DNA of 64,000 bases from Puia sp. (GTDB lineage Bacteria; Bacteroidota; Bacteroidia; Chitinophagales; Chitinophagaceae), in the NCBI GenBank assembly GCA_031292515.1, contig JARLGZ010000081.1, positions 62,001 to 126,000 on the forward strand, read 5' to 3'. The first letter of the stretch is position 1. Each line of letters starts with the position of its first letter. The position numbers and the translations under genes are program-made. Shown here one piece after another: positions 1 to 64,000 of this stretch. The notes beneath the pieces are model-generated. The model did no database searches. It worked only from the letters and a program-made list of their open reading frames with translations, and was not told where the DNA came from.

Positions 1-1
1 G

Positions 2-595
2 AGCACAGCAACCAGGATATTACCCTATACGCCGGTCTTCATAAAATTGCTGAAAGGCCCGGTGGAGTATGTCGAGAAATCCACCTGGGAGAGACTCCTG
101 CAACACAAAACCGAACTGGCGGGATTCGTCCGGCAACTAGGTCTCACCCTCATACTGGACGAACAGGATGGCTATGCCTACCTCAAACATACGCAGACGG
201 AAGAGGATACGGCCGATATCACCTGGATCCAACGCCGCTCCTATACCTACGAGGAGAGTATCCTGCTGATCCTGCTGCGCGAAATGATGTCCGAATTCGA
301 AGTGGGTGAATCTTCGGCCCGCGAACTGATAAAAAAACGAAGAGAGATAAAGGAATACGCGGAGCTGTTCTTCAAGGAGAATGCCAGCCGCATAAAATTC
401 CTCAGAGAGATAGACCGCCTCATCGACAGGGCGGAAGAAAACGGCTTTTTGCACCTCACCGACAACCACGATGTGCCGGACGAACAGAAGTTCCGCATCC
501 GGAAGATCATAAAGGCCAAAGTGGAAGGCGAAGTCCTCGAACAGTTTTATGAGCAGCTGAAAGAGTTTAAGAATAAAAAAGACAGTATCGATTAA
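2..595 (+). CDS. jetB: Wadjet subunit JetB (DUF4194), 5' end outside window
   Basis: DUF4194 protein, the kleisin-like (MukE/F-type) accessory subunit that bridges the SMC ATPase in Wadjet anti-plasmid complexes. The reading frame is open from base 2. The in-frame TTG at 47 is unlikely to be the start, because the residues before it (ILPYTPVFIKLL) look like the usual N-terminal helix, so the true start lies upstream. The charged, helix-rich protein with the pattern TWIQRRSYTYEESILLILLR fits the family. The next two genes are the SMC-like ATPase and the Toprim nuclease, the B-C-D order of Wadjet; JetA (DUF3375) is expected just left of the window. The family call rests mainly on this context. 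Confidence 0.85.
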   Translation, partial: STATRILPYTPVFIKLLKGPVEYVEKSTWERLLQHKTELAGFVRQLGLTLILDEQDGYAYLKHTQTEEDTADITWIQRRSYTYEESILLILLREMMSEFEVGESSARELIKKRREIKEYAELFFKENASRIKFLREIDRLIDRAEENGFLHLTDNHDVPDEQKFRIRKIIKAKVEGEVLEQFYEQLKEFKNKKDSID

Positions 596-619
596 TGGAA
601 TGGTCTTTCGCCTCCGGGG

Positions 620-700
620 CAAACCAGCCCAAAAGCAGATGAATGAATCGTGAGTAGTTCAATGAACCCGTTAGTAAGTAGTCAATGAACCCGTAAGAAA
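620..700 (+). repeat. Imperfect direct repeat between jetB and jetC
   Basis: Two imperfect copies of a 22-24 bp unit built around CAATGAACCCGT lie in the 108-bp gap before jetC, starting near 651 and 675. The copies carry TAG, TGA and TAA triplets. No Bacteroidota -7 element is obvious, so jetC is probably cotranscribed with jetB through this spacer. Confidence 0.5.
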
Positions 701-703
701 CAG

Positions 704-3700
704 ATGATGCAATTAGACGTTTTTAGCACAGACAGCCAGAAGAGCGGATTTCGCCTGCAATACATGGAAGTCCTCAACTGGGGAACTTTCGACCAGTATA
801 TCTATTCCATAAAGCCGGGCGGCGAGACAAGCCTTCTCACCGGTGCGAACGCCAGCGGCAAGACCACGTTCGTGGATGCCCTCCTGACCCTGATCGTACC
901 CGAAAAGAAATACCGCTTCTACAACCAGAGCAGCGGAAGCGAAAAGAAAGGGGACCGCACAGAAGACAGCTACGTGATGGGGGGCTATGGCACCATCAAC
1001 AGCGAAGCCACCGGCGCTACAAAGACCCTGTATCTCCGCGAAAGCAAAGAAGAGGCTTATAGCATCCTGCTCGCCGCCTTTGCCAACGAAGCGGACCAGG
1101 CCGTCAGCCTCTTCCAGGTCCGGTACTATAGCAACGGCGAGATGAAACGGATGTTTGGCATCGCGCACAAGATGCTGCGGATCGAAGACGATTTCAAACC
1201 CTTCGACCTGGGAGGCAATTGGAAAAAACGACTGGACCAGCAATATAACAAGGGCAGCCGAAAGCAGGTAGAGTGGTTTGACGGCCCCGGAAAATATGCC
1301 CAGAGACTGGTGGAAGCCCTCGGCATGCAGAGCATGCAGGCCCTGCACCTCTTCAACCAGACCGTCGGTATAAAAGTCCTGGGAAACCTGGATGACTTCA
1401 TCCGCACCCATATGCTCGAACCCCGGAATATGGAAGAGCAATTCCAGGAACTGAAAAAACATCTCGCCACCCTCCTCGACGCCCAGCGAAACATAGAAAA
1501 GGCAGAGGAGCAGATCCGCCTGCTGCAGCCGATACAGGAACATCATCAAAAGTTTACCGCCTTACAACAGGAGCTTCAGCAAGCCGGCAAACGCCTGCAC
1601 ATCTCCACGATCTGGAACAGCTATACCCGGAACCAGCTCCTGGACCAGGCCCTCGAAACAGGTAAGGGCTCGCTGAAAGAGGCGTCCCGGAAGATAGTAG
1701 ACAACAGGCGCGCGATAGACGAATGGATCGAGAAGGAACGCGTGCTCCAGAACCAGATAGAACAAAACAAGGCCGGCCAGCGGATGAAACAGCTGGAGAA
1801 AGAGATAACGACGTTGCAGGATCGAAAGCAAACGGCTGACAGCCAGCTGGCTCATTTCAAAGAATGGTGCGAGACCCTGAAGATAGAAGAGAATAACTTC
1901 AGCGAAGAAGCCGCCTACAACCGGGCCGTAAAAGAGACAGGACGGATAAGCCACCGCCTGGAGCACGAACAATTGCTGAATAACGAGGACGAGTTTGAAT
2001 CCCGCAACATCAGGATCAATTCCGAAAAAGACAGAACCTCGGTGGAAGAAGAGCTGAATATCCTGCTGCAAGGCAGGAACAATATCCCCGGATCCCTGAT
2101 ACAACTGCGCAAGGATCTTTGCGCAGCCTTAAAAATCGACACCGGCGACCTGCCCTATGCCGGCGAATTGATGCAGGTGAGAACCGACGAACTTCATTGG
2201 CAGCCGAGCCTGGAGAAACTGCTCCACTCTTTTTCCCAGCACCTGCTGGTACCGGACAAACATTATAAAAAGGTGACCCGTTATGTGAATACCACCAACC
2301 TTCGCAACCGCCTCACCTATTATCATATCGGGGATCTCGCGCTGACCCTCCACCCCGAAGAAGATACGGTCTGCGACAAACTGGAGTTCCATTCCGACCA
2401 CCCACTGGCGGACTGGGTAAAACAACAGGTCATCCAGCAGTATGGCTATAGTTGCCTGGATGACGAAAAAATCCTGGACCGCTATGACAAGGCGATTACC
2501 CTGACCGGTCTGATCAAAAGAGGCAACCGTCACGAAAAGGACGACCGCCAGCATATAAACGATCCGAGCCGCTATGTGATGGGCTGGAACAACGAACGAA
2601 AAAAAGAAGCCCTGATCAACAGACGGAATCTGTTGAATGAAGCCATCGAAAAGGCCACCGAAACCCTTACCCGCTGCAAACGGAAGAGCGAACGCCTGCA
2701 GGGCCAGTTCTACGCCCTGCAACGGATAAAGGAGCATCCCGGTTTCGCCGCCATCGATACCCACAGCCTGCTCCGCCAGCTCCGCAAGGCGGAGGACCAG
2801 GTCAGCGCCTTGCAAAAAGAAGACAAGGAATTCAACGCCCTCCGGGAACAACTGCTGGATATCCAGCAACAGCGGGCGGCGCAGGAAGCGCAGCAGGAGA
2901 AGCTATTCCGCGAGAAGACCTTACTGGAAAATGCGATCGAAGGCTGGGAAGCGCAGCAAGGGAGCCTACAAGAGCTGCTGCAACATATCACGGCCGACGA
3001 CAAGGACGAACTGCTCCGATTCCAGCAGCAGGAGGCCGTTGAGCTGTCCGCCGTCACACTCGACACGATCGACGGCATTTATCGCTCCTTTCGCGGGAAG
3101 ACCGAAGAGAATATCGCTCGCCTGCAGGAAGGCATCCACAGAGAAGAGACGCAACTCGACCGCTGTATAAACCGGGTCAAGAATCCCAGCGCAGACATGG
3201 TCCTGCGTTTTCCGGACTGGCCCGGCGATGTCCAGGAATTCTCGGACGACGCCGCCCACGCCGAAGAATACCGGGAGTGGCTGGACAAGCTGAGCACCGA
3301 AAACCTACCCCGCTATCGCAAAGATTTCGAGAACTATATCAACGTCACCATCACCTACAAGATCGGCGGTCTCAACGAGGAGATGGAAAAATGGGAACGC
3401 GAGATACGCGGTCACGTCGACAAGCTGAATAAATCCCTGGGCGGCATCAACTTCAACCGCCTCCCGGATACCTATATCCAGCTCGGCGCGCGCCAGGTAG
3501 CGGACAGCACGATCAAAGAATTCCGGGCGCGCCTCCTGGAGGCATTGCCACAGGCCGCCAACTGGCAACAGAGTAGCTTCGAGGAGAAGGCGCTGCATTT
3601 CAGACAACAGGTACAGCCGCTCATCAGCAGCCTCGACGAGAGCGAGGCATACCGCAGCCGGGTCATGGACGTCCGCAACTGGTTCGAATTCTGGGCCGAC

Positions 3701-4105
3701 GAAAGATACCGGAATACGAACGAGCTGAAAAAGACCTATCGCCAGATGGGACAACTCTCCGGCGGAGAAAAAGCCCAGCTCACCTATACCATCCTCTGCA
3801 GCGCCATCGCCTACCAGTTCGGCATCACGCGCGAAGGCAAGAACAGCAAGAGCCTCCGCTTCATCGCGGTGGACGAGAGCTTCAGCAACCAGGATGAGGA
3901 AAAAGCCACTTACCTGATGGAACTCTGTAAGCAACTGCATCTCCAATTACTGGTCGTGACGCCCAGCGACAAGATACAGGTCGTCCAGGACTTTATCGCC
4001 TATGTACACCTGGCGCAAAGGGTGGACAACCGGCACAGCGTCCTGTATAATATGACCATCAAGGAATTGCAGGAAAAAATGAAGAAAGCGGAACTTGTCT
4101 CATGA
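704..4105 (+). CDS. jetC: Wadjet SMC-like ATPase JetC
   Basis: A 1133-residue SMC/MukB-like ATPase, the DNA loop-extruding motor of Wadjet, which recognises closed circular plasmid DNA. The Walker A motif GANASGKT is at residues 47-54, an ABC signature LSGGEKAQ at 1018-1025, and Walker B with catalytic acidic residues D1057/E1058 (IAVDESFSN). About 850 charged, coiled-coil residues lie between head halves, broken near 480-620 by a less regular hinge-like segment. The start has two adjacent ATGs at 704 and 707. The stop overlaps the start of jetD in ATGA, which indicates translational coupling. The family resemblance is strong and the jetBCD context settles the name. Confidence 0.93.
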   Translation: MMQLDVFSTDSQKSGFRLQYMEVLNWGTFDQYIYSIKPGGETSLLTGANASGKTTFVDALLTLIVPEKKYRFYNQSSGSEKKGDRTEDSYVMGGYGTINSEATGATKTLYLRESKEEAYSILLAAFANEADQAVSLFQVRYYSNGEMKRMFGIAHKMLRIEDDFKPFDLGGNWKKRLDQQYNKGSRKQVEWFDGPGKYAQRLVEALGMQSMQALHLFNQTVGIKVLGNLDDFIRTHMLEPRNMEEQFQELKKHLATLLDAQRNIEKAEEQIRLLQPIQEHHQKFTALQQELQQAGKRLHISTIWNSYTRNQLLDQALETGKGSLKEASRKIVDNRRAIDEWIEKERVLQNQIEQNKAGQRMKQLEKEITTLQDRKQTADSQLAHFKEWCETLKIEENNFSEEAAYNRAVKETGRISHRLEHEQLLNNEDEFESRNIRINSEKDRTSVEEELNILLQGRNNIPGSLIQLRKDLCAALKIDTGDLPYAGELMQVRTDELHWQPSLEKLLHSFSQHLLVPDKHYKKVTRYVNTTNLRNRLTYYHIGDLALTLHPEEDTVCDKLEFHSDHPLADWVKQQVIQQYGYSCLDDEKILDRYDKAITLTGLIKRGNRHEKDDRQHINDPSRYVMGWNNERKKEALINRRNLLNEAIEKATETLTRCKRKSERLQGQFYALQRIKEHPGFAAIDTHSLLRQLRKAEDQVSALQKEDKEFNALREQLLDIQQQRAAQEAQQEKLFREKTLLENAIEGWEAQQGSLQELLQHITADDKDELLRFQQQEAVELSAVTLDTIDGIYRSFRGKTEENIARLQEGIHREETQLDRCINRVKNPSADMVLRFPDWPGDVQEFSDDAAHAEEYREWLDKLSTENLPRYRKDFENYINVTITYKIGGLNEEMEKWEREIRGHVDKLNKSLGGINFNRLPDTYIQLGARQVADSTIKEFRARLLEALPQAANWQQSSFEEKALHFRQQVQPLISSLDESEAYRSRVMDVRNWFEFWADERYRNTNELKKTYRQMGQLSGGEKAQLTYTILCSAIAYQFGITREGKNSKSLRFIAVDESFSNQDEEKATYLMELCKQLHLQLLVVTPSDKIQVVQDFIAYVHLAQRVDNRHSVLYNMTIKELQEKMKKAELVS

Positions 4106-5346
4106 TCGAAGAAGCCTATATCGCCCAGTTGGAGAAGCAGTATAAACATTACCTGCGAGACATCATCGCGGGGAATCCTTTTGCGCCCATCCTCCTGCGC
4201 GGCGGCAAGAACCGGCCGCAGACCACCGTAGACCTGCACAAGCTGGTAGCCCTTTTTCAAAAGCATGACAAAAGTATCCACCCGCGTGGCTGGCATATCG
4301 AGTGGGAGGACTGGGCCAGCAAAAAACTGGGCGTTCAGCGATGGCCGTCCCTCGTAAGGGTAGACACCGAAGAAGACTATCTCTTCCTGCTCGACAGAGA
4401 AACCCTCAGCCTCCGATTCAAACGGCAACTCGACCAGTTGGTATCCTGGAGAGCAGGCATCCGGGACTTCCTCTTTCACAGACCGGAATGGGTCCTGGAC
4501 CTCGAAGAATCCTGGCCGGGGATACAAGCCGTCGTCGACTACCTCCTGCAACACGATGTGAGCGGTCACTACCTCCGGAGCCTGCCCGTCCCCGTCCATA
4601 CCAAATTCATCCAGCAATACAAAACACGCATACTCGCCCTGCTGCAATACCTCAACTCCGAACGCTTCAACCCACATCGATCCGGGCAGGATTCAGAACA
4701 GGACCAATCAGGCCAGAACCAATCAAAGCAGAACCAATCAAAGCAGGATCAATCCGGTCAGAACCATGTGGTCCCGCCGGGAACAGACCTGGAAGAAATC
4801 CTGGGCCTGAAACGAAAACCCTATCTCTTCACCCTCCGCTGGCTGGATGCCGCGCTCGGAGAAAAGTACTGCGCGGGCATGGAAGTATTCGGCTTGCCGA
4901 AAGAATACCTCGCTACGGTACAGTGGCCGCTCAGGCAGGTCATCTTCGTCGAAAACGAGACCAACCTCTATTTGCTTCCACGAATACCCGGCACATTGGC
5001 CCTGTTCAGCGCAGGGAAAGCCTTGTATTTGCTCGGGGAGATCCCCTTGCTTGCAAATTCCGTCATATACTATTGGGGCGATCTCGACGAAGAAGGCTTT
5101 ATTATGCTGAACGATATCCGCAACCTGTACAGCCATGTAAAAAGTATCTTTATGGACATCGAAACCGTCTCCGCCCATGAGACCGAACCGGGAAGCCAAT
5201 CGCCCTATAAAAGATCCCATCTGCCCCTCCTCTCCCCATCCGAACAACTCGCCTTTGAACACATGCGCCGCCAGAGCGGCCGGATCGAGCAGGAGAAACT
5301 CCGGCAGGCCTGGATCGCGGAAAAACTAAAGGATCTGCTCACATAG
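4102..5346 (+). CDS. jetD: Wadjet Toprim nuclease JetD (DUF3322-DUF2220)
   Basis: A 414-residue DUF3322/DUF2220 protein, the nuclease subunit that cleaves DNA stalled by the JetABC motor. The N-terminal DUF3322 part spans roughly residues 1-190. The C-terminal DUF2220 Toprim-like domain carries E284/E286 (VENETNLY) and the D327-x-D329 motif (WGDLDEEG), the expected metal-binding residues. Between them is a Gln/Ser/Asn-rich linker (about residues 193-222) made of a five-residue repeat. It overlaps jetC by four bases. The catalytic residues are intact, so the visible part of the system looks functional. Confidence 0.92.
   Translation: MIEEAYIAQLEKQYKHYLRDIIAGNPFAPILLRGGKNRPQTTVDLHKLVALFQKHDKSIHPRGWHIEWEDWASKKLGVQRWPSLVRVDTEEDYLFLLDRETLSLRFKRQLDQLVSWRAGIRDFLFHRPEWVLDLEESWPGIQAVVDYLLQHDVSGHYLRSLPVPVHTKFIQQYKTRILALLQYLNSERFNPHRSGQDSEQDQSGQNQSKQNQSKQDQSGQNHVVPPGTDLEEILGLKRKPYLFTLRWLDAALGEKYCAGMEVFGLPKEYLATVQWPLRQVIFVENETNLYLLPRIPGTLALFSAGKALYLLGEIPLLANSVIYYWGDLDEEGFIMLNDIRNLYSHVKSIFMDIETVSAHETEPGSQSPYKRSHLPLLSPSEQLAFEHMRRQSGRIEQEKLRQAWIAEKLKDLLT
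4702..4761 (+). repeat. In-frame 15-bp repeats coding the JetD linker
   Basis: Four consecutive 15-bp units (4702, 4717, 4732, 4747) encode the pentapeptide (D/N)QSxQ. Units two and three are identical (AACCAATCAAAGCAG). The repeat lengthens the hydrophilic linker between the two JetD domains and is probably variable in copy number. Confidence 0.85.
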
Positions 5347-5393
5347 CAAGACCCCGCTCGCCCGGTTACCCGGCAACAGATGAATTCTATCTT

Positions 5394-5427
5394 TTTGCTA
5401 TTTTCTATCGGAAATATTATATATTTC
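5394..5427 (+). promoter_or_regulatory. Candidate promoter of the DUF2235 gene
   Basis: A TTTG at 5394-5397 and TATATTTC at 5420-5427 match the Bacteroidota -33/-7 consensus with one mismatch and a 22-bp spacer. The -7 element lies 16 bases before the ATG at 5443, so the earlier in-frame ATG at 5380 would be upstream of transcription. Confidence 0.5.
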
Positions 5428-5442
5428 AGTAATAAACCTTCC

Positions 5443-6471
5443 ATGAAACGGCTAATCACGTGCAGCGATGGCACCTGGGATCGTCCGGGTAACATAGACA
5501 GGGGCCTCCCTGTCCAAAGCAATGTCCAATTGATTTATAACTGTATCTGCGGGAACGGCAACGGCGTCAAACAATTAAAAGCCTATGACACAGGCGTCGG
5601 CAGCAGCACCTTCAGTATCCGCGACCAATTACTGGGAGGTGCGACCGGTCTGGGCATTGACAAAAAGATCAAAGACATCTATACTTTCTTTGTCATGAAC
5701 TACCAGCCGGGAGATGAAATCTATCTTTTCGGCTTCAGCCGGGGCGCCTATACGGCGAGAAGCCTGGCAGGCTTCATCCGGAACTGCGGCATCTTAAAAC
5801 CGGCCTATCTGTCTTTCATCGACCGGGCCTATGAGCTGTACCGTGACCGCAACGACTACACCAGCCCGGATTCCGACCTGATGGTTTCATTCAAAGCCAA
5901 TTATTGCGTGGAGCCCGTTACACGAATCAAATTTATCGGCGTCTGGGATACGGTCGGCAGCCTGGGCATCCCGCTTCCCGCCTTCCGGTTTTACAATATG
6001 GAGCGATACAAATTCCACGATGAGACCCTCAGCAGCACGGTGGATTTCGCCTATCATGCCCTCGCCGTGGACGAACGGAGGGCACTCTTCAAACCTACCC
6101 TTTGGCAGGAGAGCACCAATACAAAGCTCGGCACTACCCAGATCATGGAACAGAGATGGTTTCCGGGTGTCCATTGCAATATCGGCGGCGGATATACCGA
6201 TCGGGGTCTCAGCGACACCACACTGGCCTGGATGATCGAAAAGGCAAAGGGTATCGGTTTATATTTTGACCCGGCCGAAACGGCAACGATCCATCCCGAT
6301 TACAAAGGAGAACTGCGCGATTCCTTCACCCCGCTTTATTGGCTCTCCGGCCGGATCTGGCGGGATGTCATGAAACGAACCGATACGCACGAACAGATTG
6401 ATGAGTCGGTCTACGCGAGGCATCTTGCGATTCCAGCCTACACGCCAAAAAATATAAGATTCCCTAAATAG
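5443..6471 (+). CDS. DUF2235 alpha/beta hydrolase
   Basis: DUF2235 protein of about 342 residues, related to the T6SS Tle1 phospholipase group and to many stand-alone proteins of unknown substrate. It starts with the family signature MKRLITCSDGTWD and has the nucleophile elbow GFSRG (S99) followed by AYTARSLAGFIR. The conserved segment FIGVWDTVGSLGIP lies near residue 165, and a candidate catalytic His is in the HCNIGGGY segment. The start at 5443 is chosen over 5380 because the family begins at MKRL and a promoter lies between the two. No signal peptide is visible, so it is probably cytoplasmic. It follows the Wadjet operon on the same strand but has its own promoter; a role in defence is only a guess. 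Confidence 0.8.
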   Translation: MKRLITCSDGTWDRPGNIDRGLPVQSNVQLIYNCICGNGNGVKQLKAYDTGVGSSTFSIRDQLLGGATGLGIDKKIKDIYTFFVMNYQPGDEIYLFGFSRGAYTARSLAGFIRNCGILKPAYLSFIDRAYELYRDRNDYTSPDSDLMVSFKANYCVEPVTRIKFIGVWDTVGSLGIPLPAFRFYNMERYKFHDETLSSTVDFAYHALAVDERRALFKPTLWQESTNTKLGTTQIMEQRWFPGVHCNIGGGYTDRGLSDTTLAWMIEKAKGIGLYFDPAETATIHPDYKGELRDSFTPLYWLSGRIWRDVMKRTDTHEQIDESVYARHLAIPAYTPKNIRFPK

Positions 6472-6530
6472 CTCACCGAAGTCCTGGTTTTCCAACCCGA
6501 CAATGAGGGTTCGCTTTTATCCGGTGGCAC

Positions 6531-7235
6531 TCAACGCTGCAGTTTCACCTCTTCCCGGATCACGGGTTCGGCTATCTTCTCCATCACCTGGTAGCCCAGC
6601 TTGTTTGGATGGACGCCATCGCTGGAGTACTCCGCTTTCATCCCCTTTCTCTCATCGACCATCGCCGGGTAGTAGTCCAGGTAGGCCCACCGGTTTTTGT
6701 GAGCGTATTCCCTGATCCAGGCATTAAGAGCAATGATCTTTTCGGCGGGAAAGGAACCGGGGTTCCAGGGAAAATCATAAGCCGGCAGCACCGAAGACAG
6801 AATGACCTTGATCTTGTTGGCTTTCGCAAGTTCGGCCATAGACATGATATTATCCTCGATCATTTCCAGCGTGGAGGGGCCGGTGTTGCCCGCGATATCG
6901 TTGATGCCGCAGAGCATGACGACGGCTTTGGGCCGAAGGCTGATGACATCGGCCCGGAAACGGACCAGCATCTGCGGGGTGGTCTGACCGCTGATCCCGC
7001 GATCGATAAAATGGTTGTTTGCAAAAAACTCCGGAGAAAACCGGATCCACGAATCCGTGATCGAATTGCCCATGAAGACGACCCGGTCACCCCTGTTGAC
7101 CGTGCCATTCAGGCTGTCGTTCTCCGCGTGGTACCGGGCGAAATTGGGCCAGTCCTGTGTTTTCTGTGCCCGGGACGGATAACCGACCGCGATCAGGGCG
7201 ATACAGCAAATAAAGGCAAACCGAAGGGTGTGCAT
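6531..7235 (-). CDS. Secreted SGNH/GDSL hydrolase
   Basis: A 234-residue SGNH esterase/lipase-type hydrolase with a signal peptide (about residues 1-23). All four family blocks are visible: GNSITDS with nucleophile S58, GISGQ at 80-84, GIND at 110-113, and DGVHPN with D206/H209. In Bacteroidota such proteins often deacetylate polysaccharides; the substrate here is unknown. It is convergent with the DUF2235 gene and followed, on the same strand upstream, by a small lipoprotein gene. Confidence 0.88.
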   Translation of the reverse strand: MHTLRFAFICCIALIAVGYPSRAQKTQDWPNFARYHAENDSLNGTVNRGDRVVFMGNSITDSWIRFSPEFFANNHFIDRGISGQTTPQMLVRFRADVISLRPKAVVMLCGINDIAGNTGPSTLEMIEDNIMSMAELAKANKIKVILSSVLPAYDFPWNPGSFPAEKIIALNAWIREYAHKNRWAYLDYYPAMVDERKGMKAEYSSDGVHPNKLGYQVMEKIAEPVIREEVKLQR

Positions 7236-7277
7236 ATGGCTATTTTTCGATGTTGAGATCTAAAATACGAAATAAAT

Positions 7278-7748
7278 CTATTTGACATTTTTCACGATCG
7301 TATTGATGACTGGCTTAAAAGTCATCACCTTACCCGAAGACCCCTTCCCGGTCGACGGATATTTTTTGCCATTGCTCCGGTCATAAAAACAAAAATCCTG
7401 CGCACCAACCGAAGGTCTTCCAAATGTCATAGAATTGATTGTATAATAGGTATTGATGAGACTATATCGATAAAGGGAAACATCCGCATATTTTCCTTCC
7501 TTATCCATTATCGTCTTGTGGCTCACGCACTCAAAACGATAAGGATATTTCTCCCGCATATAGGCCAGCATCTTCTTATCTGCCTGTTTCATCGGATCAT
7601 TCGTCTCGATCAGCAAAATGGTGTTTTTGGCATCAAAATCCGCAGGTATCCAGTCCTTGCCATTTCCAAAAGTCATATTCCTGGCAATACAGCTGCTAAA
7701 AAGGTAAATAGAGAAGATAGAAAAGGTCAGAAGGGTTATTTTACGCAT
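7278..7748 (-). CDS. Hypothetical lipoprotein
   Basis: A 156-residue protein with a short hydrophobic N-terminus and a lipobox-like LFSSC at about residues 16-20, so a lipoprotein facing the periplasm or surface. No domain was recognised. The body is a mixed alpha/beta sequence with several Tyr residues and a Gly/Lys-rich stretch near the C-terminus. It is on the same strand as the SGNH hydrolase, about 40 bases away, and may be its upstream operon partner. Confidence 0.7.
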   Translation of the reverse strand: MRKITLLTFSIFSIYLFSSCIARNMTFGNGKDWIPADFDAKNTILLIETNDPMKQADKKMLAYMREKYPYRFECVSHKTIMDKEGKYADVSLYRYSLINTYYTINSMTFGRPSVGAQDFCFYDRSNGKKYPSTGKGSSGKVMTFKPVINTIVKNVK

Positions 7749-7904
7749 ATATACGGGGGTTTAGGTGTTCCGGCGATTTTTAGCATTGCAATATAACCCG
7801 TAAATAGTAACAAGCAAATATTGGCGCCGGGATTATTTTCGGCTATATCCCAACCTGAATTTACCCGATCTTTGCCCCAACAAACGGTGAGATACCCGTC
7901 AAGC

Positions 7905-8432
7905 ATGACACCTGCGCAAGCCATTTCGCTGATTGACAACAATTATATCCGAAGTCTGTCTCACCCCACCCGCTGGGCCGATCTCGGCTGTGGATCCGGT
8001 CTGTTCACCCGGGCCCTGGCGGATCTTTTGCAACCCAAAAGCACTATTTACGCCATTGACCGGGAACGATCCCTGAAAAAACAAACGACCCGCAATGAAA
8101 TCGAAATCCGTCCCCTGGAACTGGATTTCGTGAAAGACGAGCTCGATCTGCAAGGCCTCGACGGCTTCCTCATGGCCAACTCATTGCACTATGTAAAAGA
8201 TCAGCCAGGGCTGCTACGGAAACTCAAAGCCGCTTTGCTGCCTGCCCATGCTTTTTTGATCGTCGAATACGATATGGATCAGCCCATACCTGTATGGGTA
8301 CCCTACCCGGTGAGTTTCACGGCCTTGGAATCGCTTTTTCACGCGGCAGGCTATCAAACGATCGAAAAATTAGCAGAGACCCCCTCCCGCTTCGGGCGCG
8401 CGAACCTCTATTCAGCCTTGATCCTGATGTAA
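7905..8432 (+). CDS. Class I SAM-dependent methyltransferase
   Basis: A small (about 175-residue) class I methyltransferase with the SAM-binding motif I DLGCGSG at residues 26-32, an acidic motif II (IYAIDRE) and a post-motif region (DGFLMANSLHYV). The substrate is unknown. The start is set at 7905: TTACCCGATCTTTG (a near-consensus -7 element) lies just upstream, and residues encoded before it are not family-like. The gene is a little shorter than typical family members. Confidence 0.8.
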   Translation: MTPAQAISLIDNNYIRSLSHPTRWADLGCGSGLFTRALADLLQPKSTIYAIDRERSLKKQTTRNEIEIRPLELDFVKDELDLQGLDGFLMANSLHYVKDQPGLLRKLKAALLPAHAFLIVEYDMDQPIPVWVPYPVSFTALESLFHAAGYQTIEKLAETPSRFGRANLYSALILM

Positions 8433-8456
8433 CGGGCTCATGGGTTTTATTCCAAA

Positions 8457-8464
8457 TAATTTTG
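8457..8464 (+). promoter_or_regulatory. -7 promoter element TAATTTTG
   Basis: A perfect match to TAnnTTTG, 27 bases before the ATG at 8492. It supports that start over the in-frame ATG at 8294, which lies inside the methyltransferase gene. Confidence 0.6.
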
Positions 8465-8491
8465 TACTATTGTCTACATTTAACGAATATA

Positions 8492-9181
8492 ATGTCAAAG
8501 ACTAACCGAAAAACGCCCGTATATCCGACAGCCGTATATCTCTTTATGCTGTGTGCATTTACAAGCTGCCTGAATCCCAGAATGGTCAATAGATGGGTGG
8601 CCACCCATTATAACGGGCAAGTTCCTCCGCCAGCCGAAAAAAAGAACGAGTCGATCACCGTTGTCTCCACGCTACCTGTCATAGACGAAAAATTATCATC
8701 GACGAAGAAAGACGTAAGCCATCTGCTGCCGCTGATCGTCTATATTCAATATGACTACAAGAATATATGCACCTTAAACCCTCAAATCCCGGTAGGTAAT
8801 TTTACATCGACGGTGAGGACCTATTCAGGCAAAGGGTTAAAACAAAAGCTGAATGGCAACCATTTGGAGCTGACGATCGAACAGATGCCCAATGTGATGG
8901 TCGTAGACGACAAAGGGAAAATGTATTTATTACTCGTCGGCCTCGAATGGCTTAGCGTCGTCCCCAAGCCCCAGGACATGGTCGTATCCTATAGGTTGCT
9001 CAACCCTGCCAACGAGGAGATCAGGAAGGGAGTGATCACAATCCGGGACAAAAACCAGGGACTTTCGCTGGGCATGTTCCAGTCACTGAAGAAATTGTCC
9101 TGGCGGTATCTGGATCAATATGACGCGAACATCACGTCCATGAGCAGGAATTTCGTGGATCGGCTGACCGCCGAGCTATAA
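8492..9181 (+). CDS. Hypothetical lipoprotein
   Basis: About 229 residues, beginning MSKTNRK, with a hydrophobic segment and lipobox-like FTSC, so probably an outer-membrane lipoprotein. No family was recognised. The body is beta-rich with a conserved-looking segment LTIEQMPNVMVVDDKGKMY. The frame is open back to 8294 but the -7 element at 8457 fixes the start. It stands alone between the methyltransferase and the AraC regulator. Confidence 0.75.
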   Translation: MSKTNRKTPVYPTAVYLFMLCAFTSCLNPRMVNRWVATHYNGQVPPPAEKKNESITVVSTLPVIDEKLSSTKKDVSHLLPLIVYIQYDYKNICTLNPQIPVGNFTSTVRTYSGKGLKQKLNGNHLELTIEQMPNVMVVDDKGKMYLLLVGLEWLSVVPKPQDMVVSYRLLNPANEEIRKGVITIRDKNQGLSLGMFQSLKKLSWRYLDQYDANITSMSRNFVDRLTAEL

Positions 9182-9192
9182 CACCACCGCAG

Positions 9193-9235
9193 TATTACTT
9201 GATCACCACAATACTACTTGAATTTTATAACTTTG
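9193..9235 (+). promoter_or_regulatory. araC-type gene promoter and candidate operator
   Basis: TAACTTTG at 9228-9235 is a perfect -7 element only four bases before the ATG, so the mRNA would be almost leaderless. Two direct repeats, TATTACTTGAT (9193-9203) and TACTACTTGAA (9212-9222), lie 19 bp apart. TTGAATTTTATAAC (9218-9231) overlaps the -7 element and recurs with one mismatch upstream of the MFS gene. Confidence 0.5.
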
Positions 9236-9239
9236 CGGG

Positions 9240-10148
9240 ATGCAACCCATCGAGACCATCCAGGAATTCTATAACCGCGTCAAACTCGCCGACGGCGATA
9301 AATTCTCGCTGAACAACGCAGGATCCGGGCATTTCAATGTCTTTACCCGAGACACCTGCTACCGGGCAACACCCTATGGACGGCGCGATTTCTACAAAGT
9401 CTCTCTCATCCTGGGTACGGGCAAGCTGCATTATGCCGACAAATTGATCGAGATGAACCGGCCGGGCCTTCTTTTCTCCAACCCGATGATTCCGTATTCC
9501 TGGCAAGCAGTTTCGACGGAACAAAAAGGCTGGTACTGCCTCTTCACAGACGCCTTTTTACACCCTGTCGAAAGACAGGAGACCCTGCAGGACTCTCCGT
9601 TGTTCAAAACGAATGGCATACCGGTCTTCTTCGTCGACGAGCGGCAACAGGAGGAAATCTCATATATCTTTCGCAAGATGTTGGAGGAGATGGCCTCCGA
9701 CTACGCCCATAAGTTCGACCTCTTACGCAATTACCTGCACCTGCTGATCCACCAGGCCATGAAGATGCAGCCAACGGACCATACAGAACAGGCATCGGGC
9801 GCCGCCGCCCGGATCACCCAGCAATTCCTGGACCTATTGGAACGGCAATTCCCTATTGATACCATGGAGACGGAATTGCAGCTGAAAACCGCCAACGATT
9901 TTGCCGAACAGCTCTCTGTCCATGTGAATCATCTGAACCGGGCGCTGAAAGAGGTGACCGGCAAGACCACCACCGAACATATCTCCGCCCGGGTCATCCG
10001 CGAGGCCACCGCCCTCTTGCGGCATTCCGACTGGAATATCGCCCAGATCGCCTACGGGTTGGGCTTTGAATACCCTGCCTATTTCAATATCTTCTTCAAG
10101 AAGCACACGGGTCTTACTCCCCTGCAGGCCCGAAACGTGGTTGTTTGA
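9240..10148 (+). CDS. AraC-family transcriptional regulator
   Basis: A 302-residue AraC/XylS regulator. The N-terminal half is a cupin-like ligand-binding domain (residues about 20-160). The C-terminal double helix-turn-helix (about 200-300) contains the family pattern DWNIAQIAYGLGFEYPAYFNIFFKKHTGLTP. The downstream MFS exporter gene starts 88 bases later, and both upstream regions share a 14-bp sequence, suggesting autoregulation and activation of the exporter. The transcript appears leaderless. Confidence 0.92.
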   Translation: MQPIETIQEFYNRVKLADGDKFSLNNAGSGHFNVFTRDTCYRATPYGRRDFYKVSLILGTGKLHYADKLIEMNRPGLLFSNPMIPYSWQAVSTEQKGWYCLFTDAFLHPVERQETLQDSPLFKTNGIPVFFVDERQQEEISYIFRKMLEEMASDYAHKFDLLRNYLHLLIHQAMKMQPTDHTEQASGAAARITQQFLDLLERQFPIDTMETELQLKTANDFAEQLSVHVNHLNRALKEVTGKTTTEHISARVIREATALLRHSDWNIAQIAYGLGFEYPAYFNIFFKKHTGLTPLQARNVVV

Positions 10149-10228
10149 CCCGCAACCTGACTGTTTGAATTCTATAACGAATGGTTTGGATCCTGTAATG
10201 CCCGTTCGCGGACGCCGGCGTAACTTTG
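10143..10228 (+). promoter_or_regulatory. MFS gene promoter with triple GTTTGR direct repeats
   Basis: GTTTGA (10143), GTTTGA (10163) and GTTTGG (10184) are spaced 20 and 21 bp, two helical turns, as expected for AraC-type sites. The middle copy contains TTGAATTCTATAAC (10165-10178), one mismatch from the sequence at 9218-9231. The -7 element TAACTTTG is at 10221-10228. The first copy overlaps the stop codon of the regulator gene. Confidence 0.5.
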
Positions 10229-10236
10229 CAGGCATT

Positions 10237-11523
10237 ATGAACACTTCCATTCCTGACACCAATCCTGTTACCAGGAGATCTGCAAAAAGAATTGAGGCAC
10301 GGCACCAGCGCATTGCCAATATCCTGGCGCTCGCCATGCTGCCCCTTTCCGGTTTTGCCACGGATATCTATGTCCCTTCTCTTCCCACGATGGCCGGGGC
10401 CATGCACGTGAGCAGCCTGCAGATCCAGTTTACGATCACCCTCTATCTGATCAGCTACGGCATCAGCCAGCTCTTCATCGGCAGCATCATCGACAGCTAT
10501 GGCCGGTACAGGATCAGCCTGGTCTCCCTCATCATATTCGCATTTGCCAGCCTGGCCATCGCGCTGACCCATACGATCGACATCATCTACCTGATGCGTA
10601 TCATACAGGGAGCAACGGTAGGAGCCGTAATAGCCGGCAAGCGGGCCTATTTCGTGGATCTTTTTACCGGCGACCGTTTAAAGAATTACCTGAGCCTTTT
10701 TTCCATCATCTGGTCGACGGGCCCCATCGTGGCGCCTTTTATCGGGGGATGGCTGCAAACGGGCTTCGGCTGGGAAGCGAATTTTTATCTCCTGGCCGGC
10801 ACAGGTATCAGCTTTGCCGTATTGGAATATTTTTTCAGCGGCGAGACCTTGCCACAGCCGGCCCCTTTTCAACTAAAACGGGTAGTAAACGTCTATGCCG
10901 GGATGCTGACGACCGGCCCTTTTATCCTGGGGATCGGCATGATGGGACTGGCCTATGCCATGGTCATGGTCTATAATATGACGGCTCCTTTCATCATAGA
11001 GCATCAGCTTCATTTCAACGTAGTGACGACGGGGTACTGTTGTCTCGCCATGGGGGTAGCCTGGATGGTGGGCGGCTTCATCAGCAAGGCCATGATCCGG
11101 TTTCATTTCTTTCGGAAGCTGGCGGTGAACATCGGTCTGCAGATCCTCCTCGTGTTGCTGATGCTGGCGCTCATCCGCCAGGCAGAAACGCTTTACACAC
11201 TGGTCATCTTTGCATTCCTGATTCACGTAGGCGCCGGTTATACATTCAACAACTACATGACTTTCTGCATGACCCGTTTCCCGCAAAACGCCGGCATCGC
11301 CAGCGGGTTGATCGGCGGGTTCGCATTCTTGATCGTCTCCTCCCTGAGCTACGGTATCGTCAACATTCTGCCTGCCAGGGATGAGTGGAACCTCGGATAC
11401 AGCTACCTTATTTTTATTCTATTCTCGGCAGTCATTCTCTTTGTCGCTGCCCGGGAAACGGCAGGAAAAAGAAATGTTAAACCGGAGGCGGCAGAAAAAC
11501 TATTAAAAGGCTTTTCGGAATAA
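10237..11523 (+). CDS. MFS transporter, Bcr/CflA drug-efflux type
   Basis: About 428 residues with twelve predicted membrane segments. The N-terminus has the Bcr/CflA signature FATDIYVPSLP, and the loop GSIIDSYGRYR matches MFS motif A. These transporters export drugs or metabolites by proton antiport in the inner membrane. The start at 10237 follows the -7 element at 10221; the frame is open further upstream into the regulator gene but those residues are not family-like. It is probably controlled by the adjacent AraC protein. Confidence 0.9.
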   Translation: MNTSIPDTNPVTRRSAKRIEARHQRIANILALAMLPLSGFATDIYVPSLPTMAGAMHVSSLQIQFTITLYLISYGISQLFIGSIIDSYGRYRISLVSLIIFAFASLAIALTHTIDIIYLMRIIQGATVGAVIAGKRAYFVDLFTGDRLKNYLSLFSIIWSTGPIVAPFIGGWLQTGFGWEANFYLLAGTGISFAVLEYFFSGETLPQPAPFQLKRVVNVYAGMLTTGPFILGIGMMGLAYAMVMVYNMTAPFIIEHQLHFNVVTTGYCCLAMGVAWMVGGFISKAMIRFHFFRKLAVNIGLQILLVLLMLALIRQAETLYTLVIFAFLIHVGAGYTFNNYMTFCMTRFPQNAGIASGLIGGFAFLIVSSLSYGIVNILPARDEWNLGYSYLIFILFSAVILFVAARETAGKRNVKPEAAEKLLKGFSE

Positions 11524-11553
11524 CTACCTTATTTTGTAGCATATGCCGCCGAT

Positions 11554-12243
11554 ATGCGCACACTGATCGGGTATTTTCTACGCCAGCTGTTTGTATACAC
11601 ATTGCTCTGCATGGGGACCTTCCTCATGTTGCGCTCGATTCTCCCGTATACTGCTTTTAAGGATACGATCGGGTTTCTGCAGTTCAAACAAGACTACGTG
11701 CATCTGTGGTGGTGGAACACAGCCTTCTACATCCATGTGTTCTCCGCCGTGCTGGCGCTGATGGCGGGCTTTACACAATTCAACCGGAATTTGCTGGCAT
11801 CGCGCCGCGGACTGCACCGCTGGATCGGCCGGATATATGCTTATGACATACTCTTTATCAATGTGCCGGCGGGCCTCGTGCTCGCTGTTTGCGCCAATGG
11901 AGGCTGGCCTGGCAAACTCGCCTTCCTCGTCCTCGACAGCCTCTGGTTCATCTTTACCTACATAGCTGTGGCAGCAGTCCGACAAGGTGATCTTTCCCGC
12001 CACCGCGCATTTATGATACGCAGCTATGCAATGACCTTTTCTGCTATCATGCTTAGAACCTGGAAAATCGTTTTCTCGCACACACTACAAATAGATCCCG
12101 TAATGCTTTATCAAATCGACGCCTGGATGGCCTTTGCACCAAACCTGCTCTTTGCAGAATGGTGGCTCAGACGGTCGGCCCGGGGGCGCACCCATTTCCT
12201 CACCGCGCAAATATCACATTATTCAGGATCAATAAATAAATAG
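11554..12243 (+). CDS. DUF2306-like integral membrane protein
   Basis: A 229-residue membrane protein with about six hydrophobic segments. The features AFYIHVFSAVLALMAGFTQF, RGLHRWIGRIY and LSRHRAFMIRSYA match the DUF2306 family, which has conserved His residues and an unknown, possibly heme- or redox-related role. It begins 30 bases after the MFS gene, with a near-consensus -7 element (TTATTTTG) in the gap, so it may have its own promoter. Its 3' end overlaps the convergent small membrane-protein gene. Confidence 0.8.
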   Translation: MRTLIGYFLRQLFVYTLLCMGTFLMLRSILPYTAFKDTIGFLQFKQDYVHLWWWNTAFYIHVFSAVLALMAGFTQFNRNLLASRRGLHRWIGRIYAYDILFINVPAGLVLAVCANGGWPGKLAFLVLDSLWFIFTYIAVAAVRQGDLSRHRAFMIRSYAMTFSAIMLRTWKIVFSHTLQIDPVMLYQIDAWMAFAPNLLFAEWWLRRSARGRTHFLTAQISHYSGSINK

Positions 12244-12406
12244 TCGTCAGAATGGTAAGAAAAGAAAATAGGAAAGCGGCGGTCCGAATGGTTCCCGGAG
12301 ATTTGTACCCGGCTCTTATGCATCTTGCATAGACTATACCCGCGACAAACCCGGCTACGGAGCCGGCAAAAATCAGAATCAGACCTGAAATGATAAAAAA
12401 GGCCAT
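12200..12406 (-). CDS. Small two-helix membrane protein (tentative)
   Basis: A 68-residue protein with two hydrophobic helices (about 3-24 and 43-64) joined by a basic loop (YARCIRAGYKSPG). No family was recognised. It overlaps the 3' end of the DUF2306 gene by 44 bases on the opposite strand and lacks a clear promoter, so it could be a chance frame. The amphipathic layout and charge pattern are consistent with a real small membrane protein. Confidence 0.4.
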   Translation of the reverse strand: MAFFIISGLILIFAGSVAGFVAGIVYARCIRAGYKSPGTIRTAAFLFSFLTILTTIYLLILNNVIFAR

Positions 12407-12604
12407 AGAAGGATGTTAGCTCCCGTAAGATATAAACTCGTAAAGGAACCTGCAAGCCGGAGAAGTCCATTTTAACATCTCTTATAGAGAACCTCTTATA
12501 AAGAACCTATTCCTATCGGGGACGATCCGGCCGACGCGCGCGCCATCGTCTGGTTAGATCTATTGCTTTCCCGCGTTCTGTGGCCGGTACTCTGCCTCTC
12601 TTTC

Positions 12605-13162
12605 TCAACGCGGAATCCTCCGCCCTATGTAATAGGCCCAATACACCGGTCCGGGTGCTTCGTCGAGATGAAGCCGGTAACGCCTGAAAATGACCCAACC
12701 GGTCAATGCTCCTCCGATCCAGCCTACCCTATTGGCAGTATCAACCGCATGACCATGCGGCGGTTTAAAAAGCTCGAAAATCATGACATGAAAAAGCAGG
12801 GTGGGCAGAGCGAAACTGTACAAAAAGCAGATCCCCCAAAAAACAAACCGCCACTTGCTGCCCTTCTTACGCAAAGCGATAAAACAGCCTTTCAAACCAA
12901 AGAACAGGCACTCTATCAGGTAAGAGAGACCGGCTATGATCGCCAGGTAGGCCCACATCGTCAAATGGCCGGTCCGATACCTGAGCAGGTGCATGACAAA
13001 ATAGGCTCCTGTCAACGCAGGCAGGAAGAGGAAGATAAAGACCACACCCCTTATAAAAAGAGCAAGGATCGTCGCAAAATTCCCGGCGGATCGTTTATCG
13101 GAACCCGCCTGACGCTTCCCCTCTTCATAACCGGCATAATAGCCGCCGTCAAACTCGCTCAT
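12605..13162 (-). CDS. Hypothetical membrane protein
   Basis: A 185-residue protein with a hydrophilic N-terminus (MSEFDGGYYAGYEEGKRQAG) and four predicted membrane helices. No family was recognised. The opposite-strand frame of similar length is rich in Arg, Pro and Lys and looks like a shadow. It lies between two other uncharacterised genes. An imperfect repeat CTTATARAGAACC (12481-12510) occurs about 90 bases beyond its stop. Confidence 0.65.
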   Translation of the reverse strand: MSEFDGGYYAGYEEGKRQAGSDKRSAGNFATILALFIRGVVFIFLFLPALTGAYFVMHLLRYRTGHLTMWAYLAIIAGLSYLIECLFFGLKGCFIALRKKGSKWRFVFWGICFLYSFALPTLLFHVMIFELFKPPHGHAVDTANRVGWIGGALTGWVIFRRYRLHLDEAPGPVYWAYYIGRRIPR

Positions 13163-13414
13163 AGTAAAGGTTTTGGCTCTATAAATCTACAAATAAAACC
13201 TTCTCTGAGAATCCCTATCACCGGAAAAAAGTCTCTAAAGGAATAACACTATCGGATTCAAGTCGATTTTTTTAGCATAATGGTTTTCCCATACTATATT
13301 AAAGAATAAACATTTTATTGAAAATAAATCAGGCCCACCCGAAATATCTGATCAAAATTATGTTCCTACCTTCCCATCCTTATAACATTCTGTATAACCT
13401 TAACCTATACTACT

Positions 13415-14887
13415 ATGCGCTATTTATTATTCCTTCTCCCGATCCTCTTATTCGTCTCCTGCAAAAAGGATCTCAACTCGTTGTCCGCCGGCACAGTGCC
13501 GCAGCTGGATAAAACCACGGCCTATCTGAAGCAACAGCTTTCGGCCGCGGACTTTAATGACCTGGATCTCCCGAAGTCCGATGTCACGATCATCGACAGC
13601 GGCCGGATCCAGCTCTGGCGGGTTCCGTTCGTCGGAAAATCCATTGCTACGGATTTTGTCCTGGTCCAGGCCGGGCAGGATGGTACTTGTTCAGGCGGCA
13701 GGATCATTCACCTGGAGAGCAGCCCGGGCAATATGTGGACCTATAATGGCTCCGTAACCATGCAAACCCTGGCGCGTCAGCCAATCGTACAATCCGATAT
13801 CATCAATGGCTATGTGGTAGCATTTCATCCGTCGATGGTCAACCGGATCACCACCAACAGCACTGTTTCTACAGACGTCGTCCCCTACTACTATGGAACC
13901 ATGTTGCCCGAGGTGGTCATCGTAGGTTATGTCAACACGACCGGAAACCCACCTACGATGGCCGAATATACAAACCTGCTCATGCTCGCGGCTTCCAGCC
14001 CCAATGGCGCGAGCGGCACCGGAAGCGGAAGCGCCTCCGGCAGCGCCGCGGGCGGCGGCTCCGGCTCTTCGGCACCCGGAACGACAACGACTCCTGTCGG
14101 CAACGGCAGCGCCAATGTCTATACTCCTTTGGCACCGAATGGCAACGGCGGAACAGCTGCCGGAAGCGGAACCCCGACCCTAAGCGCTTCGTTGTTGACG
14201 AAATCGGTCACGGTAGAACAAGAATATATAACCGCCGAACCAGCGATCAGTCTAATAGCTTATTTTAAGTGTTTTGACATTGTTCCTTCAGCAGGTGCAA
14301 CATTTACAATCAAACTCTGCTCTGATTTACCAGTCAATTCAAATCCTGACTTTGTAACATTAGGAACAACGAGCGGTCATGCTTTTATCACACTTACAAA
14401 AACAAACGGAGGCCTATCGGTTACACAATCTTTTGGATTTTATCCAAGTCAAAGCCCTTCCATATTGAATCCGTTTGGGAATATTCCCGGCGTAGTAAAG
14501 GACAATGGCAACAGAGAGATCAACGCCAGCATTACAACGGCAATTAACGAGAATCAGTTTGCAACATTAAAAGCGAATTCAATTTCTTGGTCTACCAGCA
14601 ACTACAATTTAGTATCAAATAATTGTACTAATTATGCCCTTAATTTATTTAATTCTGTGACTAACAATCCTCTTACCCTTGATCCTTTAACTGTATATTT
14701 ACCGAATAGCGGAAATACCTATAATCCATCTGTTGAACCCCCAACAATTAACATCCCAGATTCGCCTCAATCATTATTCGTTAAATTGCAACAAATGAAG
14801 GTAGCAGGGGGGGCTGCGGCTGCAAACATAGTAATAGACCAAACTCACAATACTACGGCACCATCATCACATGGCGCTTGCAATTGA
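13415..14887 (+). CDS. Lipoprotein with C-terminal permuted papain-like module (candidate toxin)
   Basis: A 490-residue lipoprotein with lipobox VSC near residue 16. Residues 1-190 form a GC-rich N-terminal domain, followed by a Gly/Ser-rich linker (about 195-250). From about residue 265 the DNA becomes AT-rich and the sequence changes to a module with GHAFITL (H322), VTQSFGFYPSQ, an NQF segment and NNCTNYAL (C404). The His-before-Cys order fits permuted papain/NlpC-like (PPPDE/LRAT-type) folds, and closely similar C-terminal modules occur in Bacteroidota secreted and Rhs-type proteins. The composition step suggests module exchange as in polymorphic toxins. A small AT-rich gene follows after 13 bases. 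The toxin role is inferred. Confidence 0.75.
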   Translation: MRYLLFLLPILLFVSCKKDLNSLSAGTVPQLDKTTAYLKQQLSAADFNDLDLPKSDVTIIDSGRIQLWRVPFVGKSIATDFVLVQAGQDGTCSGGRIIHLESSPGNMWTYNGSVTMQTLARQPIVQSDIINGYVVAFHPSMVNRITTNSTVSTDVVPYYYGTMLPEVVIVGYVNTTGNPPTMAEYTNLLMLAASSPNGASGTGSGSASGSAAGGGSGSSAPGTTTTPVGNGSANVYTPLAPNGNGGTAAGSGTPTLSASLLTKSVTVEQEYITAEPAISLIAYFKCFDIVPSAGATFTIKLCSDLPVNSNPDFVTLGTTSGHAFITLTKTNGGLSVTQSFGFYPSQSPSILNPFGNIPGVVKDNGNREINASITTAINENQFATLKANSISWSTSNYNLVSNNCTNYALNLFNSVTNNPLTLDPLTVYLPNSGNTYNPSVEPPTINIPDSPQSLFVKLQQMKVAGGAAAANIVIDQTHNTTAPSSHGACN

Positions 14888-14900
14888 AATTTATTGAAGA

Positions 14901-15257
14901 ATGAAATATTTACTGATATTTCTTGTAATGTTTACGATTATAAATATCCCTCCTGTCAGATGGATATTTATATTGGTTGACAAGGAAGACGTTGATTATT
15001 CAAATATTACGGCCACATTTACTTTTTCTGAAATGAATGGCGAAGGGCGGGACTATAGAATGTGCTATAATCGCTGGAAAGATTTTAAGCAAACGAAACA
15101 CGCAGATACGGTACTATATAGAATAACTCCCAAAAACTACTGGCACATATGGAATTACGGAGATTATTTATTCGCAGAGAAATATAAATATCAGTTTAAA
15201 AAAATAGAGATAAGTCGCTCTCCCAATTTTTTAAACTCAGGTTATCAGGACTTCTAA
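14901..15257 (+). CDS. Small membrane-anchored protein, candidate immunity protein
   Basis: A 118-residue protein with an N-terminal hydrophobic segment (about residues 1-22) and a polar Tyr/Lys-rich remainder. No family was recognised. It starts 13 bases after the stop of the papain-module lipoprotein and shares its low GC, unlike all other neighbours. Position, size and composition are those expected of an immunity protein, and a membrane anchor would place it in the compartment of a periplasmic protease or amidase. This is inference from context. Confidence 0.6.
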   Translation: MKYLLIFLVMFTIINIPPVRWIFILVDKEDVDYSNITATFTFSEMNGEGRDYRMCYNRWKDFKQTKHADTVLYRITPKNYWHIWNYGDYLFAEKYKYQFKKIEISRSPNFLNSGYQDF

Positions 15258-15355
15258 TTCAGTTTGATATATTCCGATCCCCATCAACCACCGTACCCAA
15301 TAAAACCAAGCACCTCAAGCCCATCGGAGTTGGCTCAGCAAACGTCACCTGCTTC

Positions 15356-16120
15356 CTATTTCTGCTCCTCCTTATAGTGGTTCAGAATCTTGGTAAAAGC
15401 CGTTGGCTCTATCCGAAGCATCCCCTTGTACGGATGATCCAGCATGTCCACCAGGATCAGGTTGAAGACGATGATGATGGAGAACATCAAAATCTTTAAA
15501 AAGTGGGCCCCGTTATTATTCGTCTTGAACAATATCGCAAAGAGGATGATGATGAGCCCCCCGGCAAGCAGGATCTTCCACATCAGCGGTGGAAGCGAAG
15601 GGTCCATATCGGAGACACGGATAATCCGGGCCTCGCCAAACTGGTTGACGCTGGTAACCATCGAAGCATACCAGGTCTTTTCATTGTCCGTTACCGGCCG
15701 GATCGCATACACCATGTCCCAGACCTGGTTATATCTTTTCTGGGTGATCGGGCTGGTCGTATCATGCTCCATAGCCGGGAACTCGTCAGTGACGACGGAA
15801 CTGACATAGTTGATCACCGTAGTGCGGATCTTTTTGCCGGTGGAGGAATCGGGGAAAGCATAGCTGGCCCGGTATAGGTTGAAGACCTTCGAAGACTCCT
15901 CCTGGATCCTGTCCCCCGTATTCTGATACTGCTGCCAGACGATGACGACGATAAAAGCCAGCAGGATGGAATAAACGGCCACGATGCCCCCGTAGATGAT
16001 CCCCCCGATATCCAAATCGATCGAAAAACGCTTAAGAACCGGGCTTTTCTTGACCAGGAGGAAGATGCATGTGATGCCCAACAGAAACACGAGGGCGGCA
16101 AGATAGAAATGATTGAACAT
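15356..16120 (-). CDS. DUF4239-like membrane protein
   Basis: About 254 residues with two N-terminal membrane helices, a soluble central part (about 85-175) and two C-terminal helices. The pattern GGIIYGGIVAVYSILLAFIVVIVWQQY resembles the start of the DUF4239 family, whose function is unknown. The start is placed at the ATG at 16120 (MFNHFYLAAL) because the 28 residues encoded upstream are unlike a membrane protein start; the alternative start is 16204. Confidence 0.7.
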   Translation of the reverse strand: MFNHFYLAALVFLLGITCIFLLVKKSPVLKRFSIDLDIGGIIYGGIVAVYSILLAFIVVIVWQQYQNTGDRIQEESSKVFNLYRASYAFPDSSTGKKIRTTVINYVSSVVTDEFPAMEHDTTSPITQKRYNQVWDMVYAIRPVTDNEKTWYASMVTSVNQFGEARIIRVSDMDPSLPPLMWKILLAGGLIIILFAILFKTNNNGAHFLKILMFSIIIVFNLILVDMLDHPYKGMLRIEPTAFTKILNHYKEEQK

Positions 16121-16466
16121 AAGTAGTTGATTGACAAGCGGCAAACTACGGAAATTTTCCTTTCTACCCCCATTTAAGTCGAATCGGACCGCATTATTCA
16201 GCACTTCTACAAGGCACTGATTGAATGATTCCCAATGACATACGATCGGCAGTTTTTCCCAGTCAGATTACCCTCCGCGGGCCAGCCTTTTAGGGTCTAA
16301 GGGTTTGCGCTTAACCCGCACTAAGGTTATCAATGAAACCCTGATATGAATCACCTAAAAACTAGTCTCACCGCTGCTTTCTTCGCATCTTTGTATTGTT
16401 AAGGCGCTGGTAGCAATATCCAAATATCCGAAAGACCACGATCCAAATCCTAAACCGAAAACATTA

Positions 16467-16550
16467 TCCAAACCACTGAAAAACACATTCCGAACCTCTG
16501 AGAAACACTGTCCAAACCTGTGAAAAAACCGTCCAAACCTGTGAAAGCCG
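16467..16550. repeat. Degenerate 19-22 bp tandem repeat
   Basis: Four adjacent units starting at 16467, 16489, 16511 and 16532 share the core TCCAAACCTGTGAAAAA. The last two are the most alike. Confidence 0.75.
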
Positions 16551-16623
16551 GCGACTATCCAATGTCCATCGCTTACATGAAAAACACTGTTGAACGAAAC
16601 CCTTTACAGTGAATGAATTAAGA

Positions 16624-16655
16624 GGGTGTCTCCAAAAAAGAGACACCCTTTTTTT
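16624..16655 (+). terminator. Strong intrinsic terminator hairpin
   Basis: A perfect 9-bp stem GGGTGTCTC/GAGACACCC (16624-16632 and 16640-16648) with a seven-base A-rich loop, followed by seven T residues on the + strand. GGGTGTCTC is also common at transposon ends in Bacteroidota, so an origin from an element end is possible. Confidence 0.7.
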
Positions 16656-16687
16656 GTCATATGTATATCTACTGACTACTCGCCTCG

Positions 16688-18313
16688 TTACCACGCGAAG
16701 TCCACCACCCTGCCATTCAGCCTCCATTTTGCCGGTCTTGGATTCGTCAGCCAATCCAGGGGCTCGCCCGTCGGCTGGACTTTCGCGGCCAGCGTAAAAC
16801 AATGCTTGATAAACGATCGCTGTTCTTCGCCGGTAGCCTCCTTTTGAGCGGAGATAAACAGGGGCGCTCCGCTTTCAGCCAGCAATTGCATCCATTGTCT
16901 GTTCTTGTCCCAGGGAACCAAGGTCGTCAGCCCTACGCAATCGCCATCCACGGCATAGAAAGTATTGTGCTGGGGCAGGCGGAATCCCATCGTATTGACG
17001 CCCATCTTCAGCGTTCGCGCCCACTCCTTCCCGCTGGTGTCATCGCCGATCCGGTTCAGTTCGAAGATCCCCGCCGAAAGATGGCTGATCGTATTGCAGC
17101 CGATGAGATACATCGGCCCTGCCGCTTCGCGGATCGTCTTATATAAGTCAAAGACGATCTCCGCGTTGGTGCGGGACCTGTCATGGAAATGCCAGCCGGG
17201 CGTCGTCATCTCTTCCTTCATATTCATCCCCCAACGGCCAAACAGGTCATAAGTTGAATAGTCGTGTTTCACCAGTTCAAAACCCCAGTTCCGGTAACCA
17301 CTAACGATCTTGCTGACCCGTTGCAGGTTCTCCGGGATCGTCGGATCGACATAGCGGTCATGCGAGCCACCTTCCCCACTACGAACCGGAATCAACGCCA
17401 AAGGATTGTCTTTGCTATTTGCCAGGAGAACCCGCGTCCATATGCCCGGTCGCATGCCGATCTTCTTGATGTCCGCCGCCACGACGGACATATCCCCGAA
17501 TTTCGAATTGGATCGCAGGAAGGTTTCCCCCTCCCAGCCATCGTCGATGACCGAAAAGGGACGGTTGTCATTGTCCGTCGCCAGCTCCGCCATTGCTCGT
17601 GTACTCTCGAGGATCAGGTTTTTGGAATTATTACCATAGGCGAAGTACCAGTCGTTGATTCCATATACGGGTTTCGCCGGAAGCCTGGGTTGATCGCATA
17701 GCATCCTGCAAAAACGGGTATCCGTCTGAAAAGGGATCTCTCCGGGCTCGCTCTGCGTGGTGACAATCTCGGCGGCATATAAAACCCGGTCTCCCAGCAA
17801 TACCCCGGAACCACCGGAATGCATATCCAGGACGAGTTCCAGTTGTTGCGGACCCGCCTGCCAGTAGCAGATGGATTTCGCGCCCGTCTTCACGCCGAAG
17901 GCATGGGTCTGCTTTCCGTCATATACGAGGAGATACCAGGGCGCCTTACGCGCCAGGTCGGCCCCCTCCCAGGCGAGATCCCCATACGATCGTTCCCAGT
18001 GGTCTCCCAGATACCTGGCCGTATTGGCAAAAGCCTGGTTCCAGCTGAGGCGGACCGCCTCTATCGACAGCCCGGGCGCATGTACCCGTACGCTCATCGA
18101 CGACTCCTCATGCCGCAGATCCACAGCAACCTGGTTATAGGTCCAATGTTCTTTCGATCCCGACAACTCCATCCACTGCCCCTCGCTCTGAACAGCAACG
18201 GCGGAAGGAAAATGCAATGCCTGATACGCCACCCCCGATCGGGCGGATACACGGTTAAAGAACAGCGCCGCGGCAGAGAAACCCGACAACTGTAAAAATC
18301 TTCTTCTTTGCAT
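16688..18313 (-). CDS. Secreted glycosidase, clan GH-D-like (alpha-galactosidase-type)
   Basis: About 541 residues with a Tat-like signal (MQRRRFLQLSGFSAAALFF). After a beta-rich N-terminal domain (about 30-200) comes a TIM-barrel region with YGINDWYFAYGNN, SVIDDGWEG, KKIGMRPGIW and ELVKHDYSTYD (candidate nucleophile Asp in KHDY). The segment NRIGDDTSGKEW holds a candidate acid/base Asp. This order fits GH27/GH36-like enzymes acting on alpha-galactosides or related sugars; the exact family is uncertain. The start is set at 18313 because the twin-arginine motif should lie near the N-terminus. It stands alone. Confidence 0.75.
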   Translation of the reverse strand: MQRRRFLQLSGFSAAALFFNRVSARSGVAYQALHFPSAVAVQSEGQWMELSGSKEHWTYNQVAVDLRHEESSMSVRVHAPGLSIEAVRLSWNQAFANTARYLGDHWERSYGDLAWEGADLARKAPWYLLVYDGKQTHAFGVKTGAKSICYWQAGPQQLELVLDMHSGGSGVLLGDRVLYAAEIVTTQSEPGEIPFQTDTRFCRMLCDQPRLPAKPVYGINDWYFAYGNNSKNLILESTRAMAELATDNDNRPFSVIDDGWEGETFLRSNSKFGDMSVVAADIKKIGMRPGIWTRVLLANSKDNPLALIPVRSGEGGSHDRYVDPTIPENLQRVSKIVSGYRNWGFELVKHDYSTYDLFGRWGMNMKEEMTTPGWHFHDRSRTNAEIVFDLYKTIREAAGPMYLIGCNTISHLSAGIFELNRIGDDTSGKEWARTLKMGVNTMGFRLPQHNTFYAVDGDCVGLTTLVPWDKNRQWMQLLAESGAPLFISAQKEATGEEQRSFIKHCFTLAAKVQPTGEPLDWLTNPRPAKWRLNGRVVDFAW

Positions 18314-18395
18314 GAAACGAAAATAAGGCAATTGTATGAATCCTTATCTGTAAAGGGAGTTTCAAAAACATCGTCCGATATGTTAGGATAAAAAA

Positions 18396-18403
18396 TATAT
18401 TTG
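18396..18403 (+). promoter_or_regulatory. -7 promoter element TATATTTG
   Basis: A perfect TAnnTTTG match, 20 bases before the ATG of the ORF6N remnant. The promoter appears intact although the gene is broken. Confidence 0.55.
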
Positions 18404-18423
18404 TAACCCTTAAACCAAATCTT

Positions 18424-18780
18424 ATGGCAAAAGGAACTATATCATTAGTCCCGGCAGAAGAAGAGTTTAAAAACCTGATATCACAAAATATGATTTCCAA
18501 TCGGGAAAGGATGGGTCTTCGGAAACCACCATTGGCCTTTATGGAACAAGGCGTTGCAACGCAATCCAGCGTGTTGAAAAGCGAAACGGCTATAGAAGTA
18601 AATATCCAGATCATACGGATCTTTAGCCGAATGCGGGAATTACTTTTAACGCATAAGGATATTTTAATCAAGTTAGAACGGATGGAAAAGAAGATGATAA
18701 AGCAGGACATCTGGATGAAAAAGCAATCCTCGCTCACGCGAACTGTCCCACAATCTCTTCCGCCACGTCATGCATCGTGA
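18424..18780 (+). pseudogene. Internally deleted ORF6N-domain protein
   Basis: The 118-residue product has a typical ORF6N start (MAKGTISLVPAEE) joined directly to the later part of the family (EFKNLISQNM, RKPPLAFMEQGVATQSSVLKS, AIEVNIQIIRIF, ELLLTHKD). The usual first half, including the predicted DNA-binding helices (normally about 60 residues), is missing, so an in-frame internal deletion is likely. The 3' end runs into the convergent CNNM gene, and the last 17 residues are read from its antisense strand. ORF6N proteins belong to a mobile, phage-associated KilA-N-like group. The promoter is retained, so a shortened protein may still be made. Confidence 0.75.
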
Positions 18781-19726
18781 CCACACCTGCAAGTTCGCCC
18801 TTCTCGTTTACGACGATGCCAAAATTCTGGTGCTTCTCCTTGAACTTTTGTAAGAGATCGGAGGCTTTCTTGTCTCCCGTCAGGGTGCAGGCGGGTTTGA
18901 CGATTTCCTGGATAGTCTTGACCGGTGTCATAAAGAAGTCTTTTGCGGATAGATAGCCGACGACATGTCTTTTGTCCCGGACCACCGGGAAATAATTGTG
19001 GTGGCTCTGGCGAAGAAGGCCCTCCACGACTTCCGGTGTCATCGTGTCCTCGATGACGACGGCCTTATCGTGAGGAGTCATGATCGTCCCGACTGTCCGC
19101 TCATAAAAGGTGAAGATATTCTCGTGAAGTAGGTATTTGTTCTTTTCCAGCGTTCCCTGCCGATAGGCCAGGCTCAACAGGTTCTTGAGATCCAGTTCGG
19201 AGACTTTTATGTTTTCAGGATTGCGTACGCCCAGCAGCCTTGTCATGAGATGCGTACTCATCGTCAGCAACTTCACAAAAGGATAGGCCAGGATCGTAAA
19301 GATCCTGAAAGAAGGCGCGATGCGAAGCGCTATTTTCTGGGGTTGCCGCAGGGCCATGGTTTTCGGGAGCAATTCCCCGATGACGATAGAGAGATAGGTG
19401 ATAAAGCCGATTCCGATCACGATACCCAGGATATGCGCCGTTAGGGAAGGCAGCCCCCATCCCACAAACCTGGGCTCCAGCCAGGCCTCCAGCACCTCGC
19501 CCCCATAGAGACCCTCGATCATACCCACAAGGGTAATTCCTACCTGTATAGAGCTCAGATACTCATCCGGGTCCTTCAGGTACTCCAAAATCTGTTTCGC
19601 GCTTTTGTTGCCCTTATCCGCCTCCTCCTGCATCTTGAATTTCTTTACCGAGACGATCGCGATTTCGGCTGCGGAAAAATAGCTGTTGACAAGGATCAAT
19701 AGGATGAGAATGATCAGAAAGAGCAT
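18734..19726 (-). CDS. CNNM/HlyC-CorC-like protein with CBS pair
   Basis: A 330-residue inner-membrane protein. Residues 1-185 are a DUF21/CNNM transmembrane domain (NSYFSAAEIAIVSV, GITLVGMIEGLYGG, GELLPKTMAL), and about 200-330 are a CBS pair (RTVGTIMTPHDKAV, GELAGVVTMHDVAEEIVG). Such proteins act in magnesium or cobalt homeostasis and resistance. The C-terminal CorC_HlyC domain is absent, as in shorter family members. Its 3' end overlaps the ORF6N remnant by 47 bases. Confidence 0.92.
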   Translation of the reverse strand: MLFLIILILLILVNSYFSAAEIAIVSVKKFKMQEEADKGNKSAKQILEYLKDPDEYLSSIQVGITLVGMIEGLYGGEVLEAWLEPRFVGWGLPSLTAHILGIVIGIGFITYLSIVIGELLPKTMALRQPQKIALRIAPSFRIFTILAYPFVKLLTMSTHLMTRLLGVRNPENIKVSELDLKNLLSLAYRQGTLEKNKYLLHENIFTFYERTVGTIMTPHDKAVVIEDTMTPEVVEGLLRQSHHNYFPVVRDKRHVVGYLSAKDFFMTPVKTIQEIVKPACTLTGDKKASDLLQKFKEKHQNFGIVVNEKGELAGVVTMHDVAEEIVGQFA

Positions 19727-19815
19727 AGTGAATTTTTTTTATGGTAAATTAGTCAATATCTTCAACACCGGGTCGCCTCGTTTGTCACTGTCACCGCCCG
19801 CCCTTTCGTTATCGA

Positions 19816-19868
19816 CTGTCACCTGACACCTGTCGCCTCCCTGTTACCTGTCACCAATCTTCTGTTAC
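19816..19868 (-). repeat. 7-bp stop-linked repeats after the pseudouridine synthase gene
   Basis: On the - strand, the stop TAA (19871-19869) is followed at once by GTAACAG and then, after seven bases, by GTGACAG, GTAACAG, GCGACAG, GTGTCAG and GTGACAG. Most copies carry TAA or TGA. Confidence 0.65.
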
Positions 19869-20489
19869 TTATTCCACCATCTGTCCCCCGCCTCCAATCT
19901 TCAGTTTCTCAAAGAACACCCGCTCCTCGATCTCCCTCACCTTGCCCGCCGTTAATCCATCGAGCGCCAGGTCTTCGATAGCGACTCTGATCAGCCGGAT
20001 GCAACGGTGGCCGACGGCCAACACCATCTTCCTCACCTGGTGGAATTTCCCTTCAGTCAGCGTGATACGAAGCCAGGTATACGCGTCATAGTCTTTCCGC
20101 TCACCAGGATAGCCCGGGAGCCCCAAAGGCTCGGGCACCCGCTCTGCTTCGCAAGGCGCCGTTCTGTAAAAACCGCCGCCATGCACCCGGATCTCGACCC
20201 CTTCCCGCAATCGCGCCAGACTGTCTTCTCCGACATCGTATTTCACCTTCACCAGGTAGGTACGCCGGTGAGGATCCGCCGACTGGAACAGCAGACGCGT
20301 CACCCGTTTGTCTGTCGTCAACAACAGGAGACCCTCCGAATTATTGTCCAGACGGCCGATAGGATGCGTCCCCTCGGGAAAATCGAAACCCAGGCCGCCC
20401 AGGACCCGAACCGCATGTGGGCTGATAAACTGGGAGACCATATCATACGGTTTATTGACGATAAAATAACGATGCTTCACGAAACTCAT
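19869..20489 (-). CDS. RsuA/RluB/RluE-family 23S rRNA pseudouridine synthase
   Basis: A 206-residue pseudouridine synthase of the RsuA/RluE branch, without an S4 domain, as in RluE. The catalytic motif GRLDNNSEGLLLLT has D48, and the later motif EGKFHQVRKMVLAVGHRCIRLIRV is intact. It isomerises a specific uridine in 23S rRNA during ribosome assembly. It lies upstream of the CNNM gene on the same strand, separated by 142 bases of repeat-rich DNA. Confidence 0.93.
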   Translation of the reverse strand: MSFVKHRYFIVNKPYDMVSQFISPHAVRVLGGLGFDFPEGTHPIGRLDNNSEGLLLLTTDKRVTRLLFQSADPHRRTYLVKVKYDVGEDSLARLREGVEIRVHGGGFYRTAPCEAERVPEPLGLPGYPGERKDYDAYTWLRITLTEGKFHQVRKMVLAVGHRCIRLIRVAIEDLALDGLTAGKVREIEERVFFEKLKIGGGGQMVE

Positions 20490-20700
20490 AATGGATTGTC
20501 CCCCTCTTGTTTTGTAATGACCCGGTCAAGGTATAAAAAAACACAATAAGTGTCATCCAACACGTATCATCTATTACAGCATCTTTTCTGCGCATTCGCA
20601 TTTCTTGCATCTTCGGGGTTTTCCTACATTCGTCGCTAACCCTTTTCATTTGAGAATGGATATTTTTCACAACAGGACCAGCCCGGACCAGGACTTCCGA

Positions 20701-21138
20701 TCAATGGACTGGATGAATAGCAGGACCACACGCTTCTCTTGCAAGATATCGGAGACGACGGGCTACTACAATATGTCCGTCAGGATCAGGCTGCTCGGCC
20801 ACTACCGGCGCTTCCAACATTTTAGAACAGGCCATGCAAAAACGAACAGGGAACTTCCTGCCGCCCAGGCCTATATCCTTCAATACCGGTCCTGGCACGG
20901 GATGAAATATTTCGGCTCCCGCTCGATGCTGCCGCTCGAAATCGATCGCCATCAGCGACAGGTCGTGTATCCTCACTCCCTCCGCGTCCAGGACCTCCGC
21001 CCGGGCAGTGTCTTCGCCGACATACCGACAGGTCTCGCGGGATGTCTTTCCGATAAGGAATATCTGCTCCCATGTCACAAAAAATCCGACAAACACCTCC
21101 TGCTGAATGAGCTTACGCGGTCTGCCGTTCCTCTTCAT
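20701..21138 (-). pseudogene. Decayed MobC-like plasmid mobilisation gene
   Basis: The first residues from the ATG at 21138, MKRNGRPRKLIQQEVFVGFF with VTWEQIFLIGK after them, match the characteristic N-terminus of Bacteroidota MobC-like mobilisation proteins. After about residue 30 the resemblance is lost in every frame: the usual conserved second half is only hinted at (IHDLSLMA). The remaining open frame of this strand is rich in Gly, Arg and Pro and looks like decay. No relaxase gene follows. It is probably a remnant of an integrated mobilisable element, next to the ORF6N remnant. Confidence 0.5.
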
Positions 21139-21192
21139 TTTTTTGATTCCAGGTGATAAAAAAAATTTCACGAAAAAAAACTGCGCCAAATA

Positions 21193-21224
21193 TTTGACTA
21201 CCTACATATAAGTAGGTACCTTTG
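21193..21224 (+). promoter_or_regulatory. tetR-type gene promoter with palindromic operator
   Basis: TTTG (21193-21196), a 20-bp spacer and TACCTTTG (21217-21224) form a perfect Bacteroidota promoter. The palindrome TACCTACATATAAGTAGGTA (21199-21218) fills the spacer and touches the -7 element, a position that would give autorepression. A closely similar palindrome precedes the SDR gene. Confidence 0.75.
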
Positions 21225-21240
21225 TGCAACAGTCAGCATT

Positions 21241-21807
21241 ATGGATGCAGCAGGCACAACCCGGGAAAAGATAGTCAATCTGGGCAGAGATTTTGTCCAG
21301 ACAGTTGGTTATCATGCCTTTAAATATCAGCAGATAGCCGCCACACTGAAGATAAAAAACGCCTCCATCCATTATTATTTTCCAAACAAAGAGGATCTGG
21401 GCGTCGCCATCATAGAGAAAGACGAGGCCGATTTTAAGGACTTGACCCGGAGAATGCAGTATAATACACCCACGGAAAAGGCGGAAGCCATCCTTCTCGT
21501 CTATGCCCGTTATCTCGAAAGCAAAAAAAACCTCTGCGTGATCGGATCCTGTAGTTCGGCATTCCTCGACATCCCCGAACGTATGCAGATCGCCGCAAAA
21601 AGATACCTGGAAGAACTATCCACCTGGCTGACCCGGGTATTTGCAGACGGGTTGGCCTCCGGCGAGTTCCGGTTCACCTCGAAACCCGAAGACCTCGCCG
21701 CCCTCTGGATGGCTACCCTGCCGGGGGCCCTGCAGACCGCACAGGTACGTGGAACCGAATATTTCGACCAGGTATGCCGGCAGTTGAGAAAAAGCTACCG
21801 GGAATAG
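21241..21807 (+). CDS. TetR-family transcriptional repressor
   Basis: A 188-residue TetR-type regulator. The N-terminal HTH (about residues 8-55) has the pattern YHAFKYQQIAATLKIKNASI followed by HYYFPNKEDLG, and a TetR_C-like ligand domain follows. It lies 122 bases before an SDR gene on the same strand. Matched palindromes in both upstream regions indicate that it represses itself and the SDR gene. The arrangement suggests that a small ligand or reactive compound induces the reductase. Confidence 0.93.
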   Translation: MDAAGTTREKIVNLGRDFVQTVGYHAFKYQQIAATLKIKNASIHYYFPNKEDLGVAIIEKDEADFKDLTRRMQYNTPTEKAEAILLVYARYLESKKNLCVIGSCSSAFLDIPERMQIAAKRYLEELSTWLTRVFADGLASGEFRFTSKPEDLAALWMATLPGALQTAQVRGTEYFDQVCRQLRKSYRE

Positions 21808-21834
21808 CCGCCGGGCTATAAATTTTTTTGTAAG

Positions 21835-21860
21835 ATCTACCTACCTGCATATAGGTAGAT
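21835..21860 (+). promoter_or_regulatory. Operator upstream of the SDR gene
   Basis: CTACCTGCATATAGGTAG (21841-21858) is a near-perfect palindrome sharing CTACCTRCATATA with the operator before the TetR gene. A TTTG at 21827-21830 could be the -33 element; the -7 element is poorly matched. Confidence 0.65.
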
Positions 21861-21929
21861 TATCAAGAAAAACAGCAAACAAAAATAGCAGACAAAACAG
21901 TAAACATCAACAAATAAACATCAACGAAA

Positions 21930-22794
21930 ATGAAAAAGATCGTCTTAACAGGTAGTGCGACGGGCTTCGGCCTCCTCGCCGTCAAGTCACTGGCAGCCAA
22001 AGGACATACCGTATTCGCCACGATGCGTAATATAAATGCCGCCAACGCACAGGCCGCCGCCGATATCCGCAACTGGGCAAAGAAGCAGTCAGCGGATGTC
22101 CGGGTCGTAGAGCTGGATGTTACCAGCGACGCCTCCGTAAAAACGGCAATCGGCGAGATCGCTTCGGCCGCGGGTGGCCAGATCGACGTATTGATTAACA
22201 ATGCGGGCCTCGGCTTTACAGGAGTAAGCGAGTCACTGACGACCGCGCAGACCGAACAACTATTCCAGGTGAACGTGATCGGCGCGGATAGGCTCATCAA
22301 AGCCGTACTGCCCTATATGCACAAACAGAAAGAAGGCCTGATCGTCAATGTCACCAGCGTCCAGGCCAGGAACCATATTCCCCTTTTGACCACCTACAAC
22401 GCCACCAAAGCCGCACTCGATGCCTTGTCCGTCGGCTACCATTACGAACTCAGATCCCTCGGCATCGATGTGGCGATTATACAACCCGGGGGCTTATCCG
22501 ACCACGGATATCGTCTCGAAAGGCCTGAAAGCAGGCAACCCCTCGGTGGAATCACTATACGGCCCCGATATGACCGCGGTGAAACAAGGTTTGGCACAGG
22601 TGTTTACCCCCACCGCAACAAGCCCCGACCCACAGGAAGTGGCTGACGAAATGGTAAAACTGGTGGAAAGCCCGAAAGGCGGCAGACCCCTCTGGACCAT
22701 CGTCGGCGGGGGAGCCATAAAAGAATATGTAGACCAGGTCAACCAGACCACCAGATCGGTGGTCGATACCATGCTGTCTTATATGGGTGTCTAA
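21930..22794 (+). pseudogene. Short-chain dehydrogenase/reductase with +1 frameshift
   Basis: An NAD(P)-dependent SDR of about 287 residues if the frame is restored. The nucleotide-binding motif TGSATGFG, NNAG and the active site (NVTSVQ with catalytic Ser, YNATK with Tyr/Lys) are intact. At VAIIQPG the frame breaks in a CCCGGGGG run (22485-22492). The continuation AYPTTDIVSKGLKAG to the stop at 22794 is in the +1 frame, consistent with one extra base. In the unshifted frame the protein ends at 22646 with an unrelated tail and lacks the substrate-binding C-terminus. It may be a real mutation or a sequencing error in a homopolymer run. It is controlled by the adjacent TetR protein. Confidence 0.85.
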
Positions 22795-22811
22795 AAAGGA
22801 GTAACCTGATG

Positions 22812-22860
22812 CAAATATAGTAAGGTAATCCAGCAAATACAGTAGCGTAGTAAGGCAGCC
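22812..22860. repeat. Imperfect repeat downstream of the SDR gene
   Basis: Two related units, each holding GCAAATAYAGTA and TAGTAAGG, lie just after the SDR gene stop. Confidence 0.45.
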
Positions 22861-22872
22861 CCCGTATAAATG

Positions 22873-22894
22873 AAAAAACCGCTGAAACAGCGGT
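22873..22894 (-). terminator. Intrinsic terminator for the TPR lipoprotein gene
   Basis: The stem ACCGCTG/CAGCGGT (22878-22884 and 22888-22894) with a three-base loop is followed on the - strand by a run of Ts. It lies about 165 bases beyond the lipoprotein gene stop. Confidence 0.6.
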
Positions 22895-23059
22895 CTTTCA
22901 AGGATTGGAATCTTTCTTTAGGAATTGGATTTGGATAAATTGGTTTTTCTGGAATTGGTTTTTTTTGGATCGGTCTCTTTCATTGGAATTGGATAGATCA
23001 AAACTAGGCCATTCCGGTCAGCCGGACAAGCGCACGAACCCTCGATTTTTTCCGTAAAA

Positions 23060-24214
23060 TTACGGTCGGCTATCCATGGCCTTTTGAAGTCCCGGGTAAA
23101 ACGTGCGCAACATCTCCATCTTCTCACTGCTGACGGATCGATCATCCCTCGACCGCCTGGCCAGTTGTACGGCTTTGTCCAGGTCGCCGGTTTTGACATA
23201 GCTGGCGATCAACTCGATTGTGCCATCACCGAATCCGGGCATATTGGCATGCAATCTTTCTAAATAGACCCTCGACCGCACCGTATCGCCCATCAATTTG
23301 TAAAGGAGACCCCGGTAATAGTCCTGGAAAGGATCCTTATTGATCATGGAATCGAGTTTGTTGACGGCCTCCAATGCTTTTGGATAGTCTTTTTGCAGCA
23401 CATAGACGTCGATCATCATCAGGTACATATTCGGATCATGGGGAAACAAGGAACGGTACTCCCCCAATGCCTTCGCATAACTCGAATCTCCCATCCCCTC
23501 ACAGATCTGGATATGGATTAGCTGGAACATCTTTTCCTTCTTGAAATTGTCAGGGAACTCGTCATAATATTTCCCCGCTTTGACAAAATCCTTTTGCGCC
23601 AGCAAAGTTTTGACCGTCGTTATCCCGTTGATTTTCTCTATCTCGTCCTTCGGCATATTCTTCATATTATCCTGAACCATCATCAGGGCCTGGGACAGGG
23701 TCTTGCTGAGATTTTCTCCGCTTAGATAGATATATACGTCGCTCGCCCTGACATCTTCTTCCTTTTTCATCAATTCCAGGTCGTGATAGTTCAGGCTGCC
23801 GCCGGCATACATTCTGAAAAGCAGGTGCTGCCGGTTGTCCTTTTCGTATTGCTTTACCAGCTGGTAAGTCCCGCTCTTACCCAGGGCCTGCATGACCTGC
23901 CCTCCGAAATGGGCGCTCCGGATCCCCTCGATCGCACTCTCCCGCAGACCGCTACTCCAAAACTTACCGGATTCAGCCACTACGCGCTTTGCAAAAGCCT
24001 GTTCGTCGATGATATTATCGAGCAGACCCGGGTTACGATGCAGGGCAGCGCCTTCAATACGCCGGGCCAATTCCATGGCCTCCTGCCGGCTCACCGGCTT
24101 CTCAGGGGGGGAACACGCAATAAACAGGGTCGACGATAAGGAAAACAATGACAATAAAGAGAACGATAGAAATAACGCGCGAATGCGGGAAGGATAGGTC
24201 AGGCGGTAGGTCAT
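23060..24214 (-). CDS. TPR-containing lipoprotein
   Basis: A 384-residue protein with a signal peptide and lipobox-like FIACS at about residues 31-35. The first half is a polar alpha/beta domain of unknown type (about 40-180). The second half (about 190-375) consists of helical hairpins of TPR type, e.g. YAKALGEYRSLFPHDPNMYL and YPKALEAVNKLDSM. It is likely a surface or periplasmic scaffold; no specific function was recognised. A repeat-rich tail (CCAATTCC motifs at 22918-22995) and a terminator follow. Confidence 0.8.
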   Translation of the reverse strand: MTYRLTYPSRIRALFLSFSLLSLFSLSSTLFIACSPPEKPVSRQEAMELARRIEGAALHRNPGLLDNIIDEQAFAKRVVAESGKFWSSGLRESAIEGIRSAHFGGQVMQALGKSGTYQLVKQYEKDNRQHLLFRMYAGGSLNYHDLELMKKEEDVRASDVYIYLSGENLSKTLSQALMMVQDNMKNMPKDEIEKINGITTVKTLLAQKDFVKAGKYYDEFPDNFKKEKMFQLIHIQICEGMGDSSYAKALGEYRSLFPHDPNMYLMMIDVYVLQKDYPKALEAVNKLDSMINKDPFQDYYRGLLYKLMGDTVRSRVYLERLHANMPGFGDGTIELIASYVKTGDLDKAVQLARRSRDDRSVSSEKMEMLRTFYPGLQKAMDSRP

Positions 24215-24268
24215 TGTATGGAGTTTATACCATCAAAATAGACAAATAACCACACATTTCCGAAGAAT

Positions 24269-24676
24269 CTACCTCATCGCGGTTTTCAGCCCCAACTTCC
24301 CGATGTATGACTGTTCTTCGCTGGAAATATCCACCAGGGCATACCGGAAGATGCCGGCTCGCTTCAACTCGTCGAGCGTATTGACCGTATTGTTGTAAGT
24401 AGTGTTTTCGGCAGATTTTATAAGCACCGTCAGCAGGCTATCCGACTTTTTCTCCTCAAGAAGGGAACGTAACTCGGAACGGGTATATGTCTTTCCCGTT
24501 TTGACATCGTCGCCGTCATAGGCATAGATGCCAGCCTGGTCGAAAATCAGAATTACAAGCCTCGCGGAAGCCACGGTCGCAGTCTTTTGGAGACCGACTT
24601 TCGATCCGCCGATTTTCGAACGAAAACCCATTAACAGACAGGCGGCAACGGGTATCCAGATCAGGTACTTTTTCAT
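24269..24676 (-). CDS. ExbD/TolR-like periplasmic protein
   Basis: About 135 residues with one N-terminal membrane helix (YLIWIPVAACLLMGF) and a periplasmic domain. The segments VLIKSAENTTYNNTVNTLDEL and FRYALVDISSEEQSYI resemble the C-terminal domain of Bacteroidota ExbD proteins. The membrane Asp essential in true ExbD/TolR is not visible and no exbB is nearby, so it is probably a divergent stand-alone relative. The start is placed at 24676; the frame extends upstream to 24760 over the divergent promoter region. Confidence 0.65.
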   Translation of the reverse strand: MKKYLIWIPVAACLLMGFRSKIGGSKVGLQKTATVASARLVILIFDQAGIYAYDGDDVKTGKTYTRSELRSLLEEKKSDSLLTVLIKSAENTTYNNTVNTLDELKRAGIFRYALVDISSEEQSYIGKLGLKTAMR

Positions 24677-24832
24677 ATATGCAATCTTAAAGCAAAAAAC
24701 ATTCCAGCTCTCATGCACCAATATAGCCTTTTTTTCACATATTCCCGCCACAAATCTCACCCCATAGAAGAAAAGGCCTCTCTCGCTTATTGCCGGTATG
24801 AATTATATTGCCCCCTATTCAAAAGATCATCG

Positions 24833-25255
24833 ATGAAAATATACCAGCAAGCCGCCACTATCCCAGAAAGACGACGAGGCTTCCACCTCATCACCGCCGC
24901 CATCCTCCAAAGCGCGCCGGGCATCCGGCAATTTCAAACCGGGCTCTGCCAGGTCTTTATCCGGCACACCTCCGCCTCGCTCACGATCAACGAGAACGCC
25001 GACCCTACCGTCCGAAGAGACTTCGAGACCTGGTTCGACAAAACGGTTCGCGAGAACGATCCGGATTACCTCCACAACGACGAAGGACCGGACGATATGC
25101 CGGCGCACCTGAAAGCCTCCCTGCTGGGCAGTTCGGTACTGATCCCGATTTCGGGAGGACAGCTGGCACTCGGTATCTGGCAAGGGATCTATCTGTGCGA
25201 ACATCGCGACCGGGGCGGTGATCGCGACATTGTCATCACCTGCTGGGGCGAATAA
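24833..25255 (+). CDS. YjbQ/UPF0047 family protein
   Basis: About 140 residues of the YjbQ family (secondary thiamine-phosphate synthase enzyme fold). Conserved features are visible: CQVFIRHTSASLTINENADP, the HNDEGPDDMPAHLKASLLG segment with metal-binding His, and GIWQGIYLCEHR. Reported activities are weak thiamine-phosphate synthase; the physiological role is unclear. The ATG at 24833 starts the family (MKIYQQ). It is divergent from the ExbD-like gene. Confidence 0.92.
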   Translation: MKIYQQAATIPERRRGFHLITAAILQSAPGIRQFQTGLCQVFIRHTSASLTINENADPTVRRDFETWFDKTVRENDPDYLHNDEGPDDMPAHLKASLLGSSVLIPISGGQLALGIWQGIYLCEHRDRGGDRDIVITCWGE

Positions 25256-25340
25256 GATCATGCGAATCCTATCCTGAAGGTTTGCCGGCCGAAGGGAAGA
25301 TCCGTCCGCCGGGATGCTGTCATACGGATTTCAACAAGCC

Positions 25341-25775
25341 TTAAAGCTCCGTCTCTAACTCGTACTCCGCAATGGCGTACAGGAAATTCTGCAGCTGGTG
25401 GAGATATTGTATCGGTATACGGGAAGGCGTGGGATGACGCAGACGCAGACCGTCGGATTCAAATTCAAAATCATAGTGGCTGTTGCCTATCTTCAGGATC
25501 CATTCCTCCCGCATAAAATTCCTGAACCCGCACTTCTCAAGGATCTTCGGCGTTAAGACGATGGGATCGATCTCGTTAAAATCGGCTTCTTTGATTTCTT
25601 CGACGAAGGGAGCGGAGTAGACCGGTTTATAACTGCCTCTGACTTTGGAGACTTCCCGGCTCACTTTTATCTGGCTGTCATAGATGAGAGAACTGCTGAG
25701 GATCTGCTGAACGGTGATCACTTCGCCATGTGCCTGGACTTTGTTGCCTAAACGGATTTCGTTTGCGTGTATCAT
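25341..25775 (-). CDS. Hypothetical protein
   Basis: About 144 residues starting MIHANEIRLGNKVQ. The ANELRIGN-type opening is common in short uncharacterised Bacteroidota proteins, many linked to phages or mobile elements. The rest is polar with a terminal helical segment (YLHQLQNFLYAIAEYELETEL). The frame is open to 25964 but the residues before MIHANE are not convincing. No function is assigned. Confidence 0.65.
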   Translation of the reverse strand: MIHANEIRLGNKVQAHGEVITVQQILSSSLIYDSQIKVSREVSKVRGSYKPVYSAPFVEEIKEADFNEIDPIVLTPKILEKCGFRNFMREEWILKIGNSHYDFEFESDGLRLRHPTPSRIPIQYLHQLQNFLYAIAEYELETEL

Positions 25776-26008
25776 AGAGTCTATTTTTAGATAATGAAAT
25801 ACGATGATTAAATCATGGCGTTTCAAAGGAATAGACTCTTGTAGCGGATCAACTGAATGCACAAGATAATAGGCCGATATTGTATTTGCAATACCCCGCG
25901 TGTTGCTTTTATCCACATTTAACGGCGCTTTAGCAGTTGAATTTGACAAGCCCTTGAAATACAATGCGGCAAAGACATCGGGGGAAATTTACGAGCGTGT
26001 ATTTACAT

Positions 26009-26332
26009 TCAGGGGCGGGCATTTACCAGGACCGGTTTCTTTCTTTGCAGGATCCAGCACTCACCCTTGCCCTGGCAAACGAACATCCGGATCATTCCTT
26101 TTTTATCCAGGTCGACGTCCATCACCAGGTATTTCTCTCCTCCGATCACGATATAAAAATGACCCTTCTCCTCCACGACATGGTAACCGACCGGAATGCC
26201 GTTTACGGCAATATGCGGCGCGCGCGTCTGGTATGCGGGGATGAATTGTACCGATTGTCTTTTGTCAAATTTGATAAAAATCTGTGAAGCCAGTTGCTTC
26301 CTCAATTCTTCGAGTGTGAGAGCAGTCAGCAT
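26009..26332 (-). CDS. Hypothetical protein
   Basis: A 107-residue mixed alpha/beta protein with no signal peptide, opening MLTALTLEELRKQLASQIF and containing YHVVEEKGHFYIVIGGEKYLVMDVDL. No family was recognised. It lies between another hypothetical gene and the six-hairpin hydrolase on the same strand; the overlapping opposite-strand frames are less protein-like. Confidence 0.55.
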   Translation of the reverse strand: MLTALTLEELRKQLASQIFIKFDKRQSVQFIPAYQTRAPHIAVNGIPVGYHVVEEKGHFYIVIGGEKYLVMDVDLDKKGMIRMFVCQGKGECWILQRKKPVLVNARP

Positions 26333-26362
26333 TTTCTTAACAGGATTGGTTCGATAGCAGAA

Positions 26363-27727
26363 TTAGTTACCCGATTCCGGAGGCAATATAATCATTTCCC
26401 TGAAAACTCCATAGGGACAGGATACCGTCGTCAGGTAGACAGGATTCTGTTTATAATCCGGGGGATAAAAACATTCGTACGGGCCGCCATAACCCGGCCC
26501 CTTCCGGAAATCCGTCGACCGTAAATCAGCGATATATTCTCCGGCGAGCTTTTTTGCCGCGTCCCTATCCGCCTGCGCGATGGCATAGCATACCCAACCC
26601 GTTGGAGTACCCCAATACGCACCGTTCTGATAGGTGTTCCTGGCCGCCAGGGAAAACTCCCAGGCCGTGGAATCATTGAAATCATCGGCGGTAAGGATAT
26701 GCCTGATATTGCCCTTATAAGCCAGTGTCCCGCTTTTGTAGGCTTCCGCAAGGGCCTGACAGGCATCATATCCATTTTTCCCCGCTGACAATCCTAAATA
26801 TACCGCCAGGGCCGTGCTCCAGACGTCAGCCTGCCGGCTTTTACCCGTCGAGGCGCGCAACATACCGCGGTTATCCATAAAAAGGCGGGGTATGGCAGTT
26901 CTCAGCGCACGGGAAATGGCCGCGTACCTGGCAGCCTTCTTCCGATTCCCTAAATGTTCGAACAACCAGACCAGTTCCCGGGAAGCTTGAAATTTTAAAA
27001 CGGAGGGGAAACAGAGAGCCCCGGTGATCTGCTCGGCATCCCTGAAACCGAAATCAACTCCCCTGAATTCATCTGAAGTATAAACGATACCGGTTTCTTC
27101 CATCGATGGCGGAACCGAAAAAGCGATTTCGAGACGGTCGATCAGCTTTATCCCGTTTATTACCCTTTGCAGCAGACCGGTATTCGGATTGCCTTTTACA
27201 AACCAATACGCCATATGTATAAAATAGAACTGATCATCGTAGGGAGGCGCCTTCCCCCATTCCTTTGTACCCTGGTCATGATAACTGTAAGTGCCCGGAT
27301 AATAGATCGGCAGGCCATCCTCCGGCCGGATATGATCGGCAATAGCGCCATACGGAATGAGGCTCCCGCCGGGAGTTATCCGGGTCTGATCGCACTGTGT
27401 CGACGCTGTCAATAAAAGCATATGCTCCTGCTCTTCCCGCCCGATCATCCCGCTCTCCAGCGACATCGCATAGTCTCGGATCCAGAATGACGGATAGGCG
27501 CCACCGGGCCGGATAAGCACACCCTTCGTATGATTGACGCCGCCCCCTTCGGGGTAAAGCCGCGCATTCTCCAGCACGTCTCTTGTCAGACCTCGCAGGA
27601 AGTCAAAGTCACCCTTTGTCAAAAGATCCCGCACCGGCCCCGGCATACCCGGCCTCACTTGCCCGAAAAGTGCGACAGCGGGTACCAGACACCAAAACAA
27701 TAAGGCTTGTGTGAATTTTTTATTCAT
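26363..27727 (-). CDS. Secreted six-hairpin glycosidase-like protein
   Basis: A 454-residue protein with a signal peptide (about 1-22). Alternating helices and motifs such as SFWIRDYAMSLESGMI, DQFYFIHMAYWFVKGN, DFGFRDAEQITGALCFPSVL and QNGAYWGTPTGWVCYAIA fit an (alpha/alpha)6 barrel of the six-hairpin glycosidase superfamily. The Asp/Glu-rich clefts in these motifs are candidate catalytic sites; the substrate is unknown. It lies upstream, on the same strand, of nothing clearly linked; its start is separated from the barrel-protein gene by a 14-bp repeat array. Confidence 0.75.
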   Translation of the reverse strand: MNKKFTQALLFWCLVPAVALFGQVRPGMPGPVRDLLTKGDFDFLRGLTRDVLENARLYPEGGGVNHTKGVLIRPGGAYPSFWIRDYAMSLESGMIGREEQEHMLLLTASTQCDQTRITPGGSLIPYGAIADHIRPEDGLPIYYPGTYSYHDQGTKEWGKAPPYDDQFYFIHMAYWFVKGNPNTGLLQRVINGIKLIDRLEIAFSVPPSMEETGIVYTSDEFRGVDFGFRDAEQITGALCFPSVLKFQASRELVWLFEHLGNRKKAARYAAISRALRTAIPRLFMDNRGMLRASTGKSRQADVWSTALAVYLGLSAGKNGYDACQALAEAYKSGTLAYKGNIRHILTADDFNDSTAWEFSLAARNTYQNGAYWGTPTGWVCYAIAQADRDAAKKLAGEYIADLRSTDFRKGPGYGGPYECFYPPDYKQNPVYLTTVSCPYGVFREMIILPPESGN

Positions 27728-27771
27728 GTGCTAAAGATACCAATAGACCTCCCTCTCCAGCAGCCTGCCCT

Positions 27772-27898
27772 CCATAAAAATACCTCGATAAAGACACCTC
27801 GGTAAAAATGCCTCCGCTAAAAAACCTCAGAAAAAGACCCTCCTTTAAATACCATCTTTAAAAAAACTTCGGCTAAAATGGTTCAGTTAAAATACCTC
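27772..27898 (-). repeat. 14-bp stop-seeded tandem repeat array
   Basis: On the - strand the array begins inside the last codons of the Omp85-like gene: unit one, GAGGTATTTTAACT (27898-27885), contains its stop. Further 14-15 bp units follow at 27884-27871, 27870-27857, 27828-27815, 27814-27800, 27799-27786 and 27785-27772. TAA/TAG is kept in the nearer copies and drifts to TAC/TAT in the farther ones. Confidence 0.8.
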
Positions 27899-29146
27899 TC
27901 CGATATTGAACTGAAATCCTCCGTTTCCGTTCAGACCCCAGCCATAGTCGACACAGAAGTTCGTCCTGGAAAATTTATCCAGCTTGATCCGCAAGCCAAG
28001 TCCGCAGGCAGGCGCCAGGTACTCGAATTTATTGGATACGGGCTCCGTAAAGGACTCTCCATTGGCAAATACTACGCCTCCCACCAGCCCATCGGGTGTA
28101 ATCCCGAATCGGTATTCCGCCTCCAGGTAGACCATGTCCTTGCCCCGGAAACGCCCCTGCGTATATCCCCTTCCCGTATTCCAGCTGGCATCCCAACCGG
28201 TACTTGGCAGGAGGAGATAAGGAGGAGTACCGCTCAAAGTAAGCCAGTTATAACTCCATATCGCCAACACATTGTGAGAACTCGCGGAAAATTGCTGGAA
28301 ATGCCGGAACTCCACCAGCAGGGATTGCCAATTGGCGTCGCTGCCCAGAAACTTGAACTTAGGCCGGTAGGATACATTCAGATAAGACCCCCCGTCCGGG
28401 TTGATCTGGTTTCGCCGGGAGTCCCATAGAAATCCGAGGGAGACGCCGGCCGCCGTAGCGTTGTCTTTGAAACCATACCGGTCGAAATCCGTTTTCCCGC
28501 CAGTCGAATCCTGGCCCATCGAATTGAGCTCCTGGATTCCCCAGTAACGATCGAAATCGTAACCGGCGCCCACATACGTGTTCTTTGCAATGGTGCGATA
28601 GACGCTCTGATGCAGGCGGAGATAGTGATAGTTGATAAAATAGCCGTTTTCCAGCGTCGTTCCGCCGCCCAGCCCATAAGTCATCGAAGGATAGTTCAGG
28701 TAGCGCCAGTCGGTCTGTATATTATACCGGTTACTCTTTGTCCAGATACTGGCGGCCACCGGGAAGATAGTCTGCTGATATTGCGTGTAGGCGATACTGG
28801 TGACCACGCTCGAGATATCCTCACGGGCGGCACTATCCGTATAAAAGGCGAACAACGACCCCACCAGTACCTGGAACCCCGTCTGCGGCGTAAAATTGGG
28901 CGCGATCAGCGGTGAGAAATGAAGCCTGTCGGGCACATGGGTGCTGTCGTAAGGACGCAGAGGCGCCCCCTTCTTCAGCAAGCTCCTGGCCAGGATCTTG
29001 ATATCGGTCTGATCGAAAGGGTTGTAAGTGAAAAGACGATATTTTTTTGCATTAGCATTTTTCGCATTCACACTGTCCTGTGCACTCCCCGCGAGTGATG
29101 ACAAAAAAAGAAAAGCCAGCAGGGATATTTGCAAAAGATACTTCAA
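27887..29146 (-). CDS. Omp85/BamA-type outer-membrane barrel without POTRA domains
   Basis: A 419-residue protein with a signal peptide (1-22) and a C-terminal barrel. The segment GRGYTQGRFRGKDMVYLEAEYRFG resembles the conserved Omp85 loop-6 (RGY/F) and following strand. It ends in aromatic beta-strands typical of surface antigen (D15) proteins. No POTRA repeats are present, so it is more like the short, patatin- or metallophosphatase-associated barrels than BamA. It is divergent from a second outer-membrane protein across the 17-bp repeat array. Confidence 0.8.
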   Translation of the reverse strand: MKYLLQISLLAFLFLSSLAGSAQDSVNAKNANAKKYRLFTYNPFDQTDIKILARSLLKKGAPLRPYDSTHVPDRLHFSPLIAPNFTPQTGFQVLVGSLFAFYTDSAAREDISSVVTSIAYTQYQQTIFPVAASIWTKSNRYNIQTDWRYLNYPSMTYGLGGGTTLENGYFINYHYLRLHQSVYRTIAKNTYVGAGYDFDRYWGIQELNSMGQDSTGGKTDFDRYGFKDNATAAGVSLGFLWDSRRNQINPDGGSYLNVSYRPKFKFLGSDANWQSLLVEFRHFQQFSASSHNVLAIWSYNWLTLSGTPPYLLLPSTGWDASWNTGRGYTQGRFRGKDMVYLEAEYRFGITPDGLVGGVVFANGESFTEPVSNKFEYLAPACGLGLRIKLDKFSRTNFCVDYGWGLNGNGGFQFNIGEVF

Positions 29147-29189
29147 ATGGTATATATATTTTTGACTATCCGGATATTTCTCCTATTCT

Positions 29190-29287
29190 TTAATTATCTA
29201 TTTTCTTTAATTGCCTGTTTCCCTTAATTGCCTGTTTCCCTTAATTGCTTGTTTCCCTTAATTGCCTGTTTCCCTTAATTGCCCGTT
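29190..29287. repeat. 17-bp tandem repeat between two barrel genes
   Basis: Six consecutive 17-bp units (29190, 29207, 29224, 29241, 29258, 29275, the last partial) with consensus TTAATTGCCTGTTTCCC. Units at 29207, 29224 and 29258 are identical. The array lies in the shared upstream region of two divergent outer-membrane protein genes. Confidence 0.93.
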
Positions 29288-29471
29288 AACAATTGCCAGG
29301 ACTCCCTCAACTGCAAGCTAAGAATAATTGCGGTTACTTATTTCCTATTGTAAATCAAGAAATTGCTAAACCTCTTGCCTATCTGCCCCACGATCTCCCG
29401 TCTGTGAGAGCCTCCTTCCGGATTATGATTTCTCCCTGAAATGAAGTAATTTGTAGGTTCAAAATCAAGTG

Positions 29472-30290
29472 ATGACAAGTCGTTTTCGGCTGCTTTTGGC
29501 TTTCTGGATCCTTCCGGCTGCTCTCTTCTCACAAGTCAGACAGGATACGGCTGCTTTGACACGGCCCCTTGCAGCAGTAAACCCGAAAACAACTTACCCT
29601 GCTCCCCCCGCGCAGACAGCCCACCCTGCCCGTCTCGTTCACAGGTACCAGGAAGACTCCACTTTTTCCATCTTGTTTAATATCAGTACGGTGTTTTATA
29701 CCGCGAGGGATGAAAGAATCGATAATTTTTTGACAAAATATGGATATATCCCCCAACAGAAAGTCCCGGTAGGCATCAACCTGGAGCTGGCCGCGATTCC
29801 TTTTAATAGTAAAATGACGTATAGCCTGAGTGCCAGCACCATCATATCCAGGCAGGATGTCATCTCATCGATCTTTAAACTGGCCGCCTACAGGAGATTC
29901 TTTGAAAGGGAGCATTTCTGGATCTCGGCGGGCGCGGGCCTGGGCACGCACGGGTCCAGGATCATCTTGAATGGCAGGCTCCCCCCCAGCTTCGACAGCC
30001 TGGCGCACTTATACAATAAAGAACTGGCGCTCCGGCGTACCGGATTCGTGATGGAGCCCGCGGTACGCTTTTTCTGGTATCCCCTTCAAACCTCAAGGTT
30101 CCAGCTGGGCATTTTCGGCAACGTGGCCTATGACTTCTCTTTTAACAGGGGATGGAAAGTGGGGTATTACAACCAGGGCGGTCAATTCTCCACGTTTAAG
30201 GGCATCAGTAAGAACACCAATGTGCAAAGCCACCATGAATTCGGCTGGGCCTTCAGCGACGGGCTCAGCTTCTGCTTTAAGTTCGATTGA
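29472..30290 (+). CDS. Outer-membrane protein, beta-barrel type
   Basis: About 272 residues with a signal peptide (cleavage after about residue 19), a Pro/Ala-rich N-terminal stretch and a beta-rich C-terminal part with alternating aromatic strands ending in FCFKFD, typical of a small outer-membrane barrel. No family name can be given. ATG at 29472 is preferred to the adjacent GTG at 29469. GTAATTTG about 25 bases upstream is a near -7 element. The stop codon lies inside the first unit of a tandem repeat. Confidence 0.75.
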   Translation: MTSRFRLLLAFWILPAALFSQVRQDTAALTRPLAAVNPKTTYPAPPAQTAHPARLVHRYQEDSTFSILFNISTVFYTARDERIDNFLTKYGYIPQQKVPVGINLELAAIPFNSKMTYSLSASTIISRQDVISSIFKLAAYRRFFEREHFWISAGAGLGTHGSRIILNGRLPPSFDSLAHLYNKELALRRTGFVMEPAVRFFWYPLQTSRFQLGIFGNVAYDFSFNRGWKVGYYNQGGQFSTFKGISKNTNVQSHHEFGWAFSDGLSFCFKFD

Positions 30291-30379
30291 TCTTATCTTC
30301 GATTGATCTTATTGCCCGATCCTATTGTTCGATCCTACTGCCTGATCCTATTGCCTGATCTGATTGCCTGATCTAAAGG
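30282..30379 (+). repeat. 13-16 bp stop-seeded tandem repeat array
   Basis: The first unit (30282-30297) begins with the last codons and stop of the outer-membrane protein gene, TTCGATTGA. A second near copy starts at 30298, then five regular 13-bp units at 30315, 30328, 30341, 30354 and 30367 with consensus CCTGATCCTATTG. Confidence 0.85.
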
Positions 30380-30390
30380 AAATAAACTCG

Positions 30391-30398
30391 TAAACTTG
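30391..30398 (+). promoter_or_regulatory. Candidate -7 element TAAACTTG
   Basis: One mismatch from TAnnTTTG, 16 bases before the ATG of the 60-residue protein. Confidence 0.35.
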
Positions 30399-30413
30399 AT
30401 TAATATTATTACA

Positions 30414-30596
30414 ATGAGTACTACAACACAAAAGAAGCATTTGCCCGGCATCACCGTAGACCCAAACATACCGGACTACAGCAAAGATCGACTTATTAGC
30501 GAAAAGCTGGAAAGAGCCCACGCATTTTTTGCCAAAAACGGCCTGCCAAAAAACAACAAAAAAAAGCAAAGTAATGCCGTCATCTACTATGCGTGA
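30414..30596 (+). CDS. Small hypothetical protein
   Basis: A 60-residue basic cytoplasmic protein, MSTTTQKKHLPGITVDPNIP onward, with a helical centre and a Lys/Asn-rich tail. No family was recognised. A near-consensus -7 element and the palindrome TTCCAATTGGAA (30627-30638), possibly part of a weak terminator, frame it. It starts 35 bases after the repeat array. Confidence 0.5.
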   Translation: MSTTTQKKHLPGITVDPNIPDYSKDRLISEKLERAHAFFAKNGLPKNNKKKQSNAVIYYA

Positions 30597-30723
30597 TAGT
30601 CGCTTGGCTATTCACAAGCCCCCCTTTCCAATTGGAAGGGTTTCGTTTCCACTTCAGGCATAAACAGAGCTAGATAAAATTTCTCCCGCGATTGCCGTTC
30701 GTTTTCGTACATCTGGAATAGCA

Positions 30724-32616
30724 TCAAAACCCACCCACCTCCACATCATCTACATAAAAGATCGTCGGCGCGGACTGCTCGTCACACCCCGCGAGCGGCG
30801 GGTCCTTGGTCTCATTGGGCGTCGTCCTGGTTGGAAGATTTCTCCAGTGGTCAGTACGCAAAGACAAACGCTCGACCGATTTCACCGCCTCCGCCAATTG
30901 CGCATCCTTCAACACCTCCTTCCCATCGATCAGCAGCGAATATTTTCCCTGTCCGGCAGTTCCCCCGCCGATGGCCTCACCGACGGCTTCCGTAACCAGC
31001 TCGACCTGGTACCAGCGCCCCTGCCGGTAGTCCTGCACCGGCTTCTCCACACTTCCATCCGTCGCCACGATCCGCCCCTTCTCATCCCAGCGGATACGCA
31101 CCGGACGGTTGCCATACTGATCGGTCAGGTCGACTTCCAGCAGACCCTTATTGGCAGGATCCGCATACACGCTGAACCGGGCCCGGACTTTCACCCCCTC
31201 TTCGAACACGCGGATCGCCCGCGCATAATCATACGGATCTTTATCCAGCAACTGCAGGCAGTTGCCATCCCTGCCACCCGGGCTCTTCACGACCGAGACC
31301 GGCGCCCAGGCGGGCGAATACAGATTCCAGTCAGGGACAGGGCCATCGGCCGCCAGCCCGTCGAAATGATCCTTCACCGGCCCGCTCACCGCATAGCGGA
31401 CAGGCACCGGGATCCGGCTGATCCAGATGTCTTCCTTATTCATACTGTAGCTGAGCCACATATCGGTGCCCGGCGGGTTTCCATTGCCCTCTTCGATACC
31501 CCGCATATAACAGGGACCGAAATCCTTCCACCGCCCGGTAAACCTGCGCGGGGGCACCTCACCCTGCACCAGGAGCATATGATCGAACAGGATACCGTCA
31601 TCGCCCGTCACCACGACCAGGGGGTAGCGGTATTCACTCGACTCGATGGGGTTGTAACAAAGGGCATAGCGCCCGTCATCGGTCCGCTGCCCCCACTGTT
31701 TGCCCCCCGACATCAAGAAAGTCGGCGACTTCACGGGATCGGAGAAGTTCTTTCCCTCATCCGACGACAGCGCACTCAAGGACTGCTTCCAGAGAGCGAC
31801 GACCTTCCCATCCTTCCTGTGATAATATGAGAGCGCCTCTCCCGCCTTCATCCCGTGATAAAAGCCGTCCGCGCCGCCATCCTCGTCATGCCATTGAAAA
31901 GTCATCAGCGGGTCTTTTAACAGGTTGTCACAGGCCGTTACGAAAGCCGCATCCGACGATCGCTTATAGAAAGGATAACTGGTATTGGATTCGTTCCAGC
32001 TGTTATAACTCGAATAGCGGATAAAATAGATAGGTCCAAAACTGCCGTCTTTATAGGCCTCCCTGACGACACGGCCGATCCCGCCTTTGTTGAAAGGATC
32101 TTCCGTATGTCCGTAAAACGCCAGAATCAGCAGCCTCCCGTCGGGAGCCACATAAAAACCCATCCGCTGATGCATCATATAACCATGATAGCCCTTGGGA
32201 ATCGTCACCCCCGGGGGCGCCTTGTAGGGAGGAAAAACCTCCACCGGCTTATTCCAATGGCGGCCATCCTTCGAAGTCATGACCAGCGTATGACCGGGCG
32301 CGATGTGCTCATCGGCGGGATTACTCAGGTATTGCTGGTAGAAATTTCCATTCCAGTAACAGAGATTGGATCCGTGGTTATAAGTCCAGCCAAAACCATC
32401 GGCGACTTCGGGATGACTGCGGTTGGCCCGCATCGTCTGCCGGCTCTCCGTGCCGATCGCATAGCGGAGACGCCCCTCGTGAACGTCCGGATCGATAGTC
32501 TGCCCTCCTATATAGCGAACCGGTTCGTTGATGCTCCCGGTCTGGGCACTTACAGCGACCGTACACAGGACCGCGCATAAAGAACTGCCCGCGAATGCGA
32601 TAAATAATGTTTTCAA
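30724..32616 (-). CDS. Secreted sialidase-fold beta-propeller protein
   Basis: A 630-residue protein with a signal peptide (1-24). Residues about 30-430 contain repeated propeller-like segments with Asp-box-like turns (TSKDGRHWNKP, SSDEGKNFSDP) and many aromatic pockets, as in exo-sialidase-like and other propeller glycosidases. Residues about 440-630 form a concanavalin-like domain (VKDHFDGLAADGPVPDWNLY to the end). The substrate cannot be deduced. It is a single gene flanked by small hypothetical genes. Confidence 0.7.
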   Translation of the reverse strand: MKTLFIAFAGSSLCAVLCTVAVSAQTGSINEPVRYIGGQTIDPDVHEGRLRYAIGTESRQTMRANRSHPEVADGFGWTYNHGSNLCYWNGNFYQQYLSNPADEHIAPGHTLVMTSKDGRHWNKPVEVFPPYKAPPGVTIPKGYHGYMMHQRMGFYVAPDGRLLILAFYGHTEDPFNKGGIGRVVREAYKDGSFGPIYFIRYSSYNSWNESNTSYPFYKRSSDAAFVTACDNLLKDPLMTFQWHDEDGGADGFYHGMKAGEALSYYHRKDGKVVALWKQSLSALSSDEGKNFSDPVKSPTFLMSGGKQWGQRTDDGRYALCYNPIESSEYRYPLVVVTGDDGILFDHMLLVQGEVPPRRFTGRWKDFGPCYMRGIEEGNGNPPGTDMWLSYSMNKEDIWISRIPVPVRYAVSGPVKDHFDGLAADGPVPDWNLYSPAWAPVSVVKSPGGRDGNCLQLLDKDPYDYARAIRVFEEGVKVRARFSVYADPANKGLLEVDLTDQYGNRPVRIRWDEKGRIVATDGSVEKPVQDYRQGRWYQVELVTEAVGEAIGGGTAGQGKYSLLIDGKEVLKDAQLAEAVKSVERLSLRTDHWRNLPTRTTPNETKDPPLAGCDEQSAPTIFYVDDVEVGGF

Positions 32617-32717
32617 GTGTGATGAGTTTTATGGAACTTGTAAATTACAAAAGGCGGCACATCCCGTCTAAAAGAAGCGACCCAGGAAAATAGAGGAAGA
32701 TATTTCGTTCTCATACT

Positions 32718-32963
32718 CTAAAAGAAAGGCGGAAAATTGATCAGGAACTCCCGGATCTCTTCTTCCGTTGTCTCGGGATGGATCGCTTCCAGCCTAACCA
32801 CCCCTTCCTCCTTGTCATAATAAGCCGCATACCGGTCATTGGCGACCTGTAACTGGAACCGGCTTGTATCCTGCTTCATATCATACTGCCTGGAAAGCCC
32901 GTTTATAATGGCCGCAGCCTCAGCCTGATCCGCAACCGGGATCTTTTTTATCTCTTTTGCCAT
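32718..32963 (-). CDS. Small hypothetical protein
   Basis: An 81-residue acidic protein, MAKEIKKIPVADQAEAAAII onward, ending EEEIREFLINFPPFF. Compact alpha/beta pattern, no signal, no recognised family. It lies 101 bases upstream of the sialidase-fold gene's start. Confidence 0.6.
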   Translation of the reverse strand: MAKEIKKIPVADQAEAAAIINGLSRQYDMKQDTSRFQLQVANDRYAAYYDKEEGVVRLEAIHPETTEEEIREFLINFPPFF

Positions 32964-33005
32964 TTCTCATCTCCGGTTGACCGCCTCCGGAAGGTTTATA
33001 ATTCT

Positions 33006-33036
33006 CCAAACAGATCCAAATTCCCCAAACAGATCC
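33006..33036. repeat. Short direct repeat near the amidohydrolase 3' end
   Basis: CCAAACAGATCC occurs at 33006-33017 and 33025-33036, a 19-bp period, about 45 bases beyond the amidohydrolase stop. Confidence 0.6.
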
Positions 33037-33079
33037 TTGCAAATACCGGACCTCCCGGATATCTGTAGCGCCTGACCCG

Positions 33080-34210
33080 CTACAGCTTCCTCAACCCCGG
33101 ATAGCACTTCTTCGCATTCTCCCGGTAGATCTTGTCGACCACTTCCTTCGGCAAATGCAACCCCCGGAAACCTCCCGCAAACTCCCGGCTACTCATCTCT
33201 TCGTCAGTGACAAAAAAATGCCAGTCACGGAGACGGGAAGCATGAGCGTTCCTGCTGAAAGCCACTGGATCGGTTGTATTGTCTACACCCATATCGGTAG
33301 CATACAGCAGCCGGTCCTGGTATTTGATCATAAAGTCATGGACCTTCTTCCAGTTCTCCGAAGCCTGCCGCTGCAAATGCGAGATGCGCGCGGCCATATC
33401 GACGGCCATATTCGGGAATTTATCCAGCCTCCTGGCCAGTTCGTCGGTATCCCATTCCAGGCTTCCCAGATGCGCGCCTATAAATACAAGCCCGGGATGT
33501 TTCTCCAGCATATGATCCCGGGCCGCTATCTGCGCTTCATAAGAAGGCAGCTCCGGATGCAGGAACATATGATAGGCCGGGTTGTGGGAATAATAATTCC
33601 TGTCGCCACGGATCGTCATCTTTTCGAGAGGCTGCCAGCAATTCCGGGGCTCTCCCAAATGCCCCAGTACCGGGATATGATGCTGTTCGATAAAATCGAT
33701 GACCGGATCGAAACGGGGATCATCGATCATCACCATCCTGCCATTGCTGTCTTTTAAGCTCATGCCGATCACCTTGTAAATCTTGACGGCAATCGCCCCG
33801 GAGTCGAAAGAATGCTGCAGATAGGCCAGGGTCCGTTCCTGCCAGCCCGGCTCGTTGAAATCCCGGATGGAGAACGTAGTCGCATAAGCGATCCGGTGTG
33901 GAAAAGCCCTGACTTCCCGCAACGAATATTCCTGCTGGACCTCCATCGGCGGAGGCTCGTTTATATCGTCGAGGTTGATCGTCAGCAACCGGAAATGGTC
34001 TTCCGCTGCCTGCCGGATAAAGACCATCGAATCCGTATTAAAATGCACATGAGAGTCGATCTTTTCGACCCTGTCAAAATCGTCGGCCGTATAATACCCG
34101 GGCACGACAAAGCCACTCGCCGCCGGCAGGGTTACAGGCGGTGAGAAAGGGCTGGTAAAAAAGACAAAAGCGAACAGGCAGAAAGAAGGTAAGGGCGTAA
34201 AATCTTTCAT
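33080..34210 (-). CDS. Amidohydrolase-2 family protein, secreted
   Basis: A 376-residue metal-dependent hydrolase of the amidohydrolase superfamily (COG2159-like TIM barrel). A hydrophobic N-terminus suggests export. The metal-binding DSHVHF motif is near residue 52, followed by IPVLGHLGEP, FIGAHLGSLEWD and LLYATDMGVDN, which carry the later His and Asp ligands. Family members decarboxylate or hydrolyse cyclic and aromatic acids; the substrate here is unknown. It lies 12 bases from the DUF937-like gene on the same strand and may be its operon partner. Confidence 0.85.
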   Translation of the reverse strand: MKDFTPLPSFCLFAFVFFTSPFSPPVTLPAASGFVVPGYYTADDFDRVEKIDSHVHFNTDSMVFIRQAAEDHFRLLTINLDDINEPPPMEVQQEYSLREVRAFPHRIAYATTFSIRDFNEPGWQERTLAYLQHSFDSGAIAVKIYKVIGMSLKDSNGRMVMIDDPRFDPVIDFIEQHHIPVLGHLGEPRNCWQPLEKMTIRGDRNYYSHNPAYHMFLHPELPSYEAQIAARDHMLEKHPGLVFIGAHLGSLEWDTDELARRLDKFPNMAVDMAARISHLQRQASENWKKVHDFMIKYQDRLLYATDMGVDNTTDPVAFSRNAHASRLRDWHFFVTDEEMSSREFAGGFRGLHLPKEVVDKIYRENAKKCYPGLRKL

Positions 34211-34221
34211 GATGATTTTTG

Positions 34222-34593
34222 TCAGACAGCAGGAGTGGCTGGAGCCGCCGGATTAGCTGCTTTCTGTGTGAACCGTTGCACCAGACCCGGCAAAGAGGCC
34301 GCAATGGCGCCGGTCACGGCGGAAGGCAAGCCAAATTTATTGCCCAGGCTCCCGATTAAACCGCCCACCACTGAGCTGGTCATCAGATTCCCGGAGCTCA
34401 GGCTGTTCTCCAGTGTCGATAAAATACCGCCCCCGCCGGCAGCCGGCGTGGCAGCCTGATTTTGCAGCCCATCGTTGATATGGGTTGCAATCTCATGATG
34501 GATGGCATCGGCCTGTTCCGGGGGGATAGCTGCTGCTATTTGAGGATTGCCGCCTACGTGTTCCTTTACGAGTTGAAGGATTTCATCAAACAT
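34222..34593 (-). CDS. DUF937-like protein
   Basis: A 123-residue protein with a helical N-terminus (MFDEILQLVKEHVGGNPQI), a Gly/Ser-rich centre (SSVVGGLIGSLGNKFGLP) and an Ala/Pro-rich tail. The layout fits YidB/DUF937-type proteins, whose role is unknown. It is upstream of the amidohydrolase gene with an 11-base gap. Confidence 0.7.
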   Translation of the reverse strand: MFDEILQLVKEHVGGNPQIAAAIPPEQADAIHHEIATHINDGLQNQAATPAAGGGGILSTLENSLSSGNLMTSSVVGGLIGSLGNKFGLPSAVTGAIAASLPGLVQRFTQKAANPAAPATPAV

Positions 34594-34830
34594 GACATTC
34601 TTTTTTAACAGTTAATAAAAACAGTGAATAAATGAATCCGCTTGCCCCGGTAATTTACCGATTTCCCGCGATTCTGATTTATTGTCATAAGGTTATTTAT
34701 TATCATATCCTGCTATCATATCCTTTCGTGTCATTATCATAACCTTTTCCTGGTAATATTGTTTATGCAGCAAGGGGAATACCCTTAAACATAAATCTTT
34801 CAACGTATCTTTCAAAGTATCTCTTAAAAT

Positions 34831-35859
34831 ATGGAAATAGGAATAGACAGTTTTGCAGCGATGTTCAATAATGACGCCGGCACCTCCCTCGACGACCAGG
34901 ACAGCATGGAGGAGCTGCTCCAAAGGATCGAACAGGCCGACCGGTTCGGATTGGACATCTTTGGAATCGGGGAACATCACCGCAAAGGCTTTTTAGACTC
35001 GGCGCCCACCCTCATCCTGGCCGCCGCTGCCGCCCGTACAAAACAGATCAGGCTGACGAGCGCCGTAACCGTACTGAGCGCCGCCGACCCGGTCCGCGTC
35101 TTCCAAAATTTTGCTACACTCGACCTGATTTCCAAAGGCCGCGCGGAGATGGTAGTCGGCCGCGGCTCCTTCGTAGAATCATTCCCCCTCTTCGGGCTGA
35201 ACCTCGAAGATTACGACGCACTCTTTACCGAGAAACTGGGTCTCCTGCTGAATATCCGGAAGAACGAGTTCGTAACCTGGTCGGGGAAATTCCGCCCTGC
35301 CCTGCATAACCAACCCGTCTATCCCAGACCCCTGCAAGACCCTTTCCCCATCTGGATAGGGGTCGGCGGCACACCCGAATCCTTTGTCCGCGCCGGACGC
35401 CTCGGCCTGCCCCTGATGGTGGCTATTATCGGGGGAGAGACACACCGGTTTCGCCCGCTGGTCGACCTCTACCGGGAAGCCTGGGTCAAGGCCGGCCACC
35501 CGCCGGATCAGCAAAAAGTAGGGCTCCATTCACTCGGCTATGTGGGAAAAACGACAAAAGAAGCGATAGAAGATTTCTATCCCGGTTACGCCGCCGGCAT
35601 GACGAAAATAGGGAAAGAGCGCGGCTGGCCGCCAACGACACGCGCCTCCTTCGACGCACAAAGCGGTCCGAAAGGAGCCCTGCTGGTCGGAGGACCAGAA
35701 GACGTCGCGGAGAAAATACTTCGGCACAGCGAAGCCCTGGGCGGCATTTCGAGGCTCACCTTCCAGATGGACAGCGCCTCCCTGCCCCACGAAAAGCTCA
35801 TGGAGTCCATAGAGCTGGTAGGCACGAAGCTGGCGCCGATTGTAAAAAATGCACAATAG
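34831..35859 (+). CDS. LLM-class flavin-dependent oxidoreductase
   Basis: A 342-residue luciferase-like monooxygenase family protein, a TIM barrel using F420 or FMN. Conserved parts include DIFGIGEHHRKGFLDSAPTL, TSAVTVLSAADPVRVFQNFATLD, GRAEMVVGRGSF and PFPIWIGVGGTPES. The oxidised substrate is unknown. It stands alone; the upstream region has imperfect repeats of CTTTCAAMGTAT (34795-34825). Confidence 0.92.
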   Translation: MEIGIDSFAAMFNNDAGTSLDDQDSMEELLQRIEQADRFGLDIFGIGEHHRKGFLDSAPTLILAAAAARTKQIRLTSAVTVLSAADPVRVFQNFATLDLISKGRAEMVVGRGSFVESFPLFGLNLEDYDALFTEKLGLLLNIRKNEFVTWSGKFRPALHNQPVYPRPLQDPFPIWIGVGGTPESFVRAGRLGLPLMVAIIGGETHRFRPLVDLYREAWVKAGHPPDQQKVGLHSLGYVGKTTKEAIEDFYPGYAAGMTKIGKERGWPPTTRASFDAQSGPKGALLVGGPEDVAEKILRHSEALGGISRLTFQMDSASLPHEKLMESIELVGTKLAPIVKNAQ

Positions 35860-36277
35860 CACGGCCTGCTAAGCAATAACAGTGATCCCGTACCATGACC
35901 TGTCGGCCTTAGTGGAACAAGCTCTGTAATGCTCTTTTGAAGTTCGGGGGTCTCTTGCGCTGATGCAGGGTGTCATAGCTGGTATATATCAACCCGCTTC
36001 TCATACTGGAGTCGAAAAGAACGACGATATCCGTTCTGCCATGCGAAGCATTGCGGTCACCGGTAAGCTCACGCCCAAATTACCAAATTTTACCGCTCCC
36101 CGGTCGAAAATATCGGCAATTATCCATTAAAAAATAACATGGGCGCCAGTCTCGGGGATTTTTATATGGACGGTCCCTGCAAAATCTCTTTTTAGCCTAT
36201 TTTTACGAATCCGTTTTTATCCGTACCCCTCTTTTTTAGCTCCCTATCCCTTCTACTCATTCCAACAACTGCTGTAT
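35860..36277. other. Intergenic region with a possible protein-coding remnant
   Basis: No complete gene. On the - strand, 36079-35909 reads as an open stretch of about 56 codons, beginning after a stop and ending LQSLFH-stop. Its middle, GRTDIVVLFDSSMRSGLIYT, looks like genuine protein sequence. There is no good start codon, so it is probably the tail of a deleted gene. The rest is the GH9 upstream region. Confidence 0.35.
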
Positions 36278-39262
36278 ATGATGAAGCTTTCCATCCCTTC
36301 TCTCGTCTCCGTGATCTGTCTGTATGGTTTTGGCTTCGGCACCGGTCCCATCCGAGAACCCATGCAGGCCGATTTCAAAAACTCCGCCTCCTACCGCTGG
36401 TTAGCCAAGACGGTCCTCGACAGCCACCGCCTCGATGACATGGAAAGCCTCTCCAACTGGTCCGGCTTCACCACCGGAGGCCCCACCGTCGTCGACGCCC
36501 GCGTCGTCTCCAAAACAAAAGACACCACGGACGTAACCGGGCTCTCGCTCACCGCGGAACGCACCCATAGCGGCAGCCAATCGCTGCTCATGAGCATCCC
36601 AACAAGACTGCCGGGACCGGGGCCGAAAAACGGCCGCGGATGGGGACGGGCCGGCATCAGGCGGCACTTCGACGGCGAAGACTGGACCGCATCCAATCGC
36701 CTCTCGCTATGGATATATCCCGACCTCCCCGGCTTCTATACCACAGCCCTGGATATGCGCATCTTCAACGACGGCGCAAAAAAGCTGCCGGCTCTCTTCG
36801 GCCAGGAAGGAGAGACCTCTATCATCCTTCAAAACCACCAGTGGAACCATGTCGTCTGGGAGATCGGCAACGTCGCAAGGGATAAGGTGACCGGCTTCGA
36901 AGCATCTTATGGGCTTTCCGGCAGCTACCCCGGAGAAGCCGAATCCATCCGCTTCTTCTTCGACCAGCTCGACCTCGAACGCGTCGACGCCGATAAGATC
37001 GAAGGATGGGATGTATGGCCCGGCCGCATCTCCTACAGCCATGCCGGCTACCAGACCGGCGCTATAAAGACAGCCATCGCCGGCAATGCCGACGCCAAAG
37101 AATTTTCGCTTATCGACCAGTCGAATGGAGAAACCGTCCTGTCAAAACCCATCGCAACCACAAAGACCGCGCTCGGATCCTTCCAGGTCATGGATTTCTC
37201 CGAAATACGAAAACCCGGTTCCTACATGCTGCGGGCAGGTTCCCTGACCACCCACCCCTTCCCCATCGCGGCAGACGTATGGGAAGAGTCGATCTGGAAA
37301 GCCCTCAACTTCTTCTATGCGGAACGCTGCGGCATGGAGATCCCCGGCATCCACGGCATCTGTCACCGCGACTGGCTCTCGGTACACAATGATAAAAAGA
37401 TCGTCATCAACGGCGGCTGGCACGATGCCGGCGACCTCACCCAGGGTCTGGGCAATACCGGCGAGATCGACTACGCCTTGTTCAGCATGGCCGAACGCCT
37501 CCAAGCCAGGAACGAGAACCCGGCCCTCTACCAGCGCATCCTCGAAGAAGCCCGCTGGGGTCTCGACTGGATCCTGAAGACCAGCTTCGGGGACGGCTAC
37601 CGCGATGGCGGCTCCATCAGCAGCCGGAGGACCAACGGCATCCTCGGTGACGACGACGACATCGTATCGCAGGCACGCAACAGCCCGATGGATAACTTCG
37701 TAGCGGCAGCGGCGGAAGCCATCGCCTACCGCGTGTTGAAAGACAGCGACCCGCGCCTGGCCGCCTATTCTCTGAAGATGGCGCAAGCCGACTGGAAGTT
37801 TGCTGTCGAAGGCATGGCCGCGGCAGCGGCGGCGGCCCGCGCCTCAGGCAACCTCTGGACCGGCACCCTCGATTCCGACAATATCGAATACGAGATCGGC
37901 GCCGAAGGCATCCTGGCATCGGTAGACCTCTGGAAGGCCACCGGTGACAAACAATATGAGGACAAGGCCGTCGCCCTCTCACAGGATATCCTCCACTCCC
38001 AGCAACGCAGTCGCCCCAACTGGGACATCCCCTTTACCGGCTTCTTCTATACCAGTCCCCAAAAAGACAGGGTGCTTCATTTTGTCCACCGCGGACGCGA
38101 CCAGGCTCATATCCTGGCCCTGACGGAACTCTGTAAGGCATTCCCCGATCACCCCGACTGGATGAGATGGTATTCCGCCGTGACCCTCTATTCCGAATAC
38201 CTGAAAGGCATCGCTAAGTATACAGAACCTTATAGCGTGATGCCCGCCTCCATCTATAACGATACCGAATACCTTAAAGTCCCCGAGAGCCGGAAAGAGT
38301 CCTTCAAAAAACAAGTCCTCAACGGTATCCCCCTGGGACAAGGCCACTACCTGCGCCTCTTCCCCGTATGGATGGACTATCGCGGACACTTCGGGACCAT
38401 CCTGCCACAGGCCCAGTCACTAGTGAATGCGGCCCATCTGCGCGGCGATCTCGCGTCAGCCCAGCTCTCCGAACACCAGCTCGAATGGATCATCGGGCGG
38501 AACCCCTTCTCCGAAAGCACCATGTACGGAGAAGGCCATGACTTCGTGCCCCTCTATACCCCCTCCTCCGGCGATATGGTCGGCGCCTTGCCCGTAGGCA
38601 TCCAGACCCGTGAAGAGAATGACGCACCCTACTGGCCCGTTCAAAGCACCTGGACCTACAAAGAGATCTGGGTACATCCCGTTTCGGGATGGGTCTGGTT
38701 CCTCCGCGACCTCTCCGGCCCGGCCCTGGTCGAAGGACAAGCCACCGCCGCCATAACGTTTAAAGAGCTCACCACAGGCCAGGAGACGACCATCCGGCCG
38801 GATGGCGCTGGCCGCTTCCGCACGAACCTACCCGAAGGCCGATACAGCATCAGCACCGGCAACGGGCAACAGGCATTCACACAAACCCGTACCTTCCTGC
38901 CAACGGGGACCTATACCCTGGATCTGCGCCCCGAACGGGCCTTGGATTTTGAAGGTTCATCGACCTCATCATCCCAAAATGAAATCACCATAAAACTGAC
39001 TGCCAGCGGGAACGGCACGCATCGCTTCACCCTCCGAACCGACAACCTTTCCCAAAAAAGAAAAGGCGCCGGCAATCCCCCGAACAGCCTTACAAAAGAC
39101 AACACCCTCGCTAAAGAAATAACGCTGACACCCGGACAGCCTGTTGTGTTCGAATGGCATCTGCATATCAACTCGGCCGGCGAACCCTGGACAGCCGTCA
39201 TCATACCGGACGGAGACCTGTCGCAACACCAGGAGCTGACCGGCGCCGCCTGGAACCATTAG
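36278..39262 (+). CDS. Secreted multi-domain GH9 glycoside hydrolase
   Basis: A 994-residue secreted enzyme. Residues about 45-250 form a beta-sandwich, carbohydrate-binding-like domain, followed by a CelD-type Ig-like domain (about 250-340) and the (alpha/alpha)6 GH9 catalytic domain (about 345-820). The GH9 signature GGWHDAGD gives catalytic D383 and D386; LEWIIGRNPFSESTMYGEG is the C-terminal active-site block. A carboxypeptidase-regulatory-like beta domain and another beta domain end the protein. GH9 enzymes mostly cleave beta-1,4-glucans; some act on cello-oligosaccharides. There is no SusC/SusD pair nearby. Confidence 0.92.
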   Translation: MMKLSIPSLVSVICLYGFGFGTGPIREPMQADFKNSASYRWLAKTVLDSHRLDDMESLSNWSGFTTGGPTVVDARVVSKTKDTTDVTGLSLTAERTHSGSQSLLMSIPTRLPGPGPKNGRGWGRAGIRRHFDGEDWTASNRLSLWIYPDLPGFYTTALDMRIFNDGAKKLPALFGQEGETSIILQNHQWNHVVWEIGNVARDKVTGFEASYGLSGSYPGEAESIRFFFDQLDLERVDADKIEGWDVWPGRISYSHAGYQTGAIKTAIAGNADAKEFSLIDQSNGETVLSKPIATTKTALGSFQVMDFSEIRKPGSYMLRAGSLTTHPFPIAADVWEESIWKALNFFYAERCGMEIPGIHGICHRDWLSVHNDKKIVINGGWHDAGDLTQGLGNTGEIDYALFSMAERLQARNENPALYQRILEEARWGLDWILKTSFGDGYRDGGSISSRRTNGILGDDDDIVSQARNSPMDNFVAAAAEAIAYRVLKDSDPRLAAYSLKMAQADWKFAVEGMAAAAAAARASGNLWTGTLDSDNIEYEIGAEGILASVDLWKATGDKQYEDKAVALSQDILHSQQRSRPNWDIPFTGFFYTSPQKDRVLHFVHRGRDQAHILALTELCKAFPDHPDWMRWYSAVTLYSEYLKGIAKYTEPYSVMPASIYNDTEYLKVPESRKESFKKQVLNGIPLGQGHYLRLFPVWMDYRGHFGTILPQAQSLVNAAHLRGDLASAQLSEHQLEWIIGRNPFSESTMYGEGHDFVPLYTPSSGDMVGALPVGIQTREENDAPYWPVQSTWTYKEIWVHPVSGWVWFLRDLSGPALVEGQATAAITFKELTTGQETTIRPDGAGRFRTNLPEGRYSISTGNGQQAFTQTRTFLPTGTYTLDLRPERALDFEGSSTSSSQNEITIKLTASGNGTHRFTLRTDNLSQKRKGAGNPPNSLTKDNTLAKEITLTPGQPVVFEWHLHINSAGEPWTAVIIPDGDLSQHQELTGAAWNH

Positions 39263-39315
39263 GAGTTCTAAGCGTCCCCTTGTTGTTCTTCTTCAGGTTT
39301 TTTCTTTTCGGGGAT

Positions 39316-39389
39316 CTATTTCTTCCGGGGATTTATTTCGTGTCTACGGATTTATTTCTTGTCCGGGGATCTATTTACTGTCGAGGGAT
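39316..39389 (-). repeat. 17-19 bp stop-seeded tandem repeat array
   Basis: On the - strand, unit one (39389-39371) is the last codons plus the TAG stop of the serine hydrolase gene. Units two (39370-39352), three (39351-39333) and four (39332-39316) follow without gaps. They end TAG, TAA, TAA and TAG respectively. A weaker fifth unit continues to about 39297. Confidence 0.9.
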
Positions 39390-40459
39390 TTTACAGCCAG
39401 TGTCAACACCCTGTACCTGGCCAGGAAAGGCGTTTCCCGCTCATAGGCAGACTTGGTTTTGTAGACAATAACTGCATCGATCGCGGGAAAAACAGAAATA
39501 CATTGCCCCATATTCCCCAATGCGGAATAAGCACCCTTGAAACGATCGTCGTCCGTATGCTGCCACAGCCACCACATATAACCATAGCCAAAATCATAGC
39601 CGGTATTTCGGTAATCGGGGATATGATCGTTTATCTCCGTAAACGAGGTCCTGGGTGTCAGCATTTCCCGTATCCAGTCTTCATCGATGATTTGCCGGCC
39701 GCCCCATTCCCCTTTGTTCAGCATGAGCTGGCCGATCCTTGCCATGTCACGGGTCGAGAACCACATCGGGTAAGCCTCGTAAAAGGACCTCGTGGTATCC
39801 CCCTCTTTGTGCTGAAGCGACCTGTTCCAATCCTGCATATGCAAGGGCAAGACCAGGATCCTTTCCACCTCGTCATAGATATTCCGCCGCGTCTCTTTCT
39901 CGAAAATATATCCGGCCATATTAAAATCCCAGTTACTATACAGCCAGTATTTACCCGGCATCACGGAGCCTCTTTTTGGAGCGTATGCCAAATAGTCCCC
40001 CAGGTAACTCGCCGGATGAAACACACCGGACCTTGCGGATATAATATCTTTTACCGTTGCCTCCTTTTCCACCGGTAATAGCCCGCCGACATCATCTATG
40101 CCCAGGTCCTTTAAGGATTTATTCAGGTCAATCTCACCGGACTTCACATGCTCTCCATAGATCATGGAAAGGACGCTCTTCCGGCAAGATGCGATGTAAC
40201 TGTTTTCCCGGATATCTCCATATTCGAAAACGATCTTTTCCCGGTGGATGATCAGGAATCCTGTAATAGAAGTACTGTCAATCAGGAACTTTCTCAGTTT
40301 TTCCAGCTGCCCCTTGTCCCATCCCGCTCCACCCGGATTTTGGGCATACTGCCAGTTGTAATCCGGGTACTCCTGCGCCCTGAGCAGGAGAGAAGGCGAA
40401 AGCAGCAGCAAGAATATCCCCAACCTGATCAACGTTTTCTTTATCGTTGGCCCCCTCAT
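39371..40459 (-). CDS. Secreted serine hydrolase, beta-lactamase/PBP type
   Basis: A 362-residue protein with a signal peptide (about 1-28) and a class C beta-lactamase-like domain. The active-site SxxK is S91-C-R-K94 (IASCRKSVLSM), and YSN (LYSNWDFN) provides the catalytic Tyr. Such proteins are peptidases, esterases or D-aminopeptidases rather than true beta-lactamases. Its start overlaps the stop of the upstream serine hydrolase gene in ATGA, so the two are coupled. The gene's stop is in the first unit of a repeat array. Confidence 0.88.
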   Translation of the reverse strand: MRGPTIKKTLIRLGIFLLLLSPSLLLRAQEYPDYNWQYAQNPGGAGWDKGQLEKLRKFLIDSTSITGFLIIHREKIVFEYGDIRENSYIASCRKSVLSMIYGEHVKSGEIDLNKSLKDLGIDDVGGLLPVEKEATVKDIISARSGVFHPASYLGDYLAYAPKRGSVMPGKYWLYSNWDFNMAGYIFEKETRRNIYDEVERILVLPLHMQDWNRSLQHKEGDTTRSFYEAYPMWFSTRDMARIGQLMLNKGEWGGRQIIDEDWIREMLTPRTSFTEINDHIPDYRNTGYDFGYGYMWWLWQHTDDDRFKGAYSALGNMGQCISVFPAIDAVIVYKTKSAYERETPFLARYRVLTLAVKSLDSK

Positions 40460-41982
40460 GGTTTTTGTATTTGTTTCTTTGCCGTAAATAGCGTGCGTCC
40501 TCCTTCCTTCACGACCAGGGCCTCCGTCTTCCCATCGCCGTCGATAACAAATTCCGCGATGGACTTCGGAGAAGAAAGAAGGAAAAAGGTTTTGAGCCCG
40601 GTAAAATACATTTTCTCAAACGTATTATCATCCGCATGTACGGTCAGCGCAAGGACGCCCGCCCGCCTGGCAACGCGGATTTTCAGAGAAGGGCTCTCGC
40701 TATAATATTCCCCAATATATTGCGAGGACACCGCGTCGGGAACGGCTGCCAGTTTCCGGACTTCGGGATTATAAAAATCCTTCCAGGCATATACCGAGGC
40801 GACACTGTTGACGATCTCATCCATCATTTGCCCGTTATCCGAATTTACAAATACGACGACCCCCACACCGGTGGAAAGACTGCCATAATAACAACTTCTG
40901 TACCCCACATTAGCCCCTGTATGATAAAAATATTTTTCGCCTCCCTTCTTCTTAATGAACACACCCAACGCGGCATCCGATGATTCCAAAACAGGCGTGA
41001 CCATTTCCCTGACAGTCGATGGGTTCAAAAGACCCGATGGCTTGCTCGCGAGGGACTGTTGCAGGGAGACAATAAATTTCGCATAATCGGTCGGCGTCGT
41101 CCATAAGCCGTCGGGAGCCTGCTCGGGGTAGATATTATATTTCCCCGGTATCTCTTTTCTGTTCGCGTCATAGGCGATGGCAATATTTTTATACCCTGCC
41201 CCCGGAGTTTGCGAAAAGGAGCTGTTCTTCATAGCCAGGGGGATCAGGACCGTCTTTTTCAAAAGGCTGTCATAATTGGAGGCGATATTATCCTCTAGTA
41301 TTTTCCTGGTCACAACGGTACCGCCTCCGGAATATTCCCCCCTGCTACCCGGCGCCATGACCGGTCTTACAGCCTCGTTATTGGCGGGCTCCCTGCCATT
41401 CAGTATCTCATCGAGGGTAGGGATCGGTTGGCCCGGAGTATACCCCATAAAACCCCGGGGAACAAGTCCCGCGGTATGGCTTAACAGATTTCTTAGGGTG
41501 ATGGACTTGTCCTTTGAAAACTCATTGTCGGGAAAGGTCCATGTCTTCAAATACCCTCTTATATCTTTGTCGAGTGATAATTTCCCGTCCTGGGCCAATC
41601 TCATGATGCAAAACGCATTGACAGATTTACTCAGGGACGCCGCCTGGTAGATCGTATTGGTATTCGCCGCCCTCTTTTCGGCGATATCCGCCCAGCCGTA
41701 GGCTTTGGACCATTCGACCTTCCCATTGTGGATCACAGCCAGCGAGACGGAGGGGACTCCATAATACTGCATCCTGTCATAAATGGTAAACCTCCGGACG
41801 GCACTATCGGCAAAAACGATTTCGGCATTCTCCAGCAACCCGTTTTCCACCTGGGCTATCCGCGGATCCTGGCCGGATCCTGCTGCCGGCTGCATAGCGG
41901 GTCTCGTGCTCTTCGTTTGCGCCCCCGCAAACAAAAATCCCCAACTCAGTAAGAATAAGAGGAAGTATTTTTTTCTGGTCAT
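40456..41982 (-). CDS. Secreted serine hydrolase, beta-lactamase/PBP type
   Basis: A 508-residue protein with a signal peptide (1-21), a class C beta-lactamase-like domain with SxxK S116-L-S-K119 (AASLSKSVNAF) and YSG (RGEYSGGG) as the Tyr motif, and a C-terminal DUF3471-like lipocalin-type beta domain (about 400-508). It is probably a periplasmic peptidase or esterase. It is translationally coupled to a second, shorter serine hydrolase, so they may act on the same substrate. Confidence 0.88.
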   Translation of the reverse strand: MTRKKYFLLFLLSWGFLFAGAQTKSTRPAMQPAAGSGQDPRIAQVENGLLENAEIVFADSAVRRFTIYDRMQYYGVPSVSLAVIHNGKVEWSKAYGWADIAEKRAANTNTIYQAASLSKSVNAFCIMRLAQDGKLSLDKDIRGYLKTWTFPDNEFSKDKSITLRNLLSHTAGLVPRGFMGYTPGQPIPTLDEILNGREPANNEAVRPVMAPGSRGEYSGGGTVVTRKILEDNIASNYDSLLKKTVLIPLAMKNSSFSQTPGAGYKNIAIAYDANRKEIPGKYNIYPEQAPDGLWTTPTDYAKFIVSLQQSLASKPSGLLNPSTVREMVTPVLESSDAALGVFIKKKGGEKYFYHTGANVGYRSCYYGSLSTGVGVVVFVNSDNGQMMDEIVNSVASVYAWKDFYNPEVRKLAAVPDAVSSQYIGEYYSESPSLKIRVARRAGVLALTVHADDNTFEKMYFTGLKTFFLLSSPKSIAEFVIDGDGKTEALVVKEGGRTLFTAKKQIQKP

Positions 41983-42024
41983 TTTATCGTGTTTTGTTGT
42001 CTTGTTTTTTATCGATCCGGGTTT

Positions 42025-42075
42025 CTATTTATTCTCTTTCCCTATTAATCTCTTTCCCTATTTATTCTCTCTTCC
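42025..42075 (-). repeat. 16-18 bp stop-overlapping tandem repeat
   Basis: On the + strand the units are CTATTTATTCTCTTTCC (42025-42041), CTATTAATCTCTTTCC (42042-42057) and CTATTTATTCTCTCTTCC (42058-42075). The middle unit contains the stop of the tentative - strand gene at 42045. Confidence 0.7.
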
Positions 42076-42476
42076 TCATTCCGCATTAACAGGTAGTACA
42101 CTAAAAAACCGCCTGCCACGAATATCGTTTCATTGATCTGCCCGGCGTCTATGATACGCTTCTTGAGCCGGTAGGCAAGCAACCCGATCATCAACAGCTT
42201 CTCATTAGTCAACAAAAGGCAGGCGCCGGTTACAGTTTTTTCCCTTTTTCTTTTTTTTGCTTTTTCTCCTTCGTATGCCCTTTCTCCCTTTTCTCCCTTT
42301 TTTCCCTTTTTTCCCTTTTTTGAAACCTCCTCCCTGAAAGGGTCGTCTACTCCTCTGATGCTAAATAAAAAACCGTATCCATTCATGGTTTTCTGCGGAT
42401 CCCGCCATCTACAGATTTTTACCAGAATGACAAAATACCTTGCCGGCTCTAATCTATAAAGCCGACCATGAAGCAT
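42045..42476 (-). CDS. Tentative small membrane protein with Lys-rich segment
   Basis: An open frame of 143 codons; ATG at 42386 is a more likely start than 42476, which overlaps the divergent receptor gene. It has a Lys/Gly/Glu-rich low-complexity segment, then TNEKLLMIGLLAYRLKKRII and a hydrophobic helix (TIFVAGGFLVYYLLM). No family was recognised. The low-complexity part reflects a CCTTTTT-rich tract in the DNA, so this may not be a real gene. The stop lies in a short tandem repeat, like several real genes here. Confidence 0.3.
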   Translation of the reverse strand: MLHGRLYRLEPARYFVILVKICRWRDPQKTMNGYGFLFSIRGVDDPFREEVSKKGKKGKKGEKGERAYEGEKAKKRKREKTVTGACLLLTNEKLLMIGLLAYRLKKRIIDAGQINETIFVAGGFLVYYLLMRNEEERINRERD

Positions 42477-44996
42477 TTGTTTATCACGTTCATTCTTATA
42501 TTATTCTTTTCCACCATACAGGTATTCTTTTGCACCATACAGGCCCAACAGCAGAGCCAGGTCCTGCAGGCTAGGCCCACGGTAACCGGCAAAAGCGTCC
42601 TCAAAGGCCGCATTCTCGACTCGCTTTCCAGGTCGCCCGTGGAATATGCAAGCGTGACCTTATACGCGAAAAAAGGCGCCCCCGCCATCAACGGCACGGT
42701 ATCAGGCAGCAAAGGCAGTTTTGCATTGGAAGGCCTTCCCGCCGGATCCTGGCTCGTCAGCATCGAAGCCATCGGTTACGGCACAAAGACCATAGGGCCG
42801 GTGACGGTCGGGAGCAAGACACCTACCGTCTCCCTGGGGGACATCTTTCTGACGAAGAAAGCGGCGGACCTGCAGGCGGTTACCGTCGTCGCACCCCGGG
42901 GTCTCATTGAGAATAAAATCGATAAAATGGTCTATAACGCCGAGAAGGATATCACTTCGCAAGGCGGCGTAGCCACGGATATTCTGAAGAAAGTGCCGAT
43001 GGTCTCCGTCGACGTTGACGGGAACGTAGAACTGCAAGGCAATGCAAACATCCTCTTCCTCATCAATGGCAGACCGTCCAGCATCTTCGGCAACAACCTC
43101 GCCGATGCCCTCCAATCCATCCCCGCCAGCCAGATAAAAAGCATCGAAGTCATCACCAGCCCGGGAGCAAAATACGACGCGGAAGGGACCGGCGGTATCA
43201 TCAACATCGTCCTGAAAGACAATAAGCTCAGCGGCATCAACAGCAATATCAGCCTCACAGGCGGCTCCCGCCTCGAGAACGGCTCCTTTAACCTGAACGC
43301 CCGAAAGAACAACTTCGGGATCAGCGCTTTCTTCAGCGGCAATGCCCAACTGCCTTCCACCACCCTGACGACCGCCACGCGCCGCTCCTTTGACAGCACC
43401 GGCAATCTCACCGATCTATTGCAACAGAATGGCAGCGGCCGGTTCCACCGGAATGGCTACGAATCGGGGCTCGGCTTGGATTGGAGCCTTGATAAACACG
43501 ATAACCTGTCCGCGAACATCGGCTATGACCACTTCGGCAACAATAACCGCGGCGCCTACCAGCAACAGGAGACCCAGTATGGAACTCCTCCGGGAAGCGT
43601 CCTCTCCGATATCTATAGCCTGGTCCAATCCCATAACCAGTTCCGGGCACAGTCTCTCGACTGGAACCTCCGCTATAAAAAGACCTATGCGCAGGAAGAC
43701 CGTGAACTGGATATCTCCGTCGACGGTAGCTTTGGAAAAAACAACGCCTCCTATGGACAAGTCCAGAGCCTGCCCTCCGGCGACTCCGTCTATTCAGGCT
43801 CGCAAGGCAATAGCACCGGGCACGACCGGGAGACGAATTTCAGGCTGGACTATGTGCATCCACTCGGAGAGGGAATAAAACTGGAGACAGGTGGCCGCAT
43901 ACAAGACCGCAGGATCAGCAGCACCTCGCCTTACTACGCTCTCGAGGCGACAAGCGGGTCCTATATCTATGATACGTCTCAATCCAATTCCCTGACCTAT
44001 AACCGGGATGTATATGCAGGCTATGCTTCGCTGACCTTCCCCGCCTTTCACTTCCTGGACGTCAAGGCCGGCCTCCGTTATGAGCGGACGGAGACGAACG
44101 CGGGTTTTTCAAAGTCACCCGGCACCCTTATCCCCGGCTATAATACCTTCGCGCCTTCGGTCACGCTGTTGCATAATCTCGGCGACGAACAATCCATAAA
44201 GATCAGCTATACACGCAGGATCCAACGCCCCGACTACCGGGGGCTCAACCCTTACGTGAATGCCACAGATCCAAAAAACCTGACGCGGGGCAACCCCTTT
44301 CTGCAGCCCGAAGTAGCGGATAACATCGACCTTACCTATGCCAAATCCTTTGCTGAAGGGAGCGCGCTAAACATCGTTCTGTTTTATCACCGCTCCGGCC
44401 ACGACATACAACCCTTTATCGAATACTATCCGGAATTCACCATCGGCGACTCCGTCTATAGGAACGTCTCCGTCAACACCCCCATGAATGTCGGCTCCGA
44501 AAACAACTACGGAATGAATATCTATGGCTCGATCCCGGTCGGCAAAAAGATAAACCTTCGAAGCAACCTATCCCTCTTCGACCGGTATATCACGACCGGC
44601 ACCCTCGGCGGCAGCTCCATCACCAGCTTCAACTACCGGATCAACCTGAACGCTACCTACCAGGCGACACCGAACTTCGTACTGGAGTTTTTTGGCAACT
44701 TCAATTCGGCGCGCAACGAGATCCAGGGCAGATACCCTTTCTTTACCTCCTATAACCTCGCCGCCCGGAAACAGTTCTGGAAGAAAAAAGTCAGCATCGC
44801 CTTTACCACGACCAACCCCTTCGCGCTGTACGTCAGACAGGCCACAGAACTTGCCGGAACGAATTTCACCCTGGACAACGTGAGACAGATCCCCTACCGC
44901 TCCTTTGGCATCAACATTACCTATAAATTCGGGAAACTGGAATTCAAAAAAGACAAAGAAGAGAACAGGGAACTCCCCGTGACCCCGGATAACTAG
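42468..44996 (+). CDS. TonB-receptor-like outer-membrane protein
   Basis: An 842-residue outer-membrane protein with a signal peptide, a carboxypeptidase-regulatory-like domain (about 45-120: GRILDSLSRSPVEYASVTLY), a plug domain (about 140-245: VATDILKKVPMVSVDVDGNVELQG... INGRPSS, SPGAKYDAEGTGGIINIVLK) and a large barrel. It resembles the Bacteroidota OMP_b-brl_3/CirA-like group of receptors, whose ligands are mostly unknown. No SusD-like partner follows. Its 3' end shows a duplicated AACTAGCC carrying the stop (44991 and 45003). Confidence 0.9.
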   Translation: MKHLFITFILILFFSTIQVFFCTIQAQQQSQVLQARPTVTGKSVLKGRILDSLSRSPVEYASVTLYAKKGAPAINGTVSGSKGSFALEGLPAGSWLVSIEAIGYGTKTIGPVTVGSKTPTVSLGDIFLTKKAADLQAVTVVAPRGLIENKIDKMVYNAEKDITSQGGVATDILKKVPMVSVDVDGNVELQGNANILFLINGRPSSIFGNNLADALQSIPASQIKSIEVITSPGAKYDAEGTGGIINIVLKDNKLSGINSNISLTGGSRLENGSFNLNARKNNFGISAFFSGNAQLPSTTLTTATRRSFDSTGNLTDLLQQNGSGRFHRNGYESGLGLDWSLDKHDNLSANIGYDHFGNNNRGAYQQQETQYGTPPGSVLSDIYSLVQSHNQFRAQSLDWNLRYKKTYAQEDRELDISVDGSFGKNNASYGQVQSLPSGDSVYSGSQGNSTGHDRETNFRLDYVHPLGEGIKLETGGRIQDRRISSTSPYYALEATSGSYIYDTSQSNSLTYNRDVYAGYASLTFPAFHFLDVKAGLRYERTETNAGFSKSPGTLIPGYNTFAPSVTLLHNLGDEQSIKISYTRRIQRPDYRGLNPYVNATDPKNLTRGNPFLQPEVADNIDLTYAKSFAEGSALNIVLFYHRSGHDIQPFIEYYPEFTIGDSVYRNVSVNTPMNVGSENNYGMNIYGSIPVGKKINLRSNLSLFDRYITTGTLGGSSITSFNYRINLNATYQATPNFVLEFFGNFNSARNEIQGRYPFFTSYNLAARKQFWKKKVSIAFTTTNPFALYVRQATELAGTNFTLDNVRQIPYRSFGINITYKFGKLEFKKDKEENRELPVTPDN

Positions 44997-45080
44997 CCTG
45001 ACAACTAGCCGACAAACCATTTCAGTAAAATCCAATATCTCTACAGAATGACGGTATAACTTTAAATAAATCATACCATC

Positions 45081-45509
45081 ATGAAAAAGACAACATTCCT
45101 GCTCATCGGCACACTGACGATCTTCAACGCCTACTCGCAAGACCTCAAAGAAAAGGATGTCCCCCCGGTCGTGAAATCCGCCCTAATGAAACAATTCCCG
45201 AAAGCCACGAAAGTATCCTGGGAAAAAGAGAAGGGAAATTTCGAAGCCAACTGGGGCGGAAAATCCGGAGAAGACAACTCCGCCCAATTCACGCCCGCGG
45301 GCAATTTTGTCGAGCTGGTGGAAAGCATACCCGTCTCATCCCTGCCCGCCAGAGTCGCTCCTTATGTAAGCGCACATTACAAAGGCGCTGCCATCAGGGA
45401 AGCCGGGAAAGTAACCGATGCCGCCGGAAAACACAGTATCGAAGTGGAGATCAAAGGGAAAGACCTGATCTTCGACACGGAAGGCAACTTTGTAAAAGAA
45501 GACAAGTGA
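45081..45509 (+). CDS. PepSY-like secreted protein
   Basis: A 142-residue protein with a signal peptide (1-20) and two PepSY-like (DUF2874/BLIP-like) units: VVKSALMKQFPKATKVSWEK and YKGAAIREAGKVTDAAGKHS. These periplasmic proteins of Bacteroidota have no settled function. It follows the receptor gene by 84 bases, with a near -7 element (TAACTTTA) in the gap. Its final codons and stop make up the first unit of a perfect-period 16-bp array. Confidence 0.85.
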   Translation: MKKTTFLLIGTLTIFNAYSQDLKEKDVPPVVKSALMKQFPKATKVSWEKEKGNFEANWGGKSGEDNSAQFTPAGNFVELVESIPVSSLPARVAPYVSAHYKGAAIREAGKVTDAAGKHSIEVEIKGKDLIFDTEGNFVKEDK

Positions 45510-45578
45510 CCAGGAAGGCAAGTAACCAGGAAGACAAATAACCAGGAAGACAAGTGACCAAAAAGACAGATAAATGAC
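45499..45578 (+). repeat. 16-bp stop-seeded tandem repeat array
   Basis: Five exact-length 16-bp units at 45499, 45515, 45531, 45547 and 45563. Unit one, AAGACAAGTGACCAGG, contains the last codons and TGA stop of the PepSY-like gene. Unit positions 9-11 read TGA, TAA, TAA, TGA and TAA. A 16-bp period shifts the frame by one base each time, so stops fall in all three frames. Confidence 0.95.
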
Positions 45579-45635
45579 TAACTACAGGATTTCCACAAAA
45601 TCCTCCATTTACTTTGACTTCTTAAATCATAAAAG

Positions 45636-46643
45636 ATGAAATCCTTTCTGTACTTATCGCTCCTGGCCTTTTTGTCCCAGGCGCCCGCTCACCTCCGTGC
45701 TCAGGCCTTCAAACCTTATAAAGCAGACAAAACGATCGCGCTGCCCGGCAACGGCGGCTATGATTATATTTCCCTGGACGCCACCGCCAGAAGGCTCTAT
45801 GTCTCCCATGGCACCTCGGTAAACGTAGTGGATCTGAGGACAGAGCAGCCTGTCGGAACCGTCGACAACCTGACCGGCATACACGGGATCGCCATCGCCT
45901 CCTCGCTCAACAAGGGCTTTATCAGCGACGGGAAAGCCAGCACAGTCGTCGTCTTCGAACTGACTACCCTCAAAACCCTCAAAACGATCCACATCACCGG
46001 GAAAGACCCCGACGCGATCCTATACGATCCTTTCACAAAAAGAGTCTTCACCTTCAACGGCGAAAGCAAGAATGCCTCCGTCATCGACGCAGAGACCCTG
46101 GAACCAATCGGCAGCATCGACCTGGGCGGATCCCCGGAATTCGGCGTATCCGACGGAGCAGGCTTGATCTACAACAACCTGGAAGATAAAAATGCCCTGA
46201 ATGTGATCGACGCTAAAGCCCTCAGGATCCTGCATACCTATCCCCTGGCTCCCTGCGGCGGCCCAACCGGTCTGGCCCTCGACAAAAAGAATCAGCGCCT
46301 GTTTACCGTCTGCCGCGAAAACAAAGGGATGACCGTAGTAGAAGCCTCAACAGGAAAAATCGTCACGACCGTGCCCATCGGCGCCGGAGTCGATGCCGTC
46401 ACCTATGACCCAAACACCGGCCTTATCTTCTGCTCCAATGGAGACGGCACCGCCACCATCATCCGCCAGGAGTCGGCTGACAAATACAGCGTGGTGCAGA
46501 CACTCAAGACACAGTTCAGGGCCAAGACCATGGCCCTCGACCCCGTCACGAAAAAAATATACTTCAGCGTGTATGATCTGAAAGACGACAAAAAGACCCG
46601 TGTCCCCGATAGTTTTAAACTGCTGGTCTACAAACCTTCTTAG
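45636..46643 (+). CDS. Secreted YncE-like beta-propeller protein
   Basis: A 335-residue protein with a signal peptide (about 1-22) and repeated propeller blades of the YVTN/YncE type (GYDYISLDATARRLYVSHGT, KDPDAILYDPFTKRVFTFNG, PTGLALDKKNQRLFTVCREN, VDAVTYDPNTGLIFCSNGDG). These are periplasmic or surface proteins, often linked to metal or redox functions, without defined chemistry. It follows the PepSY-like gene by 126 bases that include the repeat array. The last 19 bases including the stop are duplicated 34 bases downstream. Confidence 0.9.
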   Translation: MKSFLYLSLLAFLSQAPAHLRAQAFKPYKADKTIALPGNGGYDYISLDATARRLYVSHGTSVNVVDLRTEQPVGTVDNLTGIHGIAIASSLNKGFISDGKASTVVVFELTTLKTLKTIHITGKDPDAILYDPFTKRVFTFNGESKNASVIDAETLEPIGSIDLGGSPEFGVSDGAGLIYNNLEDKNALNVIDAKALRILHTYPLAPCGGPTGLALDKKNQRLFTVCRENKGMTVVEASTGKIVTTVPIGAGVDAVTYDPNTGLIFCSNGDGTATIIRQESADKYSVVQTLKTQFRAKTMALDPVTKKIYFSVYDLKDDKKTRVPDSFKLLVYKPS

Positions 46644-46677
46644 TCTGCAGACCCTTTTGGTCCACAAACCTTACTAG
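46625..46677 (+). repeat. Duplicated 3' end carrying the stop codon
   Basis: GGTCTACAAACCTTCTTAG (46625-46643, ending in the gene's stop) recurs as GGTCCACAAACCTTACTAG (46659-46677), 16 of 19 bases identical, with the TAG kept. Confidence 0.85.
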
Positions 46678-46702
46678 CCGACGCTAACCGGAAACCCAAG
46701 AT

Positions 46703-48028
46703 CTATGAAAACAGGACGGAGAAAGTATGCAGTCCTTCCCTGCACTCTCCGTCCTTCCTAACTCCATCCACATCATTTCTGTTAAAACCACCTCCTTCCC
46801 TATACGCATAACTCACCCCCCAGCCGTACAAATTACCGATCTGCTTGACGACCGCCAGCCCCAAACCAATGCTGTTTACATGATTGCTCTCCTTGTGGAA
46901 GCGTCTGAAAATTTGCCCCGTATCCAATTCGGAAGGCCGCCCGGTATTCTGAATGACCAACCGGTTGCCACTCAATACGATCCCGATCCTGCCGCCTTTT
47001 ATATTATGCCGGATGGCGTTGCCGAACAGGTTGTTTACCAGGATCTCCAGCAGGGGCCGGTTCGCCTCGCGGAAGATATCCTCCTTATAATCGCATCGTA
47101 CCCTCAGTTGGGATTCTTCCCACTGGGGTTGGAACAGCACCACCGCCTTCTCGATAACTTCCTTCAACGAGATCGATTCCGTTTCGGTGAATTGGAGATT
47201 TTCAATACGGGTCAAAAGGATCAGACTTTGATTGAGCTTGCCCATCCGCTGGCTGGCGTCTGCCATTTCGCCGATCAATTCCGCCTGCTCCTCGCTGATC
47301 GAAGAGGTCTGCATCAAAAGCTCCACCTTGCTTTTGAGGATCGACAGGGGTGTCTGCATCTCGTGGGCCGCATTCTCCGTGAATTCCTTTTGCATCCGAT
47401 AAGCTTGATGAGCCCGGCCAGCCAACTCCTCCAGCGACCGGTTCAGGTCATCGAATTCGTTCACCGACGACATCGTCAGTTCCAAAGACCTGTGTTGCTC
47501 TACCTTATAATTGCGCAATTTATCCAGCGTAGAATAGAAGGGTCGCCAGATGCTCTTTGAAAGATTGCGGTTGATCACGAGCAGACCCGATAAAAGCAGC
47601 AGCAAAAGCACGATCTGCACTTTGACGATCGTCTCGATCAGGTCTTCACTGTCCAGCATCGAGTTCCTGATCTGCAAAAGATAGGGACTCCCGTCGATGA
47701 TGAAATTAGCCGACAAGACCCGGTAGGGCACGGTCTCCCGGGAAACCGTATCATATAGGTCCTCGTCGGTGAGGGTTTCGAATAACGGCGTCTTATGGTA
47801 AGCCGACAGGACGATGTCCTGGTCTGCAAAATACAGGCGGCCGATCGTATGATCCGACATCGCTTTTTCGATCCTCGGCTTTACGGCCGCTTTGATGGCC
47901 TGCAGGTGTTCATCGGCATCTTCCCGGATGACCTGCTTGATCACAAGATAAAAAACAGGAATAGCCACCGCTAAAATGAATACGGAGTAAACGATGTAGC
48001 GTCGAACGGTCTTTTGCAATAATCTCAT
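46703..48028 (-). CDS. Sensor histidine kinase
   Basis: A 441-residue membrane kinase. Two membrane helices (about 12-32 and 135-153) flank a periplasmic sensor part, followed by a HAMP-like linker, the dimerisation domain with H222 (ENAAHEMQTPLSIL) and an HATPase domain (NNLFGNAIRHN, SIGLGLAVVKQIG). The end is unusual: between YAYREGG and HTFSVLFS there are about 20 extra residues (FNRNDVDGVRKDGECREG), encoded by DNA with a 10-bp inverted repeat. It follows the response regulator gene by 96 bases on the same strand. It is divergent from the permease array, its likely target. Confidence 0.92.
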   Translation of the reverse strand: MRLLQKTVRRYIVYSVFILAVAIPVFYLVIKQVIREDADEHLQAIKAAVKPRIEKAMSDHTIGRLYFADQDIVLSAYHKTPLFETLTDEDLYDTVSRETVPYRVLSANFIIDGSPYLLQIRNSMLDSEDLIETIVKVQIVLLLLLLSGLLVINRNLSKSIWRPFYSTLDKLRNYKVEQHRSLELTMSSVNEFDDLNRSLEELAGRAHQAYRMQKEFTENAAHEMQTPLSILKSKVELLMQTSSISEEQAELIGEMADASQRMGKLNQSLILLTRIENLQFTETESISLKEVIEKAVVLFQPQWEESQLRVRCDYKEDIFREANRPLLEILVNNLFGNAIRHNIKGGRIGIVLSGNRLVIQNTGRPSELDTGQIFRRFHKESNHVNSIGLGLAVVKQIGNLYGWGVSYAYREGGGFNRNDVDGVRKDGECREGLHTFSVLFS

Positions 48029-48069
48029 AACGATTGACTGTATTTTTCGGACAGGACCGCGGTAGGTAA

Positions 48070-48098
48070 GGACAACCCATGATAGGCAACGGACAACC
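48070..48098. promoter_or_regulatory. Repeated GGACAACCC sites between regulator and kinase genes
   Basis: GGACAACCC occurs at 48070-48078 and 48091-48099, 21 bp apart. The second sits in AACGGACAACC, which is also found exactly upstream of the permease gene (49057-49067). Confidence 0.35.
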
Positions 48099-48124
48099 CC
48101 AGTATATAGACCGATGGGCCCAGG

Positions 48125-48799
48125 TCAGACCACAAACCGGTAGCCCATGCCGTAAACGGATTTTATATAATCCTCGCAACCCGCACCGGCCAGCTTCTTT
48201 TTCAGGTTCTTCATATGCGAATAGATAAAGTCGAAACTCTCATAGTATTCACCTCTTTCGCCGGATATATTCTCGGCGATCGCATTCTTGGAGATCACCC
48301 GGTTCTTGTTGGAGACCAGGTACAGAAGCAAGTCGAACTCTTTACGGGTCAGCTCCAGCGACCGATCGTTCACCATCACCACCTTCCCGATCAGGTCGAT
48401 GGTCAGGTCTTTGACCGTTAGGATATTACTGCCCTGAAATCGCTTCCTGCGGATGATCGCGGCAATCCGGGCATTCAATTCGGAGAGATGAAAAGGCTTT
48501 GGCAGATAATCGTCGGCCCCCAGGTTCAACCCCTCGATCCGGTCGTCCAGGGAATCTCTCGCCGATATCACGATCACCCCATCGGTCCGGTTATTGGCCT
48601 TCAGCTCTTTCAGGATCTGGAATCCGTTTCCGTCCGGCAGGGAAATATCCAATACGATACAATCGTAGTCGAAATCCTCCATTTTCTCCATGCCGGTACT
48701 GACCTGGTCGGCGGTATCACACAGGTAATTTTCCCGCTTCAGGTAAGTAACGATGCTTTTGGAAAGGTCTTTTTCGTCTTCGATGATCAGGATTCTCAT
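48125..48799 (-). CDS. OmpR-family response regulator
   Basis: A 224-residue response regulator. The receiver domain (1-115) has phospho-acceptor D51 (CIVLDISLPDG), acidic E7/D8 and a Lys in the usual place (DYLPKPF). The C-terminal winged helix (about 125-222) ends with YIKSVYGMGYRFVV. It is the partner of the downstream histidine kinase and divergent from the permease array. Confidence 0.94.
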   Translation of the reverse strand: MRILIIEDEKDLSKSIVTYLKRENYLCDTADQVSTGMEKMEDFDYDCIVLDISLPDGNGFQILKELKANNRTDGVIVISARDSLDDRIEGLNLGADDYLPKPFHLSELNARIAAIIRRKRFQGSNILTVKDLTIDLIGKVVMVNDRSLELTRKEFDLLLYLVSNKNRVISKNAIAENISGERGEYYESFDFIYSHMKNLKKKLAGAGCEDYIKSVYGMGYRFVV

Positions 48800-49196
48800 A
48801 CACCGATCGGTTATTCCGGTAAGCTAAGACCGAATACTGGAGACATTCTGAAATTCCGGGTTCCACCACACGATCGTTTGCCGGCTGGCGGACGGCAACG
48901 ACGACTCGAAAACCCTGGTATCCGGCCATCCACACTCCGGGCAAATGCGATGGAAAATCATCACCGAAAAAGATACCCTTGTCCTGCTGTTAAAGAAAGA
49001 CAGATAAACCCAGGCTGCATGGAAATCGGACAAAAACGGGCAATTCGTGTATCGAAAACGGACAACCGGACCGCACAGCCCAATCCATATCATTGATAAT
49101 AAATAAGATACGAGCTTGGCATTTTTCTGGTTACATGAAATTAATCACCGATTCCGCAGATGCCTGTTTCCACCATAAATGCTATAACCAACGAAA
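48800..49196. other. Regulatory intergenic region of the two-component system and permeases
   Basis: 397 bases between divergent genes, with no convincing gene. AAAACGGGCAA (49033-49043) and AAAACGGACAA (49055-49065) are direct repeats 22 bp apart and are candidate response-regulator sites. No clear TAnnTTTG element was found for either gene. Confidence 0.35.
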
Positions 49197-51620
49197 ATGC
49201 TAAAAAGCTACTTCTTGCTCGCCTGGCGAAACCTCCTCAAACAGCGGAAACTCTCGTTTATCAGCGTGTTTGGTTTATCCCTGGGGATTGCCTGCTTCAG
49301 CCTTTTCATGTTATACGCGATCAATGAGTTCAACTTCAACGGATTTTATAAGAATGCCCGTAACCTCTATCTTATACATACAGGGGCAGACAGTACGAAA
49401 GGAAAAGAGGCTCCTGTATTCGGCTCTGTCCAGGCGCCCCTGGCCCCCGCGATGAAGCGGGATCTGCCGGGTGTAGCCGACGTCGCACGGGTGATCGAGT
49501 CTTATAATGTGTTTCTGAAAATCAACAACCAGGCGGTGCCGGAAAAAATCGCCTTTGCCGACCCGTCTTTCCTCAAGATGTTCTCTACAAAATTAAAACA
49601 GGGAGACCGGGCAACAGCCCTGCAAGACCCGCATAGCATCATTGTCACCGAACAGATGGCAAAGAAGCTTTTCGGCACCACCGACGCCATCGGCAAGATT
49701 CTCCAAATAAAAGTAGACCAACAGTTCGAACCCTTTACCGTCACGGGGATAGAAGAAAATCCTCCTTCCAACGCTTCTTTCCAATTCAGGATGCTTGCCA
49801 GCTTTGACTTTTATGCGTCGTTTACCACCGAAGGGAAGATGTCCGTACCGGCATGGAGTTGGTTCTCTGCTGAGACATTTGTCCAGCTCCGGCCAGGTGT
49901 CGATCTTCCGGAATTTGAGAAGCAACTATTCTCCCTGAGAAAAAAATATTTCCCGCAGGGGCTCGGCTCCGACCTCCCGCCCTATGAATTGGAGTCCCTC
50001 CTGAAAATACACACGGACCCAAGACTGAAAGGGCTTCAAACTCCATCGGTCGACCCGAAATTTATATGGATGCTATTGACCATAGCGGGCACAGTGTTGC
50101 TGATCGCCTGCATCAATTTTACGACCCTGGCGATTGGCCGGTCTGCCCACCGGACCCGGGAAGTGGGTGTCCGAAAAGTAATGGGGGGGTCGAAAAAATC
50201 ACTGGTGATGCAATTCCTGACAGAATCTTTCTTCCTCGCCGCCATTTCCGGCATCTTGGGCTTTCTGCTGGCAAACCTCCTCCTGCCCTCCTTCAACCAT
50301 TTGTCGGGAAGAACACTGCATTTCTCGCTTTCGCAATTTCCACAACTGGCCGGGCTATCACTCGGCCTGGTTCTCCTGGTCAGCATTTTTTCGGGATTCT
50401 ATCCCGCATTGATATTGTCCGGGTTTAACGCAGTCGATGTCTTAAAAGCCACGATAAAATTTGGCGGCTCGAATTTTATCACCCGTTCCCTCGTTACCTT
50501 TCAATTCGTGCTCTCCGCCGGCCTCATCATATCCGCTATCATCATCATGCAACAGCTGCACTTTATGCAGTCGAAGAATCCCGGATTCGATAAAGAGAAC
50601 GTCGTCTTTGTGAATGCCATGGGTGTTCCCGACACCCGGACTCTGTTCGCCCGGTTTAAAAATGAGCTCGCTGACCATCCGGAAATCGTTTCGGTCGCAA
50701 ACTCGGATGCCGGACTTGGCAAGGGAGAGGCCCGAAACGAAACGACGATCATGCACGACAACAAAGAGGTATTTCTTGAGCAATATTTTATCGATCCCGG
50801 CTACCTGGCTACCTTGGGCATGCATCTCGTAGCGGGAAGGAATTTTAATCCCTCCATTCCCACGGACACGGTCAACGCGGTCATCATCAACGAGTCTACC
50901 CTGAGGTTGTTGGGCTGGACGCCTGAAAATGCGATAGGCCGTCGCTTTAAAGACTATAATAATATGGGTGTACAGTCGCCGGTCATCATCGGCGTCGTCG
51001 CGGATTTTAATTTTAATGCGCTCAACCAACAGGTAACCCCACAAATATTTCACGAGTTTCCACAGATCCCGCAAATGGGCACGCCGGATTATTTCTATGT
51101 ACGGCTATCCCCCGGTGATCCTTCAAAAGCACTGGCGGCAATGCAAGCTGCCTGGAAGAAATTTGCACCCGAATACAATCTGAGATATACCTTTCTCGAT
51201 GAAGACCTGAACCGGTATTATGAATCGGAATCACGCCTGAGCAATATCTTCGGATGGGCCGGCGGCATCTCGATCTTTCTCGCCTGTCTGGGTCTGCTGG
51301 GCCTTACCTCCCTCGCGGTCGTAAATCGTACCAAAGAGATCGGCATCCGGAAAGTATTGGGCGCCTCGGTTTCAACGCTTGTCGGACTTCTCTCAAAAGA
51401 CTTTATCCGGCTCGTCGCAATCGCCTTCGTAATCGTAGTGCCAGTTGTTGGATACCTGATGCACAAATGGCTGCAGGACTATGCCTACCGGATCCATATC
51501 GAATGGTGGGTGTTTGCTGTAACGGGCGTGTCCATCATTGTCATCGCCTTTCTCACGGTGAGCCTGCAGGTCATCAAGGCGGCGCTCGCCAACCCGGTTA
51601 ACAGTCTGCGCACTGAATGA
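49197..51620 (+). CDS. ABC transporter permease, FtsX/MacB type
   Basis: An 807-residue inner-membrane protein made of two tandem units, each a MacB-type periplasmic domain and an FtsX domain (one N-terminal helix, then three-helix bundles; about eight helices in all). It opens MLKSYFLLAWRNLLKQRKLS and carries the typical cytoplasmic motif RTREVGVRKVMGGSKKS and again RTKEIGIRKVLGASVST. Such large permeases in Bacteroidota use an ATPase encoded elsewhere for lipoprotein, peptide or drug handling. It is first of four co-directional paralogues and divergent from the two-component system. Confidence 0.92.
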   Translation: MLKSYFLLAWRNLLKQRKLSFISVFGLSLGIACFSLFMLYAINEFNFNGFYKNARNLYLIHTGADSTKGKEAPVFGSVQAPLAPAMKRDLPGVADVARVIESYNVFLKINNQAVPEKIAFADPSFLKMFSTKLKQGDRATALQDPHSIIVTEQMAKKLFGTTDAIGKILQIKVDQQFEPFTVTGIEENPPSNASFQFRMLASFDFYASFTTEGKMSVPAWSWFSAETFVQLRPGVDLPEFEKQLFSLRKKYFPQGLGSDLPPYELESLLKIHTDPRLKGLQTPSVDPKFIWMLLTIAGTVLLIACINFTTLAIGRSAHRTREVGVRKVMGGSKKSLVMQFLTESFFLAAISGILGFLLANLLLPSFNHLSGRTLHFSLSQFPQLAGLSLGLVLLVSIFSGFYPALILSGFNAVDVLKATIKFGGSNFITRSLVTFQFVLSAGLIISAIIIMQQLHFMQSKNPGFDKENVVFVNAMGVPDTRTLFARFKNELADHPEIVSVANSDAGLGKGEARNETTIMHDNKEVFLEQYFIDPGYLATLGMHLVAGRNFNPSIPTDTVNAVIINESTLRLLGWTPENAIGRRFKDYNNMGVQSPVIIGVVADFNFNALNQQVTPQIFHEFPQIPQMGTPDYFYVRLSPGDPSKALAAMQAAWKKFAPEYNLRYTFLDEDLNRYYESESRLSNIFGWAGGISIFLACLGLLGLTSLAVVNRTKEIGIRKVLGASVSTLVGLLSKDFIRLVAIAFVIVVPVVGYLMHKWLQDYAYRIHIEWWVFAVTGVSIIVIAFLTVSLQVIKAALANPVNSLRTE

Positions 51621-51672
51621 GCTTGGGCGATCGAAGCGCCTTACGGAGTAGATAAATTTATTCGACAATAGC

Positions 51673-54138
51673 ATGTTTACAAACTATTTTAAAATCGCAT
51701 GGCGAAATCTTCTAAAAAACAAGGTCTTTTCGATTGTCAATATCTTTGGGTTGGCGATTGGCATGGCTGCCGGCTTCTTTATATTTCTCTATGTTCATTT
51801 TGAGACCGGCTACGACCGCTTTAATAAACACGCGGCCGATCTTTACCGGGTGACTCTCTCGTTCAGAGGCAGTATCAATGACTACGGTACGGAGGCGACC
51901 AACGATCCGGCTGTAGGCCCTGCCATGAAGGCGGAATTCCCCGAAGTCATCGATTTCGCGAGGATCGTTCCTGTCTCGCTGTTCATGAATGCCTTTACGA
52001 TTGCCTATAAGGACAATCCGGCAGGTACGATCACCTTTAACGAAGACAAGGTCTTTTTGTCGGATTCTTCCTTTCCGAAGCTCTTCACCTATCCGTTCAT
52101 CCGGGGCAACCCGGAAAAAGCCCTGACGCAGGCCAACACGGTCGTCATCTCGGAAAGCGAGGCAAAAAAATACTTTGGCGAAACGGAGCCGATCGGCAAA
52201 ACGCTGTATCTGAATCAGGTGCGGCCGTTAAAGGTGACCGGCGTGTTTAGGGACGTTCCCGGGAACTCGCATCTCCGGTTCAATATGCTCATTTCTTCGC
52301 TGACCTTCAGGGACATCATGGACGATGCCAGTTGGGAATGGCCCGAATTCTATACCTATGTGCTGCTGGCTCCCGGCTCAACTCCGAAAAGCGTGGAGGA
52401 TAAGCTGCCGGCCTTTGTCGACAGGCATATGGGGGCATTGATGAAGAAAGAAGATTTTCATGCTGAATTCCATTTGCAGCGGATAACAGATATCCATCTC
52501 GAAAAAAATTATAACAAGGAGCCGGAAGTGGGTGGGAATAAAAATGAGATTAATCTGCTGTCGCTGATCGGCGTATTTATTCTCGTGATCGCCTGGATTA
52601 ACTATGTGAACCTGACAACGGCAAAATCGATAGAGAGATCCAAAGAAGTGGGTCTGAGAAAAGTGGCAGGCGCTACCAGAATGCAATTGATCAGACAGTT
52701 CATCGTAGAGTCAGCAGTTGTTAATTTGCTGGCATTGGCAGTCTCTTTATTAATCGTCCTGGCTGGAGAACCCTGGTTTAACCGCCTCACCGGAAAAAAT
52801 ATTGCTCCGGTGCTGCTCGCTGCGGGGCTTTTGCGCGACCCCTGGTTTTGGCTAAGACTGGCTGGCATTTTCGTGGCGGGCGCCGTTTTGGTGGGTGCAT
52901 ACCCCGCATTCGTATTATCAGGTTTTCGACCCGCCCTTGTCTTAAAGGGCCAGTTCCAGCGATCAGGGAAGGGCATTTCTCTCAGGCGGATACTCGTTTC
53001 CTTCCAGTTTATCTTGTCGATCCTGTTGATTTCGGCCACGGCCATCGTATACAAACAGTTGTCGTATATGCGAAACCAATCGCTGGGGTACAACCGGGAC
53101 CAGATGATTATCGTCAAAGCGCCGCCGGCATCGGATAGTTCTTATACCGGGAAGCTCGGCAGTTTTTGGAACGAAATACACAGAAATCCCTCGATAAACA
53201 ATATTACCCGGTCAAGCGATATTCCCGGGCAGATGATCGTCTACCAGAACAGTGTGCGAAAAAGCGCGGATGACCAGACCCATAATTTCAATACTTACCT
53301 GGTCGAGACCGATGAAAATTTCATCAAAACATTCCAGATGGAGCTGGCAGCAGGGCGGGATTTCGAGGCAGGAGACACCATGCATTTCTCAAATACCGGG
53401 AAACCGGCAGTGATCGTTAACGAAGAAGTGGTGAAGGGGCTTGGATATCCTTCCAATCCGGCCTCCATTAACCAGGAACTCATTTTACAAATGGGCAGGG
53501 AAGTAAGGGTCCGGATCGTCGGAGTCGTTAAAAATTACCATCAGCGATCGTTGAAGGAAGCCTATCAACCGATCCTGTATTTCTTTCCGGATCAGACCAG
53601 CTGGAAATACTTCTCCTTGAATGTGAATACCTACGGCCTGCCACAAAACATCGCGTCGATCGAAGGGCTCTACAAGCACTTTTTCCCGGGTCATCCTTTT
53701 GAATATTTCTTCCTAAACGAATACTTCGATCGACAATATCAGTCCGACCTGCAATTCGGAAAGATATTCGGCTGCTTCACGCTCCTGGCTATTTTTGTGG
53801 CCTGCCTGGGTCTGCTGGGATTGTCGAGCTTTGCTATCAGCCACCGGACAAAAGAGATAGGCATCCGCAAGGTCCTGGGCGCGACGGTGTCCAGCATCGT
53901 CATCTTGTTTTCAAGGGATTTTATCAGGCTGGTCTGCTTGTCGGCCGTCATTGCCATTCCCGTCATTTATTTCCTGGGAAATGAGTGGCTCAGCCACTAT
54001 GCCTTCAGGACCCGGCTAAATTGGTTTGTATTTTTCATGCCTCCTGTCCTGTTATTAATCATCGCTGTAGCCACCGTCTCCCTGCAGAGTTTAAAAACCG
54101 CCATTGCGAACCCCGTAAAAAGTTTAAGAACCGACTAG
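51673..54138 (+). CDS. ABC transporter permease, FtsX/MacB type
   Basis: An 821-residue paralogue of the preceding permease, with the same double MacB/FtsX layout: MFTNYFKIAWRNLLKNKVFS at the start, SIERSKEVGLRKVAGATRMQ in the first FtsX unit and RTKEIGIRKVLGATVSS in the second. It is separated by 52 bases holding a near -7 element (TAAATTTA, 51650-51657), so it may have its own promoter as well as readthrough. No ATP-binding subunit is encoded in the cluster. Confidence 0.92.
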   Translation: MFTNYFKIAWRNLLKNKVFSIVNIFGLAIGMAAGFFIFLYVHFETGYDRFNKHAADLYRVTLSFRGSINDYGTEATNDPAVGPAMKAEFPEVIDFARIVPVSLFMNAFTIAYKDNPAGTITFNEDKVFLSDSSFPKLFTYPFIRGNPEKALTQANTVVISESEAKKYFGETEPIGKTLYLNQVRPLKVTGVFRDVPGNSHLRFNMLISSLTFRDIMDDASWEWPEFYTYVLLAPGSTPKSVEDKLPAFVDRHMGALMKKEDFHAEFHLQRITDIHLEKNYNKEPEVGGNKNEINLLSLIGVFILVIAWINYVNLTTAKSIERSKEVGLRKVAGATRMQLIRQFIVESAVVNLLALAVSLLIVLAGEPWFNRLTGKNIAPVLLAAGLLRDPWFWLRLAGIFVAGAVLVGAYPAFVLSGFRPALVLKGQFQRSGKGISLRRILVSFQFILSILLISATAIVYKQLSYMRNQSLGYNRDQMIIVKAPPASDSSYTGKLGSFWNEIHRNPSINNITRSSDIPGQMIVYQNSVRKSADDQTHNFNTYLVETDENFIKTFQMELAAGRDFEAGDTMHFSNTGKPAVIVNEEVVKGLGYPSNPASINQELILQMGREVRVRIVGVVKNYHQRSLKEAYQPILYFFPDQTSWKYFSLNVNTYGLPQNIASIEGLYKHFFPGHPFEYFFLNEYFDRQYQSDLQFGKIFGCFTLLAIFVACLGLLGLSSFAISHRTKEIGIRKVLGATVSSIVILFSRDFIRLVCLSAVIAIPVIYFLGNEWLSHYAFRTRLNWFVFFMPPVLLLIIAVATVSLQSLKTAIANPVKSLRTD

Positions 54139-54194
54139 CCCGGCACAACCTGGTGTAATCCTAATCCATATAACTTTCTTTGCCCCTCAAACGT

Positions 54195-56672
54195 ATGATC
54201 AGAAATTATATAAAAATCGCCTTCCGGAGCATCTCCCGCCACAAGACATACACCCTTATCAATATCCTCGGACTCGCCCTGGGCATCTGCTCTTGCATCG
54301 TCATCTACCTGATCGCCAGTTTCGACTTCAGCTTCGACCGGTTTCATCCCGGCCAGGAACGCATATTCCGGGTCGTGGGGGAGGCCACCCAAAATAATGA
54401 GGTGCTGGGATTCGCCAATAGCCCGGTGGAAGAAGAGGCCGGCTTTCAAACCCAGATACCCGGGTTCGAAGCGACCGCAGGCATCCATCTTTATGGCGCG
54501 TCGATCACCATCCCCAACGGGAAGAAACCGGCCAAGACATTCGACAGCGATTCTCACCAGGGTTACGGCGGCGTGTCCACGATCATCACCTGGCCCGGCT
54601 ACTTCGATATCTTCCAATACGACTGGCTTGCAGGCAATGCCCGGACGGCCTTGAACGAGCCTTATAAAGTGGTGCTCTCCGAGAAAAGAGCCCATCTCTA
54701 TTTTGGTGGTATCCCCCTGAATGAAATGATCGGCAAGACGGTCATATATGACGATTCCGTATCCGTAAGCGTCTCCGGCATCGTGAAAGACTGGGATCAC
54801 CACACCGATTTCCCGTATACGGATTTTATCTCGATCGGCACGGTGAAGAACCCTTTCCTCCACAAAATGATACCCACGGACAACTGGAGCAGCCTCGATG
54901 TGCACCGGTCGATGGCGTTCGTCAAATTGACAAAAAATACGACGGCAGCCGAAGTGAATGCAAAGCTCGCCGCCTATCTGAAAGAACACGTAAAATTCAA
55001 GACACCCGGTTTTTCGATGACCGCCCGGCTGCAACCTCTGTCGGATATTCATTTTACAAAAGAATACAATCGCGGCGATGACGGCGATGGCTTCCGTAAA
55101 GCCTATATGCCGGTTTTATACGCGCTGATGGGTCTTGCCGCATTTATCCTCCTGATCGCCGTCGTGAACTTCATAAACCTGTCAACCGCGCAATCGGTCC
55201 GGCGGGCAAAAGAGATCGGAGTAAGGAAGGTGCTCGGCAGCAGCAAGACAACAATCATCTACCAGTTTTTAACCGAGACAGGGGTCATCACTCTATTTGC
55301 CGTATTGCTCTCCGTCCTGCTTGTCAATCCCGTCCTGGCCCTGTTCTCCTCCTTTATTCCTATAGGGATCGTATTCCATCCTCTTGAAGCGTCTACCCTG
55401 CTATTCCTGGTGGCGGTCACCCTCGGCGTCTGCTTGCTGGCAGGCTTCTACCCCGCAAAGATCATGGCATCCTTCCTCCCATCCCTCAACCTGAAAGGGC
55501 CGGATGGTCAAACCGGAAAGAATGGAATAAACCTGCGGAAGGCGCTGATCGTTTTTCAATTCACCATTTCTTTGACCTTTATCATCGGCGCCCTCGTGAT
55601 CGGCAAACAGATCCGGTTCATGGACACTTCCGACAAAGGATTCAACACCGACGCGATCGTAACGGTCGACAATTGGAATGCTCCGCCCGGCAAGATGAGC
55701 GTATTTGCCGAAAGTCTCAGGCATTTATCCGGGATAAGCGGGGTAATCCTGCAAGGCAATGCCCCGATGGGATTTGTACAACACGGAGAAAATTTCCGCT
55801 ACAAAGGGAAGTACGAGACAAACCTGGATGTCATATCGGATTACTCAAACAAGGATTTTGTTCCGTTTTATGGTATAAAGCTGCTGGCAGGCCGGAATTT
55901 ATTAGCCGGCGACAGCGTTAAAGAGCTCTTAATCAACGAGACGATGTCAAAGGCGCTCGGCTTTGCAAAACCGGCGGATGCAGTAGACAAAATATTATAC
56001 GGCCAATCCCCCCAGGGTGAGAAACCTTACCCCATCGCCGGGGTGGTCGCCGACTATCATACGGGTTCTTTCCAGGAAGCCATCAGACCGACCGTCATAG
56101 AGAACGCGCCGGAAAAGAATTTACCCAGCGTGGCCATCAAACTGGCAGGCGGTGAAAAAAACCGCGAACAGGTAAAATCGACGGCTTCAAAGATCGAAGC
56201 GGCCTGGAAGGAAGTATTCCCGGGGACTCCTCTCCGATCCTATTTGCTCAACGACGCCATCAGCCAGTTCTATGAGCAGGAACGAAAGACAGCCTGGCTG
56301 ATGAACGTGGCGGTAGGCATCACGGTATTCATCTCCTGCATGGGCCTGTTCGGGCTCGGGATGTTCACCGCGGAGAGAAAAGCCAAGGAGATCGGTATCC
56401 GGAAAGTTCTTGGTGCCAGTGCCGCCCGGATCGTGACCATGCTCAACAAAGACTTTGTACCTTTGGTATTGCTGGCCATCGTCATCGCTTCACCGCTGGC
56501 TTGGTATCTTATGAATAAATGGCTCGAGGGCTTTGCATACAGGACCTCCATCAGCTGGTGGGTCTTCGCGCTGGCAGGTCTGGGCGCCATCACGATCGCA
56601 CTCGCGACGGTGAGTTTCCAGGCCATAAAAGCAGCCATCGCAAACCCGGTCCATTCCCTGAGAAGCGAATGA
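54195..56672 (+). CDS. ABC transporter permease, FtsX/MacB type
   Basis: About 825 residues, the third tandem permease, opening MIRNYIKIAFRSISRHKTYT and carrying RRAKEIGVRKVLGSSKTT and KAKEIGIRKVLGASAAR in the two FtsX units. The ATG at 54195 is preferred to the TTG at 54180 because TTTCTTTG (54175-54182), a plausible -7 element, overlaps the latter and the paralogues start at this position. It is most similar by eye to the convergent permease at 59463 (shared opening TYTLIN/VYTLIN and FDRFHP). Confidence 0.9.
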   Translation: MIRNYIKIAFRSISRHKTYTLINILGLALGICSCIVIYLIASFDFSFDRFHPGQERIFRVVGEATQNNEVLGFANSPVEEEAGFQTQIPGFEATAGIHLYGASITIPNGKKPAKTFDSDSHQGYGGVSTIITWPGYFDIFQYDWLAGNARTALNEPYKVVLSEKRAHLYFGGIPLNEMIGKTVIYDDSVSVSVSGIVKDWDHHTDFPYTDFISIGTVKNPFLHKMIPTDNWSSLDVHRSMAFVKLTKNTTAAEVNAKLAAYLKEHVKFKTPGFSMTARLQPLSDIHFTKEYNRGDDGDGFRKAYMPVLYALMGLAAFILLIAVVNFINLSTAQSVRRAKEIGVRKVLGSSKTTIIYQFLTETGVITLFAVLLSVLLVNPVLALFSSFIPIGIVFHPLEASTLLFLVAVTLGVCLLAGFYPAKIMASFLPSLNLKGPDGQTGKNGINLRKALIVFQFTISLTFIIGALVIGKQIRFMDTSDKGFNTDAIVTVDNWNAPPGKMSVFAESLRHLSGISGVILQGNAPMGFVQHGENFRYKGKYETNLDVISDYSNKDFVPFYGIKLLAGRNLLAGDSVKELLINETMSKALGFAKPADAVDKILYGQSPQGEKPYPIAGVVADYHTGSFQEAIRPTVIENAPEKNLPSVAIKLAGGEKNREQVKSTASKIEAAWKEVFPGTPLRSYLLNDAISQFYEQERKTAWLMNVAVGITVFISCMGLFGLGMFTAERKAKEIGIRKVLGASAARIVTMLNKDFVPLVLLAIVIASPLAWYLMNKWLEGFAYRTSISWWVFALAGLGAITIALATVSFQAIKAAIANPVHSLRSE

Positions 56673-56831
56673 CGGCAGCCCATCCGGATGTCGATCAATC
56701 GATCAATTGCCGGATAACCCATCATTCACCCGAAAAACAGGGACCTATCCAATATCAGCAACTCACCCGAATGGTAAACATTTATTCGGGCAATCTAACA
56801 AAAACAACCAACCAATAAAAACATCGAATCA

Positions 56832-59459
56832 ATGATCTGGAGCTATCTGAAAATCGCGTACCGAAGCCTGAAGAGAAACCGTCTCGTATCCTTTATCAAT
56901 ATCTTCGGGCTGGGTCTCAGCATGTCGGTGGGCATGATGGAACTCGTGATCCTGCAGGACAACCTCAGCTACGACCGCTTTCACCCCTCTCCTGAAAGGA
57001 CCTACCGCATCATCAGCAAATACCAGAAAAAGAGCGGGGAACACTGGAAACTTGCAAGTACGCCGCTGCCCCTTTACCAGGCGCTGAAAAGCGATACCGC
57101 AGATATCGAAGAGGCCGTCAATCTCTATCCCGTCCTGAATGGGACGGCCCGCGTCGGCGCCACGGAACTTAGCCTCAGGGGCGCCCTCACCGAACCGTCA
57201 TTCTTCAGGATATTCGGATTCAAGCTGGCGGCCGGAGATCCCGGGACCGCGCTTCAGCAACCCAACTCCATCGTCCTGACGCAGGAGACCGCCGAAAAAT
57301 TCTTCGGAACCGCAGATCCGATGGGCAAGCTGATCACCCTCGATGAAAAAAGCAGCTTCGTCGTGACGGGTGTTATCGGTAAGAATCCCGGAAAGTCACA
57401 TATCGACTTCGATGGATACGCTTCCATGGGCGCCGCGGCCCAACTCATCCAAAACCATAAACTGACCGACCAATCCAACAACTGGGGGGACGGCCGCCTG
57501 GCCTATACCTATGTGTTACTGAAGAAGAACGCGAGCCGGAATCTGCTGACGGCGCAGATCAACAGCCTTGCCGCGGAGACCAACCGCTACGATAAGGAAG
57601 GCGCCGTATCATATGACACCCAGCTCCTGGAAAAGATCAGGCCCGCCCACAATGACCTGTATAACGACATCGGAGGAGGCACCACCTGGACAAAATTATG
57701 GGTAGGAATCGATGTGGCTTTGCTGCTGCTCATCGCAGCCTGCTTCAACTATACAAACCTCACCGTCGCCAGGGCCCTGACGAGGGCAAAGGAAGTCGGC
57801 GTAAGAAAAATTGCAGGGGCAAAAAGGTACCAGATTTTTGCACAGTATATCGTCGAGGCCTGTATGCTGTCCTTTTTCGCGCTGGGATTCGCATGGCTGT
57901 TACTGTCCCTGATCATCCGGTATGCGCCGTTCAACGACGGTTATGAGATGATACCGTCCAGCTTCCGGTATAATATCCCCTATGTGCTGGACACCCTGGG
58001 ATTTGCTCTCCTGGCAGGCCTCATCGCGGGAGTGGCGCCCGCGGCGATACTATCCTCCTTCAAACCGCTGAGGGTGCTGAAAAATCTTTCCACTGCAAAG
58101 ATATTCGGCGGCGTTGGTTTGCAAAAGACACTCATCGTCTTCCAATACAGCCTGTCATTGGTCATCATCATCTTCCTGTTCTCCTTTTACAGGCAGTTCT
58201 CGTTCATGTCTTCGGCGGATCATGGCTTCAAACGGGATAATGTTCTTGTCATACCGCTGAATGGCGTCGACGAGAAAATGGCCGCGAACGCCATAGCAGC
58301 CACCGGCGGCGTACAATCGGTAGCCGCTCTTTCCAATACCTTCAAGCCGCATTTCAACGGTCTGCGGGGCACGGCGTGGATCGACGAATCCCATAAGGGG
58401 GACGTATCCGTTAACTTTCTTTTCGCCGACCCCTCTTTTCTCCCTTCGATGAAGATAGGCCTGTTTGCCGGCAGGAATTTTTCCCCGACGGCGGATACCG
58501 CGGCCGAACAAGCCGTGATCATCAACGCGAAAGCCGCGGAAAGTCTGGGTTTCCCCGCTTACGAACGGGCGCTGGGCAAAAAGCTGTGGGTAAACGACTC
58601 CACTCCCCTGGAGATCATCGGCGTGACAAAGGATTTTACATACGAGAATGCGGGCAAGCCGGTCGACCCCGTCGTCTTCCGAAACAAAAAAGGCGCTTAC
58701 AATTACCTGTTCGTCGTCACCGACCCCTTGGCTTCGGGCACACGCTCAACTTCGACCAGTCCTTCAACCTCGACCAGCCCTTCCACTTCGACAAACCCCT
58801 CCGCGTCAACCAGCCCTTCAACTGCTACTACCCCGTCTGCGTCAAACAACCCTTCGGTTTCAGGCAGCCCCTCCACTTCAGGCGCCCCCTCGACTTCGGG
58901 CAGCCCCTCCATTTCGACCCCCGCAACTGCCTCAACCCATCCCATCGCCGGACTCTCCGGGGAACAAGCCGTCGTAGAACGAATAGCGCGTACCTGGAAG
59001 AGCGTGGCCCCTTCACAGACATTCACCTCCTCCTGGCTGGATGACGACATTGAACAAAATGATTCCCAGCGGGCAACCCTCTCCCTATTGGGCTACCTGG
59101 CCTTCATGGCCGTCAGCATCGCCACACTCGGACTGCTGGGCCTCGTGATCTACAGCGTGGAGACAAAGAGAAAAGAGATGAGCATCCGCAAGGTAATCGG
59201 CGCCAGCAGACAACAGGTGGTGGTCCTGCTATCACGGCGATTCATAAAACTCCTCCTGGTGGCCGGAGCGATCGGCCTGCCCATCGGCTACGCGCTGAGC
59301 TTCCTGTTTCAGATGAACTTCATATCCCGTGCCGGACACACCCTCGGAGCGGCTTTTGGATGCTTTATGGCATTGCTGGGAATCGGTCTCGTCACCGTCG
59401 TATCCCAGACCTATAAAGCCTCTTTGGAAAACCCGGCCCGGAGCCTGAAAGTGGAATAG
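56832..59459 (+). CDS. ABC transporter permease, FtsX/MacB type, with Ser/Thr/Pro repeat insert
   Basis: An 875-residue permease with the same double layout (MIWSYLKIAYRSLKRNRLVS, RAKEVGVRKIAGAKRYQ, KRKEMSIRKVIGASRQQ). It is about 50-70 residues longer than its paralogues because of a low-complexity insert (residues about 640-705) made of nine hexapeptide units near TSTSPS. The insert lies in the second periplasmic domain just before GLSGEQAVVERIARTWKS, where paralogues have only a short loop. It ends three bases before the stop of the convergent fifth permease. Confidence 0.92.
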   Translation: MIWSYLKIAYRSLKRNRLVSFINIFGLGLSMSVGMMELVILQDNLSYDRFHPSPERTYRIISKYQKKSGEHWKLASTPLPLYQALKSDTADIEEAVNLYPVLNGTARVGATELSLRGALTEPSFFRIFGFKLAAGDPGTALQQPNSIVLTQETAEKFFGTADPMGKLITLDEKSSFVVTGVIGKNPGKSHIDFDGYASMGAAAQLIQNHKLTDQSNNWGDGRLAYTYVLLKKNASRNLLTAQINSLAAETNRYDKEGAVSYDTQLLEKIRPAHNDLYNDIGGGTTWTKLWVGIDVALLLLIAACFNYTNLTVARALTRAKEVGVRKIAGAKRYQIFAQYIVEACMLSFFALGFAWLLLSLIIRYAPFNDGYEMIPSSFRYNIPYVLDTLGFALLAGLIAGVAPAAILSSFKPLRVLKNLSTAKIFGGVGLQKTLIVFQYSLSLVIIIFLFSFYRQFSFMSSADHGFKRDNVLVIPLNGVDEKMAANAIAATGGVQSVAALSNTFKPHFNGLRGTAWIDESHKGDVSVNFLFADPSFLPSMKIGLFAGRNFSPTADTAAEQAVIINAKAAESLGFPAYERALGKKLWVNDSTPLEIIGVTKDFTYENAGKPVDPVVFRNKKGAYNYLFVVTDPLASGTRSTSTSPSTSTSPSTSTNPSASTSPSTATTPSASNNPSVSGSPSTSGAPSTSGSPSISTPATASTHPIAGLSGEQAVVERIARTWKSVAPSQTFTSSWLDDDIEQNDSQRATLSLLGYLAFMAVSIATLGLLGLVIYSVETKRKEMSIRKVIGASRQQVVVLLSRRFIKLLLVAGAIGLPIGYALSFLFQMNFISRAGHTLGAAFGCFMALLGIGLVTVVSQTYKASLENPARSLKVE
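58749..58910 (+). repeat. In-frame 18-bp repeats in a permease gene
   Basis: Nine consecutive 18-bp units from 58749, consensus ACTTCGACCAGCCCTTCC, encode (T/A)S(T/G)(S/N/A)PS-like hexapeptides. The period is exact across 162 bases while the sequence varies. Confidence 0.95.
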
Positions 59460-59462
59460 CCT

Positions 59463-61892
59463 TTACTCCGTCCTCAGGGCTTTGACCGGGTTGGCCAACG
59501 CGGATCTGATGGATTGAAAGCTGATGGTGAACAACGATATGAAAAGAATGGAAATGCCGGCGATCAAAAATATATCGGGACCAAAGGGAACACGATAGAC
59601 AAAGTCCTGCAGCCACTTATGCATGAAGAACCAGGCTACCGGTGAGGCAATAAAAAGAGCGAGGACAATCAGGATCACAAAATCCTTGCTCAATAATGCA
59701 ACGATATCCGGCAACCCGGCTCCCAATACTTTGCGTATGCTGATTTCTTTAGCCCTCCTTTCGGTCGTGAACATCGTAAGCCCCAGAAGGCCGATACAGG
59801 AGATGAAAATGGTAATACCCGTGGCAATATTGATGAGCCACGCAGAGGTTTGCTCCTTTTGATAGAGTTGTGCCAGCGATTCATCCAGAAAAGTATACGC
59901 AAAGGGCGTGTGCGGGTAGATCTCTCTCCATTGTCTTTCCACCCTGCCGAGGATAGCCTTCACCTCGCCGGCAGATCTATGCCTGGTATCGAGCCGGATG
60001 GCGATATCCGTGCAAGCCATGCCCGCGATCAGCAAGGGCCGGATGGCCTCGTGGAAAGAAGCCTGGTTAAAATCGGCTACCACTCCCACGATCGGACAAA
60101 ATTTGTTCCACGTATAGATCGACTTCCCCAAAGCCTGCTCCGGGCTCTTGAAACCCAAGTTCCTGGAGAGCGTTTCATTGATGATTAGCTCCTTGATCGT
60201 ATCGCTGGGTGAAAGATTCCTGCCTGCCAACAAACGCATGCCATACAGGGGTATAAAATTTTCATCTGCTTTGATAGCCAAAACAGACATTCTTTCATCG
60301 CTCCTGGCCTTGTACTGTATCCCGAACATCGCGCGATCCAATCCCATAGGAGGAATGTTTTCCCTTGCCGTTCCTATGACGCCGGGCAACCGGCCTATCC
60401 GCTCTTCTACCAGTTTTACCCTATTCAGACTGTCCCGGCTATCGTTTGTCGGCAACAGGACTACTGCCTCTGACCGAAAACCCAGATCTGTCGTCAGGAC
60501 AAAATGGATCTGTCTTCCTATCACAAGGGCGCCAATGATAAATACCAGCGAAACTGTGAACTGGAAAACGATCAGTCCCTTTCGAATCCACCACTTTTCA
60601 CTGCCCTTTGGCGTCCCCGCGCCTCTTAATGCCAGGATCGGTACGAAGGAGGACAGGAACCGGGCAGGATACAATCCCGCCAGCAAGGTGGTAAACGCGG
60701 TGATGGATGCCAGGAACAGGAATGTCCCGGAAGACCAGGGCTCAAACTTCACACCGACGGGGATAAACTGGTGAAAGACCGCCAATACCGGATTTACAAA
60801 AAAAGCGGCCAGGCAAACCGCAAATAAAGTAAGCAGCAGGGTCTCGGAAAGGAATTGAAATACCACGCTCGCCCTGCTACTACCGAGCACCTTTCGGATG
60901 CCGATCTCTTTATCGCGTGTGAGCGATTGTGCGGTAGCCAGATTGACATAGTTGACAATCGCCAGGATCAGGATGAACAGGGCGATACCCGATAAGGCGT
61001 AAAGCGTGGGTAAATGGGCGGTCCGGAATTCCGTGCCCCTGCCCCCTCCGTACGTGGTGAAATGGACGCTGGATAGCGATTGAACAGAGATCCGGTCCCC
61101 GGACTTGCCGCTCCGATATTTACTGAACAAGTTGGCTATAGCGGCGCTCACCCGGCTTGTACTTGTATTTTCCACTATTTTCACCAATGCCCTTGACGAG
61201 GGAGGAATCCCCTTCGACTGATCCAACTGAAGATTTTCACGCAAAAAACCGTGATCGGCCGAGCCCAGCGAAATAAATTCGCTATAGGGAAAATCCGTAT
61301 TCTCTTTCCAGTCCCGGACAATACCGGCAACGGCGACGTGCACGGAATCGTCGTACACCAGCTCTCGCCCGATCATATCGTCCAGGTGGCCGGATCCAAA
61401 ATACAGCCGGGCTCTCCTCTCCGATAACACCACCTTGAAAGGATCCGTCAGCGCTGTCTGCTGATCGCCTGCAAGCCAGTCGTATTTCATGATAGAGAAA
61501 TAATCGGGGCCGGTAACAATAGGCTGTACCGGAAAAGACGGAACGGCACGACCGGTGGCTCCGGGTATGCTCACCTTCCCGTCAAACAAAATATGATAAG
61601 GTGCGACCCTCTCCACGCCCGCGACCCCTTTTCGTATAGCCTCCGGAAAAGCCGGGTCCACACAAGGCGCCAACTGTTCCGGGTCGTCCCCTGTAAGCCT
61701 CGTGAAGGTGCCGACCTGGAAAATACGGTCGTTGTCAGGATGGAATCTGTCAAAGCTGAATTCATACTCAGTGACTACCCAGATCACGAGGCAGGCGCAA
61801 ATACCAAGCGCAAGCCCAAGAACGTTGATTAGCGTATATACCTTATTGCGTGTTAACGTACGCCAGGCAATCCTGAAATAGCTCCTGATCAT
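59463..61892 (-). CDS. ABC transporter permease, FtsX/MacB type
   Basis: About 809 residues, the fifth permease, on the opposite strand. It opens MIRSYFRIAWRTLTRNKVYT and has LTRDKEIGIRKVLGSSRAS and RRAKEISIRKVLGAGLPD in the two FtsX units. The ATG at 61892 is chosen because all paralogues start there; the frame is open to 61931. It is convergent with the fourth permease with a three-base gap, so transcription of the two must interfere or terminate inside the genes. Confidence 0.92.
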   Translation of the reverse strand: MIRSYFRIAWRTLTRNKVYTLINVLGLALGICACLVIWVVTEYEFSFDRFHPDNDRIFQVGTFTRLTGDDPEQLAPCVDPAFPEAIRKGVAGVERVAPYHILFDGKVSIPGATGRAVPSFPVQPIVTGPDYFSIMKYDWLAGDQQTALTDPFKVVLSERRARLYFGSGHLDDMIGRELVYDDSVHVAVAGIVRDWKENTDFPYSEFISLGSADHGFLRENLQLDQSKGIPPSSRALVKIVENTSTSRVSAAIANLFSKYRSGKSGDRISVQSLSSVHFTTYGGGRGTEFRTAHLPTLYALSGIALFILILAIVNYVNLATAQSLTRDKEIGIRKVLGSSRASVVFQFLSETLLLTLFAVCLAAFFVNPVLAVFHQFIPVGVKFEPWSSGTFLFLASITAFTTLLAGLYPARFLSSFVPILALRGAGTPKGSEKWWIRKGLIVFQFTVSLVFIIGALVIGRQIHFVLTTDLGFRSEAVVLLPTNDSRDSLNRVKLVEERIGRLPGVIGTARENIPPMGLDRAMFGIQYKARSDERMSVLAIKADENFIPLYGMRLLAGRNLSPSDTIKELIINETLSRNLGFKSPEQALGKSIYTWNKFCPIVGVVADFNQASFHEAIRPLLIAGMACTDIAIRLDTRHRSAGEVKAILGRVERQWREIYPHTPFAYTFLDESLAQLYQKEQTSAWLINIATGITIFISCIGLLGLTMFTTERRAKEISIRKVLGAGLPDIVALLSKDFVILIVLALFIASPVAWFFMHKWLQDFVYRVPFGPDIFLIAGISILFISLFTISFQSIRSALANPVKALRTE

Positions 61893-62173
61893 AGCAGCGG
61901 CTTTATAGTGGGAAGATTGAGAATAGTTCACCCAAAAAAATGCCGGATTACTATTGACCTGACAATCAAAATCTTCAGCAAATTTCGGGACTCCCGACCG
62001 TTCGTTTTCGATACAGCAGAGGTTGATTTTGTATCACACGTTACAATTCCGACACCCCAGAGATCTCTTTCCACAGAAAAAACGATTGACTAGTAAACCG
62101 TTTTTTTCAGAAAAAAAGACACCCCACCCCGGGAACTCATCAACCTCTTTTACCATACCACTCAGCCGCGACC
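61893..62173. other. Intergenic region between permease and GH92 gene
   Basis: 281 bases on the 5' side of the convergent permease and 3' side of the GH92 gene. AT-rich with T and A runs near 62100-62120 that could form a weak terminator on the - strand. No gene was seen. Confidence 0.3.
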
Positions 62174-64000
62174 TCATTTGAACCCGTAGTTCGGCTTCGG
62201 CCCCATCTGGAAAACCAACAGCTTGCCATTCACCAGGTCTTCATGACTGATAAAAGGATGTTCGACCGGCTTGCCATCCAGCGTGACGCTTTGCACATAT
62301 TTGTTCGCCGCGGAGAGATTTTTCGCCACGATCTCCAACGAGACGGCTGCGCCGGTGGCCGTCTTGTAATGAATCGTCAGTTTGGGGAATTGTGGTGCGC
62401 CGATCGCGTAAATGCCGGAAGCGGGTGTCACCGGATAAAAGCCCATGACGCCAAACAGATACCAGGCCGACATCTGGCCGCAATCGTCATTACCATTGAT
62501 GCCCAGGGGTTTGTTGCGGTAGTTGATCGTGGTATGCGTCCTCGCCAGTTCCTGCGTCTTCCAGGGCTGCCCGCAGTAGTCATACAGATAGATATAATGA
62601 TGACCCGGCTCGTTGTCGTGGTGATAGTGGTTCCCGTTGAAATTGGAATCCAGTTTGGTCGCGAATTTCTCGTTGCCGCCCATCAGTGCTATCAGGCCGG
62701 GCACATCCTGCATGGCGCCAAAAAGATAGGTCCATTGATCGCCTTCCGTGAACCCATCCTGTCTGCCCAGTTTATCTTTTGGGTTGAAATAGAGAAAATC
62801 GCCGTTTGCCTTTTTAGGGATGAAAAAGCCCGCGCTTGGATCGTATAGGTTCCGGTAATTTTTGCTCCATTGCAACAGCCTGGTATAATCGTCCGTTTTA
62901 CCCATTGCCTTCGCCATTTGCGCGATGGTATAATCGTCCGAAGAATATTCGATGGTGCGCGACACCGACTCCGCCGTTTTGCCAAAAGGCACATACCCGA
63001 TGCTGTTAAAAGCAGTCAGGCCGGCCCTGGCTTCATACCCCGTCCATTTATCCCGGTCTCCATAGGGCAGCAAGGTATCGTCAACAGGTGGCACCAGGGC
63101 ATCTTTCATCAACGCTTCATAGGCCAGGTTGGTATCATACCCGCGATAACCTTTGATATAGGCATCGGCGACGACGGCGTCCGCATGGGTGCTGATCATG
63201 ATATTTGTCTCCGCGGGATTGGGCCACATCGGCAGACGCCCTCCTTCCTGGTACATCTGCAGCAAAGCGTTGACCAGTCCATTTACCCGGTCCGGTTGTG
63301 TAAATAACAGCAGAGGATGGAGGGCCCGATAAGTGTCCCAAAGTGAATAGTCGGTATAAGAGACGCCGTTGTGAATTTTATCGTCGAAGGCGCTATAATA
63401 TTTTCCATATTCGGAAAATTCCCGCGGAAACAGCATCGTATGGAACAGGGCCGTATAGAAGATGGCTTTCTGATCTTCGGTGATCCCCGCAGGCTGCACG
63501 CGGCTCAGGTTCTCCTGCCATTTGGCCCGGGTCGCAGCCACCGTTTTCTCAAAATCCCAGTCCGGCATCTCGTGCAAGAGATTCTCCCTCGCCTGGTCGA
63601 GGCTGATAAAGGAAGTGGCAATACGCACTTTGACGACCTCATTCTTCTTCGTCTTGAAACTGATATAAGCCCCCATCATCGTGCCGTACTGCTCGACACC
63701 GGCGGCCTTCACATCGGATCCGCTCCAGGTGCCAAAGGATTCAAAGGGCTTGTCGAACTGGATGATAAAATATCCCTTGAAGTTGGGCAACTCCGGACCT
63801 AACTGCGCAGATTGACGGTCGGGGTTATAGCCGGTGATCTCTTTATTAGCGGCATCAACTTTTACATACCCTTTCAGTGTCGCGATCCGGTGCCCCAGGT
63901 CGTTGTTGTCGTCCTGCAACGCCGGGTTCAGGTTGATGCCGTGGATGATGATATGCGACTGGTCGGATTGGGGAAAAGTGAACCGGAACATCCCGCAGCG
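62174..64000 (-). CDS. GH92 alpha-mannosidase, 5' end outside window
   Basis: A GH92 family enzyme; 608 codons are visible and the N-terminal beta-sandwich start lies beyond the right edge (full-length members are about 750 residues). The hallmark motifs SLWDTYRALHPLL and NGNDDCGQMSAWY are intact, with an (alpha/alpha)6 catalytic barrel between and a beta-rich C-terminus. GH92 enzymes are calcium-dependent exo-alpha-mannosidases that trim fungal or host N-glycans, usually in the periplasm. The frame is open to base 64000, so the ATG at 63991 is internal. Confidence 0.94.
   Translation of the reverse strand, partial: RCGMFRFTFPQSDQSHIIIHGINLNPALQDDNNDLGHRIATLKGYVKVDAANKEITGYNPDRQSAQLGPELPNFKGYFIIQFDKPFESFGTWSGSDVKAAGVEQYGTMMGAYISFKTKKNEVVKVRIATSFISLDQARENLLHEMPDWDFEKTVAATRAKWQENLSRVQPAGITEDQKAIFYTALFHTMLFPREFSEYGKYYSAFDDKIHNGVSYTDYSLWDTYRALHPLLLFTQPDRVNGLVNALLQMYQEGGRLPMWPNPAETNIMISTHADAVVADAYIKGYRGYDTNLAYEALMKDALVPPVDDTLLPYGDRDKWTGYEARAGLTAFNSIGYVPFGKTAESVSRTIEYSSDDYTIAQMAKAMGKTDDYTRLLQWSKNYRNLYDPSAGFFIPKKANGDFLYFNPKDKLGRQDGFTEGDQWTYLFGAMQDVPGLIALMGGNEKFATKLDSNFNGNHYHHDNEPGHHYIYLYDYCGQPWKTQELARTHTTINYRNKPLGINGNDDCGQMSAWYLFGVMGFYPVTPASGIYAIGAPQFPKLTIHYKTATGAAVSLEIVAKNLSAANKYVQSVTLDGKPVEHPFISHEDLVNGKLLVFQMGPKPNYGFK

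Follow-up and report, generated by a model that had tools for sequence, protein, structure and literature searches.

A 16-nt tandem array with a stop codon in every copy looks like an ordinary local duplication across a gene end in Puia

Why should a tandem repeat begin in the last codons of a gene and carry a stop codon in each of its copies? The question is raised by a 16-nt array in Puia sp. (Chitinophagaceae; genome 7.34 Mb), found in a 64,000-nt stretch of DNA that we refer to as the window. The array is placed between two co-directional genes, and its unit is purine-rich on the sense strand. The upstream gene encodes a PepSY-like protein whose N-terminus, judged by eye, resembles a signal peptide. 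Its 3′ end reads GAA GAC AAG TGA, and the array sets in 12 bases before that end, with the gene tail and stop forming the first repeat unit. The features are as follows.

45081-45509, + strand: PepSY-like gene, 142 aa (PF11396, 33.8 bits, over the cut-off)
45498-45568, + strand: tandem array, period 16, 4.4 copies, consensus GAAGACAAGTAACCAG (TRF score 100)
45498-45513, + strand: unit 1, the last three codons, the stop TGA (45507-45509) and 4 nt
45514-45529, + strand: unit 2, stop triplet TAA (45523-45525)
45530-45545, + strand: unit 3, stop triplet TAA (45539-45541)
45546-45561, + strand: unit 4, stop triplet TGA (45555-45557), which is the gene's nearest in-frame backup
45562-45577, + strand: unit 5, mostly decayed, with a TAA (45571-45573) outside the TRF array

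An earlier note on this DNA had described the array, its coordinates, its 16-nt period and its start in the gene's last codons, all of which the sequence and TRF confirmed. The stop series TGA, TAA, TAA, TGA, TAA does run through all three frames, its fifth member lying beyond the TRF array. Counted from the gene's own stop, the other two frames meet a stop at +13 and +29 nt. The gene's own frame meets one at +45 nt, so that the in-frame backup lies 15 codons downstream and all three frames are closed within 45 nt. The claim that the remaining positions vary freely did not hold up. In units 1-4, 12 of the 16 columns are invariant, the variable ones are one of the three stop columns and three of the other 13, and all four are A/G transitions. 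The stop in every copy rests on a single A/G column. Because an A/G change at the middle of TGA or TAA keeps a stop by construction, the swapping of one stop for another is no evidence of constraint. A base private to unit 2 creates GAAGGCAA (45514-45521), identical to gene sequence 34 nt upstream (45480-45487), a match due to chance or template switching.

As a repeat, the array is far beyond chance. When 152,493 nt of the sampled noncoding DNA were shuffled three times by a first-order Markov model, the top TRF scores were 43, 50 and 53, with 1, 8 and 8 rows scoring at least 40 and none reaching 60; the array scores 100. The real noncoding DNA, concatenated, yielded 238 rows of at least 40, 138 of at least 60 and 30 of at least 100. 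The array is also confined to one place, as its unit has a single match in its own genome. We collected 57 homologous loci, of which 55 had a readable stop and 47 of those were distinct (identity to the query about 23% to 71%), and scanned them by TRF from 40 nt before to 130 nt after the stop. A close strain did not turn up, the nearest homologue of the PepSY-like gene being 71% identical. The 16-mer array was absent from all 47. A TRF array near the stop was present only at the P. dinghuensis locus, where an unrelated 13-nt unit is repeated about 30 nt beyond the end of the gene copy.

The reading that we prefer, to which we assign a probability of roughly 0.85, is that the array is a neutral, private tandem repeat that arose by local duplication of a segment straddling the stop. 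Replication slippage or template switching probably made the first local duplicate of a 16-nt segment across the stop; further amplification would have brought the number to four or five copies, which would then have drifted mainly by A/G transitions. The first copy keeps the gene tail and stop complete, so that the protein is unchanged, and the array would have been tolerated for that reason; similar repeats at start codons would be removed, presumably by selection. Each stop beyond the first is there because the copied unit contained one, and a unit of 16 nt, not divisible by 3, moves the stops through all frames. With tail and stop intact in the first copy, a duplication of this kind leaves no trace in the protein. 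Position, repeated stops and frames are thus accounted for at one stroke. This reading also agrees with one of the two origins offered by the earlier note, a duplication series with little time to drift. Thus, even so striking a pattern can arise without selection, through duplication of a stop-bearing unit.

The alternatives make predictions about other arrays of the same genome, which we sampled in 66 stretches (1.364 Mb, 18.6%). Genes were called with a custom dicodon model that gives exact stops and approximate starts, and TRF arrays were counted at a score of at least 40 and a period of at least 8. The sample held 318 arrays: 111 coding, 145 intergenic, 48 overlapping a stop and 14 overlapping a start. 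The noncoding arrays fall into two classes, a dispersed heptamer family with 24 arrays (15 at stops, 0 at starts) and 183 arrays outside that family (33 at stops, 14 at starts), which we call private and which may still conceal small dispersed families. Unit lengths divisible by 3 occur in 64 of the 183 private arrays, that is, with no preference, versus 96 of the 111 coding arrays.

The earlier note had described the array as seeded at a stop codon, and more generally stop codons could be mutational nucleation sites for repeat birth through termination- or transcription-coupled slippage. We first favoured this explanation for private arrays. Under a coarse null that places arrays over all noncoding DNA, 48 of 207 arrays overlapped a stop, against an expected 19.3 ± 4.1 (0 of 300 simulations reached 48), and 14 overlapped a start, against 20.8 ± 4.4 (22 of 300 simulations gave 14 or fewer). 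The excess at stops was also seen once the heptamers were removed and arrays reaching more than about one unit into coding sequence were excluded (27/168 vs. 15.0 ± 3.6 at stops; 5 vs. 16.4 ± 3.8 at starts). In P. dinghuensis, the same null gave 4 of 20 noncoding arrays overlapping a stop, against 1.6 ± 1.3, with 25 of 300 simulations as high. Finally, in a permutation test on the first 564 kb sampled, with heptamer sites left in, the downstream recurrence of gene tails exceeded that in permuted pairs at stops (10.3% of 261 sites scored at least 8, vs. 4.1%) and not at starts (5.8% of 294 vs. 5.9%).

This crowding holds for the coarse null, but for private arrays it is gone when the null draws each array's position evenly from its own gap and lets it reach about one unit at most into the gene. 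Under this own-gap null, with the same exclusion of arrays reaching into genes, 28 of 155 array-gene pairings straddled a stop, against 28.2 ± 4.3 (KS p 0.96), and we dropped stop-seeded mutation at this point. At starts, 6 of 179 pairings straddled, against 23.7 ± 4.1; both denominators are pairings rather than arrays, as one array may be paired with the gene on either side of its gap and so be counted twice. The result at stops was nearly the same without the 16-mer array (27/154 vs. 27.9) and changed little when four cut-offs on array score and two on gene score were tried (21 observed against 24.6 expected at one extreme, 22 against 19.5 at the other). In four other Puia, 34 pooled arrays gave 4 of 28 pairings across a stop, against 3.1 expected. 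Counts of private array edges per ~10 nt, from −20 to +40 of the stop, were flat (14, 18, 13, 13, 13 and 11). Coding C-terminal repeats were rejected as a source of the stop excess, since arrays reaching more than about one unit into a gene had been removed from these nulls. The distance from stop to private array is therefore random, and what sets these arrays apart is their scarcity at starts. Because the coarse null covers 5′ regions, which repeats avoid, we ascribe its excess at stops to the scarcity of arrays there. Nucleation at stops is, in light of these placements, quite unlikely, and the idea of seeding is left without support. This bacterial genome seems instead to tolerate repeat birth at gene tails and rarely at starts.

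A second possibility, and the other origin offered by the earlier note, is a selected multi-frame stop cassette that catches read-through or frame-slipped ribosomes at the TGA of the PepSY-like gene. The stops in all three frames within 45 nt, with no copy of the 16-mer having lost its stop, are what such a cassette would look like. All-frame stops also come sooner at private stop-straddling arrays (median 69.5 nt, n = 34) than at other gene ends (148 nt, n = 973), in a comparison unmatched for gap length, which follows mechanically from the copying of a stop-bearing unit. However, the stop triplets are no slower to change than their neighbours. In 25 private stop-straddling arrays, the 16-mer array included, 42 further copies carried substitutions at 22 of 126 stop-triplet sites (0.175 per site) and at 96 of 625 sites elsewhere (0.154). 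Whereas 32 of the 42 copies still read stop, 10 read sense. Of 19 changed triplets, 9 exchanged one stop for another, where the substitution spectrum predicts a fraction of 0.306, and two of those nine come from the 16-mer array itself. The stop triplet is thus unprotected in private arrays, with a weak lean to retention in a small sample. In-frame stops at +1 show no excess in this genome either (5.5%, vs. 5.8% in P. dinghuensis). Fail-safe stops resemble the array in lying downstream of a primary stop, and Ho and Hurst (2019; PMC6764699) find no selection for such additional stops in eubacteria. On the stop-triplet rates, the array placement and the 15-codon distance to the backup, we reject a fail-safe cassette, which we regard as very unlikely. 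In the sampled 18.6% of the genome, private arrays start at random distances from stops and have stop triplets that change as fast as other positions, the two outcomes that the earlier note had named as speaking against its proposal.

It could also be that the copies matter and the stops do not, the array being a cis-acting RNA or DNA element such as a terminator, a protein-binding array or a 3′ end stabiliser. Its site between two co-directional genes is where such elements occur, and its purine-rich sense strand fits as well. Against this, we found no RNA fold of the array (z 0.53; 134 of 200 shuffles fold as well) and no terminator-like site at it, and the array is known from one locus and from none of the 47 distinct homologous ones. 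An intrinsic terminator or structured RNA was rejected for want of a stable hairpin with a T run. We consider a cis-acting role exceedingly unlikely.

We therefore infer that the array at the PepSY-like gene is neutral. Counted against the neutral reading are the coarse-null excess, the tail recurrence, the 9/19 lean to retention and the occurrence of tail repeats across the stops of three consecutive genes, the third of them judged by eye. The two neighbouring repeats are separate from the array.

44991-45015, + strand: short repeat, period 11-12, across the stop of the preceding outer-membrane protein gene, which ends at 44996 (TRF)
46624-46679, + strand: degenerate two-copy repeat, 22 nt, 18/22 identical, copies 34 nt apart, across the next gene's stop at 46641-46643 (by eye; not among the TRF rows)

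This genome is the densest in noncoding tandem arrays among the Puia genomes sampled, with 1.36 per kb of noncoding DNA versus 0.78 in the relative designated G002, 0.36 in P. dinghuensis, 0.32 in G007, 0.18 in G014, 0.16 in G041, 0.13 in G033 and 0 in G036, the relatives being more thinly sampled (600 kb of P. dinghuensis, 80-120 kb of six others). The top TRF score of the window (148) belongs to a 17-nt, 4.8-copy, 95% matching array between divergent genes at 29207-29287.

Among known systems, private intergenic minisatellites or VNTR-type arrays are lineage-specific, noncoding, head-to-tail repeats of 10-25 nt units formed by slippage. The 16-mer array shares with them its degenerate head-to-tail copies beyond chance, a unit that is unique to the locus and lineage-specific, its noncoding position and a length not tied to codons; it differs in having the gene's own stop within the first unit and in its setting, a genome rich in such arrays. 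The MIRU elements of mycobacteria are longer, dispersed, carry small frames and are tied to gene junctions and stop codons. As these elements are generally described, the array resembles them in its association with a stop and a junction, but not in being confined to a single locus. The nearest described case is that of the TAACTGA heptamer repeats of Beggiatoaceae, Cyanobacteria and some Bacteroidetes, which lie mostly just upstream of starts, with 13 sets in the genome described overlapping the upstream gene's stop (MacGregor 2015; PMC4679880). Like the 16-mer, TAACTGA arrays consist of tandem units bearing stops in all frames; unlike it, they are one heptamer at many loci. Three tandem copies of TAACTGA had no exact match in 33 Puia genomes. 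Among the open-licence literature matches listed, there was none on stop-straddling arrays or on the heptamers AGTRGTG and AGCTDCA in Puia, and four heptamer strings were not found there. All told, the array gives the impression of an everyday local duplication in which the stop signal was included by chance, rather than of a stop cassette built for that purpose.

The heptamers, a by-product of this analysis, matter more than the array itself, which with its 16-nt unit and single locus is not part of their family. The family in this genome, AGTRGTG, comprises the variants AGTAGTG, AGTGGTG, AGTAGTC and AGTAATG (29, 28, 21 and 10 sites) and forms 49 noncoding clusters in the sample. A same-strand stop lies 5′ of 43 of them; the gap is known for 42, and 28 of these straddle that stop, against 12.2 ± 2.3 expected, and 33 of the 43 begin between −19 and +3 of it. 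Taken alone, the TRF arrays agree (14 of 28 pairings vs. 5.8 ± 1.9; KS p 0.007). The 29 stops overlapped by clusters are 19 TAG, 10 TGA and 0 TAA, versus 41% TAA in the sample, a bias that is due in part to the unit's own sequence. Orientation is also skewed, with 30 sense and 4 antisense clusters in co-directional gaps (p 6e-6), and 11 antisense and 3 sense among coding matches. In the following examples from the sample, the array is anchored at the upstream gene's stop and runs in its sense, that gene's TAG or TGA being part of the array.

L048:15011-15092, − strand: AGTRGTG array
L150:4509-4583, + strand: AGTRGTG array
L164:292-416, + strand: AGTRGTG array
L156:9476-9647, + strand: AGTRGTG array

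An exact search of 33 Puia genomes for three copies of GTRRTGA plus one more base, with overlapping matches counted, returned 111 matches in this genome, 24 in G015, 4 in G006, 2 in G016 and 0 in the other 29; this pattern is nearly the same backwards, which makes a backwards control uninformative. At the one locus read in each, the array overlaps the called same-strand stop by 4 nt (G015), or follows it by 10 nt (G016) or 44 nt (G006). A different heptamer, AGCTDCA, has 196 matches in G002, 2 each in G019 and G011, 1 in G024 and 0 in this genome. In one 20-kb stretch of G002 (L128; G002:C14:500001-520000), eight noncoding stretches are 7-periodic, and five of them start at −3 to +6 nt relative to a same-strand stop; one of the remaining three is a different heptamer, and the other four G002 stretches are without this type.

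L128 630-659: AGCTGCA-type heptamer at a gene stop
L128 4061-4086: AGCTGCA-type heptamer at a gene stop
L128 9775-9808: AGCTGCA-type heptamer at a gene stop
L128 15904-15927: AGCTGCA-type heptamer at a gene stop
L128 18811-18849: AGCTGCA-type heptamer at a gene stop

Reverse-complement copies of this type lie beside starts at L128 15980-16005 and 16451-16490, an inverted pair in one gap. The AGCTGCA-type unit has no stop codons in its forward frames. Anchoring in G002 thus seems independent of stop content, a further argument against a stop-cassette function. It is possible, at somewhat less than even odds, that Puia species each have their own heptamer, spread to gene ends, whose arrays attach to gene stops in sense orientation with the gene's TAG or TGA inside the array. 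Such heptamers might land at gene ends or be drawn to them, for example by microhomology-driven copying or by deletions that collapse the 3′ flank onto an array. Against generality, the 7-periodic noncoding stretches in the samples of G033 (1), G036 (2) and P. dinghuensis (1) include none at stops. Stop-anchored, species-specific heptamer arrays in Puia are natural experiments on the spread of short tandem repeats and on the reason for their settling at gene ends.

We also considered whether heptamer arrays truncate genes, and five genes gave no sign of it. The L150 gene, whose product is presumably an ABC-permease-like protein, has one and the same last residue at all 12 loci extracted. For the L048 gene, 7 of 10 genomes had a 70% homologue, and the alignments in these seven extend to residue 876-877 of 877; for the L151 gene the alignment extends to residue 1023 of 1024 in the one close homologue; in both cases the homologues' stops were unseen. 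Alignments end 4-5 residues short for the L160 gene (8 of 10 genomes with a match) and 1-4 short for L082 (10/10), which suggests a small array-coded extension in these two genes, the ends of local alignments being soft. Contigs C143 and C198 of this genome, and C20 of G015 in its first 170 bases, begin with long near-perfect heptamer arrays. Assemblies probably break at such arrays, and the longest ones may be missing from them. In G021, the reversed TAACTGA pattern matched 11 times, and this genome may carry yet another heptamer.
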